Origin: Rhodococcus aetherivorans | GTDB lineage: Bacteria; Actinomycetota; Actinomycetes; Mycobacteriales; Mycobacteriaceae | Length of the DNA stretch: 64,000 bases | Assembly (NCBI RefSeq): GCF_011058165.1 | Contig: NZ_JAALEG010000018.1 | Span: 1-64,000 of the forward strand | Direction of reading: 5' to 3' | Shown here: one piece after another, positions 1 to 64,000 of the stretch | How positions within the stretch are numbered: position 1 is the stretch's first letter | Layout: each line of letters opens with the position of its first letter | The notes under the pieces: model-generated | What the model was told of the DNA's origin: nothing | Databases searched by the model: none | Seen by the model: the letters and a program-made list of their open reading frames with translations, nothing else | Made by a program: the position numbers and the translations under genes

Positions 1-1632
1 TCCTCACATAACACGGGCATAACGGCGAGGTCGCGAACCGGCACCGGCGATGGACTTTGGTCCCTACCTGCGACTTCATCCCGCCACACGCGCCACTCAC
101 GCGCCGCCCTCGAACTGCTGCGGCACTGCGAGAACCTGATCGACGCGCTCGCCGCGCTGCCCGCCCCCGCGCTCAAGTCCGGGGGACTCGGAGTGCGCGA
201 ACTGCGCCGCCTCGCCAAGACCGTCGACGTCGACGAGCAACTCGCCGCGCTGCTCGTCGAGGTGCTCGCCGCGGCCGGCCTGATCTCGCGGGGTGTGCCC
301 CAGCCGCCGCCCCCGACGGACATCGACGACTACTGGGCGCCGACCACCGCCGCCGACGGCTGGTCGAACGCGCCGCCCGCGCAGCGCTGGGCCGTGCTCG
401 CGGGCGCGTGGCTCGACGCGCCGCGACGTCCGTGGCTCGTCGGGCGCCGCGACGCGACGGACAAGCCGATCGCCGCACTGTCCGACGAGTGCCAGTCCAC
501 CGCCGCACCGCGCGAGCGGCGCCTGCTGCTCGAGCTGCTCGCCGAGGTGCCCGGGTCGGCGCCCGGCGCGGATGCGGCGCGAGCCGTGCTGGCCTGGCGG
601 CGGCCGCGGTGGGCGGCCCGGCTCGGCGGCGACACGGTGGCCGAGACGCTGCGGGAGGCGACGGCGCTGGCCGTCGTCGCGCACGGGGCTCTCGCCTCGC
701 CCGGCAAGGCGCTGCTGCACGGCGGCGACCCCGAGGCCGAGATGGCCGCGGTCCTGCCGGAACCGGTCGACTACGTGCTGGTCCAGGCCGACCTGACGGT
801 GGTGGCGCCCGGCCCCCTGGTGCCCGAACTCGCGGACCGCATCGCCCTCGTCGCCGACGTCGAGTCGGCGGGCGCGGCCACGGTGTACCGGGTGAGCGAG
901 ACCGGCGTGCGCCGCGCTCTGGACGCGGGCACCGGCGCCGCCGAGCTGCACGCCCTGTTCGCCACGCATTCGCGCACTCCCGTCCCCCAGGCGTTGACCT
1001 ACCTGATCGACGACGTCGCCCGCCGCCACGGCCGGCTCCGCGCCGGGATCGCCGCCTCGTTCGTCCGCTCCGACGACCCGGCGCTGCTGGCCGAGGTGCT
1101 CGGTCACCCCGTCGCCGGCCACCTCGCCCTGCGGGCCGTCGCGCCGACGGTCGCGGTGTCGCAGGCGCCGCTGGCGGAGGTGCTCGCCGAGCTGCGCGGT
1201 GCGGGCTTCGCGCCCGCGGGCGAGGACGCCACCGGCGCGGTGCTGGACCTGCGGCCACGAGGCGCCCGGGTGTCGGTGCCGCGGGCACGGCCCCGCTACA
1301 TCGGACCGACGCCGCCCACCGGGGAGCAACTCGACACCCTGATCCGCACGCTGCGCGCCGGGGACCGGGCCGCGGCCGCCCCGCGCGGCACCACCGTCCG
1401 CGGCGACGGCACCCGCACGGGCGGTGCCGCGACGATGGCGCTGCTGCAACTCGCCGCGCACGGCAAGCGCAGCGTCCGGATCGGCTACGTCGACGCGCAG
1501 GGCGTCGCCACCCACCGCATCGTCGATCCCGTCGCCGTCGGCGGGGGGCAGCTCGAGGCGTTCGACCCCGCCGCGGGCACGGTCCGCAGCTTCGTGCTGC
1601 ACCGCATCACCACGGTCGCGCTCGTGGAGTGA
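1..1632 (+). CDS. XPB-associated helicase C-terminal-domain protein (5' end outside window)
   Basis: The frame is open from base 1 and ends at 1632, 76 bases before the XPB helicase gene. It resembles the large protein that sits directly upstream of XPB in mycobacteria (Rv0862c next to Rv0861c), which carries a Helicase_C_3/XPB-like C-terminal domain. Family-like sequence is clear from about base 100 (an ALELLRHCENL-type segment, then GLGVRELRRLAK) and runs to the stop. The only internal start, GTG at 193, lies inside this conserved part and is not a credible gene start, so the gene is taken as truncated by the window edge. Family members are usually over 700 residues and about 540 are present. 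The first ~100 bases translate to atypical Ser/Thr/His-rich sequence. The biochemical role is unknown; a helper function for XPB is inferred from context. Confidence 0.75.
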   Translation, partial: SSHNTGITARSRTGTGDGLWSLPATSSRHTRHSRAALELLRHCENLIDALAALPAPALKSGGLGVRELRRLAKTVDVDEQLAALLVEVLAAAGLISRGVPQPPPPTDIDDYWAPTTAADGWSNAPPAQRWAVLAGAWLDAPRRPWLVGRRDATDKPIAALSDECQSTAAPRERRLLLELLAEVPGSAPGADAARAVLAWRRPRWAARLGGDTVAETLREATALAVVAHGALASPGKALLHGGDPEAEMAAVLPEPVDYVLVQADLTVVAPGPLVPELADRIALVADVESAGAATVYRVSETGVRRALDAGTGAAELHALFATHSRTPVPQALTYLIDDVARRHGRLRAGIAASFVRSDDPALLAEVLGHPVAGHLALRAVAPTVAVSQAPLAEVLAELRGAGFAPAGEDATGAVLDLRPRGARVSVPRARPRYIGPTPPTGEQLDTLIRTLRAGDRAAAAPRGTTVRGDGTRTGGAATMALLQLAAHGKRSVRIGYVDAQGVATHRIVDPVAVGGGQLEAFDPAAGTVRSFVLHRITTVALVE

Positions 1633-1708
1633 CGGCGGCCGGTGGCGGGCCTGCCGCCGCACCTGGAGAATGGGGAGGTTCTGCCTGTTCCCGTGCTAGG
1701 AGGCGTCC

Positions 1709-3367
1709 GTGGCCGACGGACCGTTGATCGTCCAGTCCGACAAGACCCTGCTCCTCGAGGTCGACCACGCCCTCGCGAACGAGGCCCGGCAGGCCATCGC
1801 GCCGTTCGCCGAGCTCGAACGCGCCCCCGAGCACGTGCACACCTACCGGGTCACCCCGCTGGCGTTGTGGAACGCCCGCGCCGCGGGACACGACGCCGAG
1901 CAGGTCGTCGACGCCCTGGTCACCCACTCCCGGTTCGCGGTCCCGCAGCCGCTGCTCGTCGACATCGTCGACACCATGGCCCGCTACGGCCGGCTGCAGC
2001 TGGTGAAGAACCCCGCGCACGGCCTGACCCTGGTCAGCCTCGACCGGGCGGTGCTCGAGGAGGTGATGCGCAACAAGAAGATCGCGCCGATGCTCGGCGC
2101 CCGGCTCGACGACGACACCGTGATCGTGCATCCGAGCGAGCGCGGCCGGCTCAAGCAGATGTTGCTCAAGGTCGGCTGGCCGGCCGAGGACCTCGCCGGC
2201 TACGTCGACGGTGAGGCACACGCGATCAACCTCGACTTCGAGACCAACCCCTGGCACCTGCGGGACTACCAGGAGATGGCCGCCGACTCGTTCTGGGCCG
2301 GCGGCTCCGGCGTGGTGGTGCTGCCGTGCGGGGCGGGGAAGACGATGGTGGGTGCGGCCGCGATGGCCAAGGCGGGCGCCACCACCCTGATCCTGGTGAC
2401 CAACACCGTCGCGGGCCGGCAGTGGAAGCGCGAGCTGATCGCCCGCACGTCGCTCACCGAGGACGAGATCGGCGAGTACTCCGGGGAGAAGAAGGAGATC
2501 CGCCCGGTCACCATCGCCACCTACCAGGTCATCACCCGCAAGTCGAAGGGCGAGTACCGCAACCTCGAGCTGTTCGACTCCCGCGACTGGGGGCTGATGA
2601 TCTACGACGAGGTGCATCTGCTGCCCGCCCCGGTGTTCCGGATGACAGCCGACCTGCAGTCCCGGCGCCGGCTCGGCCTCACCGCGACCCTCGTGCGCGA
2701 GGACGGCCGCGAGGGCGACGTATTCTCGCTCATCGGCCCCAAGCGCTACGACGCACCGTGGAAGGACATCGAGGCGCAGGGCTGGATCGCGCCCGCGGAG
2801 TGCGTCGAGGTGCGGGTGACCCTGACCGACGCGGAACGGATGACGTACGCGGTGGCCGAGCCCGAGGAGCGGTACAAGCTGTGCTCGACCGCGCACACGA
2901 AGATCGCGGTGGTGAAGTCGATCCTGGACCGGCACCGCGACTCCCCCACCCTGATCATCGGGGCGTACCTCGATCAGCTCGACGAGCTCGGCGAGGCGCT
3001 GGACGCCCCGGTGATCAAGGGCTCGACCCGGAACAAGGAGCGCGAGGAGCTGTTCGACCGCTTCCGCGCCGGTGAGCTGAAGGTGCTCGTCGTGTCGAAG
3101 GTCGCGAACTTCTCGATCGACCTGCCCGAGGCGTCGGTGGCGGTGCAGGTGTCGGGCACGTTCGGCTCGCGCCAGGAGGAGGCGCAGCGCCTCGGCCGGT
3201 TGCTGCGCCCCAAGCACGACGGCGGGCAGGCGCACTTCTACTCGGTCGTCGCGCGCGACACCCTCGACGCCGAGTACGCCGCGCACCGGCAGCGGTTCCT
3301 CGCCGAACAGGGATACGCGTACCGGATCACCGACGCGGACGATCTGCTCGGCCCCACCATCGGCTGA
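1709..3367 (+). CDS. xpb: XPB/ERCC3-type DNA repair helicase
   Basis: Superfamily 2 3'-5' DNA helicase of 552 residues, the bacterial XPB found in actinobacteria and linked to nucleotide excision repair. Visible motifs are Walker A PCGAGKT (206-212), the DEVH box (300-303), the RED motif after TATLV (R330-E331-D332) and motif VI QRLGRLLRP near residue 490. The N-terminal ~180 residues match the damage-recognition and accessory region of this family. The GTG start is supported by TAGGAGG 5 bases upstream (ending at 1703). It lies just downstream of its usual partner, suggesting one operon. Length and motifs look intact. Confidence 0.95.
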   Translation: MADGPLIVQSDKTLLLEVDHALANEARQAIAPFAELERAPEHVHTYRVTPLALWNARAAGHDAEQVVDALVTHSRFAVPQPLLVDIVDTMARYGRLQLVKNPAHGLTLVSLDRAVLEEVMRNKKIAPMLGARLDDDTVIVHPSERGRLKQMLLKVGWPAEDLAGYVDGEAHAINLDFETNPWHLRDYQEMAADSFWAGGSGVVVLPCGAGKTMVGAAAMAKAGATTLILVTNTVAGRQWKRELIARTSLTEDEIGEYSGEKKEIRPVTIATYQVITRKSKGEYRNLELFDSRDWGLMIYDEVHLLPAPVFRMTADLQSRRRLGLTATLVREDGREGDVFSLIGPKRYDAPWKDIEAQGWIAPAECVEVRVTLTDAERMTYAVAEPEERYKLCSTAHTKIAVVKSILDRHRDSPTLIIGAYLDQLDELGEALDAPVIKGSTRNKEREELFDRFRAGELKVLVVSKVANFSIDLPEASVAVQVSGTFGSRQEEAQRLGRLLRPKHDGGQAHFYSVVARDTLDAEYAAHRQRFLAEQGYAYRITDADDLLGPTIG

Positions 3368-3386
3368 CCGCCGGCCGGTTCAGCCG
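3361..3386. terminator. Putative bidirectional terminator between xpb and the response regulator
   Basis: A 7-bp inverted repeat (CGGCTGA at 3361-3367, TCAGCCG at 3380-3386) encloses a GC-rich loop and includes both converging stop codons. There is no U-tract, which is common in actinobacterial terminators. Based only on visible symmetry. Confidence 0.4.
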
Positions 3387-4048
3387 GGCGGGAGGCGGTA
3401 CTCCTGTTCCGGTCGTCCCGTGCTGCCGTACCGGAGCTGCATCCGCAGCTGCCCCTTGGTGACGAGCGCGGCGAGATAACGCTGGGCGGTCGCACGGGAT
3501 ACCCCGATCGTGGCCGCCACCTCCCCCGCCGACATGGGCGTGTTCGAGGACGAGAGAGCTTGCAGAACAAGTTCTTTGGTCACCGATCGGGGCGCCCTGT
3601 CGCCGGCGCCCGACGGCGCCGGGCGCAGCGCGGCGAGCGCCGAGTCGATCTCGGCCTGGGTGAGTTCGGCGCCGGCGACGAGACGCCGGTACTGCGCGTA
3701 CGCCGACAACCGCCGCGCGAGTTCGGTGTTGGGAAACGGCTTGACCAGATACCCCGAGGCGCCGGCGGCCAGCGCGGCCCGCACCGTCGTGCCCTCGGCG
3801 GCCGCGCCGAGTACGAATGCGTCGCAGTCGAGTTCACGGATCAGGTCGATGCCGGAGCCGTCGGGCAGGTACACGTCCACGAGCGCGAGGTCGACCGGGG
3901 CCTCGCGGACCGCGGCGCGCGCGGCCGCGACGGTACCGGCGACCGCCGCCACGCGGAACCCGGCCACCGCGGCGACCACGCTCGCGTGCAGTTCCGCGAC
4001 GCGGAAGTCGTCGTCGACGACGAGCACCGTCAGATCGGATCCGCCCAC
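3380..4048 (-). CDS. CitB/DcuR-type response regulator
   Basis: Response regulator of 222 residues. The N-terminal receiver domain (about 5-120) has acidic residues D12-D14, phospho-acceptor D58 (in LALVDVYLPDG) and conserved K103. The C-terminal part (about 150-220) has a helix-turn-helix resembling the CitT/CitB/DcuR class. The GTG start at 4048 overlaps the end of the sensor kinase gene by 19 bases, so the pair is probably translationally coupled. It likely controls the CitMHS transporter upstream in the same cluster; this is inferred from gene order and family precedent. Confidence 0.9.
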   Translation of the reverse strand: MGGSDLTVLVVDDDFRVAELHASVVAAVAGFRVAAVAGTVAAARAAVREAPVDLALVDVYLPDGSGIDLIRELDCDAFVLGAAAEGTTVRAALAAGASGYLVKPFPNTELARRLSAYAQYRRLVAGAELTQAEIDSALAALRPAPSGAGDRAPRSVTKELVLQALSSSNTPMSAGEVAATIGVSRATAQRYLAALVTKGQLRMQLRYGSTGRPEQEYRLPPG

Positions 4049-5703
4049 GCGGTGTCTCCTTGGTCGAGTACGTCGATCAGCGTGGCGACGAACACCGCGC
4101 CCCCGGTGGGATTGTCCGGGGTGCGCCGCCCGCCGGGATCGGCGAGGATCACGTCGCCGCCGTGCTGCCGGGCCACCTGCCGCGCCAGCGCCAGGCCCAT
4201 TCCGCGACCGCCCGGGACGGCACCGTCGGCGTGGGTGGTGACACCCTCCCCGAAGACCTCCCCGGCGCGGCCGGCGGCGATGCCGGCACCGGTGTCCGCG
4301 ACGGCCAGGTGCAGGTCGCGGCCGGCCTCGACGAGTTCGACCTCCACCTCGGCGGGGTCGTGCCCGTGCTCGCGGGCCGCCTCGATCGCGTTGTCGAGCA
4401 GGTTGCCCAGCACGGTCGTGACGTCCACGGGGCAGCGGACGGTGCCGCGCACCCAGGTGTTCTCGCCGAGGACCAGCGTCACCCCGCTCTCCCGCGCGTG
4501 GGCGGCCTTGGCGGTGAGGAAGGCGTGCAGATACGGGTCGGCGACGGCGTCGAGCCCGTCGAGGGGCCGGCCGGTGGGCCCGGATCCGAGGAGCTGCTCG
4601 AGGTACTCGGTGGCCTGAGCGCTGCGGCCTTGCTGCAGCAGGCCGTAGAGCAGGTGCAGGCGGTTCGCGGTCTCGTGCCGCTGGGCCCGCAGGGCGGTGG
4701 TCAGCGACTGCACGGCGTCGAGTTCGCGGGTGAGCTTCTCGACGTCGGTGCGGTCGCGCACCGACATCACGGTGCCCAGGTCGCGGCCGTCGCGCAGGAC
4801 CCGTCGCGCGACGGCCAGCACGATCCGGTCGCCCGCGGCGGCGGCCACCGGCTCGTCGCGGGGGCGGCGCGCGACGTCGAGCAGGCGCGGGGTGAGCCCG
4901 ACGTCCTCGAGCCGGTCCCCCACTCCGCCGCGCAGGTCGAGCAGCCGCCGGGCCTCGGCGTTGACGACGGTGACCACCCCCTCGGTGTCGGCGCCGATCA
5001 CCCCTTCCCCGATGCCGTGCAGCACGACCTCCTGCTCCCGGACCAGCTCGGCGAGCTGCTCGGGCTCGAGGCCGAGGGTCAGCCGCTTCCACCGGCGGGC
5101 CAGCAGCGCCGATCCCGCGGCGCCGCACGCCAGGGCGCCGGCCGCGACGAGCGCCGCCTGCGCGACGTCCTCGCGCAGCTCCGACCGGACGCGGTCGGTG
5201 GCGATGCCGACGCTGACCTCGCCGACGACCCGCTCCGAGCCGGGGGCGACGACGGGCACCTTGGCCCGGACGGAGTCGCCGAGGGTGCCGCGCTCGCTGC
5301 GCACCACCTCCCGTCCGGCCAGGGCCTCGTCCGGGTCGGTGCTGACCCGCAGACCGAGCAGCCGCGCGTCGGGGTGAGCCAGCCGCAGTCCCTGCTCGTC
5401 GGTGACCACCACGAACAACGCGCCGGTGGCCGCGCGCACCGCCTCGGCGGCCTGCTGGACCGTGCCGGTCGCGAGCTCCGGGTTGCCGGGTGCGACGACT
5501 CCGTCGTCGGCGGCCGCGAGCCGGGCCACCTCGGCCCGGACCGTGGCATCGGCTGCGACGGTCCGGGCGACGGCGAGGGCGCGTTGTCCGTATTCGTCGG
5601 TGACGCGGTCCTCGGTGGTGGTGACGAACGCCGCGAACCCGAGTCCGAGCGCCACCGCCACCACGGCGGACTGCAACAGCAGCACCTGGGTGCGCAGCCT
5701 CAC
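4030..5703 (-). CDS. CitA/DcuS-type sensor histidine kinase
   Basis: Membrane sensor kinase of 557 residues. A first membrane helix lies near the N-terminus and an extracytoplasmic sensor region of the CitA/DcuS type follows to about residue 170. Then come a second membrane helix, a PAS-like segment, a phospho-acceptor His in QRHETANRLH, and a HATPase with GNLLDNAIEAA (N box), DTGAGI and GRGMGLAL. This architecture senses di- or tricarboxylates in known relatives. The GTG start at 5703 follows GGAGG at 6-base spacing; longer readings upstream lack this. It sits 67 bases downstream of a CitMHS transporter. Ligand identity (citrate or similar) is inferred. Confidence 0.9.
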   Translation of the reverse strand: MRLRTQVLLLQSAVVAVALGLGFAAFVTTTEDRVTDEYGQRALAVARTVAADATVRAEVARLAAADDGVVAPGNPELATGTVQQAAEAVRAATGALFVVVTDEQGLRLAHPDARLLGLRVSTDPDEALAGREVVRSERGTLGDSVRAKVPVVAPGSERVVGEVSVGIATDRVRSELREDVAQAALVAAGALACGAAGSALLARRWKRLTLGLEPEQLAELVREQEVVLHGIGEGVIGADTEGVVTVVNAEARRLLDLRGGVGDRLEDVGLTPRLLDVARRPRDEPVAAAAGDRIVLAVARRVLRDGRDLGTVMSVRDRTDVEKLTRELDAVQSLTTALRAQRHETANRLHLLYGLLQQGRSAQATEYLEQLLGSGPTGRPLDGLDAVADPYLHAFLTAKAAHARESGVTLVLGENTWVRGTVRCPVDVTTVLGNLLDNAIEAAREHGHDPAEVEVELVEAGRDLHLAVADTGAGIAAGRAGEVFGEGVTTHADGAVPGGRGMGLALARQVARQHGGDVILADPGGRRTPDNPTGGAVFVATLIDVLDQGDTAWADPI

Positions 5704-5770
5704 GACGCCTCCGGCAATTCGGGGTCCGACACGTTGATCCGTTTCTCGCGACGGTACGTCGGTGCGGAGC

Positions 5771-7171
5771 TCAGCCGAGCGGGATCTGGCCCAGGAGGAT
5801 GCCGACGGCCAGCATGGTGAGCGACACGAGCGTCGCACGCCACAGCACCTTGCGGTGGTGGTCGGCGAGCTGGACGCCGGCGAGGGTGACGAGCAGCAGG
5901 ATCGCGGGCACCAGCGGGCTCTGCATGTGCACGGGCTGGCCGGTGATCGAGGCGCGGGCCATCTCGACCGGTTCGATCCCGTACTGGGCGGCCGTCTCGG
6001 CCAGGACCGGCAGCACGCCGAAGTAGAACGCGTCGTTGGTCATGAAGAAGGTGAACGGGATGCTGAGCACGCCCGTGATCACGGCCAGGTAGGGGCCGAG
6101 CGCGTCCGGGATCGCGCCGGTCAGCCACTGCGCCATCTCCTCGACCATGCCGGTGCCCTGGAACACACCGGTCAGGACGGCGGCCGCGAACACCATGGCC
6201 ACGACCGACACGATGCTCGACGAGTGCCGGACGATCGCCTCGGACTGCTCCGACACGCGCGGGAAGTTCACGGCCAGCGCCAGACCTGCGGCGATCATGA
6301 ACAGGACGGGGATGGGCAGGATGTCGAGCCCGAGGACGACGAGCAGGGCGACGGTGAGCAGCGCGTTGAACGGCAGCAGCCTCGGTCGCAGGGTCGCGCG
6401 GGTCGGGTCGAGACCTGCGACGAAACCGCCGGTCTCGTCGTCGCCGGTCGCGTCCGGGCCGGATCCGCTGCCGGTGCCACGCGAACCCGAACGACCCGCT
6501 CCTGTGGAGCCGCCGCGGCCGGCGCCGGCCAGGACCGGCTCAGCGGTCCACACCAGCTTGCCGAGGCGCCGGCGCTCCATGACACCGAGGTGCAGCGCGA
6601 ACCCGAGCACGACGACCAGGCCGACGAGCAGCGACGGGATCATCGGGACGAACACATCCGACGGGGACAGGCCGAGCGCGCTGGCGGCGCGGACCGTCGG
6701 GCCGCCCCACGGGATGATGTTCATCGTCGCGTTCGACAGGCCCGCGACAACCGTCAGCACCACCGGGCTCACCCGCAGCTTCAGGTACAGCGGCAGCATC
6801 GCGGACGTGGTGATGATGAAGGTGGTCGAGCCGTCGCCGTCGAGGGAGACGACCATCGCCAGCACTGCCGTCCCCACGACGAGCCGCGCCGGGTCGTCCC
6901 GGACGAGCCGCAGGACGAGCCGCACCAGGGGGTCGAACAGCCCCACGTCGATCATGATCCCGAAGAAGATGATCGCGAAGAACAGCAGCGCGGCCGTCGG
7001 GGCGAGGTCGGTGACCCCGTCGACGATCATGTCGCCGAGATCGGCGCCCGCACCGGCGAACAGGCCGAAGGCGACCGGAACGAGGATCAGCCCGACGACG
7101 GGAGTGGCCCTCTTGGACAGGATCAGATACATGAAGACGGCGACCATGAGGAAGCCGAGGAAGACAAGCAC
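5771..7171 (-). CDS. CitMHS-family citrate/divalent-metal:proton symporter
   Basis: Integral membrane transporter of about 466 residues with 11-12 hydrophobic segments and family hallmarks, including an N-terminal membrane pair, a VVSLDGDGSTTFII-type loop and a conserved IIPWGGP segment. CitMHS proteins import citrate complexed with Mg2+ or Ca2+ plus protons. The start is uncertain: GTG at 7171 gives a protein starting just before the first membrane helix. An in-frame upstream extension to 7417 has no conserved features and is disfavoured. Pro/Gly/Ser-rich residues interrupt the middle loop. It is first in a minus-strand cluster with a CitA/CitB-like system, so expression is probably induced by its substrate. 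Confidence 0.88.
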   Translation of the reverse strand: MLVFLGFLMVAVFMYLILSKRATPVVGLILVPVAFGLFAGAGADLGDMIVDGVTDLAPTAALLFFAIIFFGIMIDVGLFDPLVRLVLRLVRDDPARLVVGTAVLAMVVSLDGDGSTTFIITTSAMLPLYLKLRVSPVVLTVVAGLSNATMNIIPWGGPTVRAASALGLSPSDVFVPMIPSLLVGLVVVLGFALHLGVMERRRLGKLVWTAEPVLAGAGRGGSTGAGRSGSRGTGSGSGPDATGDDETGGFVAGLDPTRATLRPRLLPFNALLTVALLVVLGLDILPIPVLFMIAAGLALAVNFPRVSEQSEAIVRHSSSIVSVVAMVFAAAVLTGVFQGTGMVEEMAQWLTGAIPDALGPYLAVITGVLSIPFTFFMTNDAFYFGVLPVLAETAAQYGIEPVEMARASITGQPVHMQSPLVPAILLLVTLAGVQLADHHRKVLWRATLVSLTMLAVGILLGQIPLG

Positions 7172-7380
7172 GATCTGCTCGCTTTCGTCGGTGGACGGTG
7201 CGGAGGAGGTTCGAGAATCCGGGTCGTCGCCCGGTGTGATCTCTGCTACACGGAAGTGTGGGGCAGGCCACTGCGGGTGGTCACCGTTGCGTGCGATAGC
7301 GCCGTTGTGCGCATTCTGCTCGAGTGCATTCGCCCCGGTCGGCGGGTTTACCGGGACCGCATGAGGGGTACGCCTTCCGC

Positions 7381-8463
7381 ATGGGCGCACGGGGCGACAA
7401 GGGTGGCCGGACCGCATCCGGCAGCCCCGGCCGAACGGCTACCAAGGCCGCGGACCGGGGCAGCTCGACCAGGACGACCGAGCGGCCGCGTCGTGCGGCC
7501 CCGTCGTCCGGGACGGCGAAAAGGCCGACGGCGTCGGCCACCGCCGGCCGGGAACGAGCGCCCCGCAGACGCTCGTCCGCCACGAAACCGACCGCCGCGA
7601 AGTCGGCCGCCACGAAGGCCACCACGGAATCGACCACGGCGGCACCGCGGCGGACGGCGTCGAAGCCGCGCACCGAACGGGCAACGGCCCCCCGCCGATC
7701 GGCGCCGGAGACACCCCGCCGATCGACGTCGGATGCCCCCCGGCGCCGCCCGGGGCAGGAGGCCGCCACGAAATCGACCACCACGGCGGCACCGCGGCGG
7801 ACGGCGTCGAAGCCGCGCACCGAACGGGCAACGGCCCCCCGCCGATCGACGTCGGAGACCCCCCGCCGCCCGGGGCAGGAAGCCGCCACGCGCCCGGCCC
7901 GTCCGCGGACGCGGACCGCCGCCGCGGGGGAGGCACGGCAGCGGCCCCGCGAGCAGTCCCGCACCTCCACGACATCCCGGCCCTCGTCGGCATCCCGGCC
8001 CTCGTCGCCGGAGCGCACGCCCCGCCGGCCGGCCTCGACCTCGCAACGCCCCGGACCCACCGGTCGCGGCGAGCCTCTTCCGAGCCGCAAGCCCGGACCC
8101 TTCGCGGCCCTCGTCGAGTGGCTGAAGATCCGCGTTCGCCGACTTGCGCGCGCGGCGCGGAGGCAAGGAGCCGCGGTGATGCGCAAGATCCCCGGGTGGA
8201 CGGATCAGCTCACCGACTCCGTCACCGAGGGCCACCCGATCAAAAGTGCCGTCCTGGAGGGGATCCGGGCCTTCCTGACCGGCAAGAACGTCGTGTGGGC
8301 AGCGTTCAAGGGCCTGCTGTCCGGACTGAGCATCAAGGCCAAGATCCTCCTTGCTCTCGCCGTCGTCCTGGTGGCGCTGCTGGCTCCGGTCCTGCTCGTG
8401 GTCGCCCTGCTGGCCCTGCTCGTCGCCGGGGTGATCGCGGCGGTACGGGCCGCTACGCAGTGA
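7381..8463 (+). CDS. Basic, low-complexity Ala/Arg/Thr/Pro-rich protein with C-terminal membrane segment
   Basis: Unrecognised protein of about 360 residues. Residues 1 to ~235 are disordered and very basic, rich in Ala, Arg, Thr, Pro and Ser, with short repeats such as TASKPRTERATAPRRS occurring twice. The remaining ~120 residues look folded: an amphipathic stretch around KIPGWTDQLTDSVTEGHPIKSAVLEG (split here only by its length: about residues 267-290) and a strongly hydrophobic C-terminus of about 30 residues that should span or coat the membrane. Lys/Arg/Ala-rich tails of this sort can bind nucleic acid or acidic polymers, but no function can be assigned. ATG at 7381 is chosen with a purine-rich GAGGGG 13 bases upstream; GTG at 7324 is an alternative. 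Confidence 0.6.
   Translation: MGARGDKGGRTASGSPGRTATKAADRGSSTRTTERPRRAAPSSGTAKRPTASATAGRERAPRRRSSATKPTAAKSAATKATTESTTAAPRRTASKPRTERATAPRRSAPETPRRSTSDAPRRRPGQEAATKSTTTAAPRRTASKPRTERATAPRRSTSETPRRPGQEAATRPARPRTRTAAAGEARQRPREQSRTSTTSRPSSASRPSSPERTPRRPASTSQRPGPTGRGEPLPSRKPGPFAALVEWLKIRVRRLARAARRQGAAVMRKIPGWTDQLTDSVTEGHPIKSAVLEGIRAFLTGKNVVWAAFKGLLSGLSIKAKILLALAVVLVALLAPVLLVVALLALLVAGVIAAVRAATQ
7634..7848 (+). repeat. 68-bp exact direct repeat within the basic-protein gene
   Basis: Bases 7634-7701 recur identically at 7781-7848, an offset of 147 bases (49 codons), so the reading frame is kept. Shorter related units containing GATCGACGTCGGA and CCCGGGGCAGGA continue on both sides to about 7890. The pattern implies in-frame tandem duplication, and copy number may vary between strains. 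Confidence 0.9.
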
Positions 8464-8587
8464 TCCGAAGGTCCTCGTGTCGAAGGGGTGGATCCTGCGC
8501 CATCGCGCGAGAGGGCTCCACAGCAACGCCTCCCTCACCACCGCTGCGGCCCCCCTACAGGGCTCCACCGCCGACCAGCCGGTCGCA

Positions 8588-8593
8588 TAAGCT
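8588..8593 (+). promoter_or_regulatory. Putative -10 element for leaderless DUF3239 gene
   Basis: TAAGCT lies 6 bases before the GTG at 8600, with no Shine-Dalgarno sequence between. This spacing places the transcription start at or next to the start codon. Confidence 0.4.
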
Positions 8594-8599
8594 GACGGC

Positions 8600-9268
8600 G
8601 TGCGCCGTTTCGACTTCCCCGTGGACCTGCCCCACGCCAAGGCCGTCAATCAGACCGTCGCCGAGGTGCGGCGGCTGCGGGTCTCGGGGATCGTGCTGGC
8701 GGTGCTGTTCGCGGCGGCCGCGGTGTGGCTGCTCCTGATCGGCCAGGCGTGGTCCTTCGTCGTCGCGGCGGTGGTGATCGTCGCCGCACTCACCGCTGCG
8801 TGGGTTGCGGTATGGGCGCCGCGCAAGGTGGGCACGATCCAGCACCTGTACCGGGACAGTCCCCTGGTGCCGGCCGTGGTCTCCGAGCTCCGGCCGCGCG
8901 GGATGACGCTGCTCGCGCTCGTCGACATCGCCAAGCCGGAGACCGGCGTCCACCGCTATGCGCTGGTCGCCCGGGACGTCACGGCCGTACCGGGGCACCG
9001 GGTGCAGGTCGGCGAGCGCGTGCCGTGCGTCGCGGTGCTGTCGGACCGCACCACCCGCAACACGAGCGGCGCGTGGCAGATGGTCAGCCCGATGCCGATC
9101 GCGTGGGGCACCCGCGACGCCTCGGTGCTGCGGGAGGCCGCGGCCGCCATCGACGAGACCGAGTGGAAGGTGGTCGAAGGCAAACTGTCCCTCTCGGACG
9201 AGGTCGCGGCCCGCGACGAGCGCCGGCTCGTGCTGGACCCGAAGGACCTGCCCCCCGACCTGCGCTGA
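8600..9268 (+). CDS. DUF3239 membrane protein
   Basis: Protein of 222 residues with two membrane helices near residues 28-70 and a soluble C-terminal domain resembling the DUF3239 family of corynebacteria and rhodococci. No catalytic motif is visible. The start is GTG at 8600, with TAAGCT 6 bases upstream. The GNAT gene begins 3 bases after its stop, so the two are probably cotranscribed. Function unknown. Confidence 0.8.
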   Translation: MRRFDFPVDLPHAKAVNQTVAEVRRLRVSGIVLAVLFAAAAVWLLLIGQAWSFVVAAVVIVAALTAAWVAVWAPRKVGTIQHLYRDSPLVPAVVSELRPRGMTLLALVDIAKPETGVHRYALVARDVTAVPGHRVQVGERVPCVAVLSDRTTRNTSGAWQMVSPMPIAWGTRDASVLREAAAAIDETEWKVVEGKLSLSDEVAARDERRLVLDPKDLPPDLR

Positions 9269-9270
9269 CC

Positions 9271-9834
9271 ATGCGACCCGTCGTCCTCGCCGGAAGCACC
9301 GTCGTTCTCACGGTGCCGGGCCCGGACGACGTCGACGCGATCACGGCCGCCTGCCGGGACCGGTCGATCGTCCGGTGGACGACGGTCCCCGACCCCTACA
9401 CCCGCGCCGACGCGCAACGGTTCGTCGGCGACGTGGTGCCCGCCGGCTGGGAGGGACACAGTCCGGTGTGGGCGGTGCGGACCACCGCCGACGGCCCGCT
9501 GCTGGGCACGATCGGGCTGATCGCGCGCGACCCGTCGGCCGCGGAGATCGGGTACTGGATCGCTCCGGCCGCACGCACCCGCGGGCTCGCGACGGCCGCG
9601 GTGAACGTGTTGTGCGACTTCGCCTTCCGCGCGGACGGTCTGAAACTGGGCCGTATCGAATGGCGGGCGCTGGCCGCCAATCTCGCGTCGGCGGCGGTGG
9701 CGCGGCGCGTCGGCTTCCGCTTCGAGGGGGTGCAACGGCGCGGCGTGCTGCAGCGCGGGGTGCGGCACGACGCGTGGGTCGCGGGTCTGCTGCCCGACGA
9801 CCCACGCGTGCCGGCCGACGGGTGGCCGATGTGA
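9271..9834 (+). CDS. GNAT-family N-acetyltransferase (RimJ/RimL-like)
   Basis: Acyl-CoA-dependent acetyltransferase of 187 residues, Acetyltransf_3 type. Typical features are the early IVRWTTVPDPYT segment, the GEIGYW-like IGYWIAPAARTRGLATAA segment that forms the CoA pyrophosphate loop, and a C-terminal ARRVGFRFEGVQRRG segment found in ribosomal-protein acetyltransferases and relatives. ATG at 9271 follows the upstream stop by 2 bases. The substrate cannot be told from sequence. Confidence 0.88.
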   Translation: MRPVVLAGSTVVLTVPGPDDVDAITAACRDRSIVRWTTVPDPYTRADAQRFVGDVVPAGWEGHSPVWAVRTTADGPLLGTIGLIARDPSAAEIGYWIAPAARTRGLATAAVNVLCDFAFRADGLKLGRIEWRALAANLASAAVARRVGFRFEGVQRRGVLQRGVRHDAWVAGLLPDDPRVPADGWPM

Positions 9835-9859
9835 TCGGCACGGCCGCCGGCGACCCCGG

Positions 9860-10846
9860 TCAGCGCAGTTCGGGCAGGACTTCCCTCTCGAACAACTCGA
9901 TGCCCGAGGTGTCGTACGCGGCCTCGGGGAAATAGAGGATCGCGTAGGTCATGCCCTGCTTCTTCAGCGCGGTGAAGTTCTCCACGATCTGCTCGGGAGT
10001 GCCGACGGCGGGCAGCCCCCGGAACGCGTCGAGCGCGCTGTCGGCCTTCTCCGGCCCGACGTACGGTTCGAGCCGCGCGCGCAGCGCATCGAGGCGCTCC
10101 TGCACCTCGGCCTCGGTCCGGCCGATCGCGACGTTGTAGTTCGCCGAGCGGACGATGGCGTCGAAGTCGGTGCCCACGTCGGCGCAGTGCCCGCGCAGGA
10201 TCTCCGACTTGTGGGCGAAGCCCTCCGGGGTGCCGTCGAAGTTGGTGTACTGCGCGTACTTGGCCGCGATCTTCAGGGTCACCTTCTCCCCGCCGCCGGC
10301 GATCCACAGCGGGATGCCGCCGTCCTGCAGCGGCAGGGGGCGCACGACGGCGCCGTCCACCTGGTAGTGCCTGCCGTGCAGGGTCGCGGTGCCGGTGGTC
10401 CAGGCCTGCCGGAAGATCTGCACGCCCTCGTCGAGCCGGCGCAGCCGTTCGGCGGCGGGCGGGAAGCCGTATCCGTACGCGCGCCACTCGTGCTCGTACC
10501 ATCCGCCGCCGATGCCCATCTCGATGCGGCCGCCGGAGATGATGTCCGCGGTCGCGGCGACCTTCGCCAGGTAGGCGGGGTTGCGGTAGCTCATGGCGGT
10601 GCACATCTGTCCGATGCGCACGTTCTCGGTGACCGCGGCGAATGCCGACACCAGCGACCAGGCCTCGTGGGTGGCCTCCTCGGTGGGCAGAGGCACGGTG
10701 TGGAAGTGGTCGTACACCCAGATCGATTCCCACGGGCCGGCATCGGCGCGCTGCGCCAGGTCGCGCATCACCCGCCACTGCTCGGCGGGATCGATGCCGA
10801 CGAGGTCGAGCCGCCAGCCCTGGGGGACGAAGAATCCGAAACGCAT
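9860..10846 (-). CDS. LLM-class F420-dependent oxidoreductase
   Basis: Luciferase-like TIM-barrel oxidoreductase of 328 residues, resembling actinobacterial F420-dependent enzymes of this class. Seen are an N-terminal MRFGFFVPQGW segment, a conserved MCTAMSYRNPAYLAK stretch, the GGGWYEHEW loop and a C-terminal VGTPEQIVENF element. It is the last gene of the minus-strand sulfur-type operon, immediately after a decayed MFS gene. ATG at 10846 is favoured because the in-frame extension to 10963 has no family similarity. The substrate is unknown; its position suggests a role in sulfur-compound or xenobiotic oxidation, which is inference. Confidence 0.85.
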   Translation of the reverse strand: MRFGFFVPQGWRLDLVGIDPAEQWRVMRDLAQRADAGPWESIWVYDHFHTVPLPTEEATHEAWSLVSAFAAVTENVRIGQMCTAMSYRNPAYLAKVAATADIISGGRIEMGIGGGWYEHEWRAYGYGFPPAAERLRRLDEGVQIFRQAWTTGTATLHGRHYQVDGAVVRPLPLQDGGIPLWIAGGGEKVTLKIAAKYAQYTNFDGTPEGFAHKSEILRGHCADVGTDFDAIVRSANYNVAIGRTEAEVQERLDALRARLEPYVGPEKADSALDAFRGLPAVGTPEQIVENFTALKKQGMTYAILYFPEAAYDTSGIELFEREVLPELR

Positions 10847-10853
10847 GTGGGTC

Positions 10854-11473
10854 CTAACTCGGTGTCGTGGTGTGTGCTGCCTTCTCGGACGCCGACGCCG
10901 GTTGCAGCGTGCGACGCGGCCAAGCCGAGTATCGCGGAATGTACCGGTACATGACGGCGGCACCGAGCATCGCGAGTCCTCCGACGGTCAGTGCGCCGGC
11001 CGCCAACGACAGCGCGGCGACGGCCCCGACCGCGAACGGGCCGGCGAACATACCGCTGTCGTGCATCAGTCGCCAGGCCGCGAGAAACTCCGCACGCGTC
11101 CGCGGCGGGGCGGTGTCGGCCCCGAGCGTCATGATGACGCCGTTGCCCAGGCCGTTGCCGATTCCGAGGAGCACGGCCACCGCCACGAGGGAGATGAGAT
11201 CGTCCGCGATCGGGAGCGCCAGAAACGCCACACCGATCACGAGCAGCGACGGCACCGCCACGACGCGGCGGCCGAAGCGGTCCATCATCTGTCCCGCCGG
11301 ATACGAACAGAGTAGGTCGACGCCACGATCAACCCGGCCACGGACACCGGGGCCCCGAGGTCGCGCGCGAGAAGCGCAACCACCGGGGCCCCGGCACCCT
11401 GCCCGATCCCGAAGATCGCGGACGGGACGAACACCGTCCGGACGAGCGACGTCGGTTCGAGGGGCGGACTCAC
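10854..11473 (-). pseudogene. MFS transporter remnant with internal deletion and frameshift
   Basis: Two pieces of one MFS transporter are joined. The GTG start at 11473 opens a frame with the first two membrane helices (SLVRTVFVPSAIFGIGQG through SVAGLIVAS). That frame then runs into a stop near 11285. A second frame, recognisable from about 11330, carries the C-terminal half: PAGQMMDRFGRR, then four to five membrane helices ending at 10854. Intact relatives of about 400 residues place this second motif in the second six-helix bundle, so roughly 190 residues are missing. The junction lies near GTGGCGTCGAC at about 11320-11332. The start overlaps the stop of the upstream monooxygenase as GTGA, so it was once a coupled operon member. 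Confidence 0.8.
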
Positions 11474-12822
11474 GCCGTCGCGGCACCCGCGTATGCGGTG
11501 GCCGCGAGGCGACCGGCCGGGCGGTCGAGCCCGTAGTGGCCGCGCAACGTCGTCGCCGTGTACTCGGTGCGGAACAGCCCGCGCTCCTGCAGGATCGGCA
11601 CCACGCGGGTGGTGAAGTCCTCGAGTCCGCCGGGCAGATACGGCGGCATGACGTTGAAGCCGTCGGCGGCCTCGCTGTCGAACCACAGCTGCAGTTCGTC
11701 GGCGATCTGTTCGGGGGTGCCGGCGAAGGTGCGGTGCCCGCGGCCGCCGCCGAGCTTCCCGATGAGCTGGCGCACGGTCAGGCCCTCGCTCTCGGCGAGG
11801 TTCTTCACCAGTTCGTAGCGGCTCTTGTTGCCCTGGATCCGGTCGATCGGCGGCAGCGGAGGCAGGGGCGCGTCCAGGGCATGCTCGGTGAGATCAACTC
11901 CCACCATCCCGGAGAGCTGGCGCAACGAGTACGCCGGCGAGATCAGGTCGGTGAACTCCTGCTCGAGCGCCTCGGCCTCGGCCTCGGTGTCGCCGATGAA
12001 CGGCACGATCCCGGGGAGCACCTTCAGGGAGTGCGGATCCCGCCCCGCCTCGGCCACGCGGGCCTTCAGGTCGCGGTAGAACGCCTGCCCCTCGGCCAGG
12101 GTGCGCTGCGCGGTGAAGACCGCCTCGGCGTACCGGGCGGCGAAATCCTTTCCGCTCTCCGAGGATCCGGCCTGTACCAGCACGGGACGGCCCTGAGGTG
12201 AGCGCGGGGAGTTCAGTGGGCCGCGCACCGTGAACCGCGCGCCGTCGTGGTCGATGGTGTGTACCTTGGCCGGGTCGGCGAAGCGGCCGCTGTCGACGTC
12301 CAGCTCGACGGCATCGTCGTCCCAGCTGTCCCACAGGTCGACGGCGACGTCGACGAACTCGGCGGCGCGGTCGTAACGGCCGGCGTGGTCCGGTGTCTCG
12401 TCGTAGCCGAAGTTGGCCGCCTCGTCGGCGCCACCCGAGGTCACGATGTTCCAGCCGGCGCGGCCGTGACTGATGTGGTCGAGCGAGGCGAACTTGCGGG
12501 CGAGGTTGAACGGCTCGTTGTAGCCGGTCGACGCGGTGGCGATCAGGCCCACCCGCTCGGTGACGACGGCCATCGCGGACAGCAGGGTGATCGGCTCGAA
12601 GACCGCCTGGATGTTGTGTTCCACGCGGGGACCGGTCGCGAGGCCGTCGGCGAAGAACACCGAGTCGAGCTTGCCGCGTTCGGCGATCTGCGCGAGCTCC
12701 TGGAAGTGTGCGACGTCGAGGACGCGGCGCTCGTCGGTGCGCGGGTGCCGCCAGGCGGCCTCGTGGTGGCCGACCCCCATCAGGAAGGCGTTGAGGTGGA
12801 ACTGCTTCGGAGACTGGGACAT
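11470..12822 (-). CDS. NtaA/SnaA/DszA-type FMN-dependent monooxygenase
   Basis: Two-component flavin monooxygenase of 450 residues in the bacterial luciferase superfamily. Family signatures include the N-terminal HLNAFLMGVGHHEAAWRHP, RVGLIATASTGYNEPFNLARK, a WNIVTSGG loop and VLVQAGSSESGKDFAARYAE. Such enzymes use FMNH2 from a separate reductase to oxidise sulfones, sulfonates, sulfides or aminocarboxylates. It follows an SsuABC-type importer by 33 bases, so a sulfonate or organosulfur substrate is likely. ATG at 12822 has a GGATAGG-type ribosome site. No flavin reductase is nearby; it must be supplied from elsewhere. Confidence 0.9.
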   Translation of the reverse strand: MSQSPKQFHLNAFLMGVGHHEAAWRHPRTDERRVLDVAHFQELAQIAERGKLDSVFFADGLATGPRVEHNIQAVFEPITLLSAMAVVTERVGLIATASTGYNEPFNLARKFASLDHISHGRAGWNIVTSGGADEAANFGYDETPDHAGRYDRAAEFVDVAVDLWDSWDDDAVELDVDSGRFADPAKVHTIDHDGARFTVRGPLNSPRSPQGRPVLVQAGSSESGKDFAARYAEAVFTAQRTLAEGQAFYRDLKARVAEAGRDPHSLKVLPGIVPFIGDTEAEAEALEQEFTDLISPAYSLRQLSGMVGVDLTEHALDAPLPPLPPIDRIQGNKSRYELVKNLAESEGLTVRQLIGKLGGGRGHRTFAGTPEQIADELQLWFDSEAADGFNVMPPYLPGGLEDFTTRVVPILQERGLFRTEYTATTLRGHYGLDRPAGRLAATAYAGAATA

Positions 12823-12855
12823 GACAACCTATCCGAGTACGTGGGAACGGAGGGA

Positions 12856-13728
12856 CTACTGGTCTGCGCGCCAGCGGGACAGTCGGCGCTCGACTGCGAC
12901 GAGGATCCCGTTGAAGGTCAGACCGACGAGGGAGATGGCGACGATGCCGGCATACATGTTCGGGATCTGGAAGTTGAGCTGCGAGGCGGTGATGAGATAG
13001 CCGAGACCTGCTTTGGCGCCGACCATCTCGGCCGCAATGAGCACGAGGATCGACGAGGCCGCAGCCATCCGGATGCCGGTGAAGATCGTCGGCACGGCAG
13101 CCGGCAGGATCACCTTCTGGAACAGGCGGTAGGAAGGCAGACCGAGGGAACGGGCCGATTTGACCAGCAGCGGATCCACGGTGCGCACGCCGGAGATGGT
13201 GTTGAGCAGGATCGGGAAGGTGCTCGCGTAGATCACCAGCGCCACCTTCGAGGTCTCGCCGATGCCCAGGATCAGGATGAACACGGGTAGCAGTGCGAGC
13301 GCGGCGGTGTTGCGGAACAGCTCGAGGATCGGGTTGAGGAACTCGGCCACCGGCCGGTACCAGCCGATCGCCACCCCGAGCGGGATCGCGACGAGCACTG
13401 CGATCACGAATCCGGTGACGGCCCGGGACAGGCTGGCGCCGAGGTGTTCGGCGAGCTGGCCACTACCGATCAGCTGGGTGAAGGCCTCCGCGACCACGGT
13501 GAAGGGCGGCAGGAACACCTCGTCGACGAGCCCGAGCCGGGGCGCGGTCTCCCAGACCGCGAGGAAGGCGAGGATCGCGAGGGCCGGCTTCACACCGCGC
13601 CATACGACGGCACCGACCCGGCGTCCGGTCCCGGCGCCCGGGGCGGGCACGGCCGGCGCGGGTCGCTGCTCCGCGAGGGCCCCGTCGAGCTCGACGGGGT
13701 CGATCAGCGTGGCGCTCGGACTAGACAT
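12856..13728 (-). CDS. ABC transporter permease, SsuC/TauC type
   Basis: Permease of 290 residues with six membrane helices and the BPD_transp_1 signature in the last third (SARSLGLPSYRLFQKVILPAA, the EAA loop that docks the ATPase). It resembles the aliphatic sulfonate/nitrate/taurine import group. ATG at 13728 has AGGAGG 6 bases upstream and overlaps the ATPase gene by 8 bases; the in-frame extension to 13752 is unneeded. It forms a transporter with the two genes before it. Confidence 0.92.
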   Translation of the reverse strand: MSSPSATLIDPVELDGALAEQRPAPAVPAPGAGTGRRVGAVVWRGVKPALAILAFLAVWETAPRLGLVDEVFLPPFTVVAEAFTQLIGSGQLAEHLGASLSRAVTGFVIAVLVAIPLGVAIGWYRPVAEFLNPILELFRNTAALALLPVFILILGIGETSKVALVIYASTFPILLNTISGVRTVDPLLVKSARSLGLPSYRLFQKVILPAAVPTIFTGIRMAAASSILVLIAAEMVGAKAGLGYLITASQLNFQIPNMYAGIVAISLVGLTFNGILVAVERRLSRWRADQ

Positions 13729-14545
13729 GCTGCACCTCCTGGGTTGCGGCACCGAACTCGTGGTGCTGCGCGCGCTCGACCTCCGAGTGCAGCAACGACC
13801 AGATCCGGTGTCGATAGTGTCGGAACGCCTCGCCGGACCGGACGTCGTCGACGGTGCGATCGATGTCGATGTCCACGACGGTCTTGATCCGCCCGGGCCG
13901 GGACGTGAGCACGGCGACGCGCTGTCCGAGGTAGATCGCCTCGTCGATGCCGTGGGTGATGAACAGGATGGTCTTGCCGGTCTCGTGCCGGATCCGCAAC
14001 AGCTCGTCCTGCAACGACTCCCGGGTCTGCGCGTCGAGGGCGGCGAACGGCTCGTCCATGAGGAGCACCTCGGGGTCGAACGCCAGGCTCCGGGCGATCG
14101 CGACGCGCTGTTTCATGCCGCCGGACAGCTCGTGCGGATAGCGATCGCCGAACCCGCGCAGCCCCACCAGCTCGAGGTAGTGCTCGGCCAGCGCGCGGCG
14201 CTGACGCCGGGGCAGGCCCTTCGCCTCGAGGCCGAATTCGATGTTGTGCCGCGCGGTGCGCCACGGCAGGAGCGCGTACTGCTGGAAGACGATGCCCCGA
14301 TCCAGGCCCGGCCCGGAGATCGGCTGTCCGTCGAGCAGGATCCGTCCCGACGTCGGGCTGCTCAGCCCGCCGAGAAGGTCGAGCAGCGTGGACTTGCCGC
14401 AGCCGCTGGGGCCGACGAGGACGAGGAACTCACCGTCGGCCAGGTCGAGGCTGACATCGTCGAGGGCAGTGAACGCGGTGTCCGTACCGCGGACCGGGAA
14501 CTGCTTGGTCACGTGCTCGAGACGGAGCTTCGGGGTGGTGCTCAT
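13721..14545 (-). CDS. ABC transporter ATPase, SsuB/TauB type
   Basis: Nucleotide-binding subunit of 274 residues. Walker A is GPSGCGKST, the Q-loop is in FQQYALLPW, the signature is LSGGMKQR, and Walker B LLMDEPFAALD is followed by ITHGIDEA. The motif set and length are typical of the nitrate/sulfonate/taurine importers. Its ATG overlaps the binding-protein stop by 4 bases (ATGA), indicating tight coupling in the operon. Confidence 0.95.
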   Translation of the reverse strand: MSTTPKLRLEHVTKQFPVRGTDTAFTALDDVSLDLADGEFLVLVGPSGCGKSTLLDLLGGLSSPTSGRILLDGQPISGPGLDRGIVFQQYALLPWRTARHNIEFGLEAKGLPRRQRRALAEHYLELVGLRGFGDRYPHELSGGMKQRVAIARSLAFDPEVLLMDEPFAALDAQTRESLQDELLRIRHETGKTILFITHGIDEAIYLGQRVAVLTSRPGRIKTVVDIDIDRTVDDVRSGEAFRHYRHRIWSLLHSEVERAQHHEFGAATQEVQHV

Positions 14546-15630
14546 TTCGCCTCCTCGACGGGTTCACCGTTCGGACCGCTCGACGGTTCGTAGGTGCCGT
14601 TGGCGTAGGGGTTGAATTCGTTGGTGTAGATGTCGGCCGGGGTGAACGTGCTCTCGGGCAGTTCGCCGTTCCGGGCGAGCCAGTCGAGCCAGGTCTGGAT
14701 CTCCTGTTCGGTGATCGTCCCGCCCGGGCCGGCGACGCCGGGGCTCTTGTAGAACTCGACGAGGTTGGTGTTCTCGTTGCGGCCGCGGCCGTTGATGATC
14801 TCCTTGTACTCGGCGATGACCTCGTCGCGTGGGGTGGTCTGTGCCCAGCGAATGGCCCGCGCCGTGCCCTGCACGAAATCCGCCACCGCGTCCCGGTTCT
14901 CGGCGATGAAGTCGTCTCGGAAGACGTACGTGCCGTAGCTGAACGCCCCGAACAGGGACTCGTCGGTGAACAGCGGACGGATCCCGCCGCGCGAGACCGC
15001 GGTCTCGCGGAACACGCTGCCGAGGGTGCCGACGTCGATCTGCCCTTCCCGCAGCGCCTGCTCGGTGTTCACCGGGGGCACCACGATCAGTTCGACCTGC
15101 TTGATTTCGTCCGGGGTCAGTCCCTGCTGGGCGAGCCATTCGCGGACGAGGAACTCGTGGTGGGCACCGAGCGTGTTCATCCCCACCTTCTTGCCGATCA
15201 GATCCCGGGCGGTGCGGATCGGGCTGTCCTCGAGCACGTAGTAGCCGTTGAACGACTCCTTGTCGGAGCCGTAGTAGCTGATGACCGACGTGATCGGCGA
15301 GTTGGCGGCGGCGAGCTTGATGACGGCGCCGTTGAATGCGCCGCCGAACTCGGTCTGGCCGGTGGCCGCGGACTGGATGTCCTGCGGACCGCTGGTGGTG
15401 TCGCCCACCCAGTCCAGCGCGACGCTCTCGTAGTAACCGAGGTTCTCCGCGAGTTCGGGATAGGTGACCTGGCCGGCCGAGCCCTGGTAGCGCAGGACGG
15501 TGCGACCGTCCTCGGTGGTGGTGGTCTCCGACCCCGAGGAGCAGGCCGCGACCCCCGCGGCGAGGGTGACGAGGGTGGCTGCGACCGCAGCCGACCGGAC
15601 CAGTCGGCTGCGCAGCGTGGAATACGACAT
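14542..15630 (-). CDS. Sulfonate-type substrate-binding lipoprotein (SsuA-like)
   Basis: Periplasmic-type binding protein of 362 residues. The N-terminus is a lipoprotein signal: Arg residues, a hydrophobic run and the lipobox AAGVAAC with Cys at about residue 30. The mature part has the NMT1/SsuA fold signatures, for example the EFGGAFNGAVIKLAAAN and IGKKVGMNTLGAHHEF segments. First structural gene of the transporter operon, 170 bases downstream of the Cys-rich leader peptide at 15801-15830. The substrate is probably an organosulfonate, inferred from the family and from the leader's cysteine codons; nitrate/taurine-type ligands remain possible. Confidence 0.9.
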   Translation of the reverse strand: MSYSTLRSRLVRSAAVAATLVTLAAGVAACSSGSETTTTEDGRTVLRYQGSAGQVTYPELAENLGYYESVALDWVGDTTSGPQDIQSAATGQTEFGGAFNGAVIKLAAANSPITSVISYYGSDKESFNGYYVLEDSPIRTARDLIGKKVGMNTLGAHHEFLVREWLAQQGLTPDEIKQVELIVVPPVNTEQALREGQIDVGTLGSVFRETAVSRGGIRPLFTDESLFGAFSYGTYVFRDDFIAENRDAVADFVQGTARAIRWAQTTPRDEVIAEYKEIINGRGRNENTNLVEFYKSPGVAGPGGTITEQEIQTWLDWLARNGELPESTFTPADIYTNEFNPYANGTYEPSSGPNGEPVEEAK

Positions 15631-15800
15631 CGCGAGAGTTGTCCCTTACGTTCGACGAAGAGGCCCGACACGGCGGGCACGGAGAAATGCGGCGCGCGGC
15701 GACAGTGAAGGCGTACGCGACACCGGGATTCGCGGTGCGGCAACGGAAGATCGCGCGACGGCGGCCGGCCGGGCCGGCACGCCGGGCTACACCGGGAGGG

Positions 15801-15830
15801 TCAGCGACAACAGTCCGGACACTCGTACAC
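15801..15830 (-). CDS. Cysteine-rich leader peptide of the sulfur operon
   Basis: Nine-codon ORF reading MYECPDCCR then TGA, starting with GTG at 15830. A perfect AAGGAG lies 6 bases before the start (15837-15842). Three of nine residues are Cys, two of them adjacent, in front of an operon for sulfonate uptake and oxidation. Short poly-Cys upstream ORFs that attenuate sulfur-assimilation operons according to cysteine supply are known in mycobacteria, so the same role is proposed here: ribosomes stalling at Cys codons under sulfur limitation would allow downstream expression. Between its stop and ssuA there are GC-rich inverted repeats such as CACCG-N7-CGGTG that could serve as the switch. The short peptide is seen directly; its function is inferred. 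Confidence 0.65.
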   Translation of the reverse strand: MYECPDCCR

Positions 15831-15863
15831 GGTGGACTCCTTCTGCGGCGATCGGACTCCGGA

Positions 15864-15893
15864 AGTCTGTCCCGGGCCGCCGCGACGGGTCAA
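15864..15893 (-). promoter_or_regulatory. Candidate promoter of the sulfur operon
   Basis: On the minus strand TTGACC (15888-15893) and CAGACT (15864-15869) are separated by 18 bases. Transcription would start about 15-20 bases before the leader's ribosome site. Confidence 0.4.
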
Positions 15894-15972
15894 CGCTTCG
15901 GCGCATCCGTGTGCGGATCCCTTGACATGTTCGGTCCGGTGCCGTACCGGTCGCGATCGCGCCGTCGGTCGG

Positions 15973-15978
15973 TACGAT
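15973..15978 (+). promoter_or_regulatory. Putative -10 element for leaderless sigJ-like gene
   Basis: TACGAT lies 6 bases before ATG at 15985 and no ribosome site is present. A TTGACA at 15922-15927 with TACCGG 17 bases on is an alternative, weaker reading. Confidence 0.4.
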
Positions 15979-15984
15979 CGCCCC

Positions 15985-16914
15985 ATGCGCACCGCCGTGC
16001 TCGCCGACGCCTTCGAGCAGCATCGGCCGCACCTGCTCTCCGTCGCCTACCGGCTGACGGGCAGCGTCGCCGACGCCGAGGACGCGGTCCAGGACGCGTG
16101 GCTGCGCCTCGACGGCGCCGACACCGACCGGATCGACGATCTGCGGGCGTGGCTGACCACCGTCGTCGGACGCCTGTGCCTCGACCGGCTGCGGTCGGCG
16201 ACGGCGCGCCGGGAGAACTATGTCGGCCAGTGGCTGCCCGAGCCGATCGTCACCCCGCTCGGCGGATCGCCGGCCCCGGATCCACTGGAAGCCGTGGTGC
16301 GGCAGGAGGACAGCAGGATGGCGGCGATGGTCGTGCTGGACACGCTCACCCCCGCCCAGCGCGTCGCCTTCGTCCTGCACGACGGGTTCGCCGTGCCGTT
16401 CGACGAGATCGCCGGCATTCTCGACGTCACGCCGGCGTCCGCGCGCCAGCTCGCCTCCCGCGGTAGGCGGGCCGTCGCGGCCGCGCCGCCCCCCGTGCCG
16501 GCCGCCGAGCACGTCGAGGCGGTGCAGCGGCTGATGACCGCCCTCGCCTCCGGGGACCTCGCGGCGGTGGTCGCGGCGCTCGATCCCGATGCCCGGGTGA
16601 TCGGAGACGCCAACGGGGTGACCCGCACGGCCGTCAACGTCGTCGTCGGCGCGGAGCGGTTCGCCCGGTTCTTCCTGGGCCTGATGCAGCGCTACGGCGC
16701 CGAGGCGTTCCTGGCCGGCACACCGGCGCTCGTCAACGGCGAACTCGGGTTCGTCAGCGGGGGCGGCCCCGGCGACGAGACCCACCGGGCCTTCGCCGGC
16801 CGGGTCGTCGGCTGCACGGTCCGCAACGGGCGGGTCTGGGCGGCCTACGACATGGCCAATCCCGACAAGCTCCGCGGCGTCCTGCTCGACCGCGGGGACG
16901 GCGACCGAGCGTAG
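15985..16914 (+). CDS. sigJ: ECF41-type sigma factor (SigJ-like)
   Basis: Sigma-70 family protein of 309 residues. Region 2 is near residues 8-75 (LLSVAYRLTGSVADAEDAVQDAWLR split: positions 18-42) and region 4 near 115-165 (TPAQRVAFVLHDGFAVPFDEIAGIL covers 117-142). A C-terminal SnoaL-like domain of about 120 residues follows; it is the hallmark of the ECF41 group and is thought to act as a built-in regulator. The nearest well-known relative is mycobacterial SigJ. The gene stands alone; ECF41 factors often control a neighbouring carboxymuconolactone decarboxylase, oxidoreductase or epimerase gene, and a CMD-family gene lies about 3 kb away at 19810-20412. Confidence 0.88.
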   Translation: MRTAVLADAFEQHRPHLLSVAYRLTGSVADAEDAVQDAWLRLDGADTDRIDDLRAWLTTVVGRLCLDRLRSATARRENYVGQWLPEPIVTPLGGSPAPDPLEAVVRQEDSRMAAMVVLDTLTPAQRVAFVLHDGFAVPFDEIAGILDVTPASARQLASRGRRAVAAAPPPVPAAEHVEAVQRLMTALASGDLAAVVAALDPDARVIGDANGVTRTAVNVVVGAERFARFFLGLMQRYGAEAFLAGTPALVNGELGFVSGGGPGDETHRAFAGRVVGCTVRNGRVWAAYDMANPDKLRGVLLDRGDGDRA

Positions 16915-16955
16915 CGAACCGGACCGAATCCGCCGACCGGACGGTGCGATCGGTT

Positions 16956-19301
16956 TCACCCCAGGTGCAGCCATCGGCCGATCGACGGCACCTCGTGCTC
17001 GTCGACCGCGAACACGAGGTACCACCCCGGCGGCGCGAGGTCGGGGTCGGTGGGCAGATGCAGCGTGACCGATCCACCCGCCCCGGCGGTGAACGCGACG
17101 TCGATCAGGCGTTGCTCGCTGTCGCACGAGTGGGTGCAGGCGCCCGGACGGACGAGGCCGACGGTCTGTACGGCGCCGCGCGGGTGCACGGTCGCGGCAA
17201 CGGTTCCCCCGTATCCGCCCTCGGCGGCGGCCAGCTCGAGGGTCGGCCGGTCGCCGTGGAACAGATACGGGGGCCAGTAGATCTCGATGCGCAGGTCCTC
17301 CGTCTTGCGGGCCGGATTCGAGCCGGCGGTGACCACTTTCCCGTCGGGGGTCAGCAAGGCGACCGAGTGGTAGAGCCGGGGCACCCGAGAGGGCGCGGTG
17401 TGCGTCCACACGCCGGTGGCGGGCCGGTAGATCTCCGCATGGGGCGGTGCGCCGTGCGCCGTCTCCTCCACCGCCGAACCGCCCATGGCGAGCACCGTGC
17501 GGTCCGGGAGCAGCACCGCGCTCAGATGCATGCGGGCATGGGCCATCGGGGGACCGGGCCGATAGGCGGGCTCCGGGTCGGTGAGGTCGACGATCCGCGT
17601 GTCGGCGAGTGCAGGTGCGGGACTGTGCAGGTCGAATCCTCCGCCGCCGAGGATCATGACCCTCTGCTGCTGGGCCGGCGGCAGCAGCACGCTCGCCGCC
17701 TGATTGCGGGAACCGGGCACGGCCAGGCCGGCCACGGCGGTGACGTGACCCGTATCGGGATCCCACACGGACGGCCGCATGCCGTTGTTCCCGCCGTATT
17801 GACCTCCGGAATAGAAGATCCGGCCGTCCGCGAGCAGGAACAGGTGCGCATACATCGGGATCGGGCCCGGCGACGGCAGTTCCGACCACGTCGCGGTCGC
17901 CGCGGTGTAGCGCTCGGGGACGACCGAAAGATGGTTGTCGGCGCCGAGTCCGGACACCGCGACCACGTTCCCGTCGCCGAGGGTGAGCAGCGTCGGGTAC
18001 CACCGCCCGTACGTCATGTCGGCGGTGGCCGACCACTCCCCCGTGACCGGATCGAAGACGAGCGCGTCCTTCAGACCGTAGAACGGGTCGTACCGTTCGG
18101 TGCCCCCGGCCGCGAGAAGGCGCCCGTCGGGAAGAAACGCCTGCCCGACGCAGAACAGGTCGATCGGTGTGGCCGGAGCGTCGAGTTCGGGAGCGGGATA
18201 GTGCCAGACTCTGGTGCGGAATCGATGGGCTGCATGGTGGTCGGGATCGTTCCCGGAGCCTGCGAAGAAGAGCACGTCCCCGGTGTGCAGCAGCGCCGCG
18301 TGCACGGGATTGATCTCGGTGCCGAAGTCGAGCAGCCGCCAGAGACCCATGTCGGGCGCCTCGTCGACGTCCGTGACGAGTTCGACCACGCGGAGGTATC
18401 CGGTGTTGCGCTGCGGTGGGTTGTCCGTCGCGAGCACGACCAGTTCGGGCCGGGAACCGTCGCCGCGATCCAGCACTGCGGCTGCCGCACCCTGGTTCTC
18501 CCAGAAGCCCCACGCCGGGATGGTGGACCACACGCTCCAGCCGTCGAGGGCGTGACCGGATCCGTCCAGACCCCAGCCGATCGTGTAGTGACCACCGTTC
18601 TCCCCCGGCGGATTGTCGACGGCGAGCACGATCAGTTCGGGCCGGCCGTCGCCGTCGAGGTCGGTGACGGCGATGCCCGCACCCTGGTTCTCCCAGCCGT
18701 ACCAGTCCGGTACGGGCACCCAGGGCGTCCAGCCGGCGGTCAGCGTTCCCTCGGGAGTCAACCCCCGGCCCAGCCGGAACTGTCCGCTGTTCTGGCCGGG
18801 CGGGTTGTCGACGACGAAGACCACGAGGGTGGGCAGGCCGTCGAGGTCGGCGATCGCGATGTCGGCGCCCTGGTTCTCCCACCCGTACCAGTCCGGGACC
18901 GCGATCCACGGCGTCCACCCTCCCGTGACCGTTCCGTCGGCGGCCAGGTCGCGGCCGATGCGGAAGTATCCGGAGTTCTGACCGGGCGGGTTGTCGACGA
19001 CGAAGACGACGAGGTCGAGCGTGCCGGTACCGCCGAGGTCCGCGACGGCGATACCGGCGCCCTGGTTCTCCCAGCCCCACCAATCGGGAACGGGGATCCA
19101 GGACTCCCAGTTGCGCACCGTTCCGTCGGCGGCCAGCCCGTGTCCGACCCGGTACCAGCCGGTGTTCTGCTCTCGCGGGTTGTCGATCATGAGAGCGACG
19201 ACGTCCGGTGCGCCGTCACCGTCGAGGTCGGCGACGGCGACGCCGCAGTCGTGATTCTCCCAGCTGAACCAGTCCGGAACAGGCACGAAACCACCGGCCA
19301 T
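16956..19301 (-). CDS. Galactose-oxidase-like copper-radical oxidase with N-terminal FG-GAP-type repeats
   Basis: Protein of 781 residues. Residues 1-305 hold five repeats of about 63 residues, each with a VPDWxGWENQG-like motif (near 10, 73, 137, 199 and 263) and a DLDGDG/VDNPPGQN-type loop, as in FG-GAP/VCBS repeat proteins. Residues ~310-680 are a Kelch-type beta-propeller and 680-781 a C-terminal DUF1929 domain, as in galactose and glyoxal oxidases. By alignment from memory, the copper ligands are present as Y435, Y644, H645 and H724, with C384 at the position of the Tyr-Cys cross-link. No signal peptide is visible, which is odd for this class. GGGAGG precedes ATG at 19301. Substrate unknown. 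Confidence 0.85.
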   Translation of the reverse strand: MAGGFVPVPDWFSWENHDCGVAVADLDGDGAPDVVALMIDNPREQNTGWYRVGHGLAADGTVRNWESWIPVPDWWGWENQGAGIAVADLGGTGTLDLVVFVVDNPPGQNSGYFRIGRDLAADGTVTGGWTPWIAVPDWYGWENQGADIAIADLDGLPTLVVFVVDNPPGQNSGQFRLGRGLTPEGTLTAGWTPWVPVPDWYGWENQGAGIAVTDLDGDGRPELIVLAVDNPPGENGGHYTIGWGLDGSGHALDGWSVWSTIPAWGFWENQGAAAAVLDRGDGSRPELVVLATDNPPQRNTGYLRVVELVTDVDEAPDMGLWRLLDFGTEINPVHAALLHTGDVLFFAGSGNDPDHHAAHRFRTRVWHYPAPELDAPATPIDLFCVGQAFLPDGRLLAAGGTERYDPFYGLKDALVFDPVTGEWSATADMTYGRWYPTLLTLGDGNVVAVSGLGADNHLSVVPERYTAATATWSELPSPGPIPMYAHLFLLADGRIFYSGGQYGGNNGMRPSVWDPDTGHVTAVAGLAVPGSRNQAASVLLPPAQQQRVMILGGGGFDLHSPAPALADTRIVDLTDPEPAYRPGPPMAHARMHLSAVLLPDRTVLAMGGSAVEETAHGAPPHAEIYRPATGVWTHTAPSRVPRLYHSVALLTPDGKVVTAGSNPARKTEDLRIEIYWPPYLFHGDRPTLELAAAEGGYGGTVAATVHPRGAVQTVGLVRPGACTHSCDSEQRLIDVAFTAGAGGSVTLHLPTDPDLAPPGWYLVFAVDEHEVPSIGRWLHLG

Positions 19302-19402
19302 GGCGCCTCCCAGTATCCGGGTCCGGCCGCGGTCGGGTCCGCGAACGAGACACCACGAACAGTGTCGCCCATCCGCACTCGCGTGTCCGGGACGGACACG
19401 CC

Positions 19403-19408
19403 TAGGCT
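19403..19408 (+). promoter_or_regulatory. Putative -10 element for leaderless VOC gene
   Basis: TAGGCT sits 6 bases before ATG at 19415; no ribosome site is visible. Confidence 0.35.
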
Positions 19409-19414
19409 TCGGCC

Positions 19415-19828
19415 ATGGAGCAACGACTGAGCTTCGTCACTCTCGCCGTCGCCGACCTCGAGCGCACCCGGCGCTTCTACGTCGACGGACTCGGCTGGAC
19501 CCCGGTCGTCGACGTCCCCGGCGAGGTGGTGATGATCCAGGTCGGCCCGCACCTCGTCCTGTCCCTGTGGGACGAACGGCAGTTCGCGGCCGAGGTCGGC
19601 CCCGTGCAGCGGGGCGGCGTCCCGCCCGTGACGCTCGCCCACAACGTCGCCGACCGAGCGGACGTCGACCGGGTGCTGGACACCGCCCGCCGCGCCGGAG
19701 CCGATCCGGTCTCCGACGCGGTCGAACGTGAGTGGGGCGGCTACACAGGGTATTTCGCGGACCCCGACGGATTCCGGTGGGAGATCGCCTGGAATCCGGG
19801 TCCCATCGGTCAGCTCGTGCTGCCCTGA
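19415..19828 (+). CDS. VOC-family (glyoxalase/bleomycin-resistance fold) protein
   Basis: Protein of 137 residues with the two beta-alpha-beta-beta-beta modules of the vicinal oxygen chelate fold: LSFVTLAVADLERTRRFYVDGLG at the N-terminus (residues 5-27) and GYFADPDGFRWEIAWNP near the C-terminus. Substrate unknown. Its last 19 bases overlap the convergent CMD gene. Confidence 0.85.
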   Translation: MEQRLSFVTLAVADLERTRRFYVDGLGWTPVVDVPGEVVMIQVGPHLVLSLWDERQFAAEVGPVQRGGVPPVTLAHNVADRADVDRVLDTARRAGADPVSDAVEREWGGYTGYFADPDGFRWEIAWNPGPIGQLVLP

Positions 19829-20412
19829 GCCGCGTCGTCCTGCAGCCACGGCACCCGGCACGCGTCGGTGCTGAATCCCTGCTCGTGGATGCCCAGGGCC
19901 GAGTTCATCCGGGCCCGCATGTTCTCGAGCGCGATCTGGTACGTCAGTTCCACCACCCCGGCCCGCCCGAAGCGACGCTCGAGGTCGGCGACCTGCTCGT
20001 CCGTCACCGCGACGGCCGCACCGCCGGCTCCCGTCATCGCGTCGGCGTACGCGATCGCCGCACGCTCGTCGTCGCTGTAGGCGTCGGAGGTCGCGTAGTC
20101 GGCGATGTGCTCGAGGCGGTCCACGTCGAGCCCGTCGAGCCGCTGCAGCATCGCGCCGAAGTCGACGCACCAGGAGCACCCGACGCTCCAGGCCACCCGG
20201 TACACCGCGAGCTCGCGGACGTGCGCCGGCAGCACCGTCGAGGCGCGCTCGACGAGCATCTCGTGCACGGCGCTCGCCCGCATCAACGCCGGATGGTGGG
20301 CGTAGACGGCGAACGGCTCGGGCACCTCCCCGAAGCGGCGCCGGGCCACCCGGTAGGCGATCTTCGTCGTGACGCCGGCCTCGGCCGGTGTCACCGCGGG
20401 AATGCGCGCCAT
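19810..20412 (-). CDS. Carboxymuconolactone decarboxylase-family (AhpD-like) protein
   Basis: Protein of 200 residues with the AhpD-type redox motif C79-S-W-C82 followed by DFGAMLQR and a helical CMD core. AhpD-like proteins use this CxxC pair with a nearby His/Glu for peroxide or disulfide chemistry; the wider family also includes decarboxylases. ATG at 20412 has GGAGAAGG upstream. CMD-family genes are common targets of ECF41 sigma factors, and one lies at 15985-16914, so a regulatory link is possible but not shown. Confidence 0.85.
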   Translation of the reverse strand: MARIPAVTPAEAGVTTKIAYRVARRRFGEVPEPFAVYAHHPALMRASAVHEMLVERASTVLPAHVRELAVYRVAWSVGCSWCVDFGAMLQRLDGLDVDRLEHIADYATSDAYSDDERAAIAYADAMTGAGGAAVAVTDEQVADLERRFGRAGVVELTYQIALENMRARMNSALGIHEQGFSTDACRVPWLQDDAAQGSTS

Positions 20413-20517
20413 TACCTTCTCCGTTCCTCGGGTCCCGAGCGGGACCGTTCATCCTTTGGACGAGACAGCCCCGCCGGATGTGACACGACCGCTGCCGGAG
20501 GCCGGGAAGGGCGCGGC

Positions 20518-20523
20518 TAAGCT
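20518..20523 (+). promoter_or_regulatory. Putative -10 element for leaderless dapC
   Basis: TAAGCT is 6 bases before the ATG at 20530. The nearest purine-rich site is too far upstream to serve as a ribosome site. Confidence 0.4.
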
Positions 20524-20529
20524 GCAGAA

Positions 20530-21723
20530 ATGGCAGAAATCGCGTCCTCACATCGGGTCCGCACCGTCCGCAGGCTGCGCCCGTTCGCGTCCACGATCTT
20601 CGCCGAGATGACCGCCCTGGCCGTTACGCACGACGCCGTGAACCTCGGCCAGGGTTTTCCCGACACGGACGGCCCCCGCGCGATGCTGGACGTCGCGCGC
20701 CAGGCCATCGCCGACGGCGTCAACCAGTACCCGCCCGGGCCGGGCACGCCCGAGTTGCGCCGGGCGATCGCGGCGGACCGCGCCGCCCGGTACGGGCTCG
20801 AGCACGACCCGGACACCGAGGTCCTCGTCACCGTCGGCGCCACCGAGGCGATCAGCGCCGCCATCCTCGGTCTCGTCGAACCCGGCGACGAGGTGCTGCT
20901 CACCGAGCCCTACTACGACTCCTACGCCGCGTCCGTGGCGCTGGCGGGGGCGAGCCGCCGCACGGTGCCGCTCGCCCGCGCGGGGTCCGGGTTCGTCCTG
21001 GACGTGGACGCGCTGCGCGCCGCGGTCACCGAGCGCACCCGCATGCTCGTGGTCAACACCCCGCACAACCCGACGGGCACGGTCTACGACGACGCGGCGC
21101 TCGCCGCGGTCGCGGCACTGGCCTGCGAGCGGGACCTGCTGGTGCTGTCCGACGAGGTGTACGAGCACCTGGTGTTCGACGGCCGCCGGCACCGGCCGCT
21201 CGCGTCGCTGCCCGGCATGGCCGAACGCACCGTCACCGTGTCCAGCGCCGCGAAGACGTTCAACGTCACCGGCTGGAAGATCGGATGGGCGCTCGGCCCC
21301 CGCGAACTGATCGACGGGGTGCGCGCGGCGAAACAGTTCATGTCGTTCGTCGCCGGGGCGCCGTTCCAGCCCGCCGTCGCGTACGCGCTGACCCACGAGC
21401 AGCCGTGGATCGCCGCCCAGCGCGACGATCTGCAGCGCAGGCGCGACCTGCTCTCCGGCGCCCTCGCCGACGCCGGATTCGGTGTATTGGACTCGGCCGG
21501 AACGTATTTCGTGTGCGCGGACATCACCCCGTTCGGCGCGACGGACGGTGTCGCCTTCTGCCGGACCCTGCCCGAACGCATCGGGGTGGCCGCGGTCCCG
21601 GTCAGCGCCTTCGTCGACGACCCCCAGCAGTGGAACCATCTGGTGCGCTTCGCGTTCTGCAAGCGCGACGACGTCCTCCTCGAGGGCGTCCGGCGGCTGC
21701 GCAGCCTGCGGGAGCACGGCTGA
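20530..21723 (+). CDS. dapC: Class I aminotransferase, probable N-succinyldiaminopimelate aminotransferase DapC
   Basis: PLP-dependent fold-type I aminotransferase of 397 residues. Key segments are NLGQGFPDTDGP (39-50), NQYPPGPGTPELR (65-77), NTPHNPTG (176-183), SDEVYEH (207-213) and the PLP lysine K242 in SSAAKTFNVTGWKIG. It resembles mycobacterial DapC (Rv0858c), which acts in lysine and cell-wall diaminopimelate synthesis. Related kynurenine or methionine aminotransferases have the same motifs, so the exact substrate is not certain. The AraC regulator gene follows after 2 bases. Confidence 0.85.
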   Translation: MAEIASSHRVRTVRRLRPFASTIFAEMTALAVTHDAVNLGQGFPDTDGPRAMLDVARQAIADGVNQYPPGPGTPELRRAIAADRAARYGLEHDPDTEVLVTVGATEAISAAILGLVEPGDEVLLTEPYYDSYAASVALAGASRRTVPLARAGSGFVLDVDALRAAVTERTRMLVVNTPHNPTGTVYDDAALAAVAALACERDLLVLSDEVYEHLVFDGRRHRPLASLPGMAERTVTVSSAAKTFNVTGWKIGWALGPRELIDGVRAAKQFMSFVAGAPFQPAVAYALTHEQPWIAAQRDDLQRRRDLLSGALADAGFGVLDSAGTYFVCADITPFGATDGVAFCRTLPERIGVAAVPVSAFVDDPQQWNHLVRFAFCKRDDVLLEGVRRLRSLREHG

Positions 21724-21725
21724 AC

Positions 21726-22724
21726 ATGACCGCCCCCGCCACCATTCCCTCCGACTTCGTGCGCCGCTCGGTGGTTCTCGCCGCGGCGAACGGCGTGGAT
21801 CTGGCCCCGGCCCTGGACGCGGCCCGGATCAGTCGCGCGGTGCTCGCGCACCCGCACGCGCGCCTCACCCCCGAACAGGTCACCCGGTTCACGCAGAAGA
21901 CCTGGGAGCTCACCGGTGACGAGTTGTTCGGCCTCGGCCCGGGGCCGGTGCCCCGCGGCACCTTCCGCGTGATGTGCCTGACGCTGATCCACTGCCGGGA
22001 CCTCGCCCAGGCCCTCGAACGGATGATCGAGGTCAACCGCGTGCTGCCGACGCTGCCGAGACTGCGGCTGACGCCGGGCCCGCAGACGACCCGGCTCGAG
22101 GTGGTGCTGCCGGAGCCGTGCGACGACAAGACCCGCGTCATCATCGATTTCCTGCTCATCCTGCTGCACCGCTTCGCGGCCTGGCTCGTCGGCGGACGAG
22201 TACGGCTGGCGTCGGTCACGGTTCCCTACGGCGAGCCCGATCCGGTGCTCGCGAAGAACTACGACGCGATCTTCGGGGTGCCGGTCACCTTCGACGCCGA
22301 CGGGGCAGCGCTCGAAATCGACAACGCGGCACTGCGGTCGCCCATCGTCCAGACCGAGGAGACGCTCGAGGACTATCTGCGCGAATCGCCGAATCTGATG
22401 ATGTCGGAACGCGACTACGACTCCACCGCCGCGTCGCAGGTGCGGCGGATCTTCGAGTCGGGCATCGAGGGACGCACGGCGACCGCCGAGGAAGTCGCGG
22501 AGATGCTGTCGGTGAGCGCACCGCATCTGCGGCGCCTGCTCCGGCAGGAGGGCACCTCGCTCGGGCAGTTGCGCGAGGAGGTGCTGCGCGACATGGCGAT
22601 CGCCGGGCTGCGCCGCGGCGAACCGGTGGACGCGCTGTCGGCCCGCCTCGGCTTCTCCGAGCCGAGCGCGTTCCGGCGTGCCTTCAAGCGATGGACAGGC
22701 AAGACCCCGCGCGCGTATCGGTAG
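21726..22724 (+). CDS. AraC-family transcriptional regulator with Arabinose_bd-type N-terminal domain
   Basis: Regulator of 332 residues. Residues ~15-200 match the Arabinose_bd-type ligand domain found in OruR/ArgR-like AraC proteins (FVRRSVVLAAANGVDL at the start, LPRLRLTPGPQTTRLE in the middle). The last ~100 residues hold the two helix-turn-helix motifs of the AraC DNA-binding domain, ending in LGFSEPSAFRRAFKRWTGKTP. ATG at 21726 lies 2 bases after the dapC stop, so the two are cotranscribed. The target and ligand are unknown. Confidence 0.9.
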   Translation: MTAPATIPSDFVRRSVVLAAANGVDLAPALDAARISRAVLAHPHARLTPEQVTRFTQKTWELTGDELFGLGPGPVPRGTFRVMCLTLIHCRDLAQALERMIEVNRVLPTLPRLRLTPGPQTTRLEVVLPEPCDDKTRVIIDFLLILLHRFAAWLVGGRVRLASVTVPYGEPDPVLAKNYDAIFGVPVTFDADGAALEIDNAALRSPIVQTEETLEDYLRESPNLMMSERDYDSTAASQVRRIFESGIEGRTATAEEVAEMLSVSAPHLRRLLRQEGTSLGQLREEVLRDMAIAGLRRGEPVDALSARLGFSEPSAFRRAFKRWTGKTPRAYR

Positions 22725-22734
22725 GTCCGCCGGT

Positions 22735-23160
22735 TCACCCGACGCAGAACTCGTTGCCCTCCGGGTCGGTCATGGTGATCCACTCGCTCGGCCCCTGCCG
22801 GCCCCGGTGCAGGACGGTCGCGCCCGCCTCGACGAGCCTCCCGGCGAGCGCCTCACGTTCCTCCCCGGCCCGGATGTCGAAGTGCAGCCGGTTCTTCACC
22901 GTCTTGCCCTCGGGCACCCGCTGGAAGAGCACGCGCGGACGCGCGGGCACCTCGGGATCGGAGATCGCGGCGCCCGCCTTCCAGACCAGGACGCCCTCGA
23001 AGATCTCGGTGTCCTCCTCGCGGGCGTGGCCGGCCGCGACCAGGCCGCGGATGAAGTCCTCGTTGCTCGGCTCCACCCGCCAGCCCAGCGCGGCCGCCCA
23101 CCATTTCGCCAGCGTGTGCGGGCTGTCGGAATCGACCGTCACCTGGAATTCGTAACCCAT
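22735..23160 (-). CDS. VOC-family (glyoxalase-like) protein
   Basis: Protein of 141 residues of the Glyoxalase_6 type. It starts MGYEFQVTVDSDSPHTLAKWW and has the repeated module NRLHFDIRAGEERE and the end ITMTDPEGNEFCVG. No substrate can be named. It is convergent with the AraC gene, with 10 bases between the stops. Confidence 0.85.
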   Translation of the reverse strand: MGYEFQVTVDSDSPHTLAKWWAAALGWRVEPSNEDFIRGLVAAGHAREEDTEIFEGVLVWKAGAAISDPEVPARPRVLFQRVPEGKTVKNRLHFDIRAGEEREALAGRLVEAGATVLHRGRQGPSEWITMTDPEGNEFCVG

Positions 23161-23190
23161 GCGGCGACGGTACGACGAGACTCCGACAGG

Positions 23191-24234
23191 TCAGGGCTGA
23201 ACGAGGATCCGGATCGGATCCCCGATGTGGTTGTGCAGCTTCTCGATGCCCTCGGCGATGTTCTCTAGCGGCACGATCTCGCTGATCGAGCGGGAGATGT
23301 CCAGGCGGCCGCGGGAGACGAGCGCGGCGAGCGTTTCGATGTCGACATTCTTGTAGCCGAGGTGGCCCATCACGTGCTTGCGCGACAGTCCGAACGTGGC
23401 GGTGGGGCCCAGGGAGGCCTCCTGCCCGCTCAGCCCGACGACCACGACGCGGCCACCCGTCATCACGCACTGCAGGGCCTGGTCGAAGGTGGCCTTCACG
23501 CCCGCCGAGTCGAAGGCCACGTCGAGCATCTTCCCGCCGGTCGCCTCGGCGACCCTCTGCACCAGGTCCGGGTCGCGGGAGTCGAACGCGTAGTCGGCGC
23601 CGAGTTCGAGGGCCCGCTCCCGCACCGCGGGGTTGATGTCGAACGCGAGGACCGGCACGGCACCGATCAGCCGGGCGAGCTGCACGATGTGGGTGCCCAC
23701 TCCGCCGACCCCCCACACGCCGACGGCCTCGCCCACCTGCACCTGCCCGGTGCGCACGACGGCGCCGAACGGCGTGGACACCGCGTCGGCGAGGATCGCC
23801 GCCTGCTCGAGCGGGACGTTGTCGGGCACGAGGGTGAGACCGCCCGCCTGTGCGACGGTGTACTCGGCCCAGGCGCCGTCGTACGCGAAGGCCATCAACT
23901 GGATGTTCAGGCAGTTGGTCAGGTCGCCGCGCCGGCACTTGCGGCACTGCATGCACGGTCGTCCGGCCGAGGGCACGACGCGGTCCCCGACCTCCCACCC
24001 GGTCACGCCGTCCCCGACGGCCGCGATGATCCCGGCGGCTTCGTGGCCCTGGGTGACCACCGGCAGCAGGGCCGGGAAGGTGCCGTCGAGCAGGCTCAGG
24101 TCCGAGTGGCAGATGCCGCAGAAGGCGACCTTGACGAGCACCTCGCCGGGGCCCGGCGACGGAATCGGAACATCTTCCAGCACATTGGTTCTGGTGTCCG
24201 CATGAAAACGCGCGGCGCGCATCGTCTCGGTCAT
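23191..24234 (-). CDS. Zinc-dependent alcohol dehydrogenase
   Basis: Medium-chain dehydrogenase of 347 residues. The catalytic zinc site is C39 with H64-E65 (CGICHSD and GHEAAG). The structural zinc cysteines are C94, C97, C100 and C108, and NAD(P) binding is by GVWGVGGVGTH. An aldehyde/alcohol oxidoreductase role is secure; the substrate is not. ATG at 24234 is preferred because GAGGGG lies just upstream; the extension to 24345 shows no homology. Divergent from ectD. Confidence 0.9.
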   Translation of the reverse strand: MTETMRAARFHADTRTNVLEDVPIPSPGPGEVLVKVAFCGICHSDLSLLDGTFPALLPVVTQGHEAAGIIAAVGDGVTGWEVGDRVVPSAGRPCMQCRKCRRGDLTNCLNIQLMAFAYDGAWAEYTVAQAGGLTLVPDNVPLEQAAILADAVSTPFGAVVRTGQVQVGEAVGVWGVGGVGTHIVQLARLIGAVPVLAFDINPAVRERALELGADYAFDSRDPDLVQRVAEATGGKMLDVAFDSAGVKATFDQALQCVMTGGRVVVVGLSGQEASLGPTATFGLSRKHVMGHLGYKNVDIETLAALVSRGRLDISRSISEIVPLENIAEGIEKLHNHIGDPIRILVQP

Positions 24235-24402
24235 GATCCCCTCATCCTGTTGTGCGGCGGCAGCCAGGGGCGACCCTACTCCCGGCGCATGCGGCGTTGC
24301 GCATGTTTGTGCCGCGGATCTCCGCGACGGGTTGCATCCGCCCACGGTGGGTGAGAGCGTCGGAAGGAACCGTCATCGACTTCGAGAGGGTGATTCGCAA
24401 CA

Positions 24403-25290
24403 ATGCAGACGGCCGTCATCGACGACTACCCGACCCGGAACCGCACGAACTGCGTGAGCGTGTCCCGGCCGGATCCGGTGGTGTGGGGATCGGCAACGGG
24501 GCCGCTGGACGCCCCGGCCGTCGCCGAGTACGACCGGCGCGGGTTCCACACCGTCGACGCGCTCCTGCCGGCGCACGACGTCGGAAATCTGCTCGACGAG
24601 ACGGCACGTCTGGGCCGGGATCTGGCCGACGACGAGCGGGTCGTGCGGGAGGCGGGAAGCGGGGACGTGCGCTCCGTGTTCGACGTGCACCGCCTCTCCG
24701 GCACGGTCGCCGAGATCGTCCGGCGACCGGAGATCGCCGGAATCGCCCGCCAACTCCTCGGCTCGGCGGTCTACATCCACCAATCGAGGCTGAACGTCAA
24801 GCCGGGATTCCGCGGCGGACCGTTCTACTGGCACTCCGATTTCGAGACCTGGCACGCCGAGGACGGGATGCCGCGTCCGCGGGCGCTGAGCATCTCCGTC
24901 GCGCTGACCGAGAACTACGGTTACAACGGCGGTTTGATGATCATGCCCGGTTCGCACCGGACCTTCGTCTCGTGCGCCGGTACCACCCCCGACGACTACT
25001 ACCGGCAGTCCCTCGTTACGCACGTGCCCCCCACCGGTTCGCCCGACGAGGACACGCTGACCTCGATGGCCGCCGAGCACGGCATCGCCACGTTCACCGG
25101 CTCGGCCGGTTCGGCCACGGTGTTCGACGCGAACTGCATGCACGGCTCGAACGGCAACATCACCCCGTTCCCCCGCTCGAATCTGTTCGTGGTGTTCAAC
25201 AGTGTCGAGAACGCGCTCGTCGAGCCGTTCTCGGCGCCGCGCCGGCGGCCGGACTACCTCGGCAGCCGGGACTTCACTCCCCTGCACTGA
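24403..25290 (+). CDS. ectD: Ectoine 5-hydroxylase EctD
   Basis: Non-haem iron, 2-oxoglutarate-dependent dioxygenase of 295 residues. The EctD signature is unmistakable: residues 126-151 contain HQSRLNVKPGF then FYWHSDFETWH. The iron ligands are H144, D146 and H247. It converts ectoine to 5-hydroxyectoine, an osmo- and thermoprotectant. The biosynthetic genes ectABC are not in this window, so the substrate must be made elsewhere or imported. ATG at 24403 follows GAGAGGG. A strong hairpin ends the transcript at 25320-25355. Confidence 0.95.
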   Translation: MQTAVIDDYPTRNRTNCVSVSRPDPVVWGSATGPLDAPAVAEYDRRGFHTVDALLPAHDVGNLLDETARLGRDLADDERVVREAGSGDVRSVFDVHRLSGTVAEIVRRPEIAGIARQLLGSAVYIHQSRLNVKPGFRGGPFYWHSDFETWHAEDGMPRPRALSISVALTENYGYNGGLMIMPGSHRTFVSCAGTTPDDYYRQSLVTHVPPTGSPDEDTLTSMAAEHGIATFTGSAGSATVFDANCMHGSNGNITPFPRSNLFVVFNSVENALVEPFSAPRRRPDYLGSRDFTPLH

Positions 25291-25319
25291 CCCGAACAGA
25301 TGCGCTGACAGGAACGGAC

Positions 25320-25355
25320 GCGGGGTGCGACCGGCGCGGGCCGGGCGCACCCCGC
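25320..25355. terminator. Bidirectional terminator between ectD and the glycosyltransferase
   Basis: Perfect 10-bp inverted repeat (GCGGGGTGCG at 25320-25329, CGCACCCCGC at 25346-25355) with a 16-base GC-rich loop, placed between two converging genes. Confidence 0.8.
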
Positions 25356-25365
25356 ATCGCGGCGC

Positions 25366-26247
25366 TCACACGCGGGCGGTGTCCGCCACGTCGATCGGCA
25401 GCGTGCGGGCACGCGGTGTGCGCAGCAGCCGGGTGAGCGTGAACCGGCCCAGCTCCGGATCGTAGGGCCGGTAGGCCAGATACACGAGCACGTGGAACGC
25501 CCAGTGCGCCCGCAGGATTCGGCGAAGCACCGGATTCATCCGGCCGTGCAGTTCGAACGTGGCGGTTCCGGAGCGGATGTACTTGGTGTACTCCCGCGGC
25601 GGCGTCAGCGCACGCCGTGGGGAGATGTCGACGAACAGCTCGGAGAGCTGGGCGATCTCGATGTCGGCCTCGCGCAGACACAGGGCCAGGTCGAGGTCTT
25701 CGTGGATCCCGGCATCCGTGCTGACCGCGTCACGGACGCGCTGCCAGGCCGACCGGCGCACGGCCATGTTGGCACCGTGCAGGTTGTCGATGCGGCGCTC
25801 ACCGCCGAAGAAGCCCTTGCGCACGCGCTGCTCGATATACCGGCGCTTGAGCTCCCGGTACGGCGAGTCGTAGGAGTTGCTGAGTCCGCTGACGGCACCG
25901 ACGCTCTCGGTGTCTGCACGCGCGAAGAAGTCGAGGATCGCGCGGGCCCATCCGGGCCGCACCCGCGTGTCGGCGTCGATCCGGCCGAGGAGATCTCCTG
26001 TCGCCGAGTCGAATCCGGCATTGCGGGCGAATGCGACGCCGGGGCGGGGCTCGACGATCCGGCGGACGATCGGAGACCGCTCGGCGATCGCGTCGACGAT
26101 CTCGCCCGTCCTGTCCGTCGAATTGTTGTCCACTACCACGATTTCGCGGATGTCCGCTTCCTGCTCCAACAGCGCCGCCAGGCACGGACCGATGTAGCGT
26201 TCCTCGTTGTACGCCGGCACGACCACCGACAGCGTGTGCTGATGCAT
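25366..26247 (-). CDS. Family 2 glycosyltransferase
   Basis: GT-A fold transferase of 293 residues. Typical elements are SVVVPAYNEERYIGPCL (7-23), VVVDNNSTDRT, a GRIDADTRV segment with the metal-binding D-x-D, and HEDLDLALCLRE, the ED motif of the catalytic base. A membrane-associated hydrophobic segment lies near the C-terminus (AFHVLVYLAYRPYD). It probably transfers a sugar to a lipid or polysaccharide; donor and acceptor are unknown. ATG at 26247 begins right at the fold; the in-frame 20-residue extension is Arg-rich and rejected. Confidence 0.88.
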   Translation of the reverse strand: MHQHTLSVVVPAYNEERYIGPCLAALLEQEADIREIVVVDNNSTDRTGEIVDAIAERSPIVRRIVEPRPGVAFARNAGFDSATGDLLGRIDADTRVRPGWARAILDFFARADTESVGAVSGLSNSYDSPYRELKRRYIEQRVRKGFFGGERRIDNLHGANMAVRRSAWQRVRDAVSTDAGIHEDLDLALCLREADIEIAQLSELFVDISPRRALTPPREYTKYIRSGTATFELHGRMNPVLRRILRAHWAFHVLVYLAYRPYDPELGRFTLTRLLRTPRARTLPIDVADTARV

Positions 26248-26352
26248 GCCTCCGACGCTACCGCGACCGGCCGCGCGCCGCCGAGGGCGGGAACCGTTCC
26301 GGGACATCCCCCGAGACGGTTCCCGGCACCGGCGTCAGGGGCGCCGCGGGCC

Positions 26353-27435
26353 TCAGGCGCGCCGGCGGCGCACCGCGTCGGCCAGCCGGTCGAGCTGGTC
26401 GGCCGTGGTGGCCCAGTCGAGGCACGCGTCGGTGATCGACTTGCCGTACTCGAGCTCGTCGGACCGGCCCAGGGTCAGGTCCTGACGGCCCGCCTCGAGG
26501 AAGCTCTCCAGCATCACACCGACGATGCCCTTCTCGCCCGCGACGAGCCGCTCGGCGATGTCGGTGACGACGTCGACCTGCTTCTCGTGGTTCTTGCTGC
26601 TGTTGCCGTGGCTCGCGTCGATCACGACGCGCTCGGGCAGACCGGCCTTGCGCAGGCGGGCCATGGTGTCGGCGACCGTCCCGGCGTCGTAGTTGGGGCC
26701 GGCGGAGCCGCCGCGCAGGATGACGTGGCAGTCGGGGTTGCCGACGGTCTCGATGAGCGCGGCCTGCCCGTCGAGATCGGTGCCGGGGAACACGTGGCTC
26801 GCGGCGGCGGCGCGGGTGCCGTCGACGGCCACCTGCACGTCACCCTCGGTGGAGTTCTTGATGCCGACCGGCATGGACAGGGCGCTGCACAGTTGCCGGT
26901 GTACCTGGCTGGCCGCGGTGCGGGCACCGATCGCGCCGTAGGTGACCAGATCCGCGTAGTACTGCGGCAGGATCGGGTCGAGGAACTCGCACCCGACCGG
27001 CAGTCCGAGGCCGGACACGTCGAGCAGCAGCTTGCGGCCGATGCGCAGACCAGTGTTGATGTCGTAGGTGCCGTCGAGGTGCGGGTCGTTGAGCAGGCCC
27101 TTCCACCCGAGGGTGGTGCGCGGCTTCTCGAAGTACACCCGCATCACCACGTGCAGGTCGTCGCGCAGATCGTCGGCCTTGGCGGCGAGGCGGCGCGCGT
27201 AGTCCATCGCGGCGGCGGGGTCGTGCACCGAGCACGGCCCGACCACGACGAGCAGCCGGTCGTCGGTGCCGTCGAGGATCGCCACGGTGTCGGCGCGGCC
27301 CGAGCGCACGGTGGCGGCGGCCACCTCGTCGGGGGCGTGCTCGCCGCGGACGACGGCCGGGGCGACGAGCGGGCTGATCCGCACGGTCCGCTGTTCGTCG
27401 AGATTCGCGGTGGAGATGGAGGTGCTGGTGGTCAT
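26353..27435 (-). CDS. aroF: 3-deoxy-7-phosphoheptulonate (DAHP) synthase, class I (AroF/AroG type)
   Basis: First enzyme of the shikimate pathway, joining phosphoenolpyruvate and erythrose 4-phosphate. The protein has 360 residues and the class I (AroFGH) signatures: LLVVVGPCSVHDP, MRVYFEKPRTTLGWKG, GARTAASQVHRQL, GIKNSTEGD, ILRGG and IDASHGNSSKNH. The gene is preceded by a leader ORF with Tyr-Phe-Trp-Phe codons and a hairpin, so expression is probably attenuated by aromatic amino acids. The start ATG at 27435 has only a weak AGGA-type site 10 bases upstream. Confidence 0.95.
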   Translation of the reverse strand: MTTSTSISTANLDEQRTVRISPLVAPAVVRGEHAPDEVAAATVRSGRADTVAILDGTDDRLLVVVGPCSVHDPAAAMDYARRLAAKADDLRDDLHVVMRVYFEKPRTTLGWKGLLNDPHLDGTYDINTGLRIGRKLLLDVSGLGLPVGCEFLDPILPQYYADLVTYGAIGARTAASQVHRQLCSALSMPVGIKNSTEGDVQVAVDGTRAAAASHVFPGTDLDGQAALIETVGNPDCHVILRGGSAGPNYDAGTVADTMARLRKAGLPERVVIDASHGNSSKNHEKQVDVVTDIAERLVAGEKGIVGVMLESFLEAGRQDLTLGRSDELEYGKSITDACLDWATTADQLDRLADAVRRRRA

Positions 27436-27489
27436 CGGGGTTCGGTTCCTGTTCCCGGGCCGACCCTGGCTGAACCTGAAAGATCCCAG

Positions 27490-27512
27490 CGAGCCGGTCC
27501 GTGTCCGGCTCG
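27490..27512 (-). terminator. Candidate attenuator hairpin before DAHP synthase
   Basis: An 8-bp perfect inverted repeat (CGAGCCGG at 27490-27497, CCGGCTCG at 27505-27512) lies 13 bases downstream of the leader-peptide stop. On the transcript strand it is followed by GCTGGGATCTTTC, with only a short U-run. It could be the attenuator or a sequestering stem; the competing antiterminator was not resolved by eye. Confidence 0.5.
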
Positions 27513-27525
27513 TAGGTGGAAGAAG

Positions 27526-27594
27526 TCAGCGCGCGGTTACGCCGACCGACCCACCCCGGGCCGGCCTGCTAAACCAGAAATATGCACGCTGCAT
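27526..27594 (-). CDS. Aromatic amino acid leader peptide of aroF
   Basis: ORF of 22 codons plus TGA that begins MQRAYFWF: four consecutive aromatic codons, TAT-TTC-TGG-TTT, at 27571-27582. It lies 90 bases upstream of DAHP synthase, with a hairpin between. Runs of the regulated amino acids in a short peptide are the hallmark of ribosome-mediated attenuation, as established for trp and phe leaders. Here Tyr, Phe and Trp are all sampled, matching a general aromatic-pathway enzyme. TAGGGT 7 bases before the ATG suggests a leaderless start; AGGG within the same region could alternatively act as a ribosome site. The peptide and order are seen directly; the mechanism is inferred. Confidence 0.75.
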   Translation of the reverse strand: MQRAYFWFSRPARGGSVGVTAR

Positions 27595-27601
27595 GACGGA
27601 C

Positions 27602-27607
27602 ACCCTA
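27602..27607 (-). promoter_or_regulatory. Putative -10 element for the aroF leader
   Basis: TAGGGT on the minus strand is 7 bases before the leader ATG at 27594, the usual spacing for a leaderless transcript. No good -35 is visible. Confidence 0.4.
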
Positions 27608-27740
27608 CCCGAGCCCCCGCGGGGGTGCACATCGGGGGCCCGGGGCGAGTCCGCATTGCCAGCGCGACGGCGCCGACCCCCCTACGATCGGAACGAACCG
27701 AGAACACTGCCCGTACCGCCGAGACGATCGCCGAGGTGTT

Positions 27741-29575
<1,835 letters not shown>

Positions 29576-29579
<4 letters not shown>

Positions 29580-30973
29580 GGGATCCGAACGTGCAGCACT
29601 ACTCCGATGCGGAGCTCGAGGCCCTGCTGGCCGAGTGGCTTCCCCACCAGCGTTGGTTCGCCGCCAAGGGCAGAACCGTCGCCGCCGTCCGGATCATGCT
29701 GCGGGAACCGCTCACCGACACCCCCGCGTTCGGAGCGGACCACCTGCTGGTGACCGTCGAGTTCGAATCCGGCGCCGAGCAGATCTACCAGGTGCCGCTC
29801 GGGTATCGCCCGCACCTGCCCGACGAGCTGGCACCCTGGGCGCTGCCGCGGCCCGACGGGAGCGGCGACGACCGCCCCCACGCCTACGACGGCCTGCGCG
29901 ACCAGGAGATCATCGACCTGTACGCGCACTCGATCGCTACCGGGCAGGTGTACGGCCCGGTCGAGCTGCACACCGTGCCCGGCACGGTCATCGAGGAGGG
30001 ACTGCGCGGGCGGGCGCTCAGCGCCGAGCAGTCCAACACCTCCGTCGTGCTGGGCGAGCAGTTGCTGCTCAAGCTCTTCCGCCGGATCACTCCGGGCGTC
30101 AACCCCGACGTGGAACTGCACCTCGCGCTCGGCGAGGCGGGCTGCCGGTCGGTCGCCCCCGTGCGCGCGTGGATCGACGCCGAGATCGGCGGCGTGCGCA
30201 CGACGCTGGCGATGGTGCAGGACTTCGCGGCCAACTCCGCCGACGGCTGGTCGATGGCTCTGGGCAGCGTGCGGGACCTGCTGCTCGAGGCCGACCTGCG
30301 GGCGGACGAGGTGGGCACGGACTTCGCCGGCGAATCGCAGCGGATGGGCGCGGCCGTGGCCGAGGTGCACGCGCTGCTGGCGCAGTCCCTCGGGACGTCG
30401 CAGCGACCCGTCGGCGAGATCGTCGACGGCATGCTGCGCCGCCTGGACGCGGCCGGTGCCGTCGTACCGGAACTGGCGGAATTCGCCCCGGCGGTGCGGG
30501 AGCGGTTGGCGGAGGCGGCGGCCACCGGCACGACCACGGTGCAGCGGGTCCACGGGGACCTGCACCTCGGGCAGGTGCTGCGCACCCCGGAACACTGGCT
30601 GCTCATCGATTTCGAGGGCGAGCCCGCCAAGTCCCTCGACGAACGGCGGGAACCGGACAGCGCCCTGCGCGACGTGGCGGGGATGCTCCGCTCGTTCGAC
30701 TACGCGGCCCACCACTCCCTGCACGATGCGACGTCGGAGGCTGCCGCCGCGCAACGCGAGTTCCGGGCGCAGGAATGGGCGCAGCGCAACTCCGCCGCGT
30801 TCTGCGACGGCTATGCGGGCGCGTCCGGCGCGGATCCGCGCGAGTCGGCCGCGCTGCTGCGCGCGTACGAACTGGACAAGGCCGTTTACGAGGTGGTCTA
30901 CGAGGCCCGCCACCGGCCACAGTGGATCCGGCTGCCGCTCAACGCGATCCGTCGGCTGGTGCAGGCGACGTAG
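29576..30973 (+). CDS. mak: Maltokinase (Mak/Pep2)
   Basis: Aminoglycoside-phosphotransferase-like kinase of 465 residues that makes maltose-1-phosphate from maltose and ATP. The early [10 protein letters not shown] segment is diagnostic; the catalytic loop is [11 protein letters not shown] and the metal-binding acidic segment LLIDFEGEP. It overlaps treS by 4 bases, the usual arrangement. Its 3' end overlaps the convergent MMPL gene by 35 bases. Confidence 0.95.
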
Positions 30974-33317
30974 GGCTGTGGCCGTCGGTGGTATCCGCCA
31001 GGGGATCCTCACCCGAGGGTGCCGGGTCGTCGAGTCCGCCCCGATGCGGCCGGTGGACCGGGTCGATCGCGGCCGCCCCCCGGTCCGGGGAGGACCCTTT
31101 CCGGCGTGGTCGGCGCAGGTCCACGGAGGACCGGTGCCGGCCCGCGGCGGGTGTCGACCGGCCTCTCGCGGTGGCCCGGTGGCGCGGGCCCGGGCCCTCG
31201 GACCATCCGTGCACGATGCGTCGGTGCAGGCGTGCCAGGGGTGCCGGCGCCCACCAGTTCGCGTCGCCCATCAGCTTGATCAGTGAGGGAACCAGCAGCA
31301 TGCGGACCAGCGTGGCGTCGATGACGAGGGCGAAGATCATTCCCAGTCCGATGAACCGCATGATCGTCATCGGGGAGAGCGCGAAGGCCGCGGTGACCGT
31401 ACCGAGTATCAGCGCGGCGCAGGTGACGACACGACCGGTGAGGGCGGTACCGGTGTGCACCGCCGTCTCGGTCGACGCCCCCGCAGCATGCGCTTCGACC
31501 ATCCGCGACATCAGGAAGATCTCGTAATCGGTCGACAGGCCGAACACGACGGCGAGGATCAACACGACCAGGGTGGGCTGGACGGGCTCCGGAGCCACGC
31601 CGATGAGACCGGCGCCGTGTCCTTCCTGGAAGATCCAGGTCAGCAGCCCGAAGGTCGCCCCGAGGCTCAGTCCCGCCATGGCGACCGCCTTGACCGGCAG
31701 CACCACCGTGCCGAAGGCCAGGAACAGCAGCAGCAGTGTCGCGCCCACCATGACGGCGATCATGGTGGGCAGCGCCTCGGTGATCGCGTGATTGTTGTCG
31801 GCCTCGAGGGCGAACGGTCCGCCGACCTCGATCCGGGTTCCTGCCGGCGGCGCCAGCTCGCGCAGTGCTGCGACGGCCGCGTTCGCGCGCTCGACGTCCG
31901 ATCGGTCGGTCACCGCCGCGGAGATGACGGTGAAATCCGAGGTCGTGGCGATCGGCTGCGCCCCGGTGACCCCGTCGACGGCATCGGCCTGTGCCACGAA
32001 CCCGAGGCTCGCATGCAGGGGCGGGGGCGAGCCGGCTGTTCCGTGCACCAGGACGGTGATGTCGCCACCAGGTGACCGAAATTCCTGGACCAGCTGTTCG
32101 GTGGCCGCGCGAACCGGATTGCCGGGCGGCAGCGAGGTGTAGCTGATCGAGCCGAACCGCGTCAGAACGACCGGGGCCGCGAACACCACCAGCACGAGGG
32201 TGATCGGGACTGCGACGCGCAGCGGATGGCGCATCACCCGGTCGGCGACGGCTCCCCAGAATCGGTGGGCTCGCACCTCGCCGCGCTCGACCGCCCCGCG
32301 GCGCCAGGTCAGACTGTTGATCCGGGCACCCAGAACGGCCAGGGCCGCGGGCACGGCGGTCAAGGACAGCAGGGCCGCGCTGAGGGCGGCCGAGATGGCG
32401 CCCAAACCCAGCGACCGGATCACCTCCTGGGGAAAGACGAGCATTCCGGCGAAGGCACATACGAGCAGCAGCGCGGAAAAGCACACGGTGCGGCCCGCGG
32501 TGAGAACGGTCTGCCGAACCGCGTCGTTCGGCGAGGCGCCGGAGCGGAGTTCTTCCCGGAACCGGCTGACGATGAACAGTCCGTAATCGATGGCCAGACC
32601 GAGACACAGAAGGGAGGTGACGTTGAGGGCAAAGGCATTGACCGCGGTGAACATGGTCAGCAGCCGAAGCGTCCCGAGCGCGCTGAGCACCGACAGCGCG
32701 GCGACGAGAACCGGCACCGCCGCGGCGGTCAGTCCGCCGAAGATCATCACCAGCAGAATCAGGGTCAGCGGAAGCGACACCGACTCGGCGACGACGAGGT
32801 CGGTCTTCAGTTGTGTGTTGAACGAATCGTCGACCACGGTCTTGCCGGTCAGCTGGGTGTCGACTCCGGGAACCTGCAGCACGGACAGCAGATCGTGGTA
32901 CGGCGGCCGATCACCCGACCCGGAATGCTGCAGGGTCACCGTCGCGAGCGCTCGGGTGCCATCGGCGGAGCGCAAGTACGGTTTCTCGACCACGGGCACC
33001 GTCCAGTAGGTGTCGACGCGCTCGACCCGGGTGCGATCGAGAGCGGCGAGGTGCCCGGCCACCTCGGGTCCGATGTCGTCGATGCTCTGCCCGGGTGGGG
33101 CGGTGTAGATGGCGACGATGTCCGGCTCCCTGCGGCCGAGGTGCTCCTCGACCTGGTGCGTGACGTGCGCGGCTTCGCTCCCGTCGTCGAGGAAGCCCTC
33201 GAACCTCAGATGGGGGAAGACCCCCAGCCCCCATGCGCCGCCGAGCACCAGCGCGGTGACGGTCACGATCAGCACGAGCCACCGGCGTGCGAGAAGAAAT
33301 GCGGCCCAGCGGGTCAT
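30939..33317 (-). CDS. MMPL-family RND transporter
   Basis: Transporter of 792 residues with about 12 membrane helices in two MMPL halves and two large extracytoplasmic loops. The two proton-relay segments are GLAIDYGLFIVSRF and GLSTDYEIFLMSRM. The C-terminal ~85 residues are a Pro/Arg/Gly-rich cytoplasmic tail. MMPL proteins export complex lipids in mycolata. It is the last gene of the type III PKS cluster, 37 bases after the FAD enzyme, so it is a good candidate exporter of the cluster's product. Confidence 0.92.
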   Translation of the reverse strand: MTRWAAFLLARRWLVLIVTVTALVLGGAWGLGVFPHLRFEGFLDDGSEAAHVTHQVEEHLGRREPDIVAIYTAPPGQSIDDIGPEVAGHLAALDRTRVERVDTYWTVPVVEKPYLRSADGTRALATVTLQHSGSGDRPPYHDLLSVLQVPGVDTQLTGKTVVDDSFNTQLKTDLVVAESVSLPLTLILLVMIFGGLTAAAVPVLVAALSVLSALGTLRLLTMFTAVNAFALNVTSLLCLGLAIDYGLFIVSRFREELRSGASPNDAVRQTVLTAGRTVCFSALLLVCAFAGMLVFPQEVIRSLGLGAISAALSAALLSLTAVPAALAVLGARINSLTWRRGAVERGEVRAHRFWGAVADRVMRHPLRVAVPITLVLVVFAAPVVLTRFGSISYTSLPPGNPVRAATEQLVQEFRSPGGDITVLVHGTAGSPPPLHASLGFVAQADAVDGVTGAQPIATTSDFTVISAAVTDRSDVERANAAVAALRELAPPAGTRIEVGGPFALEADNNHAITEALPTMIAVMVGATLLLLFLAFGTVVLPVKAVAMAGLSLGATFGLLTWIFQEGHGAGLIGVAPEPVQPTLVVLILAVVFGLSTDYEIFLMSRMVEAHAAGASTETAVHTGTALTGRVVTCAALILGTVTAAFALSPMTIMRFIGLGMIFALVIDATLVRMLLVPSLIKLMGDANWWAPAPLARLHRRIVHGWSEGPGPRHRATARGRSTPAAGRHRSSVDLRRPRRKGSSPDRGAAAIDPVHRPHRGGLDDPAPSGEDPLADTTDGHSPTSPAPADGSR

Positions 33318-33354
33318 GGCCGTGGCGGAGGCCGGGTCGGGGACGTCGACATCG

Positions 33355-34371
33355 TCATCGTGCGACCTGATGGACGGCGGCAGCGAACAGGCGTGGTGAC
33401 CGCGCAGCCAACGGCACGATGACAGGGCCGAGGCGGGGTTGCCGACGCGCCCACAGCAGGGAGGAGGTCAGCAGGCGTGAGCGCCGCGACGCCCGCGACC
33501 ATGCCCGTTCGTAGCGTGCCGGTTGCCCGCAGACGAGGCACTGCACAAGGGCGCGTGCGCATTTCAGAGCGACGTCGATGCCTTCGCCGGTGATCGCGTC
33601 CACGTATCCGGCCGCGTCGCCGACGAGCAGCACACGGCCCGCGACGCGGGCCCTGGCGTCCTGACGCATCGGTCCCGCCCCCCGGACGGCGGTCGCCGCG
33701 GTGTCGGGGAGCCGCTGGGCAAGGGCGGGGAATTCGGCCAGCTGCCGGGCGAACGACCCGCGGGTAGCGGAGAGCAGCGCGACGCCGACGAGGCGGGGAC
33801 CGACCGGGGTGACGTAGGCCTCGCGGTCGCGGGCCCAATGCACTTCCACGAAGTCGGTCCATGGGGCCACCTCGAAGTGCCGGCGTAGCCCCCACCTGTG
33901 GTGACCGGACGGTGGGCGGTCCAGGCCCAGCTGCCGTCGGATGGCGGAGTGCAGCCCGTCGGCCGCGACGAGGTACCGCGCCGTGGCGCCTGCGGCCGTC
34001 ACGCACCGGGCATCCTGCGTGATCTCGGAGACCCGGCGCTGCAGCACCGGAACACCTCGTGTCACGACCTCGGACTGCAATGCTGCCTGCAGATCGGTGC
34101 GGCGCACCCCCAAGCCGTGGCCGTCGCGGAAGACGGCCTCGGCCCGGCAGCGCCCGTCCGTGTACCGGATCCCCCGGAGGGGATGTCCGTCGACCGGCAC
34201 ACCGAGTTCGCGCAGGCAGGCGACCGCGCCCGGCATCAGACCCTCCCCGCAGGCCTTGTCGATCGGCGACGGCCTCGACTCGATCACGACCGTATCGAGG
34301 CCGGCCCGGGCGGAATACAGGGCCGTGGCCAGCCCGGCGGGGCCGGCGCCGACGACGATCAGGTCATGCAT
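33355..34371 (-). CDS. FAD-dependent oxidoreductase, geranylgeranyl-reductase/hydroxylase type
   Basis: Flavoprotein of 338 residues. The N-terminal dinucleotide motif is VGAGPAGLATALYSARAG (7-24); a second FAD motif VLLVGDAAGYVDAITGEG lies near residue 260. It resembles the monooxygenases and reductases that tailor type III PKS lipids, such as SrsC of the Streptomyces phenolic-lipid cluster. Its start overlaps the methyltransferase gene by 8 bases. A quinone- or phenol-forming hydroxylation is the likely job, by analogy. Confidence 0.88.
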   Translation of the reverse strand: MHDLIVVGAGPAGLATALYSARAGLDTVVIESRPSPIDKACGEGLMPGAVACLRELGVPVDGHPLRGIRYTDGRCRAEAVFRDGHGLGVRRTDLQAALQSEVVTRGVPVLQRRVSEITQDARCVTAAGATARYLVAADGLHSAIRRQLGLDRPPSGHHRWGLRRHFEVAPWTDFVEVHWARDREAYVTPVGPRLVGVALLSATRGSFARQLAEFPALAQRLPDTAATAVRGAGPMRQDARARVAGRVLLVGDAAGYVDAITGEGIDVALKCARALVQCLVCGQPARYERAWSRASRRSRLLTSSLLWARRQPRLGPVIVPLAARSPRLFAAAVHQVAR

Positions 34372-34879
34372 CGCGCACCAGTTCGCGCAGGGCGGCGTTC
34401 TCGGCGCGGATCCGCACCCGAAGTACCACGGCATCGAGCGCAGTGAAGGTCACCGCGGTCACCCACGCGGAGTGGACGAGCGGCAGTGCCGCACCCTCGA
34501 CGACGACGGCCACGTAGTTGGGGTGCCGGAGCCGGCGGTACGGCCCACGGCGGATCAGGGGCAATCCGGGCACGATCACGATGCGGGTGTTCCAGCGGTG
34601 TCCGAGGGTGAGGATGCACCACCATCTCAGGCACTGCGACGCCAGGACGAGTGCCAGCATCGGCCGGCCGAGAGCCGGCACGTACCGGCGGCCGACGCCG
34701 AACGTCTCGATCAGGCATCCGGCCAGCAGCCCCGCGTGCAGTGACGCCATCACCGGATAGTGTCCGCGGCCGCTCTCCCGGCCCCCGCGCTCCATGCTCC
34801 ACGCCAGGTTCCGCCGGGACACCACCAGCTCGGCGAGCCGCTCCGTGGCGACCGCGGCGACGAGCAGGAGATAGAACAT
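34364..34879 (-). CDS. Isoprenylcysteine carboxyl methyltransferase-like membrane methyltransferase
   Basis: Small membrane protein of 171 residues with four or five helices and the ICMT/PEMT-type SAM site near the C-terminus (RRGPYRRLRHPNYVAVVVEG). Paired with a type III PKS it matches the Bacillus bpsA-bpsB arrangement, in which BpsB methylates alkylpyrones, and the Streptomyces srsA-srsB arrangement. It starts 10 bases after the PKS stop and overlaps the FAD gene. O-methylation of the PKS product is inferred. Confidence 0.88.
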   Translation of the reverse strand: MFYLLLVAAVATERLAELVVSRRNLAWSMERGGRESGRGHYPVMASLHAGLLAGCLIETFGVGRRYVPALGRPMLALVLASQCLRWWCILTLGHRWNTRIVIVPGLPLIRRGPYRRLRHPNYVAVVVEGAALPLVHSAWVTAVTFTALDAVVLRVRIRAENAALRELVRDA

Positions 34880-34889
34880 GGCGTCCGCG

Positions 34890-36029
34890 CTACCACTCGA
34901 GGAGGACGAGTTCGGAGCAGAACCCCGGCCCCATAGCCATCATGAGCCCCGGAGTGCCCGGTTCCGGGGGGCGCTGTTCGAGCGTGTCCCGCAGCACGTG
35001 CAGGACCGACGACGAGGACAGGTTCCCCACCGCGGCCAGCGACCGGCGGGTCATCTCCAACGCCTGCGACGACAGACCGAGCACGGACTCGACCGCGCGG
35101 ATCACCCTCGGCCCTCCCGGATGGCAGACCCAGGCGGTGATGTCGTCCGTCCGCAATCCGTGTTCGGCCAGGAACGAGCGGACGTCCGCACCGAGGTACT
35201 TTTCGATCACGGCGGGCACCTGGGCATCGAGGACGATCTTCAGGCCGCTCGACCCCACATCCCACCCCATGGTCCGCTCGGTGTCCGGGTACAGGTGGCT
35301 GCGCGACGCGATCACCCGGGGCCCGCGCGCCCGGGTCCGTTCGGCGCGCCGGGCGCCGACGGCCGCCACCGCTGCCGCACCGTCGCCGAACAGCCCGGTC
35401 GCCACGAGATTGGCGATGGAGTGATCGTTGCGCTGCACCGTCAGCGAACACAGTTCCACGGACAGCAGGACGGCCACGTCGTCGGGGTGCCCGAGCAGAT
35501 AGTCGTACAGACGCGCTGTTCCCGCCGCACCGGCAACGCACCCGAGCCCGAAGATCGGCACCCGTTTGACGTCGGGTCGCAGCCCGACCCGATACGCGAT
35601 CCGGGCCTCCATCGACGGGGCGGCGACACCGGTGACCGTGGTGGACATGATCAAGTCCACCTCGTCGGGTCGAATCCCGGACTGGGCGAGCGCGCCGGTC
35701 ACGGCGGCCGCACCCAACTCGATCGCACCTTCGATGAACGTGTTGTTGCAATCGTCGAAGTCGTGCAGCTCCGGATAGCGCTCGAGCGGGCGCACCAGGT
35801 GCCGCGTCCGGACCTCGGCATTGGCGTGCAGCCGCTGCAGCAACCTGATGTCGCCGTCCTCGCCGAGGCAGTAGTCGGCGAACATCTTGGTGAGCTCGGC
35901 CTGAGCGTAACGGTGCGGTGGTACGACGCCGCACACCCCCGCCAGCGTCGTCCCCTCGACGAGGGGTTTCGGTGTGGAGCGCTGCCCCGGAGCGGCCCGG
36001 GGGTCTGCCTGCAGGTTGACGATGCTCAT
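34890..36029 (-). CDS. Type III polyketide synthase (alkylresorcinol/alkylpyrone type)
   Basis: Chalcone-synthase-like enzyme of 379 residues. The catalytic triad is C164 (GLGCVAGAAG), H303 (VCHPGGPR) and N336 (VGNLSSSSVL). A GDGAAA segment and an end of MMAMGPGFCSELVLLEW fit intact enzymes that extend long acyl-CoA starters with malonyl-CoA. The start at 36029 has AGGAGT upstream; the in-frame extension to 36287 has no homology. First gene of a four-gene minus-strand set with methyltransferase, FAD enzyme and MMPL transporter. Whether the product is a resorcinol, pyrone or methylated quinone is not visible in the sequence. Confidence 0.92.
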   Translation of the reverse strand: MSIVNLQADPRAAPGQRSTPKPLVEGTTLAGVCGVVPPHRYAQAELTKMFADYCLGEDGDIRLLQRLHANAEVRTRHLVRPLERYPELHDFDDCNNTFIEGAIELGAAAVTGALAQSGIRPDEVDLIMSTTVTGVAAPSMEARIAYRVGLRPDVKRVPIFGLGCVAGAAGTARLYDYLLGHPDDVAVLLSVELCSLTVQRNDHSIANLVATGLFGDGAAAVAAVGARRAERTRARGPRVIASRSHLYPDTERTMGWDVGSSGLKIVLDAQVPAVIEKYLGADVRSFLAEHGLRTDDITAWVCHPGGPRVIRAVESVLGLSSQALEMTRRSLAAVGNLSSSSVLHVLRDTLEQRPPEPGTPGLMMAMGPGFCSELVLLEW

Positions 36030-36393
36030 GAGTGACTCCTCGCATCGCGCGGCTTGTGGCGCCGCGCCACTTACCCAGCTCGACACTTGTCCGGGATCGG
36101 GAGCCTCGATAGCCACCCTAGGGGTGAGAAGTGTGACCCTGGGGTGAGAGCCGGGAGCGCGGGGACGTCCGGTTCGGAACCCGGAACGGCGTCCCGCCGC
36201 CGGGGCCACGTCTTCGGAGCGTGCGGCCGCTATGGGACGTGGGCGCCGGACCGAACGATCATCTCTCGGTTGGGGATGCCGGTGCAACTGCTCGGATGTG
36301 CAGTCCCGTGTCGGCGAGCGGAGGTGGGCCGGTGGCGGTGCGGGCGAAGCGGCGTGACCTGTCTGCGCTGCGGCCTCATGCGACGTCTGCCGG
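36030..36393. other. Intergenic region between the PKS promoter and the mce gene
   Basis: No convincing gene in 364 bases. Short plus-strand ORFs here lack ribosome sites and homology. The part nearest the PKS start contains a paired repeat at 36115-36149, described separately. Confidence 0.6.
36115..36149. repeat. Two near-identical operator-like repeats upstream of the PKS cluster
   Basis: ACCCTAGGGGTGAGA (36115-36129) and ACCCTGGGGTGAGA (36136-36149) are spaced 21 bases apart, two helical turns. The first has CACCC/GGGTG symmetry. They are about 90-120 bases upstream of the PKS ATG, a fitting place for a regulator to bind. Confidence 0.45.
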
Positions 36394-37389
36394 TCAATTG
36401 CCTTCCATCGTGCGAATGGGACTGCGCGGCGCCGAAATATCCGGCAACCCGGGCGGGGTGAGATTCACGATGACTCCCTCGAACCAGCGCCCGTTGCCGA
36501 TGATGTTCGTGTACATGCGGATGAAGGGGTAGTACAGCTCCAGCGCCCGGTTCAGGTCGTCGTTGCGGGCGTCGAGGATCTGCACGACGCCGCGGAGTTG
36601 TTCGAGTGCCGGTCCGATGGTGGCTTCGTTGTCGCGCACGAGTCCGGTCAGTTGCCGGGACAGGCGCTGGGTTCCGGTGAGCAGCTGGGAGATCGCCTGC
36701 TGCCGGCTGTTCAGTTCCCCGATGAGCAGTCCGGCGTCGGTGATCAGTTGAGTGAATTCGGCATTGCGGTCGGCCAGCACCCCTGTGGTGTGCTCGGTCG
36801 CGTCGAGCAGTCTGCGCAATTCTCGGTCGCGGCTCGCGATGGTCTGTGAGAGTCGGGTGACGCCGTCGAGGGAGGCGCGGATGTCGTCGGAGGTGTTGTC
36901 GAATGCCTGGGACAACACCGTCAGGCTCTGGGCGAGTTGGGTGGAGTCGATCTCCCCGATGGTCTGTGCCGCCGCCGAGAAGGCCTCGAGCACGTCGTAG
37001 GGAGACGTGGTGCGGTCGCGTGGGATCACCTCCCGCGGATTCAGGACCTCGGAGCCACGGGGGTCGAGGGCCAGGTACTTCTGCCCCAGGATCGTCTTGA
37101 TCTGTATGGAGGCGGAGGTGTTGTCACCGATCCACGCGTCCTTGGCTCCGAACGTCACCTCGACGTGGTCGCCTTCGAGTTCGACCGACATGACCTTGCC
37201 GACCTTGACACCGGCGATCCGGACTTCGTTGCCAGGTCTCAGGCCCGCTGCTTCGGTGAACTCGGCACGGTAGAGGGCGCCGGCTCCCAGGAGCGGTAGC
37301 GAATCGAAGGAGAAGACCGCCAGCGTCGCCAACAGCATCACGAGGATGGCGAGGGCCCCCACCGCGGCCGGGCTGCGAGGTTCGGCCAT
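36394..37389 (-). CDS. Solitary Mce-family protein (MceC-like)
   Basis: Protein of 331 residues with an N-terminal membrane anchor (about 8-28), an MCE/MlaD domain (about 40-120, EFTEAAGLRPGNEVRIAG near 43-60), a long alpha-helical region of Gln, Asn and Ser-rich heptads, and a C-terminal YYPFIRMYTNIIGNGRW segment typical of MceC. Mce proteins form a lipid-import channel of six different subunits with YrbE permeases. No other mce or yrbE gene is within the window, so it either joins a complex encoded elsewhere or is a relic. The reading frame looks intact. Confidence 0.88.
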   Translation of the reverse strand: MAEPRSPAAVGALAILVMLLATLAVFSFDSLPLLGAGALYRAEFTEAAGLRPGNEVRIAGVKVGKVMSVELEGDHVEVTFGAKDAWIGDNTSASIQIKTILGQKYLALDPRGSEVLNPREVIPRDRTTSPYDVLEAFSAAAQTIGEIDSTQLAQSLTVLSQAFDNTSDDIRASLDGVTRLSQTIASRDRELRRLLDATEHTTGVLADRNAEFTQLITDAGLLIGELNSRQQAISQLLTGTQRLSRQLTGLVRDNEATIGPALEQLRGVVQILDARNDDLNRALELYYPFIRMYTNIIGNGRWFEGVIVNLTPPGLPDISAPRSPIRTMEGN

Positions 37390-37651
37390 GGCGTCTGCAA
37401 CTCCTCCTCGTCGACCGCGATCCGCGTCTCCCCCTGCTGCACATCCACCTGGGCGGCTCCTTCGTTGCGACCCCGGGCCCGCACGGGATCGCAGACCGCT
37501 GCCCAGTCAGTGTGATCACTGTCACTGCGGGTGACAAGTTGCGCGCCCGGACAACGGACAAATGCCGCAGGGGCCGGTGGAACAGGGCCGCGTCGCCGAC
37601 GCCCGGTCGGAGCCGGGCTCGACGACGACCCGCGGACCCGTTGCACAGCAA
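37390..37651. other. Intergenic region upstream of the mce gene
   Basis: No supported gene. Near 37512-37535 there is a palindrome GTGATCAC followed by GTCAC-N5-GTGAC, which could be a regulator site for the mce gene about 120 bases downstream. The rest shows nothing recognisable. Confidence 0.5.
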
Positions 37652-37685
37652 GCGGGGCGGTGACCGGTTCCGGTCACCGCCCCGC
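37652..37685 (-). terminator. Strong hairpin terminator after clpC
   Basis: A 16-bp perfect inverted repeat (37652-37667 and 37670-37685) with TT between the arms lies 23 bases downstream of the clpC stop. It separates clpC from the mce gene on the same strand. Confidence 0.85.
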
Positions 37686-37708
37686 GTGCCTGCGCGTCGG
37701 TGGCAGCG

Positions 37709-40135
<2,427 letters not shown>

Positions 40136-40155
40136 TCCGAAGCCTCTCTCTCGGA

Positions 40156-40176
40156 CTTGAGTCTTTCTCACTCAAC
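40156..40176. promoter_or_regulatory. HAIR element (HspR operator) for clpC
   Basis: CTTGAGT-N7-ACTCAAC lies 20 bases before the clpC ATG. It differs from the HAIR consensus CTTGAGT-N7-ACTCAAG only at the last base. HspR binds such sites at dnaK and clpB in actinobacteria. The plus-strand ohrR promoter is over 70 bases away and is probably not affected. Confidence 0.85.
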
Positions 40177-40247
40177 TAACGTGTCGGGTCCCCTGTCAAT
40201 TCCACAGATGGTGTGATGTGCGCCATATCCTTGAGGCCCGAATTTCA

Positions 40248-40259
40248 GTTGTGCACAAC
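40248..40259. promoter_or_regulatory. Palindromic OhrR operator
   Basis: The perfect 12-bp palindrome GTTGTGCACAAC overlaps the -35 region of the ohrR promoter. This position suits repression by the OhrR encoded just downstream. Confidence 0.65.
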
Positions 40260-40277
40260 ATAGCGGTGCGCTACTTT
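40249..40277 (+). promoter_or_regulatory. Promoter of ohrR-ohr
   Basis: TTGTGC (40249-40254) and TACTTT (40272-40277) are 17 bases apart, and the -10 is 7 bases before the GTG at 40285, implying a leaderless transcript. Confidence 0.55.
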
Positions 40278-40284
40278 ATTTCTC

Positions 40285-40776
40285 GTGTCCGACGATCTCG
40301 CGCTCGACCGGCAGGTCTGCTTCGCGCTCTACTCCGCCTCCCGGGCCACCACCGCCGCCTACCGCGGCATGCTCGACCGGCTCGGCGTCACCTACCCGCA
40401 GTACCTCGTACTCCTGGCCCTGTGGGAACAGGAAAGCCGCGGGGACCACAGCGGCCGCGGCGTCCGCGACCTGTGCGACGCCCTCGACCTCGACACCGGC
40501 ACCCTCTCCCCGCTCCTCAAGCGGCTCGAGAGCGCCGGACTGCTCGAACGCCGGCGGCAGAGCAGCGACGAGCGCCGCGTGCAGATCCACCTCACCGAGG
40601 CCGGGCGCGAGCTGCGCGCCCGCGCCGAGGACATCCCCGCGCGCATGGCCCGCGCGAGCGGCCTCGCGGCCGACGAGCTGGCCGCCCTTCGCGACACGCT
40701 CCACCGCATGACCGAGGCGCTGCACCGCCCCGAAACACCCGATCCCCATCCCGCCACCCCACAGGAGAAGCCATGA
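40285..40776 (+). CDS. ohrR: OhrR, MarR-family organic-hydroperoxide sensor repressor
   Basis: Winged-helix repressor of 163 residues. The reactive Cys is C12 in [12 protein letters not shown], the diagnostic OhrR N-terminus; oxidation of this Cys releases DNA in known relatives. A winged-helix core (about 45-115) contains [14 protein letters not shown]-type and [16 protein letters not shown] segments. It overlaps ohr by 4 bases (ATGA) and lies just behind a palindromic operator, so it likely represses itself and ohr until peroxides appear. Confidence 0.92.
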
Positions 40777-41195
40777 ACGTGCTCTACACCGCCGAAGCAC
40801 TCGCCACCGGAGAGGGTCGCAACGGCCGCGCCCGGACCTCCGACGGCAAGCTCGACCTGGGCCTCGCCATCCCCACCGAAATGGGCGGCACCGGCGAGGG
40901 CACCAATCCCGAGCAGCTCTTCGCCGCGGGATACGCCGCCTGCTTCCACTCGGCGCTGCAGCTCGTCGCCCGGCAGGACAAGGCCGACGTCGCCGACTCG
41001 GCGGTCGGAGCACGCGTCGGCATCGGCCGCACCGACGGCGGCGGCTTCGGCCTGAAGGTCACGCTCGAGGTGTCGCTGCCCCACGTGCCGCGCGCCCAGG
41101 CCCTCGAACTGACCGAGAAGGCCCACCAGGTGTGCCCGTACTCGAACGCCACCCGCGGCAACATCGATGTCGAACTCGAGGTCACCGAGGACTGA
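40773..41195 (+). CDS. ohr: Organic hydroperoxide resistance protein Ohr
   Basis: OsmC/Ohr thiol peroxidase of 140 residues. The catalytic cysteines are C57 (AACFHSAL) and C121 ([12 protein letters not shown]), both in the expected places for Ohr rather than OsmC. It reduces fatty-acid and other organic hydroperoxides, probably with lipoylated partners. Translationally coupled to ohrR. Confidence 0.95.
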
Positions 41196-41198
41196 CCC

Positions 41199-41264
41199 GC
41201 GCGGCTCGCCGCGGTCACACCTGCGCGGCTCGCCGCGGTCACTCTCGCGCGGCTCGCCGCGGTC
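41199..41264 (+). repeat. Three-copy 24-bp tandem repeat upstream of the helicase
   Basis: Units begin GCGCGGCTCGCCGCGGTC at 41199, 41223 and 41247, with the last six bases varying. Each unit contains the inverted repeat CGCGGCTCGCCGCG. The array fills the gap between ohr and the helicase and could act as terminator, boundary or expression element. Confidence 0.85.
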
Positions 41265-41280
41265 CGTCCCCAGGCACGCG

Positions 41281-41286
41281 TAGCGT
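41281..41286 (+). promoter_or_regulatory. Putative -10 element for leaderless helicase gene
   Basis: TAGCGT is 7 bases before GTG at 41294, and the tandem repeat ends 16 bases upstream of it. Confidence 0.4.
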
Positions 41287-41293
41287 GGATTGC

Positions 41294-43609
41294 GTGTGCA
41301 GGCAGGACGGGCCGCGGCTCGCGCAGTTCACCGCGGGACTCGGCTTCACGCTCGACGACTTCCAGGTCCGCGCCTGTCGCGCTCTCGACGAGGGCCGGGA
41401 CGTGCTCGTCTGTGCCCCCACCGGCGCCGGCAAGACGATCGTCGGCGAGTTCGCGGTGCACCTGGCGCTCGCCGCCGGCGGCAAGTGCTTCTACACGACG
41501 CCCATCAAGGCCCTGAGCAACCAGAAGCACGCCGACCTCGCCGCGCAACTCGGGGACGAGCGGGTCGGCCTGCTCACCGGAGACGTCTCGGTCGACCCGC
41601 ACGCACCCGTGGTCGTCATGACGACCGAGGTGCTGCGCAGCATGCTGCACGGCCGCTCGCCCCTGCTCGACGGGCTCACCCACGTCGTGATGGACGAGGT
41701 CCACTACCTCGCCGACCGCGAGCGCGGCGCGGTGTGGGAGGAGGCCATCCTCTATCTACCCGGCACCGTGCGCCTGGTGAGCCTGTCCGCGACGGTCAGC
41801 AACGCCGAGGAGTTCGGTGCCTGGCTGGGCCGGGTCCGCGGCGCGACCACCGTCGTCGTCGAGGAGACCCGGCCGGTTCCGCTGCACCAGCACGTGCTCG
41901 CCGGGGGCCGGCTGTTCGACCTGTTCTCCCCCACCACCGGTGCGATCGACGAGAACCTCGTGCGGTACGTCGCGCATCGCCAGCTCGTCGACGCCGCCCC
42001 CGCCGTCCCGTCGCGTCGCCGGCGCCGCCGCACGGCCACGCCCGGCCCGGCCGGCGTCGACCGGCCCGAGCTCGTCGCGCGGCTCGAGGCCGAGTCGCTG
42101 CTGCCGGCGATCTGGTTCCGCTTCAGCCGCAGCGGCTGCGACGAGGCCGTCGCCGAATGCCTGCGCTCGTCGCTGCGGCTCACCGAGGCCGCCGACGTCA
42201 CCCGCATCCGCCGCATCGTCGACCGGCACACCGCCGGCCTCTCCCCCGCCGACCTCGACGCGCTCGGATTCGCCGACTGGCTCGACGGACTCGAACGCGG
42301 CTTCGCCGCCCATCACGCGGGCATGGTGCCGGTATTCCGGCACGCCGTGGAGGAGCTGTTCGGCCTCGGCCTCGTCCGGATCGTCTTCGCCACGGAGACT
42401 CTCGCCGTGGGCGTCAACATGCCCGCACGGACAGTCGTGCTCGAACGCCTCGTCAAGCACACCACCGCCGGGCCGGTCCGCCTCACCGCCGGCGAGTACA
42501 CCCAGTTGACGGGACGGGCCGGCCGTCGCGGCATCGATCGGGAGGGCCACGCGGTCGTGCTGTGGAGTCCGGAGGTGCAGCCGGCCACCGTCGCGGGGCT
42601 CGCCTCCACCCGCACCTACCCGCTGAACAGCTCCCTGCGGGTGGGCTACAACACCGCTGTCAACCTCGTCGACCGGCTCGGCGTCGCCGGAGCCCGGGAC
42701 CTGCTCGGCCGGTCCTTCGCCCAGTTCCAGGCGGAGCATTCGGTGGCCGCGCTGGCCACCGCGGCGACGACGAACGCGGCGACGCTCCACCGGCTCGACG
42801 ACGAACTCGGGGACGCCGAGGGTTTCGCCGAGTACCAGCAGTTGCGCGAGCGGCTGGCCGCGGCGCGCACCAGCGGCACCGCCGACGCGGTGACCGCTCT
42901 CGCGCGGGCCGTGCGTTCGCACCCCGGGCACCGGCACGCCGATCGGGAACGCCTGATCACCGTCGCCGAGCGCCGTCGCGCGCTGGCCGCCGACACCGAG
43001 GTGCTGCGCGGGCAGGTCGCCGCCGCCACCGGCCGGCTCGTGGAGACGTTCGACCGTGTCCTCGGGCTGCTCGACGAACGCGGGTACATCCTGTCCGACC
43101 CGTACACCGGCGAGGCGGTGGCCACCGACCACGGCCGGATGCTGGGCCGGATTTATTGCGGCAGCGACCTTCTCGTTGCCGAGTGCCTGAGAACCGGCGT
43201 GTGGGCGGGCCTCGATCCGGCCGAGCTGGCCGCCGTCGTGTCGAGTGTGCTCGGCGAATCGCGACGGCCGGCGCCCGGCGGCGGAGCCCCCACGGCCGGT
43301 GTCGACGCCGCGTACCGCGCGACGGTCCGGCTGTGGCGGGAACTGTCCGACGCGGAGCGCCGGCACGGCCTGCCCGCGGGCCCCGAACCGGATCCGGTGG
43401 CGATGCGCGCGATCCACCGGTGGGCCCGTGGCGACGGCGTGTCCGCGGCCCTGCGCGAGGCGGCGGAGTCGGATCTGTCGGCGGGCGATCTCGTCCGGCG
43501 CTACCTGCGCACCCTCGACCTGCTCGGGCAGATCGGCAGGGGCGAGTGCCCGGTGGAGCCGGCCGGCTTCACCGCGGCCGGGTACCCACAGCGCTCTCCA
43601 GTTCGGTGA
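41294..43609 (+). CDS. helY: HelY-like DEAD/DEAH-box Ski2-type helicase
   Basis: Superfamily 2 helicase of 771 residues. Walker A APTGAGKT, the DEVHYLADR box, SLSATVSN (motif III), ETLAVGVNMPA and QLTGRAGRRG (motif VI) place it with bacterial HelY/Ski2-like RNA or DNA helicases; the C-terminal DSHCT-like helical domain follows. Mycobacterial HelY is about 906 residues, so this is a shorter relative and may be a second paralogue of the genome. GTG at 41294 fits both the -10 spacing and where homology begins; GTG at 41285 is an alternative. The 3' end overlaps the convergent acyltransferase gene by 41 bases. Confidence 0.9.
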   Translation: MCRQDGPRLAQFTAGLGFTLDDFQVRACRALDEGRDVLVCAPTGAGKTIVGEFAVHLALAAGGKCFYTTPIKALSNQKHADLAAQLGDERVGLLTGDVSVDPHAPVVVMTTEVLRSMLHGRSPLLDGLTHVVMDEVHYLADRERGAVWEEAILYLPGTVRLVSLSATVSNAEEFGAWLGRVRGATTVVVEETRPVPLHQHVLAGGRLFDLFSPTTGAIDENLVRYVAHRQLVDAAPAVPSRRRRRRTATPGPAGVDRPELVARLEAESLLPAIWFRFSRSGCDEAVAECLRSSLRLTEAADVTRIRRIVDRHTAGLSPADLDALGFADWLDGLERGFAAHHAGMVPVFRHAVEELFGLGLVRIVFATETLAVGVNMPARTVVLERLVKHTTAGPVRLTAGEYTQLTGRAGRRGIDREGHAVVLWSPEVQPATVAGLASTRTYPLNSSLRVGYNTAVNLVDRLGVAGARDLLGRSFAQFQAEHSVAALATAATTNAATLHRLDDELGDAEGFAEYQQLRERLAAARTSGTADAVTALARAVRSHPGHRHADRERLITVAERRRALAADTEVLRGQVAAATGRLVETFDRVLGLLDERGYILSDPYTGEAVATDHGRMLGRIYCGSDLLVAECLRTGVWAGLDPAELAAVVSSVLGESRRPAPGGGAPTAGVDAAYRATVRLWRELSDAERRHGLPAGPEPDPVAMRAIHRWARGDGVSAALREAAESDLSAGDLVRRYLRTLDLLGQIGRGECPVEPAGFTAAGYPQRSPVR

Positions 43610-44945
43610 GCGCGCCCTCGAGGAGCTCGACCAGCCGGTCGAGGGCGGGCACCGCGTGGCGGTCGCCGACCACCCCGAGATCGAGCCGGCCGTCGTTCCC
43701 GGTGAGGGTGATGCTCAGTGCCTGCCCGTTCAGCACGGCCGGCACGGGGTAGATGCCGGTCAGCCGCGCACCGTTCCAGTACCGGGTGCGGGAAGGTCCC
43801 GGCAGGTAGGAGATCAGCACGTTGAACGGCGGCGGGATCTCGTCGACGAACCGCCGCACCGGCTCGAGCGCGAGCGGGCTCAGCGACAACGCGCTGAGCA
43901 TCAGGAACTGGGTTCCGCTCAGCGCGGTGACCACCCGGTCGGTGTGGACGAGCGAGTCGGCGATCCGGGCGAGCCGCACCGCGGGATCGGGTTCGTCGGT
44001 GGCCAGGCCGATCACCATCGCTCCGACGCCGGGTTCGCGGCCGCCGGGACCGACCGCGGCGCCACCGAGGTTCATCGGCACCGGGAGCATCGCGGTCAGC
44101 GGTGCCTCCGGGAGCGCGTACCGCTCGGACAGATACGCGCGCAGGCCGCCGGCGCACATCGTCAGCACGACCGCGTCGATCGTGGTGTCCGCCGACGTCG
44201 CAACCGAGTGGAGCCGCTCGATCGGCCAGGAGCGCGCCGCGAGGGTCCGGCCCCGCCCCACCGCGACGTTGAACATCGTGGGCGGCGTCTGCCACGGCAG
44301 CGCCACCTGGTGCCGGCGCACGCCCTCCGTGACCAGCCTGCCGATCTCCGGGGTCATCGCGAACACCTCCGCGCCGACCCGGAGCCCGGCGCGCAGCCAC
44401 GAGGTGGGAAGGGGCGACAGCCGAGCCCGGGGGGCCACCACCTCCGGGCTCCACGGCGCGGGGCAGTCGCGGGCGCCGGGGTCGGTGGACATGCTCCGGT
44501 GCAGCAGGCGCAGGCCGGCCGGGCCGTCGGCGAGGGACAGGTGGATCTTCGCGTACATCGCGGTGCGCCCGTCCTCGAGTCCCTCGATGACGTACACCTC
44601 CCACATCGGGTGGAGCGGGTCGAGCGGGGAGCCGTGGATCCGGGAGACGAGGGCCAGCAGGTCGGCCATCGAACCGGATCCGGGCACGGCGGTGTGACGT
44701 ACGTGAAACCGCAGGTCGACGTCCTCGGGACGCGACCACCACGGGTAGCCGGCCCCGCGCAGCGTCCGCACCGGACGCCGGCGCAGCGCATCCGCCACCT
44801 CGTCGTGGGCGAGCAGGGTCTCGTACATGCGACGGGCGTGGTCGTCCCCGGCATCCGGCGGGGGCTCGAACAACGCGAGAGCCCCGAGGTGCAGTGGACG
44901 CGACGAGGTTTCGAGCAGCACGAACAGCGCCTCGGGAAGGCTCAT
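43569..44945 (-). CDS. WS/DGAT-family wax ester synthase/acyl-CoA:diacylglycerol acyltransferase with altered HHxxxDG motif
   Basis: Protein of 458 residues of the bacterial WS/DGAT family, which makes triacylglycerol and wax esters. Family segments are PLDPLHPMWEVYVIEGL, a TPPTMFNVAVGRGR-like stretch and PPPFNVLISYLPGP. The catalytic HHxxxDG motif reads H-L-S-L-A-D-G here (H135-L136 to D140-G141), so the second, catalytic His is Leu. It may be inactive, use another residue or have a different role. ATG at 44945 is preferred with GGGGGA 9 bases upstream; ATG at 44954 is too close to it. Confidence 0.85.
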   Translation of the reverse strand: MSLPEALFVLLETSSRPLHLGALALFEPPPDAGDDHARRMYETLLAHDEVADALRRRPVRTLRGAGYPWWSRPEDVDLRFHVRHTAVPGSGSMADLLALVSRIHGSPLDPLHPMWEVYVIEGLEDGRTAMYAKIHLSLADGPAGLRLLHRSMSTDPGARDCPAPWSPEVVAPRARLSPLPTSWLRAGLRVGAEVFAMTPEIGRLVTEGVRRHQVALPWQTPPTMFNVAVGRGRTLAARSWPIERLHSVATSADTTIDAVVLTMCAGGLRAYLSERYALPEAPLTAMLPVPMNLGGAAVGPGGREPGVGAMVIGLATDEPDPAVRLARIADSLVHTDRVVTALSGTQFLMLSALSLSPLALEPVRRFVDEIPPPFNVLISYLPGPSRTRYWNGARLTGIYPVPAVLNGQALSITLTGNDGRLDLGVVGDRHAVPALDRLVELLEGALTELESAVGTRPR

Positions 44946-45349
44946 CACCTGCATTCCCCCATCGTGGCGCCGAAACAGCCCGCGCGTGCGGTAACCCGGC
45001 CATCTCCGCAGGGACGTGCCCGCGACGCGCGGAAATGGTGTGACGTCTCCGCGCCGCGGGGACTACCCCTCGTCCAGTCCCGGACGACGCGGAGACGTAG
45101 GGGGCCGGGACTCCCCGCTCGCATGCCAGGCGGAGTGACCTCCCTGCCGGGATCGCGGCCCGAAGCGACGATAGCAACAAACCGGTCGCACGGTATGTCT
45201 TTGGAGCTGGTCCCGCCCTTATTTCTCCGCGCGGGCGTGTTTCGACTCGGGAGCGCGTGGCTATAGCCCTTACACGGGCACCGCCCCACGAGAGGTCTCC
45301 CGCGCGGCGCGGCGGCTCGCGGACCGTTGGAGCGACAGGAGCGCGGACC
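44946..45349. other. Intergenic region before the gas-vesicle gene
   Basis: No supported gene in about 400 bases. The only clear element is the promoter-like pair at 45239-45264. Local AT content is slightly higher around 45160-45240. Confidence 0.5.
45239..45264 (+). promoter_or_regulatory. Candidate stress-sigma promoter of the gvpA-like gene
   Basis: GTTT (45239-45242) and GGCTAT (45259-45264) are spaced 16 bases, close to the mycobacterial SigF pattern GTTT-N15-17-GGGTAT. It is about 85 bases before the ATG at 45350. Confidence 0.35.
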
Positions 45350-45769
45350 ATGACCATCCAATCCGCAGGCGGAGGTGGGGGCGGCGGCACGATGGCACGG
45401 CCGAACTCGTCCGGCCTCGCCGACGTCATCGACACCATCCTCGACAAGGGACTCGTCATCGACGCATTCGTCCGCGTCTCGCTCGTGGGCATCGAGATCA
45501 TCACGATCGACGCACGGGTCGTGGTGGCGAGCGTCGACACCTACCTGCGTTTCGCCGAGGCAGTCAACAGGCTCGAGATCTCCACGACCGAGCCGAAGGG
45601 CCTGACGGACGTCGTCGGCGGCGTGGCCGGGAACGTCGTCGAGAAGGCCGCCGAGCACAAGACGAAGGGCGCACTGGACTCCGCCGGCGAACGGGTCCGT
45701 GGCCTGCTCGCCGGCAACGAGGACGAACGGGAGCCGGCGCCACGCCGATCCCGCAGCAGAGACCGGTGA
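45350..45769 (+). CDS. Solitary gas vesicle protein, GvpA/GvpJ type
   Basis: Protein of 139 residues. The core (about 22-80) has the GvpA signature: [42 protein letters not shown] and RFAEAVNRL, here listed as pieces of the two-helix, beta-hairpin fold. A Gly run (residues 7-13) precedes it and a charged Arg/Glu/Ser tail follows, features more like GvpJ/GvpM or minor types. No other gvp gene is in the window, so real gas vesicles are not implied. ATG at 45350 has CAGGAG about 9 bases upstream. Confidence 0.85.
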
Positions 45770-45883
45770 CGTTCACCTCCGCCGATCGGCGGCCCGCACC
45801 CGCCGCCGTCATGGCATGGGTCCGAACTCCGGCCACCGCCGTCCGGTTCCCCGGCGGCCCGGAGCGGGTCTAGTCGCCTCCGG

Positions 45884-47260
45884 GTGAGGACACGCACCGG
45901 TGCGTTCGCGCCGTCCCTGCTGCGGCGCATGGCGGCGCGGGCGACGCTCACTCCTGTCCGGGTCGTGGCGCTGAGCTTCGCCGCCGCGATCGCCGTCGGC
46001 ACGCTCCTGCTCCTCACGCCCGCGGCGAGCCTGCCCGGTACCGCGACTTCCCTCGTCGACGCCCTGTTCACCGCTACCTCGGCGATGTGCCTGACGGGCC
46101 TGGTCGTCGTCGACACGCCCACGCACTGGTCCGGCTTCGGCCAGGGCATCATCCTGGCCCTGATCCAGGCCGGCGGGTTCGGGATCATGACCATGGCCTC
46201 GCTCGTCGGCCTGCTGCTCGCGAACCGGATCGGCCTCAAGGCCCGATTGAATACCGCGGCCGAGGTGCGTGCGTCGGGGCTCGGCGACGTCCGCTCGGTC
46301 GTCGTCGGCGTCGTGCGGATGAGCGTGTTCATCGAGTCGGTCACCGCGGTGGCGCTCGCCCTGCGGTTTGCGCTCGGCTACGAGGAGCCGCCCCTGCGTG
46401 CGGTGTGGCTGGGAGTGTTCCATTCCGTCTCGGCGTTCAACAACGCCGGCTTCGCGCTCTACAGCGACAACATCATCGGCTTCGCCGACGATCCGTGGAT
46501 CTGCGTGCCGCTGATGCTCGCGGTGATCCTGGGCGGCATCGGGTTCCCGGTCCTGTTCGAAGTGACCCGGCACCTGCGCGGCCGCAGCCACCGCTGGAGC
46601 CTGCACACCCGCCTGACCGTGACCGTCACCGCGGTGCTGTTGGTGGTGGGACCGATGCTGGTGCTGGTGCTCGAGTGGACCCGCACCCTGCAGCACTACC
46701 ACTTCGGCCAGAAGCTGCTCGTCGCCGCGTTCCAGGGCGTGATGCCCCGCACCGCCGGCTTCAACAGCGTCGACTACGCCCAGATGGACCCGGCCACCCT
46801 CCTGGTGACGGACGTGCTCATGTTCATCGGCGGCGGCAGCGGCGGCACCGCCGGCGGAATCAAGGTCACCACCTTCGTCCTTCTGCTGTTCGTCATCCTC
46901 GCCGAGGCCCGCGGCGAGCGCTCGGTGAGCGTCTTCGACCGGCGCATCGACACCCGGGTCCAGCGTCAGGCGTTGTCGGTGGCCCTGATCGGTGTCGCCC
47001 TGGTGATGGTGCCGACCATCGCCCTGTTGGCGGGGACCTCGTTCGACCTCAACGTCCTGTTGTTCGAGGTCACCTCCGCGTTCGCCACCGTCGGCCTGTC
47101 CACCGGGATCACGGCGCAGCTGCCCGTCTGGGGGCAGCTGATCCTGGTGCTCCTGATGTATCTGGGCCGCATCGGATCGATCACCCTCGTGAGCGCTCTC
47201 GCCGCCCGCGATCGCGGCCGGCGCTACGAACTCCCGGAAGAAAGGCCCTTCATTGGCTAG
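45884..47260 (+). CDS. TrkH/KtrB-type potassium uptake channel subunit
   Basis: Membrane protein of 458 residues with four M1-P-M2 repeats. The selectivity-filter glycine segments are TSAMCLTGL, VSAFNNAGFA, MPRTAGFNSVD and FATVGLSTGI. It moves K+ with Na+ or down its gradient and needs the KtrA-like subunit encoded next, which overlaps it by 8 bases. The start is GTG at 45884 and has no clear ribosome site. Confidence 0.92.
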   Translation: MRTRTGAFAPSLLRRMAARATLTPVRVVALSFAAAIAVGTLLLLTPAASLPGTATSLVDALFTATSAMCLTGLVVVDTPTHWSGFGQGIILALIQAGGFGIMTMASLVGLLLANRIGLKARLNTAAEVRASGLGDVRSVVVGVVRMSVFIESVTAVALALRFALGYEEPPLRAVWLGVFHSVSAFNNAGFALYSDNIIGFADDPWICVPLMLAVILGGIGFPVLFEVTRHLRGRSHRWSLHTRLTVTVTAVLLVVGPMLVLVLEWTRTLQHYHFGQKLLVAAFQGVMPRTAGFNSVDYAQMDPATLLVTDVLMFIGGGSGGTAGGIKVTTFVLLLFVILAEARGERSVSVFDRRIDTRVQRQALSVALIGVALVMVPTIALLAGTSFDLNVLLFEVTSAFATVGLSTGITAQLPVWGQLILVLLMYLGRIGSITLVSALAARDRGRRYELPEERPFIG

Positions 47261-47918
47261 GAAATCCGCCGCCGACGTGGTGGTCGTGCTCGGGCTCGGG
47301 CGGTTCGGCAAGTCGCTCGCGCTCGAGCTGATGAGCCAGGGCACCGAGGTCCTCGGCATCGACTCCAGCGACGCCGTGGTGCAGAAGGTCGCCCACCGCC
47401 TGACCCACGCCGTGGTCGCCGACACCACCGACGAGGAATCGCTGCGGCAACTGTCGGTGCACGAGTACGGCCGCGCCGTCGTGGGAATCGGTTCCGATCT
47501 CGAGGCCAGCCTGCTCACCGCCTCCGCCCTGATCAACCTGGGCGTGCACAACATCTGGGCCAAGGCGATCAGCAACGCGCACGCGAAGATCCTCACCCAG
47601 ATCGGGGTGCACCACGTCGTCCGGCCGGAGCACGACATGGGCAAGCGGGTCGCCCACCTGGTGCGCGGCCGGATGATCGACTACATCGAGTTCGACGACG
47701 GCTTCGCGATGGTCAAGACGACCCCGCCGGCGTTCGCGATCGGCCGGCGCCTCGGCGACACCGCCGTCCGCTCCGACTTCGGCGTGACCGTCGTGGCGAT
47801 CAAACGTCCCGGCGAGGACTTCACCTACGCCACCGCCGACACCGTCCTCGCCCCCGGGGACACCATCATCGTCTCCGGGCGGGTCCGGAACACCGAACGA
47901 TTCAGCGAACTCACCTGA
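47253..47918 (+). CDS. TrkA/KtrA-type regulatory subunit
   Basis: Cytosolic gating protein of 221 residues with RCK-N (Rossmann, GLGRFGKSLA near residues 13-22, and an acidic residue at the end of the second strand) and RCK-C domains. It binds ATP/ADP or NAD(H) to open the KtrB pore. TTG at 47253 overlaps the previous gene by 8 bases. Confidence 0.92.
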   Translation: MARKSAADVVVVLGLGRFGKSLALELMSQGTEVLGIDSSDAVVQKVAHRLTHAVVADTTDEESLRQLSVHEYGRAVVGIGSDLEASLLTASALINLGVHNIWAKAISNAHAKILTQIGVHHVVRPEHDMGKRVAHLVRGRMIDYIEFDDGFAMVKTTPPAFAIGRRLGDTAVRSDFGVTVVAIKRPGEDFTYATADTVLAPGDTIIVSGRVRNTERFSELT

Positions 47919-47947
47919 CAGCACCGGAACGACGTAGGCTGCAGACG

Positions 47948-48025
47948 ATGTCACCGACAGCGCACCAGGAGCGACCGGACCCCCACCCGGCCGCGGCACC
48001 GAACGGCACCGGTCGTGCCCGGTAG
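47948..48025 (+). CDS. Possible leaderless upstream ORF of the potassium channel
   Basis: A 25-codon ORF begins at ATG 47948, 7 bases after TAGGCT (47935-47940), and ends with TAG at 48025, overlapping the channel GTG at 48015 by 11 bases. The channel GTG has no ribosome site, so coupling through this ORF is plausible. The peptide is Pro/Ala/His-rich with no homology seen. It could also be chance. Confidence 0.3.
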   Translation: MSPTAHQERPDPHPAAAPNGTGRAR

Positions 48026-49085
48026 CACGCTGAGGACCCGGTTCAGCCGTTCCGACGCCCTGACCGAGCGACCCGACTTCGCGCTGGTGGGCATCCTGCG
48101 GGTGCCGCAGCTACAGACCAGCCCGGGCCGGGCGATCGTGCGCCGGATCGGGTACGCCCTGATCGCCCTGGCCCTGGTGGTGCTCGTCGTCTACCTCGAC
48201 CGCGACGGCTACTCCGACGCCCAGGACAACGAACTGTCGTTGCTGGACTGCCTCTACTACGCGACGGTGTCGCTCTCGACCACCGGCTACGGCGACATCA
48301 CCCCCATCACACCGCAGGCCCGCCTCGTCAACGTCCTGGTCATCACCCCGCTGCGGATCTTCTTCCTCATCATCCTGGTCGGCACCACCCTCTCCGCCCT
48401 GACCGAGAGCTCCCGCCAAACCTTCCGCATCCAACGCTGGCGACACCGCGTGCGCAACCACACCGTCGTCGCCGGCTACGGCACCAAGGGCCGCACCGCG
48501 GTCGAGGCGATGCTCGGCGACGGCGCCGCGCCCTCGGACATCGTCGTCGTCGACACCGACCCCGTGGTGCTCGACGCCGCCAGCGGCCAGGGCTTGGTCA
48601 CCGTCCAGGGCTCGGCGACCAAGTCCGACGTGCTGCGCCTGGCCGGGGTGCCGCACTGCGACTCGATCGTCGTCGCCGCCAACCGCGACGACACCGCGGT
48701 GCTCGTCACCCTCACCGCCCGTGAACTCGCCCCCGCCGCCAAGATCGTCGTGGCCATCCGCGAATCGGAGAACACCCATCTGCTCCGACAGTCGGGCGCC
48801 GACACGGTGGTGATCTCCTCCGAGACGGCGGGCCGGTTGCTCGGAGCCGCCACCATCACCCCGAACGTCGTGGAAATGATCGAGGACCTGCTCACCCCGG
48901 AGGAAGGCTTCGCGATCGCCGAACGCGAGGTCGAACCCGGCGAGGTCGGCGGCTCACCGCGGCACCTCCCCGACATCGTCCTGGGCGTCGAACGCAACGG
49001 CCGCCTGCTGCGTGTCGGGTCCCCGGAGGTCGAGGCGGTGGAGGCCGGCGACCGGCTGCTCTACCTCCGGCGCGTCTCGGACTGA
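48015..49085 (+). CDS. Potassium channel with RCK domain
   Basis: Protein of 356 residues. An Ion_trans_2 pore has the filter STTGYGDITP between two membrane helices (about 45-130). It is followed by an RCK Rossmann domain (HTVVAGYGTKGRTAVEAM near 150-167) and an RCK-C-like domain. This is a ligand-gated K+ channel of the Kch/MthK kind. It follows the KtrB-KtrA pair by about 100 bases and makes a potassium-homeostasis cluster. Start at GTG 48015 is by homology only. Confidence 0.9.
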   Translation: MPGSTLRTRFSRSDALTERPDFALVGILRVPQLQTSPGRAIVRRIGYALIALALVVLVVYLDRDGYSDAQDNELSLLDCLYYATVSLSTTGYGDITPITPQARLVNVLVITPLRIFFLIILVGTTLSALTESSRQTFRIQRWRHRVRNHTVVAGYGTKGRTAVEAMLGDGAAPSDIVVVDTDPVVLDAASGQGLVTVQGSATKSDVLRLAGVPHCDSIVVAANRDDTAVLVTLTARELAPAAKIVVAIRESENTHLLRQSGADTVVISSETAGRLLGAATITPNVVEMIEDLLTPEEGFAIAEREVEPGEVGGSPRHLPDIVLGVERNGRLLRVGSPEVEAVEAGDRLLYLRRVSD

Positions 49086-49091
49086 TCGGAA

Positions 49092-49112
49092 CGTCCCGGA
49101 CCGGCCGGGGCG
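49092..49112. terminator. Hairpin between the channel and the dehydrogenase
   Basis: CGTCCCGG (49092-49099) and CCGGGGCG (49105-49112) form an 8-bp stem with one G-T pair and a 5-base loop, between two converging genes. Confidence 0.55.
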
Positions 49113-49149
49113 TCTCGGACCGACCGTGCGGTTGCCGTCCCGGGTTCCG

Positions 49150-50019
49150 CTATCCGGCCGGGGCGCACAGCCGCGCCGACAGCTCCCAGAGTCCGCGGGC
49201 GACAGCCTCGTCGTGCGAGCGCGAATTGGATTCGACACGCTCGGGGGCGCCCCGCAGCTCGAACAGGCCACCGGGACCGTAGTACCCGCCGGGCTCGACG
49301 CCGGGCGCGGTGGCCGCGTACAGCAGCGGCAGCGCTCCGGTCTGCGGGGACTGCCCCACCAGCCGGTTCGCCACGCCCAGGAACACGTCCTGGATCGACT
49401 CGGTGTGTGACTGCAGGTTCGTCGAGGAGTATCCCGGGTGCGCGGCCACCGCCACGACCGGGGACTGCTGCTCGGTGAGCCGGCGCTGCAGCTCGTGGGT
49501 GAACAGCAGGTTGGCCAGCTTCGACTGCCCGTACGCCAGCCACCGGTCGTAGCGACGGTGCTCCCAGTTCAGGTCGTCGAGATCGATGCGGCCGATCCGG
49601 TGCATGCCGCTCGACATCGTCACCACGCGGTCGGTGACGCGCTCGCCCAGCAGGGCGGTGAGGGCGAAGTGGCCGAGGTGATTGGTTCCGATCTGCATCT
49701 CGAATCCGTCGACGGTGCGGCGCAGCGGTACTGCCATCACGCCGGCGTTGTTGACCAGCACGTCGACCTCGTCGACGCCCCCGGCGAATTCACGCACCGA
49801 TGCCAGGTCGGCCAGATCGAGGCGCCGCACCTGCGCGTTGGGCCCGATCTCCCGGGCCACGGCCTCGCCCTTGGCCACGTTCCGGCACGCCAGCACCACC
49901 CGCGCCCCCGCGGCCCCGAGTGCGCGGGCCGCCACCTCGCCCAGGCCGCTGTTGGCGCCCGTCACCACGAAGGTGCGGCCGTCCTGCTTCGGGATGTCGC
50001 GTGTGGTCCAAGCCGTCAT
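49150..50019 (-). CDS. Short-chain dehydrogenase/reductase (retinol-dehydrogenase-like)
   Basis: NAD(P)-dependent SDR of 289 residues. Cofactor motif TGANSGLG (20-27), NNAGVM, a catalytic Ser in VVTMSSGMH, and YGQSK (YxxxK) are all present. The gene is clearly related to the SDR at 53353-54231, with long shared stretches such as ACRNVA, GEAVAR and RRLDLADLASVREFA. Start at ATG 50019; the upstream extension to 50196 is rejected. Divergent from the GntR gene. Substrate unknown. Confidence 0.9.
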   Translation of the reverse strand: MTAWTTRDIPKQDGRTFVVTGANSGLGEVAARALGAAGARVVLACRNVAKGEAVAREIGPNAQVRRLDLADLASVREFAGGVDEVDVLVNNAGVMAVPLRRTVDGFEMQIGTNHLGHFALTALLGERVTDRVVTMSSGMHRIGRIDLDDLNWEHRRYDRWLAYGQSKLANLLFTHELQRRLTEQQSPVVAVAAHPGYSSTNLQSHTESIQDVFLGVANRLVGQSPQTGALPLLYAATAPGVEPGGYYGPGGLFELRGAPERVESNSRSHDEAVARGLWELSARLCAPAG

Positions 50020-50186
50020 GTCGGCCACCCTACGGGGAACGGGACATCCGGGAAAGGAACCCGCTCGGCCACCCGCCCGGCGCCGACACGTCGCCGACAC
50101 GTTCCCGAAACAGGCCGGCGATAGGGTCGCCTCGCTTCCGTCGCCCGTCGCGCCGGAATTCCGAAGGGAGCAGTAGGAGGGGTCCC

Positions 50187-50927
50187 GTGCCGCCACGTCG
50201 CAGGTCGATACTGCTCGACCGGCTCGAATCCGGGACCCCCGGCCGTCCCCAGCAGGCCATCCTCGACGAACTGCGCCGCGTCATCCTCTCCGGCGCCGTC
50301 CCGCCGGGAACCCCCATCCCGGTACCCGAGGTGGCGGAACTGTTCGGCGTCAGCCGCATCCCGATCCGGGAATCGCTGAAAACCCTCATCGGCGAGGGAC
50401 TCGTCGACCACCGGCGGAACCACGGATACGCCGTCGCCCGGCTGACCGCCGCCGAACTCCGCGAGATGTATCTCGTGCGGGAAACCCTCGAGACGGCAGC
50501 ACTGACGGCGGCGGTGGCGCTGGCCACCGAAGCCGATCACGCCCACGCCGCATGGGTCCACGCACGCCTCGAACGCGCCGTCGCCGACGACGATCCGCAC
50601 ACCTACCACCGCGAGAGCCGCGAGTTCCACCTGGCGCTGGCCGGCCCGTCGCGCATGCACCGGCTGCTGCACATGCTCGAATCGGCTTGGAACATCACCG
50701 AACCCGTGCAACCGATGGTGCACGTGTCCGCGGTGCAGCGGACGGTTCTGCATGCCGAGCACGAGCGGATGCTGACCGCGTTCCTGGCCCGGGACACGGC
50801 GGGGCTCCTCGCCGCCGCCGACGCCCACAACCATCGGCTCGATTCCGTGATCGCGACGCTGCCCGCCGACGCCGGGTTGCTGACCCCGGAAGATATACCG
50901 ATCGGGAAACCCACCGGCAACACCTGA
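50187..50927 (+). CDS. GntR/FadR-family regulator
   Basis: Regulator of 246 residues: winged-helix DNA-binding domain (about 18-85, GVSRIPIRESLKTLIGEGL within it) and an FCD ligand-binding domain (about 95-225) with metal-binding His/Asp residues in an HxxRE...H pattern typical of FadR/VanR proteins. AGGAGG lies 6 bases before GTG at 50187. It precedes the NCS1 permease and racemase genes and probably controls them in response to a ureide, hydantoin or similar acid. Confidence 0.9.
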   Translation: MPPRRRSILLDRLESGTPGRPQQAILDELRRVILSGAVPPGTPIPVPEVAELFGVSRIPIRESLKTLIGEGLVDHRRNHGYAVARLTAAELREMYLVRETLETAALTAAVALATEADHAHAAWVHARLERAVADDDPHTYHRESREFHLALAGPSRMHRLLHMLESAWNITEPVQPMVHVSAVQRTVLHAEHERMLTAFLARDTAGLLAAADAHNHRLDSVIATLPADAGLLTPEDIPIGKPTGNT

Positions 50928-51054
50928 TCGTTACCGTTCACCTCATCGGAATTCACCACCGTCGCTGAGATTCCGGGTCCACTGCCTTCCTCGCGGACCT
51001 GCGCCGTGCCGAACCGATCGGCGCCCCGCCGGTCGTCGACGTCCAGGAGTACCC

Positions 51055-52626
51055 ATGACCGAATTGATCTCTCCCCGCCGTGATCTGCCGCGCGGCGCCG
51101 TGCTCGGCGCCGACGACCTCGTCGAAGCGGCGGGCCACCCCGTCGGCGGCGGGCTGGTCGAGCCGGACTACGACCCGCGGCTCACCAACGAGGACCTCGC
51201 CCCGCTGAAGAAGCAGAGCTGGGGCTCGTACAACATCTTCGCGTTCTGGATGTCCGACGTGCACAGCGTCGGGGGCTACGTCACCGCCGGCAGCCTCTTC
51301 GCCCTCGGCCTGGCCAGCTGGCAGGTGCTGGTGGCCCTGCTCGCCGGCATCACGATCGTCTACTTCTTCTGCAACCTCGTCGCCAAGCCCAGTCAGGTGA
51401 CCGGCGTGCCCTATCCGGTGATCTGCCGCAGCGTCTTCGGGGTGCTCGGCGCGAACATACCCGCGATCATCCGCGGCCTGATCGCGGTGGCCTGGTACGG
51501 AATCCAGACGTTCCTCGCCTCGGCGGCGCTCGATGTGGTGCTGATCAAGCTGTTCCCGTCGCTGGCCCCGTACGCGGTGGTGGAGGACTACGGCTTCGCC
51601 GGACTCTCCGCCCTGGGCTGGGGCAGCTTCCTGACCCTGTGGATCGTGCAGGCCTGCGTATTCTGGCGCGGCATGGAGTCGATCCGTAGGTTCATCGACT
51701 TCTGCGGTCCCGCAGTCTATGTCGTGATGTTCCTGCTGTGCGGCTACCTGATCTCCCAGGCCGGTTGGAGCGCAATCGATCTGAATCTCGGCTCGGTGAC
51801 CTACACGGGCCTGGATGCGATTCCGGTGATGCTGGGCGCGATTGCGCTGGTGGTGTCCTACTTCTCCGGACCGATGCTGAACTTCGGCGATTTCTCCCGC
51901 TACGGAAAGTCCTTCGCCGCGGTGAAGAAGGGCAACCTCCTCGGCCTGCCGGTCAACTTCCTGGTGTTCTCGCTGCTCGTGGTGATCACCGCGTCGCTGA
52001 CCCTGCCCGTGTACGGCGAGCTGATCACCGATCCCGTCGAAACGGTCGCCCGCATCGACTCGACCTTCGCGATCGTGCTCGGTGCCCTGACGTTCACCGT
52101 CGCCACCATCGGCATCAACATCGTCGCCAACTTCATCTCCCCCGCCTTCGACTTCTCCAACGTCAGCCCCCAGCGGATCAGCTGGCGCGCCGGCGGAATG
52201 ATCGCCGCCGTCGGCTCGGTGCTGATCACCCCGTGGAACCTGTACAACAACCCCGATGTCATCCACTACACCCTCGAGACGCTCGGCGCGTTCATCGGTC
52301 CGCTGTTCGGCATCCTGATCGCGGACTACTACCTGGTGCGGAGGCAGAAGGTGATCGTCGACGATCTGTTCACCATGTCCGAGCGCGGCGCGTACTGGTA
52401 CCGCAAGGGCTACAACCCCGCCGCGGTGATCGCCACCGTCGTCGGCGCCGCCGTCGCGGTGATCCCGGTGCTGGTCAAGTCCGCGCCCGGCATGCACACC
52501 GCCGCGCAGTACAGCTGGTTCATCGGGTGCGGCCTCGGCCTGGCCGTCTACTACGTCCTCGCCACCCGCACCGCCCTCGCGGTCCGCGTCGGCGACGGTT
52601 CCGCCGAACCGGTGAGCGTGGGCTGA
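51055..52626 (+). CDS. NCS1-family nucleobase/allantoin/hydantoin permease
   Basis: Transporter of 523 residues with about 12 membrane helices. Signatures are PLKKQSWGSYNIFAFWMSDVHSVGGYVTAG near residues 50-80 (two pieces), the VSYFSGPMLNFGDFSRYGKS loop and NISPQRISW-like VSPQRISWRAGG. NCS1 carriers import allantoin, hydantoins, purines or pyrimidines with Na+ or H+. AGGAGT precedes ATG at 51055. The racemase gene follows after 5 bases. A hydantoin or allantoin substrate is inferred from this neighbour. Confidence 0.9.
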   Translation: MTELISPRRDLPRGAVLGADDLVEAAGHPVGGGLVEPDYDPRLTNEDLAPLKKQSWGSYNIFAFWMSDVHSVGGYVTAGSLFALGLASWQVLVALLAGITIVYFFCNLVAKPSQVTGVPYPVICRSVFGVLGANIPAIIRGLIAVAWYGIQTFLASAALDVVLIKLFPSLAPYAVVEDYGFAGLSALGWGSFLTLWIVQACVFWRGMESIRRFIDFCGPAVYVVMFLLCGYLISQAGWSAIDLNLGSVTYTGLDAIPVMLGAIALVVSYFSGPMLNFGDFSRYGKSFAAVKKGNLLGLPVNFLVFSLLVVITASLTLPVYGELITDPVETVARIDSTFAIVLGALTFTVATIGINIVANFISPAFDFSNVSPQRISWRAGGMIAAVGSVLITPWNLYNNPDVIHYTLETLGAFIGPLFGILIADYYLVRRQKVIVDDLFTMSERGAYWYRKGYNPAAVIATVVGAAVAVIPVLVKSAPGMHTAAQYSWFIGCGLGLAVYYVLATRTALAVRVGDGSAEPVSVG

Positions 52627-52631
52627 TCGGA

Positions 52632-53378
52632 ATGCGCATCAAGGTCGTCAACCCGAACACCACCCGGTCGATGACCGCCACCATCGAGGCGTGTGCCCGG
52701 ACCGTCGCCGGCCCGGGCACCGATGTCGAGGCGGTCAGCCCCACGATGGGTCCCGCCTCGATCGAGAGCCACTACGACGAGGCGCTCGCCGTACCGGGTG
52801 TGCTCGCCGAGATCGCCGCGGGCGAGGAGGCCGGCGTCGACGGATACGTCATCGCCTGTTTCGGCGACCCGGGGCTCGACGCAGCGCGGGAGATCGCCGC
52901 CGGGCCCGTCGTCGGCATCGCGGAGGCCGCCATGCACGCGGCCGCGCTCCTGGGTCGTGGCTTCTCCGTCGTCACGACGCTGGGCCGGACCACCGGCCGG
53001 ACGTGGGATCTGGCCGAACGGTACGGCCTGCGCCGGTCCTGCCTCGGCGTGCACGCGTGCGAGCTGCCGGTGCTGGACCTCGAGACCGATCCCGACGCCC
53101 GCAAGATCGTCACGGAGGCCTGTTTCGAGGCGCTCGACTCGGACGGCTCCGACGCCGTCGTGCTCGGGTGTGCCGGCATGGCCGACCTGTGCGCACACAT
53201 CTCCGAGGAGCTCGGCGCCCCGGTCGTGGACGGGGTGGCCGCGGCGACGTTGTTCGTCCAGTCCCTGGTCACGCTGGGTCTGCGCACCGGCAAACGGGGC
53301 GAGTTCGCCGTCCCGCCGGCGAAGCCGTACGCGGGCCTGCTGGCGCCGTTCGCTAGAGCTCGAACCGCACGCCCGTGA
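52632..53378 (+). CDS. Asp/Glu/hydantoin racemase family enzyme
   Basis: Cofactor-free racemase of 248 residues with two catalytic Cys: C76 (ACFGDPGLD) and C180 (LGCAGMAD). The N-terminal MRIKVVNPNTTRSMT matches hydantoin/allantoin racemases such as HpxA. It follows an NCS1 permease by 5 bases, and together they look like uptake and racemisation of a 5-substituted hydantoin or allantoin. No hydantoinase, allantoinase or carbamoylase is next to it, so ring opening must occur elsewhere. Confidence 0.92.
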   Translation: MRIKVVNPNTTRSMTATIEACARTVAGPGTDVEAVSPTMGPASIESHYDEALAVPGVLAEIAAGEEAGVDGYVIACFGDPGLDAAREIAAGPVVGIAEAAMHAAALLGRGFSVVTTLGRTTGRTWDLAERYGLRRSCLGVHACELPVLDLETDPDARKIVTEACFEALDSDGSDAVVLGCAGMADLCAHISEELGAPVVDGVAAATLFVQSLVTLGLRTGKRGEFAVPPAKPYAGLLAPFARARTARP

Positions 53379-54231
53379 GCTTCTCCGACAGCTCCCACAG
53401 TTGCCGGGCGGTGTCCGGATCTCCGGCGCGGCGGCTGTAGGCGGCCACGGTCGGCGGGCCGTACAGCTCGAAGAAGCGGTCCGGCCCGATGTAGCCGCCG
53501 GTCACCTCGGGATCGGCGGCGGCCACCACCACGGATTCGGCGCCCTGGGCCGGGGTGCGCTCGAGCACTCTCTTCCCGAGGCGGAACAACTGGTCGAACC
53601 ACGTTCCGGTGTGCGTGCCGACGTCGGTGGCCGCGTAGCCCGGATGCGCGGCCACCGCCCGCAGCGGCGATCCGGCGGCCGCCAGCCGGCGCCCGAGCTC
53701 GAGGCTGAACATCAGGTTCGCCAGCTTGGATTCCGCGTAGGCCAGCGAGCGGCTGTAGTGCCGGCGGCGCTCCCAGTTCAGGTCGTCGAGATGGATGCGC
53801 CCGAACCGGTGACTCATGCTCGAGACGGTGACCACGCGGTCGGTGAGCCGATCGAGCAGCAGCCCGGTCAGCGCGAAGTGCCCGAGGTGGTTGGTGCCCA
53901 TCTGCATCTCGAAGCCGTCCACCGTGCGGCTCAGCGGCACACCCATCACGCCGGCGTTGTTGACGAGCACGTCGACGGTCTCGATGCCCGACGCGAACTC
54001 CCGCACCGACGCCAGGTCGGCGAGATCGAGCCGGCGCACCTGCGCGTGCGGGCCGATATCCCGCGCGACCGCCTCGCCCCTGGCCACGTTCCGGCACGCG
54101 AGCACCACGTCGGCACCGGCGGCACCGAGCGCCCGGGCGGTGGCCGCACCGAGGCCGCTGTTCGCGCCGGTCACCACGAAGGTGCGGCCCCGCAGGGTGC
54201 CGGGTGCCGGCGGGGAGAACCGTTCAGGCAC
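53353..54231 (-). CDS. Short-chain dehydrogenase/reductase, paralogue of the one at 49150-50019
   Basis: SDR of 292 residues with TGANSGLG (20-27), NNAGVM, VVTVSSMSH and YAESK. It is markedly similar to the gene at 49150-50019, and the two lie as direct repeats around the GntR-NCS1-racemase set. Its start overlaps the upstream mycolyltransferase stop by 8 bases. Substrate unknown. Confidence 0.9.
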   Translation of the reverse strand: MPERFSPPAPGTLRGRTFVVTGANSGLGAATARALGAAGADVVLACRNVARGEAVARDIGPHAQVRRLDLADLASVREFASGIETVDVLVNNAGVMGVPLSRTVDGFEMQMGTNHLGHFALTGLLLDRLTDRVVTVSSMSHRFGRIHLDDLNWERRRHYSRSLAYAESKLANLMFSLELGRRLAAAGSPLRAVAAHPGYAATDVGTHTGTWFDQLFRLGKRVLERTPAQGAESVVVAAADPEVTGGYIGPDRFFELYGPPTVAAYSRRAGDPDTARQLWELSEKLTGVRFEL

Positions 54232-55213
54232 CGATGGAGGACTTCATCATGGGCAGCATCGCCCACAGCTGGTCCTGCCAGTAACCCCACGTGTGGGTGC
54301 CGGCGGCCGGGAAGTCGAAGTGGGCGGAGTTGATGCCCAGGGTCGCCAACCGCACCTGGAACGCGCGGTTCTGCGCCAGGGCGAGCGCCTCGAGTCCCAT
54401 CGCGTTACCCGTGTTGAACACCCCGATCGCGGAGTTCGGCCGGTCGTGCTGGCCGGGCAGGCCGCTGCCCGCGGAGATCCACATCGGCAGCCCCCGCATG
54501 CTGGGCGCGGCGACGAACGGGTCGTTGCGCAGCCACGCCGAGTTCCACGGCGGGCCCCACATCGAGTCGGCGTTGTAGCCGCCGGAGTCGATCATCGCGA
54601 GGCGGATCGCCTCCCGCATACCGGGCGCGGACAGGTTCAGGTAACCGGACATGGAACCGGCGAAGCGGAACTGGTCGCGGTGGTAGGCCGCGAGGATCAG
54701 CGCCGCGTTGCCTCCCATCGACAGGCCCACGATCGCGTTGCTGGAACGGTCGATGCCGTACGTACCGGCCAGGAAGTCCGGCAGGTTCTGGGTGAGGAAG
54801 GACTCCCACTTGTAGGTGTAGCGCTGGCCGTTGAGGTTGCTCGGCGCGTACCAGTCCGTGTAGAAGCTGGACTGGCCGCCGACCGGCATCACCACGTTGA
54901 CGCCGTGATCCGACAGCCACGCGGCGTTCGTCTCGTGCTCCCAGCCGCTCACGTCGTTGGTGGCGCGCAGGCCGTCGAGCAGGTACATGGCCTTGTTGCT
55001 GCCGTTGTTCGCCAGCCAGATGCGGACCTTGATCTGGCCGACCCCGCCCGGCGCCGGCACCCAGTGTTCCCGCAGGCGGGAGTAGGGGTCCGCCGAGGCG
55101 GTGCCCGCGCCGGCGAAGGCCACCGCGAGCGGCAGCACGAGCGCCGCGATCAGGAATCGGACGAGCGCCCGAACCCCCCGGCGTCCGGCCTTGGTTCTGG
55201 AAGTATGAGTCAC
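54224..55213 (-). CDS. Antigen-85-type mycolyltransferase/esterase
   Basis: Secreted alpha/beta hydrolase of 329 residues. A twin-Arg-free signal peptide (Arg-rich N-region, hydrophobic core about 18-36) is likely cleaved after ASA at about 41. Nucleophile S165 is in GLSMGGNA, H307 in THTWGYW and E275 in GLEALALA, as in Ag85 proteins that transfer mycolates onto trehalose and arabinogalactan. GTG at 55213 is preferred because GGAG lies 6 bases upstream; ATG at 55225 is the alternative. Its presence supports a mycolata host. Confidence 0.9.
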   Translation of the reverse strand: MTHTSRTKAGRRGVRALVRFLIAALVLPLAVAFAGAGTASADPYSRLREHWVPAPGGVGQIKVRIWLANNGSNKAMYLLDGLRATNDVSGWEHETNAAWLSDHGVNVVMPVGGQSSFYTDWYAPSNLNGQRYTYKWESFLTQNLPDFLAGTYGIDRSSNAIVGLSMGGNAALILAAYHRDQFRFAGSMSGYLNLSAPGMREAIRLAMIDSGGYNADSMWGPPWNSAWLRNDPFVAAPSMRGLPMWISAGSGLPGQHDRPNSAIGVFNTGNAMGLEALALAQNRAFQVRLATLGINSAHFDFPAAGTHTWGYWQDQLWAMLPMMKSSIGA

Positions 55214-55354
55214 ACCAGGCTCCATCAGCACATCTGTAGCAACAACAACTGTGGCCCCGACAGTTACGCAACAACACGGTAGAGGTCCACGTCGGCCTGT
55301 ACGAGGCTTGCACATAATCGTTATCGAGCAAAGCCGAACCGAAAGGCAGGCGCA

Positions 55355-56254
55355 ATGAGCAGCGACCTCGGCAGGCGGCCGGTCACCGTCGGAATCGACG
55401 GCTCCGACGCCGCGAAACAGGCTGCGACCTGGTCCGCAGCCGTCGCCGCGCGGCTCGGCACGAACCTGCAGCTCGTCCATTCGCTGCCGGGCCCCCGGAA
55501 TTATTTCAGTGACGCCGCGCTGCGCGCGCGGACCGAATACACCCAGCGCCTCGCCGAAATCGGCCGTGAACTGCTCGACGACACCGCGGCGGCGCTGCAC
55601 CGGCGGCACCCGGATCTCGAGGTGGTCACAACCGTCCATGACGGCCCACCCGACCTGGCGCTGCTCGAACACGGCGACCGCAGCCGGATGCTCGTGCTCG
55701 GAGCCACCGGCACGGGTGCGCTCGGTTCGCTGCTCACCGGCTCCACCGCGCTGCGGGTCGCCAACCGGTCCACCTGCCCGGTCGTGCTCTGGCGGGGCGA
55801 TCCGGTCCCCGAACCGGGCACGGACCGCCGGCCGGTGCTGGTCGGCATCGACGGCAGCGAGGACGCCGGCCCGGTGGTCACCGCCGCGTTCGACATGGCC
55901 GCGGCGCTCGGGGTCGGCGTCCTCGCCGCGCACGCGTGGGGTGCCGGGGAGGTGGCGGGCCGCACCTCGGCGCTCGAACTGATCGACTGGGCAGTCGTCG
56001 AGGCCGAGGAGACGGCGTTGCTGTCCGAGTGCATCGCCGGGCAGCGCGAGCGGTACCCGGACGTGCCGGTCACCGAGATCGTCGAGCAGATCGGCGCCCG
56101 GCACCTGCTGCTGCGGCTGGCGACGCACGCTCAGTTGAGCGTCGTCGGCAGCCACGGCCGGGGACTGCTCGGCGGCCTGCTCCTGGGCTCGACGAGTCAG
56201 GCGCTGCTGCACCACGCGCCGTGCCCGACCATGATCTGCCGTCCGGGGGTGTGA
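55355..56254 (+). CDS. Tandem universal stress protein
   Basis: Protein of 299 residues with two USP domains (about 8-148 and 160-298). The ATP-binding G-x2-G-x9-G(S/T) motif is clear in the second domain (GSHGRGLLGGLLLGST) and partly present in the first (GATGTGALGSLLTGST). Such tandem USPs are typical dormancy/hypoxia genes in mycobacteria. It lies 2 bases before the Rip3-like protease gene. Confidence 0.9.
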   Translation: MSSDLGRRPVTVGIDGSDAAKQAATWSAAVAARLGTNLQLVHSLPGPRNYFSDAALRARTEYTQRLAEIGRELLDDTAAALHRRHPDLEVVTTVHDGPPDLALLEHGDRSRMLVLGATGTGALGSLLTGSTALRVANRSTCPVVLWRGDPVPEPGTDRRPVLVGIDGSEDAGPVVTAAFDMAAALGVGVLAAHAWGAGEVAGRTSALELIDWAVVEAEETALLSECIAGQRERYPDVPVTEIVEQIGARHLLLRLATHAQLSVVGSHGRGLLGGLLLGSTSQALLHHAPCPTMICRPGV

Positions 56255-56256
56255 CG

Positions 56257-57435
56257 ATGCTGCGCGGATCGATCCGGCTCGGCCGGGTCGCGGGGATAGA
56301 GATCCGGGCCCACTGGTCGCTGCTCGCGACGCTCGGGCTGCTGTCGTGGCTGCTTGCCGGGGCGATCCTGCCCGCCCGGATCAGCGGTCCGAGCCCCGCA
56401 CAGTTCTGGATCGCGGGCGTCGCCGCGGCGGTAGGCCTGCTGGTGTCGCTGCTCGCCCACGAACTTGCGCACTCGGTGGTGGCGGGCCGCTACGGAGTCG
56501 GGGTGGACGGGATCACGCTGTGGCTGCTCGGCGGCGTCTCCGAGCTGCGCGACGAACCCCCGAACCCGAAAGCCGATCTGCGTATCGCGCTGGCCGGACC
56601 GCTCACGAGCGTCGGGATCGGCGTCGTCGCGCTGGCGGCGGCCTCGTTCCTCGGCCCGCCCGTCCCGGAGCTGGTGACCGCGACGATCGGCTGGCTCGGC
56701 GCGACCAACCTGGTACTGGCCGTGTTCAACCTGTTGCCGGGTGCGCCGCTGGACGGCGGACGGGTCGTGCGGGCGGTGCTGTGGCGCCGCACCGGCGACC
56801 GCCTCGCGGCCGCGAGCGGCGCCGCGCGCTCCGGCCGCGCGGTCGGGCTGGCGCTGATCCTGCTCGGCGCCGCCGAGACGCTCGCCCTCGGCAGCGCGGG
56901 CGGCCTGTGGCTGATGCTCCTCGGCTGGTTCCTGCGGACCGCGGCCAACGCCGAGCTCGCGAACGCGTCGCTACGGCATCAGCTCGGCGACACCCGGGTC
57001 GGCGACGTCATGACGCCGTCGCCGGTGGCCGCCCCCGCGCGCTGGAGCGTAGCGCAGCTCCTCGCCGTCGCGGCCCGCGGCTCGCACCACCGGGTCTTCC
57101 CCGTCGTCGACGACGGCCACCGGCCCACCGGGGTGGTGTCGCTGTCCGACCTGACGCCCGTCCCGGAGGGCGAGCGCACGGTCGTCGCCGTCGCGGACCG
57201 GGCCCGGCCGCTGCCCGCGGCGGCGCGGGTGCCCGCCGACGCGTCGCTCGCCGAGGTCGCGAGCCGGGTGCTGCTGCGGCCGGGGCTCGACCTCGTGGCC
57301 GTCGTGTCGGGCGAACGACTGGTCGGCATCGTCACGGCGACGGACCTGGTGCGGGCCTGCGATCGCAGCGCGCTGGGCCTGCCCATCCGCCGCACACCGC
57401 CGCCGGACGAGCAGACCCGACCCGGGTCTCCCTAG
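56257..57435 (+). CDS. Site-2 protease with CBS domains (Rip3-like)
   Basis: Intramembrane metalloprotease of 392 residues. The zinc motif HELAH (68-72) and third ligand D165 in NLLPGAPLDGGR are intact, within six membrane helices. Two CBS domains follow (about 250-375), with the VGDVMTPSPVA start. It resembles mycobacterial Rv2625c (Rip3), which sits beside USP genes in the DosR regulon. The substrate, probably an anti-sigma factor or membrane regulator, is unknown. ATG at 56257 is 2 bases after the USP stop. Confidence 0.9.
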   Translation: MLRGSIRLGRVAGIEIRAHWSLLATLGLLSWLLAGAILPARISGPSPAQFWIAGVAAAVGLLVSLLAHELAHSVVAGRYGVGVDGITLWLLGGVSELRDEPPNPKADLRIALAGPLTSVGIGVVALAAASFLGPPVPELVTATIGWLGATNLVLAVFNLLPGAPLDGGRVVRAVLWRRTGDRLAAASGAARSGRAVGLALILLGAAETLALGSAGGLWLMLLGWFLRTAANAELANASLRHQLGDTRVGDVMTPSPVAAPARWSVAQLLAVAARGSHHRVFPVVDDGHRPTGVVSLSDLTPVPEGERTVVAVADRARPLPAAARVPADASLAEVASRVLLRPGLDLVAVVSGERLVGIVTATDLVRACDRSALGLPIRRTPPPDEQTRPGSP

Positions 57436-58292
57436 TCGCGCCGGACCACGAGCAGCGGACACGGCGTCGTGTGCAGCAGCGCCCGGCTCGTCGAGCCGAG
57501 CAGCATGCCCTCGAAGCCGCCGCGGCCGCGGCTGCCGACGACGAGCAGCCGGGCGTTCTCCGCCCGCTCGAGCAGGTGGCGCACCGGGCGGTCCCGCACG
57601 ACGACCCGTTCCACGTCGACGTTCGGATAGTCCTGCGTGCGGCCGGCGAGGGACTCGGCGAGCACGACGCTCTCCTGCTGGTCGACGTCCTCCCAGGTGG
57701 CTCCGGGCGTGCCGGCGACGACGTCGACGAGGTCTCGGTCGGACCATGCGTGCACCGCCACCAGCGGCGCCTTGTAGCGGTCTGCGGCCTCGAACGCGAC
57801 GTCGAGGGCGTGCAGGCTCGCCGGCGAGCCGTCGACACCGACCACGACGGGGCCGTCCGCGCCCCGTCCGCTCTCGTCGGGCCCGGGGATCACCGCGACG
57901 GGACAGTGCGCGTGCGCGACCACCGCGGAGGTCACCGATCCGACCAGTCCGCCGGTGAACTCGCCGAGACCGCGCCGGCCGAGGACGAGCATCCGTGCCC
58001 GACCGGAATACCCGAGCAGCGCCTGTGCGGCCACCAGGCTCGACTGTTCGGTGCGTACGGACAGCTCGGGGTGCTCGCGTTCCACGGTCTCCGCGGCGGA
58101 CGCCAGGTTCCGTCGCGCGGTGAATCGCAGTTCGTCGACGAACGGCGACGAGGCGCCGATCCCGCCGGCGTTCGCGCTGGAGACGAGCAGCAGCGGCGCC
58201 CCCGTGGAGACGGCCTCGCCGGCCGCCCACCGCAGCGCGGCGCGCGCCGGCGCCGATCCGTCGACCCCGACCACGATCGGCGCATCATTCAT
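57432..58292 (-). CDS. Tandem universal stress protein
   Basis: Protein of 286 residues with two USP domains; the second has GSRGRGGFEGMLLGSTS, the ATP-binding pattern, and the first GRRGLGEFTGGLVGSVTS. Its stop overlaps the Rip3-like gene stop by 4 bases (tail to tail). AAGGAG precedes ATG at 58292. Confidence 0.9.
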   Translation of the reverse strand: MNDAPIVVGVDGSAPARAALRWAAGEAVSTGAPLLLVSSANAGGIGASSPFVDELRFTARRNLASAAETVEREHPELSVRTEQSSLVAAQALLGYSGRARMLVLGRRGLGEFTGGLVGSVTSAVVAHAHCPVAVIPGPDESGRGADGPVVVGVDGSPASLHALDVAFEAADRYKAPLVAVHAWSDRDLVDVVAGTPGATWEDVDQQESVVLAESLAGRTQDYPNVDVERVVVRDRPVRHLLERAENARLLVVGSRGRGGFEGMLLGSTSRALLHTTPCPLLVVRRD

Positions 58293-58380
58293 CGCCCGCT
58301 CCTTGTCCCGTTCCGTCCGGTTCTTCCGCCACCAGTGTCGCCATCCTGCGGTCGCCGCGCGGTCGGTTGGCGGAAACAGT

Positions 58381-58386
58381 TACCGT
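58381..58386 (+). promoter_or_regulatory. Putative -10 element for leaderless pseudouridine synthase gene
   Basis: TACCGT lies 6 bases before GTG at 58393, with no ribosome site. Confidence 0.35.
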
Positions 58387-58392
58387 GCGGGT

Positions 58393-59313
58393 GTGCGCCG
58401 TGCCCCGCTGCCCGTCCGCGACGGCCTGAATCCGACCCGCCTGCGCCTGCCCGACGGCGGCTCCTGGGCGACGGTGGCGGAGTTTCTGCTGGCGCGCTTC
58501 CCCGCCGACGCGGCGCGCGTGCAGGAGAAGGTCGCGGCCGGTGAGGTCGTCGACGGTGCCGGCGCGGCGATCACCGGGAACACCCCGTACGCGGCAGGTC
58601 GATTCGTGTACTTGTACCGCGATCCGCCGGTCGAGGAGCGGGTGCCGTTCGAGATCGCTGTCCTGCATCGCGACGAGCATCTGCTGGTGGTGGACAAGCC
58701 GCACTTCCTGGCGACGACACCGCGTGGGTCGTGGGTGGCCGAGACGGCGCTGGTGCGGCTGCGCCGGGAACTCGACCTGCCGGAGCTGAGCCCGGCCCAT
58801 CGGCTCGATCGGCTCACGGCGGGCGTGCTGGTCTTCACCGTCCACGCCGGTGCGCGCCGGGCCTACCAGTCGCTCTTCGATGCCCGCCGGGTCGACAAGG
58901 AGTACGAGGCCGTGGCCCGGCACGTGCCCGGGATGCGGTTTCCGCGCGAGGTGCGCAGCCGCATCGTCAAGGAGCGCGGCGTGTTGCAGGCGCGGGAGGT
59001 GCGGGGTGAGATCAACGCCCTCAGCCGCGTCGAACTGCTCGAAACGGACGCCGGGCTGGGCCGTTACCGGTTGCTGCCCCGCACCGGCAAGACGCACCAG
59101 TTGCGTGTGCACATGAATTCGCTCGGCCTGCCGATCCTCGGGGACAACCTGTATCCCGATGTATATGACGTTGCGCCCCAAGACTATTCACGACCACTGC
59201 AGTTGCTGGCCCGCGCGGTGGAGTTCGACGATCCGTATACAGGTCGACGGACCCGCTTCGCCAGCGCCCGAAACCTGGCAGCATGGAGGCACAGCACACC
59301 AGGACCCCGTTGA
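58393..59313 (+). CDS. RluA-family pseudouridine synthase
   Basis: RNA pseudouridylate synthase of 306 residues. The catalytic Asp is D139 in AHRLDRLTAG, with YLLPRTGKTHQLRVHM (about 235-250, motif III) and VVDKPHFL (99-106). It is the actinobacterial RluA/RsuA-like group that modifies rRNA or tRNA uridines; the target is not known. The end overlaps the upstream part of the SRPBCC gene region but not its chosen start. Confidence 0.9.
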   Translation: MRRAPLPVRDGLNPTRLRLPDGGSWATVAEFLLARFPADAARVQEKVAAGEVVDGAGAAITGNTPYAAGRFVYLYRDPPVEERVPFEIAVLHRDEHLLVVDKPHFLATTPRGSWVAETALVRLRRELDLPELSPAHRLDRLTAGVLVFTVHAGARRAYQSLFDARRVDKEYEAVARHVPGMRFPREVRSRIVKERGVLQAREVRGEINALSRVELLETDAGLGRYRLLPRTGKTHQLRVHMNSLGLPILGDNLYPDVYDVAPQDYSRPLQLLARAVEFDDPYTGRRTRFASARNLAAWRHSTPGPR

Positions 59314-59342
59314 TCGCACGGGCTCACGTCTTGGAGGACCCC

Positions 59343-59849
59343 ATGGATAACGGCACCGTCTCGCGCACCTACGACGGCCGCGTCGCCCTGCGCTTCCAGC
59401 ACGCCTTCGCCCATCCCCCGGACCGCGTATGGCGGGTCATCACCGACCCCGAGTACCTACGCGCCTGGTTCCCGGCCCGCGTAGAACTGGATCTCACCCC
59501 CGGTGCCCAGCTCGTCTTCCATGCCACCGAGCAGCAGGCCGAGCGCCTCGGGCTGCCCGCCGACCACACCGCCACGGGGACCGTCATCTCCGTGCATCCC
59601 GGGCGCATCCTCGAGTACATGTGGGACGCCGAGGTCCTGCACTGGGAACTGGTGCCGGACGGGTCCGGGGGCTGCTGGCTGACGCTCACGCACACCGTCG
59701 AGGACGAGGACTCGGCCTACGCGCACGGCGCCGACTGGCACGCCGGGTTCGAGGTGCTCGAGGCCCAGCTGGAGGGCCGGGACGTGAACTGGTCGCCGTG
59801 GGAACGCGCCCGGGAACTCGCCGACAAGTACCGCAACCCGTCCGACTGA
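59343..59849 (+). CDS. SRPBCC/AHSA1-domain protein
   Basis: Protein of 168 residues of the START-like AHSA1 (activator of Hsp90 homologue) family. It has RFQHAFAHPPDRVWRVITDPEYLRAWFPA near the N-terminus (17-45, two pieces) and WELVPDGSGGCWLTLTHTV. Function is unknown; such proteins bind hydrophobic ligands. GGAGG lies 5 bases before ATG at 59343. Confidence 0.9.
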   Translation: MDNGTVSRTYDGRVALRFQHAFAHPPDRVWRVITDPEYLRAWFPARVELDLTPGAQLVFHATEQQAERLGLPADHTATGTVISVHPGRILEYMWDAEVLHWELVPDGSGGCWLTLTHTVEDEDSAYAHGADWHAGFEVLEAQLEGRDVNWSPWERARELADKYRNPSD

Positions 59850-59873
59850 TCCCACTCGGCCGGTTGCCGGCGG

Positions 59874-60881
59874 CTATCCGTCCCGTCCGCTCCGGTCGAC
59901 GAAGACCTCGTCGACCGGACGTCGCGACGTGGTGGGCAGTCCCCGCGCGCTGCGGGCCCCCAACCGGATCACCACCTGGGGAAATCCCGCGACCTCCCCG
60001 GTCCGCGCCGTCGCCGTGCGCACGATGCCGCGGCTGGCCTCGATCTCCGTCACGTGGGTGAGCGGGCACGTCGCCAGATGCGCCGCGGTGGCCTCGAGCA
60101 GTACCGCGGACATCGCCTCCCCCGCCCGCAGCCAGTCGATCCGCTCGTCGACCCGGGTGCTGAGCACCGCCAGCGCCGACGCGTCCGCCTTCGGCTGCGC
60201 AGTGTCCAGAGTTCCTGCGCCCGTGGGGAACCGCCGTCCCACATCGATGTCCCCGGCGGCCTCGTCGTCGAGCAGCGCGGACGCCGGCACGCCCGTGTCG
60301 CCGGGCTCCGCGCGACCGGTCCACCAGGCCAGCTCCTGCCGGTAGGCCTCGTCGCCCTCGCGGATCGCCGCGCTCAGTTCCGACGCCCGCGCGAGGTCCG
60401 AGCGGGCCTCGGCGTCGAGGATCGACAGCGACGCCCCCTCCCGGCGGGCGGCGTTCTCCAGATCCACCAGGCTCTCGCGCAGGGTCGTGGGCGCCGCGAA
60501 CGGCCGCCGGTCGGTGTGCCGGGCGCCGATCGCGAGGGCGAGGGCGGCGTCACGGGCGTCGACCGTGTGGGGCCGGTCGAAGTCGAGAACGGCCAGCAGG
60601 TCCGGTCGCGACGGATCCGGAAGCCGGGTCACGGTGGGGATCCACGACGCGGCGGACAGCGCGACGCGGGCGTGGTGCAGCGCCGCTCCGCAGCCGAGAA
60701 CCAGCTGCCGGCCGCTCGGATCGGTGTGGCCGAGCATGCGCTCGGCGACGGCATACAGTTCGAGCCGTTCGCCCGTCCACTCCCAACGCCACGGCTGGCT
60801 GTTGTGCAGGGACGGCGCCCGGCACGCCGACTCGACCGCATCCCGGATCGCCGCGGTGTCCGGCCGGATCTCAGTAACCAT
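59874..60881 (-). CDS. Acg-family nitroreductase-like flavoprotein
   Basis: Protein of 335 residues like mycobacterial Acg/Rv3131, made of two degenerate nitroreductase halves. It begins with DAVESACRAPSLHNSQPW (residues 14-31), the diagnostic N-terminal segment, and ends with PQVVIRLGARSARGLPTTSRRPVDEVF. In M. tuberculosis these genes are in the DosR dormancy regulon and may sequester FMN. Its start overlaps the flavodoxin gene by 11 bases, so the two are cotranscribed. Confidence 0.9.
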   Translation of the reverse strand: MVTEIRPDTAAIRDAVESACRAPSLHNSQPWRWEWTGERLELYAVAERMLGHTDPSGRQLVLGCGAALHHARVALSAASWIPTVTRLPDPSRPDLLAVLDFDRPHTVDARDAALALAIGARHTDRRPFAAPTTLRESLVDLENAARREGASLSILDAEARSDLARASELSAAIREGDEAYRQELAWWTGRAEPGDTGVPASALLDDEAAGDIDVGRRFPTGAGTLDTAQPKADASALAVLSTRVDERIDWLRAGEAMSAVLLEATAAHLATCPLTHVTEIEASRGIVRTATARTGEVAGFPQVVIRLGARSARGLPTTSRRPVDEVFVDRSGRDG

Positions 60882-61404
60882 CGTTGTCTCTCCCCCAGCC
60901 GCTCGACTCGACCGCATGCCGCTCCACGGACTCGACGATCTGCGCGGCCCAGGTCCCGATCGCGTCCCAGTCCCGGAAGTCTCCGGTGCGTCCTCCGGTC
61001 ATGCGGGCAACCACGCGTTCGCCGGCGCCGAGCACCTCCGGATCCAGTTTCCCCGCGAACATCCGGTGCTCGCGCGCGCCCGTGCGCTCCGTCGCCAGGG
61101 AGGCGTCGTACGGCCTGTTCACGGGGCGGTCCTGGTCGCCGATCGGGCCCGAGGAGAACAGGAACACGGCGCGCTCCCGCAGCGCGCCGGCGTGCCGATC
61201 GACGAAGGTCTTGGCGGGATGCAACCAGTGCCCGAGGTAGACGGCGCTGCCGAGGACCACCGCGTCGTAGCCGTCCACGGCGTCGACCTGCTCGGGCGCG
61301 ACTACGTCGACGTGCGCTCCCTTGTCGCGCAGGGCGGCCGCGAGCGCCGTGGCGATCTCCGTGGTGGAGCCGTGCCTGCTCGCCGCCGTCACCAGAATCC
61401 TCAT
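60871..61404 (-). CDS. Flavodoxin-domain protein (HemG-like)
   Basis: Flavodoxin-fold protein of 177 residues. The FMN phosphate loop is ASRHGSTTEIA (8-18), followed by a VVLGSAVYLGHW segment. It is most like the menaquinone-dependent protoporphyrinogen oxidase-type flavodoxins. It lies directly before, and coupled to, the Acg gene, so the pair probably share flavin or electrons. Confidence 0.9.
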   Translation of the reverse strand: MRILVTAASRHGSTTEIATALAAALRDKGAHVDVVAPEQVDAVDGYDAVVLGSAVYLGHWLHPAKTFVDRHAGALRERAVFLFSSGPIGDQDRPVNRPYDASLATERTGAREHRMFAGKLDPEVLGAGERVVARMTGGRTGDFRDWDAIGTWAAQIVESVERHAVESSGWGRDNDGY

Positions 61405-61625
61405 CTGTGTCCTCCCCGGCCCAGGTTATTCGATGATCGCCCGACGGGCACGCGGTCGGACAGAGTCGAAGGGCCCCGCTCCCGGGCCGGCCGCAGCCGG
61501 GCCGATGCGGCGATCACGTGCGACGGGCACAGGTCGGTGCCGGGGTGGCAGAGTGGTCTGACGAACGCCGCCGACGAGCGCGACGAGGACACGCAGGGCA
61601 ACCGCCGGAACAGGAGTCGGATCGC

Positions 61626-63152
61626 ATGACCACGCCGCCCAGGATCGACGCGGTTCAGGAATCGGAACGCAAGTACGCGGTCGGGCACGCGCAGCAGCTG
61701 CCGGACCTGTCGGGCCTGCCCGGCGTCGCCGCACACCCCGAACCCGACCTTCAGCAGCTGTCGGCGCGGTACTACGACACCGACGATCTGCGACTGCTGC
61801 GCGCCGGGATCACCCTGCGCCGCCGCGAGGGGGGTCACGACGCCGGCTGGCACGTGAAGCTCCCGGCCGGCACGGACACCCGGACCGAGGTGCGCTTCCC
61901 CCTCGGCGACGACACCGCCCGGCCACCGGCCGAACTGCTCGCCCTCCTGCACGGGGTGCGCCGTGCGCGTCCCGTCGCGCTCGCGGCGGTGCTGAACACG
62001 CAGCGGTGGCGCCACCGCCTGATCGACGACGAGGGGCGGGCCCTCGCCGAGATCGTCGTCGACGACGTCGTCGCGACCCGAGGGGAGGGCAGCGAGCCGC
62101 AGCGGTGGCGCGAGATCGAGGTCGAGCTCGCCTCGGCCGGAACCGATCTGCTCGATGCCGTCGAGGATCGGCTGACCGCCGCCGGAATCGAGCGGGCCCC
62201 GAATCCCTCCAAGCTGCATCGGGCGCTCGCCGATCTGCTGCCCACCGAGGAGCCGGTGCCCGGCCCGGCCGGGCACCTGCGCGACTACCTGCGCGGCGAG
62301 TTGCGCACCCTCGAGCTCGCCGAGATCGGCGTGCGCCGGGACGCCCCGGACGCCGTCCACAGCATGCGCAAGGCCCTGCGCCGGATCCGCAGTGCCCTGC
62401 AGACGTATGCGGGAACCTTCGCGATCGACGACAGCCTGGTCGACGAACTACGTTGGACGGGAAGGAAACTCAGCCCCTCGCGCGACCTCGAGGTGCAGTG
62501 GGAGCGAATCGTGGACCGCGTCGCGGAGGTGCCCGTGGAAGCGCAGCGCGAGGCCATCCGCGCCCGCATCGACGAGTACTTCTCCGCCCGGTCGGACGCG
62601 GCCCGGCTCGAGGCCGTCGGCACCCTCGACTCGGACCGCTACGCGGCCCTGCTGGGTTCGCTCGACGCACTGATCGACGGGCTGGCGAGGGGGGCAGTCG
62701 GATCCGGTCCCGGCGAGCAGCGACGACAGGTTCGCCCGAAGGACCTCGACCGCGCCCTCGCCCGCCTCGCGAAGAAGGTCTCGCGCCGGGTCCGCAACGC
62801 CGGGGAGGCAGCCACGCACGCCGAGCGGGACGAACTCGTCCATCGGGCCCGCAAGGGCGCCAAGCGGATGCGCTACGCCATCGAGGTGCTGCGGCCGCTG
62901 CATCGCAAGCGCGCCCAGCGCGCCCTCGATCACTTCGACGACTTCCAGGATCTGCTCGGCGAATTCCAGGACTCGGTGGTCGCCCGCGAGCACCTGCTCG
63001 ACATGGTCTCCGAGCAAGACCACACCGCCGAGTCGAGCTTCGGCCTCGGGATCGCCTACCAGCGCGAACTCGAGATCGGTGAAGCGCAGGTCGCGCAGCT
63101 CGAACGCGCGTGGAAGCGGGCGCGGCGGGCGGCGAAACCGCTGTGGAAGTGA
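61626..63152 (+). CDS. CYTH and CHAD domain protein
   Basis: Protein of 508 residues. The CYTH tunnel domain (about 8-210) has the ExExK motif E12-S-E14-R-K16; the CHAD helical domain (about 220-500) has conserved His/Arg/Lys residues in VHSMRKALRRIRSALQTY (243-260) and VHRARKGAKRMRYAIEVL. CYTH domains hydrolyse or bind triphosphates and CHAD domains bind polyphosphate, so a role in polyphosphate metabolism or storage is likely. AGGAG precedes ATG at 61626. Confidence 0.92.
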   Translation: MTTPPRIDAVQESERKYAVGHAQQLPDLSGLPGVAAHPEPDLQQLSARYYDTDDLRLLRAGITLRRREGGHDAGWHVKLPAGTDTRTEVRFPLGDDTARPPAELLALLHGVRRARPVALAAVLNTQRWRHRLIDDEGRALAEIVVDDVVATRGEGSEPQRWREIEVELASAGTDLLDAVEDRLTAAGIERAPNPSKLHRALADLLPTEEPVPGPAGHLRDYLRGELRTLELAEIGVRRDAPDAVHSMRKALRRIRSALQTYAGTFAIDDSLVDELRWTGRKLSPSRDLEVQWERIVDRVAEVPVEAQREAIRARIDEYFSARSDAARLEAVGTLDSDRYAALLGSLDALIDGLARGAVGSGPGEQRRQVRPKDLDRALARLAKKVSRRVRNAGEAATHAERDELVHRARKGAKRMRYAIEVLRPLHRKRAQRALDHFDDFQDLLGEFQDSVVAREHLLDMVSEQDHTAESSFGLGIAYQRELEIGEAQVAQLERAWKRARRAAKPLWK

Positions 63153-63236
63153 ACCACTGCCGACCGGGTCCTTGTCCCCTGGCCGACCACCGCCGAGAAA
63201 GGGCATGCTGAGCCCGGACGACGGAAGGAGGCGCGC

Positions 63237-64000
63237 ATGAGCACCCCTGAAGAGATGCGAGCATGGCGTGTCGACATCCCACGCCCCGCGGCGGAGCATC
63301 CGCTGCGGCCGGTCCGGGAACCGATTCCCGAACCGGCGCCCGGGGAACTGCTGGTGCGTGTCCTCGCGTGCGGGGTGTGCCGTACCGACCTGCACGTGAG
63401 CGAGGGCGACCTGCCGGTGCACCGGCCGCACGTCGTCCCCGGCCACGAGGTCGTCGGCGAGGTGGTCGGTGGCGACCTCGGCGAGCACCGGGTAGGCGAC
63501 CGGGTGGGCATCCCGTGGCTGCGCAGCACGTGCGGCCGGTGCCGGTACTGCCTGCGCGGGGACGAGAACCTGTGCCCGAACTCCACCTACACGGGCTGGG
63601 ACGCGGACGGCGGTTACGCCGAATATGCCACCGTCCCTTCCGCTTTCGCACTGCCACTGCCGTCCGGGTACGCCGACGCGGAACTCGCCCCCCTGCTGTG
63701 CGCCGGCATCATCGGCTATCGGGCGCTGCTGCGCGCCGAGGTTCCGGACGGCGGCGTGCTCGGCCTGTACGGCTTCGGCGGCAGCGCCCACCTCGCCGCG
63801 CAGGTCGCCCTCGCCCGGGGTGCCCGCGTGCACGTCATGACCCGCGGCGAGACCGCCCGGCGGCTCGCCCTCGAACTCGGCGCGGCCTCCGCGCAGGGCG
63901 CCTACGACGAGCCGCCCGAGCCGCTGAACTCGGCGATCCTGTTCGCCCCCGCCGGGGAACTGGTGCCCACCGCCCTCGCCGCACTGGACGCCGGCGGCAC
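63237..64000 (+). CDS. Zinc-dependent alcohol dehydrogenase (AdhA-like), 3' end outside window
   Basis: Medium-chain dehydrogenase cut at the window end after about 254 residues. The catalytic zinc site is C45 with H70-E71 (CGVCRTD and GHEVVG), structural zinc cysteines are C99, C102, C105 and C113, and [13 protein letters not shown] is the cofactor loop. The G-F-G-G-S loop suggests the AdhA/zinc-binding group. GGAAGGAG is 6 bases before ATG at 63237. Confidence 0.92.

Follow-up and report, generated by a model that had tools for sequence, protein, structure and literature searches.

Cysteine-rich upstream open reading frames (uORFs) have been described in Actinobacteria before cys operons that are not preceded by terminators, and for the mycobacterial cys leaders the involvement of Rho has been proposed (PMC1262725). 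In M. smegmatis the ORF before cysA2 is occupied by ribosomes, and for Cys ORFs of mycobacteria a redox function has been considered as well (PMC4633059). PMC13236596 describes regulation by these ORFs as translation attenuation, citing Canestrari 2020, a precedent for mycobacterial Cys leaders that is also cited in PMC9094748. Here we analyse a putative leader of this kind in a stretch of 64,000 nucleotides of a Rhodococcus aetherivorans contig (the window), where a Cys-rich nonapeptide ORF precedes an ssu-like operon. We found no report of such a leader in Rhodococcus in the literature.

Like the mycobacterial leaderless poly-Cys uORFs Ms5788A and Ms4527A (NF042933, NF042936), as described in papers that cite Canestrari et al. 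2020, the window uORF is short, gathers its Cys codons towards the 3' end, probably comes first ahead of a sulfur operon, and lacks a terminator. Unlike them, it is led by a Shine-Dalgarno (SD) site, has a putative 5' UTR of ~28 nt, counts 9 codons versus ~21-27, is devoid of RRxxDL, and matches no model. Members of NF042934 (cis_reg_atten, 'putative leader peptide', R-R/L-H-x-D-L-x-R ... C) occur in the same genome, at the same class of target genes, and on the orthologous operon in Nocardia-type genomes, but the window peptide has no RRHxDLxR block at all. With the candidate Cys leaders before actinobacterial cys operons (BMC Microbiol 2005, PMC1262725) it shares runs of Cys codons close to the stop, the lack of conserved terminator hairpins and a suspected role of Rho; those leaders, however, belong to cys/cbs operons of Mycobacterium, Propionibacterium and Bifidobacterium, whereas here we deal with a sulfonate-type operon in Rhodococcus. 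The window leader is best read as related to the cysteine-responsive leader peptides known from Actinobacteria, of which it would be a short variant led by an SD site; this site and the missing RRxxDL motif set it apart as a variant and not the identical element. The sequence-only reading had likened it to the mycobacterial poly-Cys uORFs, and this kinship stands for the conserved Cys-codon leader, but does not extend to the leaderless start or to the RRxxDL of the named families. As such, the leader extends a known kind of switch and is not a new one.

A Cys-rich nonapeptide ORF upstream of an ssu-like operon

On the minus strand, positions 15830-15801 read GTG-TAC-GAG-TGT-CCG-GAC-TGT-TGT-CGC-TGA, encoding MYECPDCCR and preceded by CGCAGAAGGAGTCCACC. 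The leader region comprises the following features:

15801..15830, minus strand: uORF for the leader peptide MYECPDCCR, with GTG start, three TGT Cys codons and TGA stop; conserved among relatives
15837..15842, minus strand: SD site AAGGAG of the uORF, spacing 6; relatives keep a purine-rich site
15864..15893, minus strand: probable promoter, with -35 TTGACC (15893-15888), 18-nt spacer and -10-like CAGACT (15869-15864)
15631..15800, minus strand: spacer from the uORF stop to the ssuA start, C 0.43 versus G 0.31, no intrinsic terminator
15642..15647, minus strand: SD site AAGGGA of the ssuA-like gene, read from the sequence; predicted pairing with the uORF at P ~0.47 in the window

The sequence-only reading had announced a Cys-rich nonapeptide with an AAGGAG site 170 bases before the operon. 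This is what we find on the minus strand, where the uORF stop and the start of the first operon gene (ATG, 15630) are 170 bases apart, except that the start codon is GTG and not ATG. The interval that had been singled out, 15801-15893, holds the uORF together with the likely -35 and -10 elements. In relatives, an AA(C/T)CGTTG block and a TA(T/C)GGT-like -10 element are conserved before the uORF in the alignment, and the uORF is therefore likely to come first on the transcript. We infer the promoter from this alignment; a generic consensus promoter scan did not report the element at 15864-15893. An SD site that is strong in the window (spacing 6 nt) and SD-like in relatives, together with a putative promoter ~30 nt upstream, speaks against a leaderless start, and the uORF would be translated as an SD-led ORF.

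No further copy of the nonapeptide was found in its own genome at up to 3 mismatches. A looser pattern, TGYTGYCGNTGA, gave 11 matches there versus 5 in the reversed control, and among those read, L040 included, the window copy is the only credible leader. Rfam elements were found neither in the window nor, at E values up to 1, in the leader region.

The downstream operon

Directly downstream of the spacer lie four genes:

14542..15630, minus strand: SsuA/NMT1-like substrate-binding lipoprotein (PF09084, 76.8 bits; TIGR01728 SsuA_fam, 72.9 bits)
13721..14545, minus strand: ABC transporter ATPase of the taurine/nitrate/sulfonate type (Pfam / NCBIfam)
12856..13752, minus strand: ABC transporter permease, SaoP/TauC/SsuC-like (Pfam / NCBIfam)
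11470..12822, minus strand: NtaA/DmoA/DszA-family FMN-dependent monooxygenase (TIGR03860)

The monooxygenase passes the curated cut-off of TIGR03860 (NtaA/DmoA) with 590.7 bits versus 279.7. The substrate-binding protein (SBP) is related to SsuA, and its 72.9 bits for TIGR01728 fall under the curated cut-off of 163.5 for an SsuA aliphatic sulfonate SBP, a result that we count against our preferred explanation of the leader as a cysteine sensor. Its identity amounts to 93% with the protein of Rhodococcus ruber NBRC 15591, and to 73-86% with those of many other Rhodococcus species, which places the window in a Rhodococcus near R. ruber.

The surroundings of the operon show a few further peculiarities. 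After the monooxygenase gene, a 210-aa ORF on the minus strand (10854-11486) matches MFS transporters over their N-terminal half alone, and is possibly a truncated or frameshifted gene; beyond it, at 9860-10963, lies a second luciferase-like oxidoreductase of the F420 type. On the other side, a divergent gene for a SigJ-type ECF sigma factor with a SnoaL-like C-terminal domain (15982-16914, plus strand) has its intergenic region in common with the leader. In several of the L049-L060 genomes (g24, opacus-type) the SBP is duplicated in tandem, the second copy directly following the first.

Conservation of the uORF among relatives

Upstream regions of orthologues were gathered from the genus and the family, and were subjected to a strict test (an SD site, a length of up to 12 codons, and two or more Cys among the final six), with dinucleotide shuffles of the same regions as control. 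Four Rhodococcus-type genera together pass in 31 of 41 orthologous upstream regions: 12/13 in the genus of the window, 14/21 in the erythropolis/opacus-type genus, and 3/3 and 2/4 in two further genera. Five more erythropolis-type genomes carry a 14-codon form (VFRSFPLMSLNCCR or close to it) that exceeds the strict length limit. When these are added, an SD-led Cys-rich uORF of 7-14 codons precedes ~36 of the 41 Rhodococcus-type orthologues, versus 0.15% of the shuffles (7/4650, strict test), which bears out the conservation at the same operon that the sequence-only reading had named as the point to check. The locus thus presents a short conserved ORF with Cys clustered before the stop and a sulfur operon downstream, as generally seen for Cys-codon leaders.

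The peptides of the relatives include YECPDCCR, YECSECCR, SECRLCCR, RSCPCCR, HSCPNCR, FQCFGCRS, FQCSSCRS, FECCSCRS, SSCCLCV and FSSCRCCR; in all of this variation, two or three Cys stay near the stop while the neighbouring residues change. A degenerate DNA pattern of the YEC/FQC/FEC type matched 17 times in 401 genomes, each time (17/17) shortly upstream of the SBP gene, and its reversed control did not match in these genomes at all, so that the uORF is specific to the ssu-like operon. Furthermore, of 11 species pairs, 10 show stronger conservation of the SD site and uORF (88-100% identity) than of the spacer (57-86%); in the remaining pair the two are equal (98%). Nine codons on their own are weak evidence, but conservation and operon specificity refute a chance ORF, to which we give practically no credence.

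Could the peptide itself be functional, as a metal- or thiol-binding microprotein or, through Cys oxidation, as a redox sensor? Three Cys in nine residues, and the redox option mentioned above for mycobacterial Cys ORFs (PMC4633059), would be in line with such a function. However, with a length of only 7-14 residues, a variable Cys spacing and no fixed CxxC motif across relatives, we regard it as very unlikely.

The transporter gene is retained at the loci L009 and L034 (genus g1, Rhodococcus sp. CH91), but its uORF and the flanking leader are missing, apparently through deletion. That L009 keeps this gene without the uORF counts against our preferred explanation; at the same time these loci are a natural experiment on how the gene is expressed when the leader is absent.

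Known cysteine leaders in the same genome and in Nocardia-type genomes

Since nine residues alone are too short for an NCBIfam search, the peptide was searched together with its upstream in-frame extension. It matched none of the leader models NF042934, NF042933 and NF042936, and the R-R-x-x-D-L-x-R block is absent from it. Elsewhere in this genome, at another sulfur locus, a peptide did score above the NF042934 cut-off, and the search with this model and its follow-up yielded about six RRHxDL-type Cys leaders, mostly at sulfur-related loci, several of which lie below the curated cut-offs (L168-L174):

C166: RRHxDL-type Cys leader with five Cys, before a sulfite reductase gene
C172: RRHxDL-type Cys leader, before a DUF4395/rhodanese pair
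C59: RRHxDL-type Cys leader, before an OsmC protein gene
C22: RRHxDL-type Cys leaders, before a flavin reductase gene and other genes of a luciferase-like monooxygenase cluster
C196: RRHxDL-type Cys leader, before an oxidoreductase gene

Leaders resembling NF042934, NF042933 or NF042936 thus stand at the sulfite reductase, rhodanese and flavin reductase loci of this genome. Separately from these, a second poly-Cys leader, MVGTSHAQVVIARVVGTHAPACCCR, with three TGT codons and a GGAGG site (L162:2483-2560, minus strand; C22:30482-30559), precedes an operon for a 2OG-Fe(II) oxygenase and an NlpA-type lipoprotein; no NCBIfam leader model matched it.

At the operon orthologous to that of the window, 16 of 30 genomes of genus g23, which is probably Nocardia judging from its similarity to the named N. 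fusca locus, carry a RRRAVDLMRVPHGICR-like leader of the known type (RRxxDLMR...C(C)R). Therefore, the same operon has one type of Cys leader in Nocardia-type genomes and a shorter one in Rhodococcus. Neither type was found upstream of the orthologues in Cellulomonas and several other genera. The sequence-only reading had suggested that the leader would help to assign the transporter to sulfur rather than to nitrate or other substrates; with a genuine, conserved Cys-codon leader here and known Cys leaders at sulfur loci of the same genome, this is borne out, and the leader strengthens the sulfur assignment of the transporter and monooxygenase operon. More generally, it provides a sequence handle for assigning SsuA/TauA/NrtA-type transporters to sulfur. 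With it, Cys-codon leaders also reach beyond the cysteine operons of mycobacteria, to an operon for organosulfur scavenging in Rhodococcus, the genus used in desulfurization work.

The choice of Cys codon is inverted in the leaders, with a TGT:TGC ratio of 45:5 in 20 distinct leaders versus 22:150 in 40 likely genes of the window, counts that treat relatives as independent. Among the 15 distinct canonical leaders of the Nocardia type (L098-L120), 14 use TGT for the first Cys, and where a second Cys is present its codon is mostly TGC, giving 15 TGT to 5 TGC overall; the UGU preference is therefore not limited to the short form. This bias suggests that the letters of the RNA count as well as the residue, and would suit a short ORF that holds ribosomes on a long 5' UTR, or buffers it, without sensing cysteine, the Cys content then reflecting some other constraint on a UGU-rich RNA. 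But Cys is kept while the other codons change, the pattern is found only at the ssu-like operon, and Nocardia-type genomes have a different Cys leader in the same place, all of which makes such a role improbable.

Putative mechanism and its output

We consider it likely that the nonapeptide uORF serves the ssu-like operon as a cysteine-sensing leader, because it is conserved in ~36/41 orthologues and operon-specific, keeps its Cys while the neighbours change, and prefers TGT; because Nocardia-type orthologues and sulfur loci of the same genome carry known Cys leaders; and because the operon combines a TIGR03860 monooxygenase with an SsuA-like transporter. What it would sense, by analogy, is charged tRNA-Cys, and from the mycobacterial precedent the operon would be induced under cysteine limitation through pausing at the Cys codons. 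Judging from the sequence, the uORF would be transcribed from the promoter ~30 nt upstream and be translated first. With charged tRNA-Cys in plentiful supply, the ribosome would pass the Cys codons, stop at the TGA just beyond and leave, keeping expression of the downstream genes low. When cysteine is scarce, it would instead pause on the TGT codons beside the stop, and the transporter and monooxygenase would be expressed more strongly.

How would a paused ribosome be translated into output? A trp-type attenuator is not what we find, as there are no terminator-like sites in the leader or spacer and the fold of the leader is unremarkable (z 0.11); nor did the window sequence show a convincing RNA switch. 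In the genus of the window, the uORF region may pair with the SD site of ssuA and thereby hide it, which amounts to translational control; this is proposed because predicted pairing in the free RNA reaches 0.47 in the window and 0.55-0.80 in 7 of 11 congeners. When a ribosome is modelled on the first Cys codon, accessibility of the ssuA SD site clearly increases in some congeners. Several results nevertheless count against our preferred explanation: in the window, accessibility goes from 0.27 to 0.22, so that the site is not freed; folding of the window leader shows no unusual stability compared to shuffles (z 0.11); and in the opacus/erythropolis group predicted pairing of uORF and SD is rare. 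Covariation of the two is likewise missing, since leaders and SD sites swapped between species give similar duplex energies, matched pairs being no better (permutation p 0.29).

The same sensor could instead act through Rho. Once the ribosome leaves the uORF, Rho would load on the C-rich, G-poor spacer and transcription would end before ssuA, while a paused ribosome would mask the loading site. An excess of C over G in the spacer of 37/37 leaders (C/G at least 1.19, counted within these leaders), C/U-rich runs directly 3' of the stop in the opacus group, the missing intrinsic terminator and the Rho proposal for mycobacterial cys leaders (PMC1262725) are all consistent with this output, which we hold to be a serious possibility, though short of probable. 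Of the two outputs of the cysteine sensor, we give translational control a narrow preference over Rho-dependent termination.

By eye, a conserved hairpin (GCCCG..CGGGC-like) seemed to lie just upstream of the ssuA SD site in several genera; its local folding barely exceeds that of shuffles (mean z -0.35) and MAFFT did not align it, which led us to reject it.

Rhodococcus might even possess a minimal cysteine sensor of its own, a leader of 7-9 codons with an SD site and without RRxxDL, whose Cys codons, UGU and not UGC, would serve in sensing tRNA-Cys and, in some members of the genus, also in pairing with the ribosome binding site further downstream, uniting sensor and switch in one segment. 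We put this forward as a speculative, rather doubtful extension. Either way, the short form, without RRxxDL and with inverted Cys codon usage, provides a simple system for studying how leaders without terminators work, a question dating from 2005 (PMC1262725). In one congener, L007, a TGC codon breaks one of the predicted pairs between uORF and SD site.
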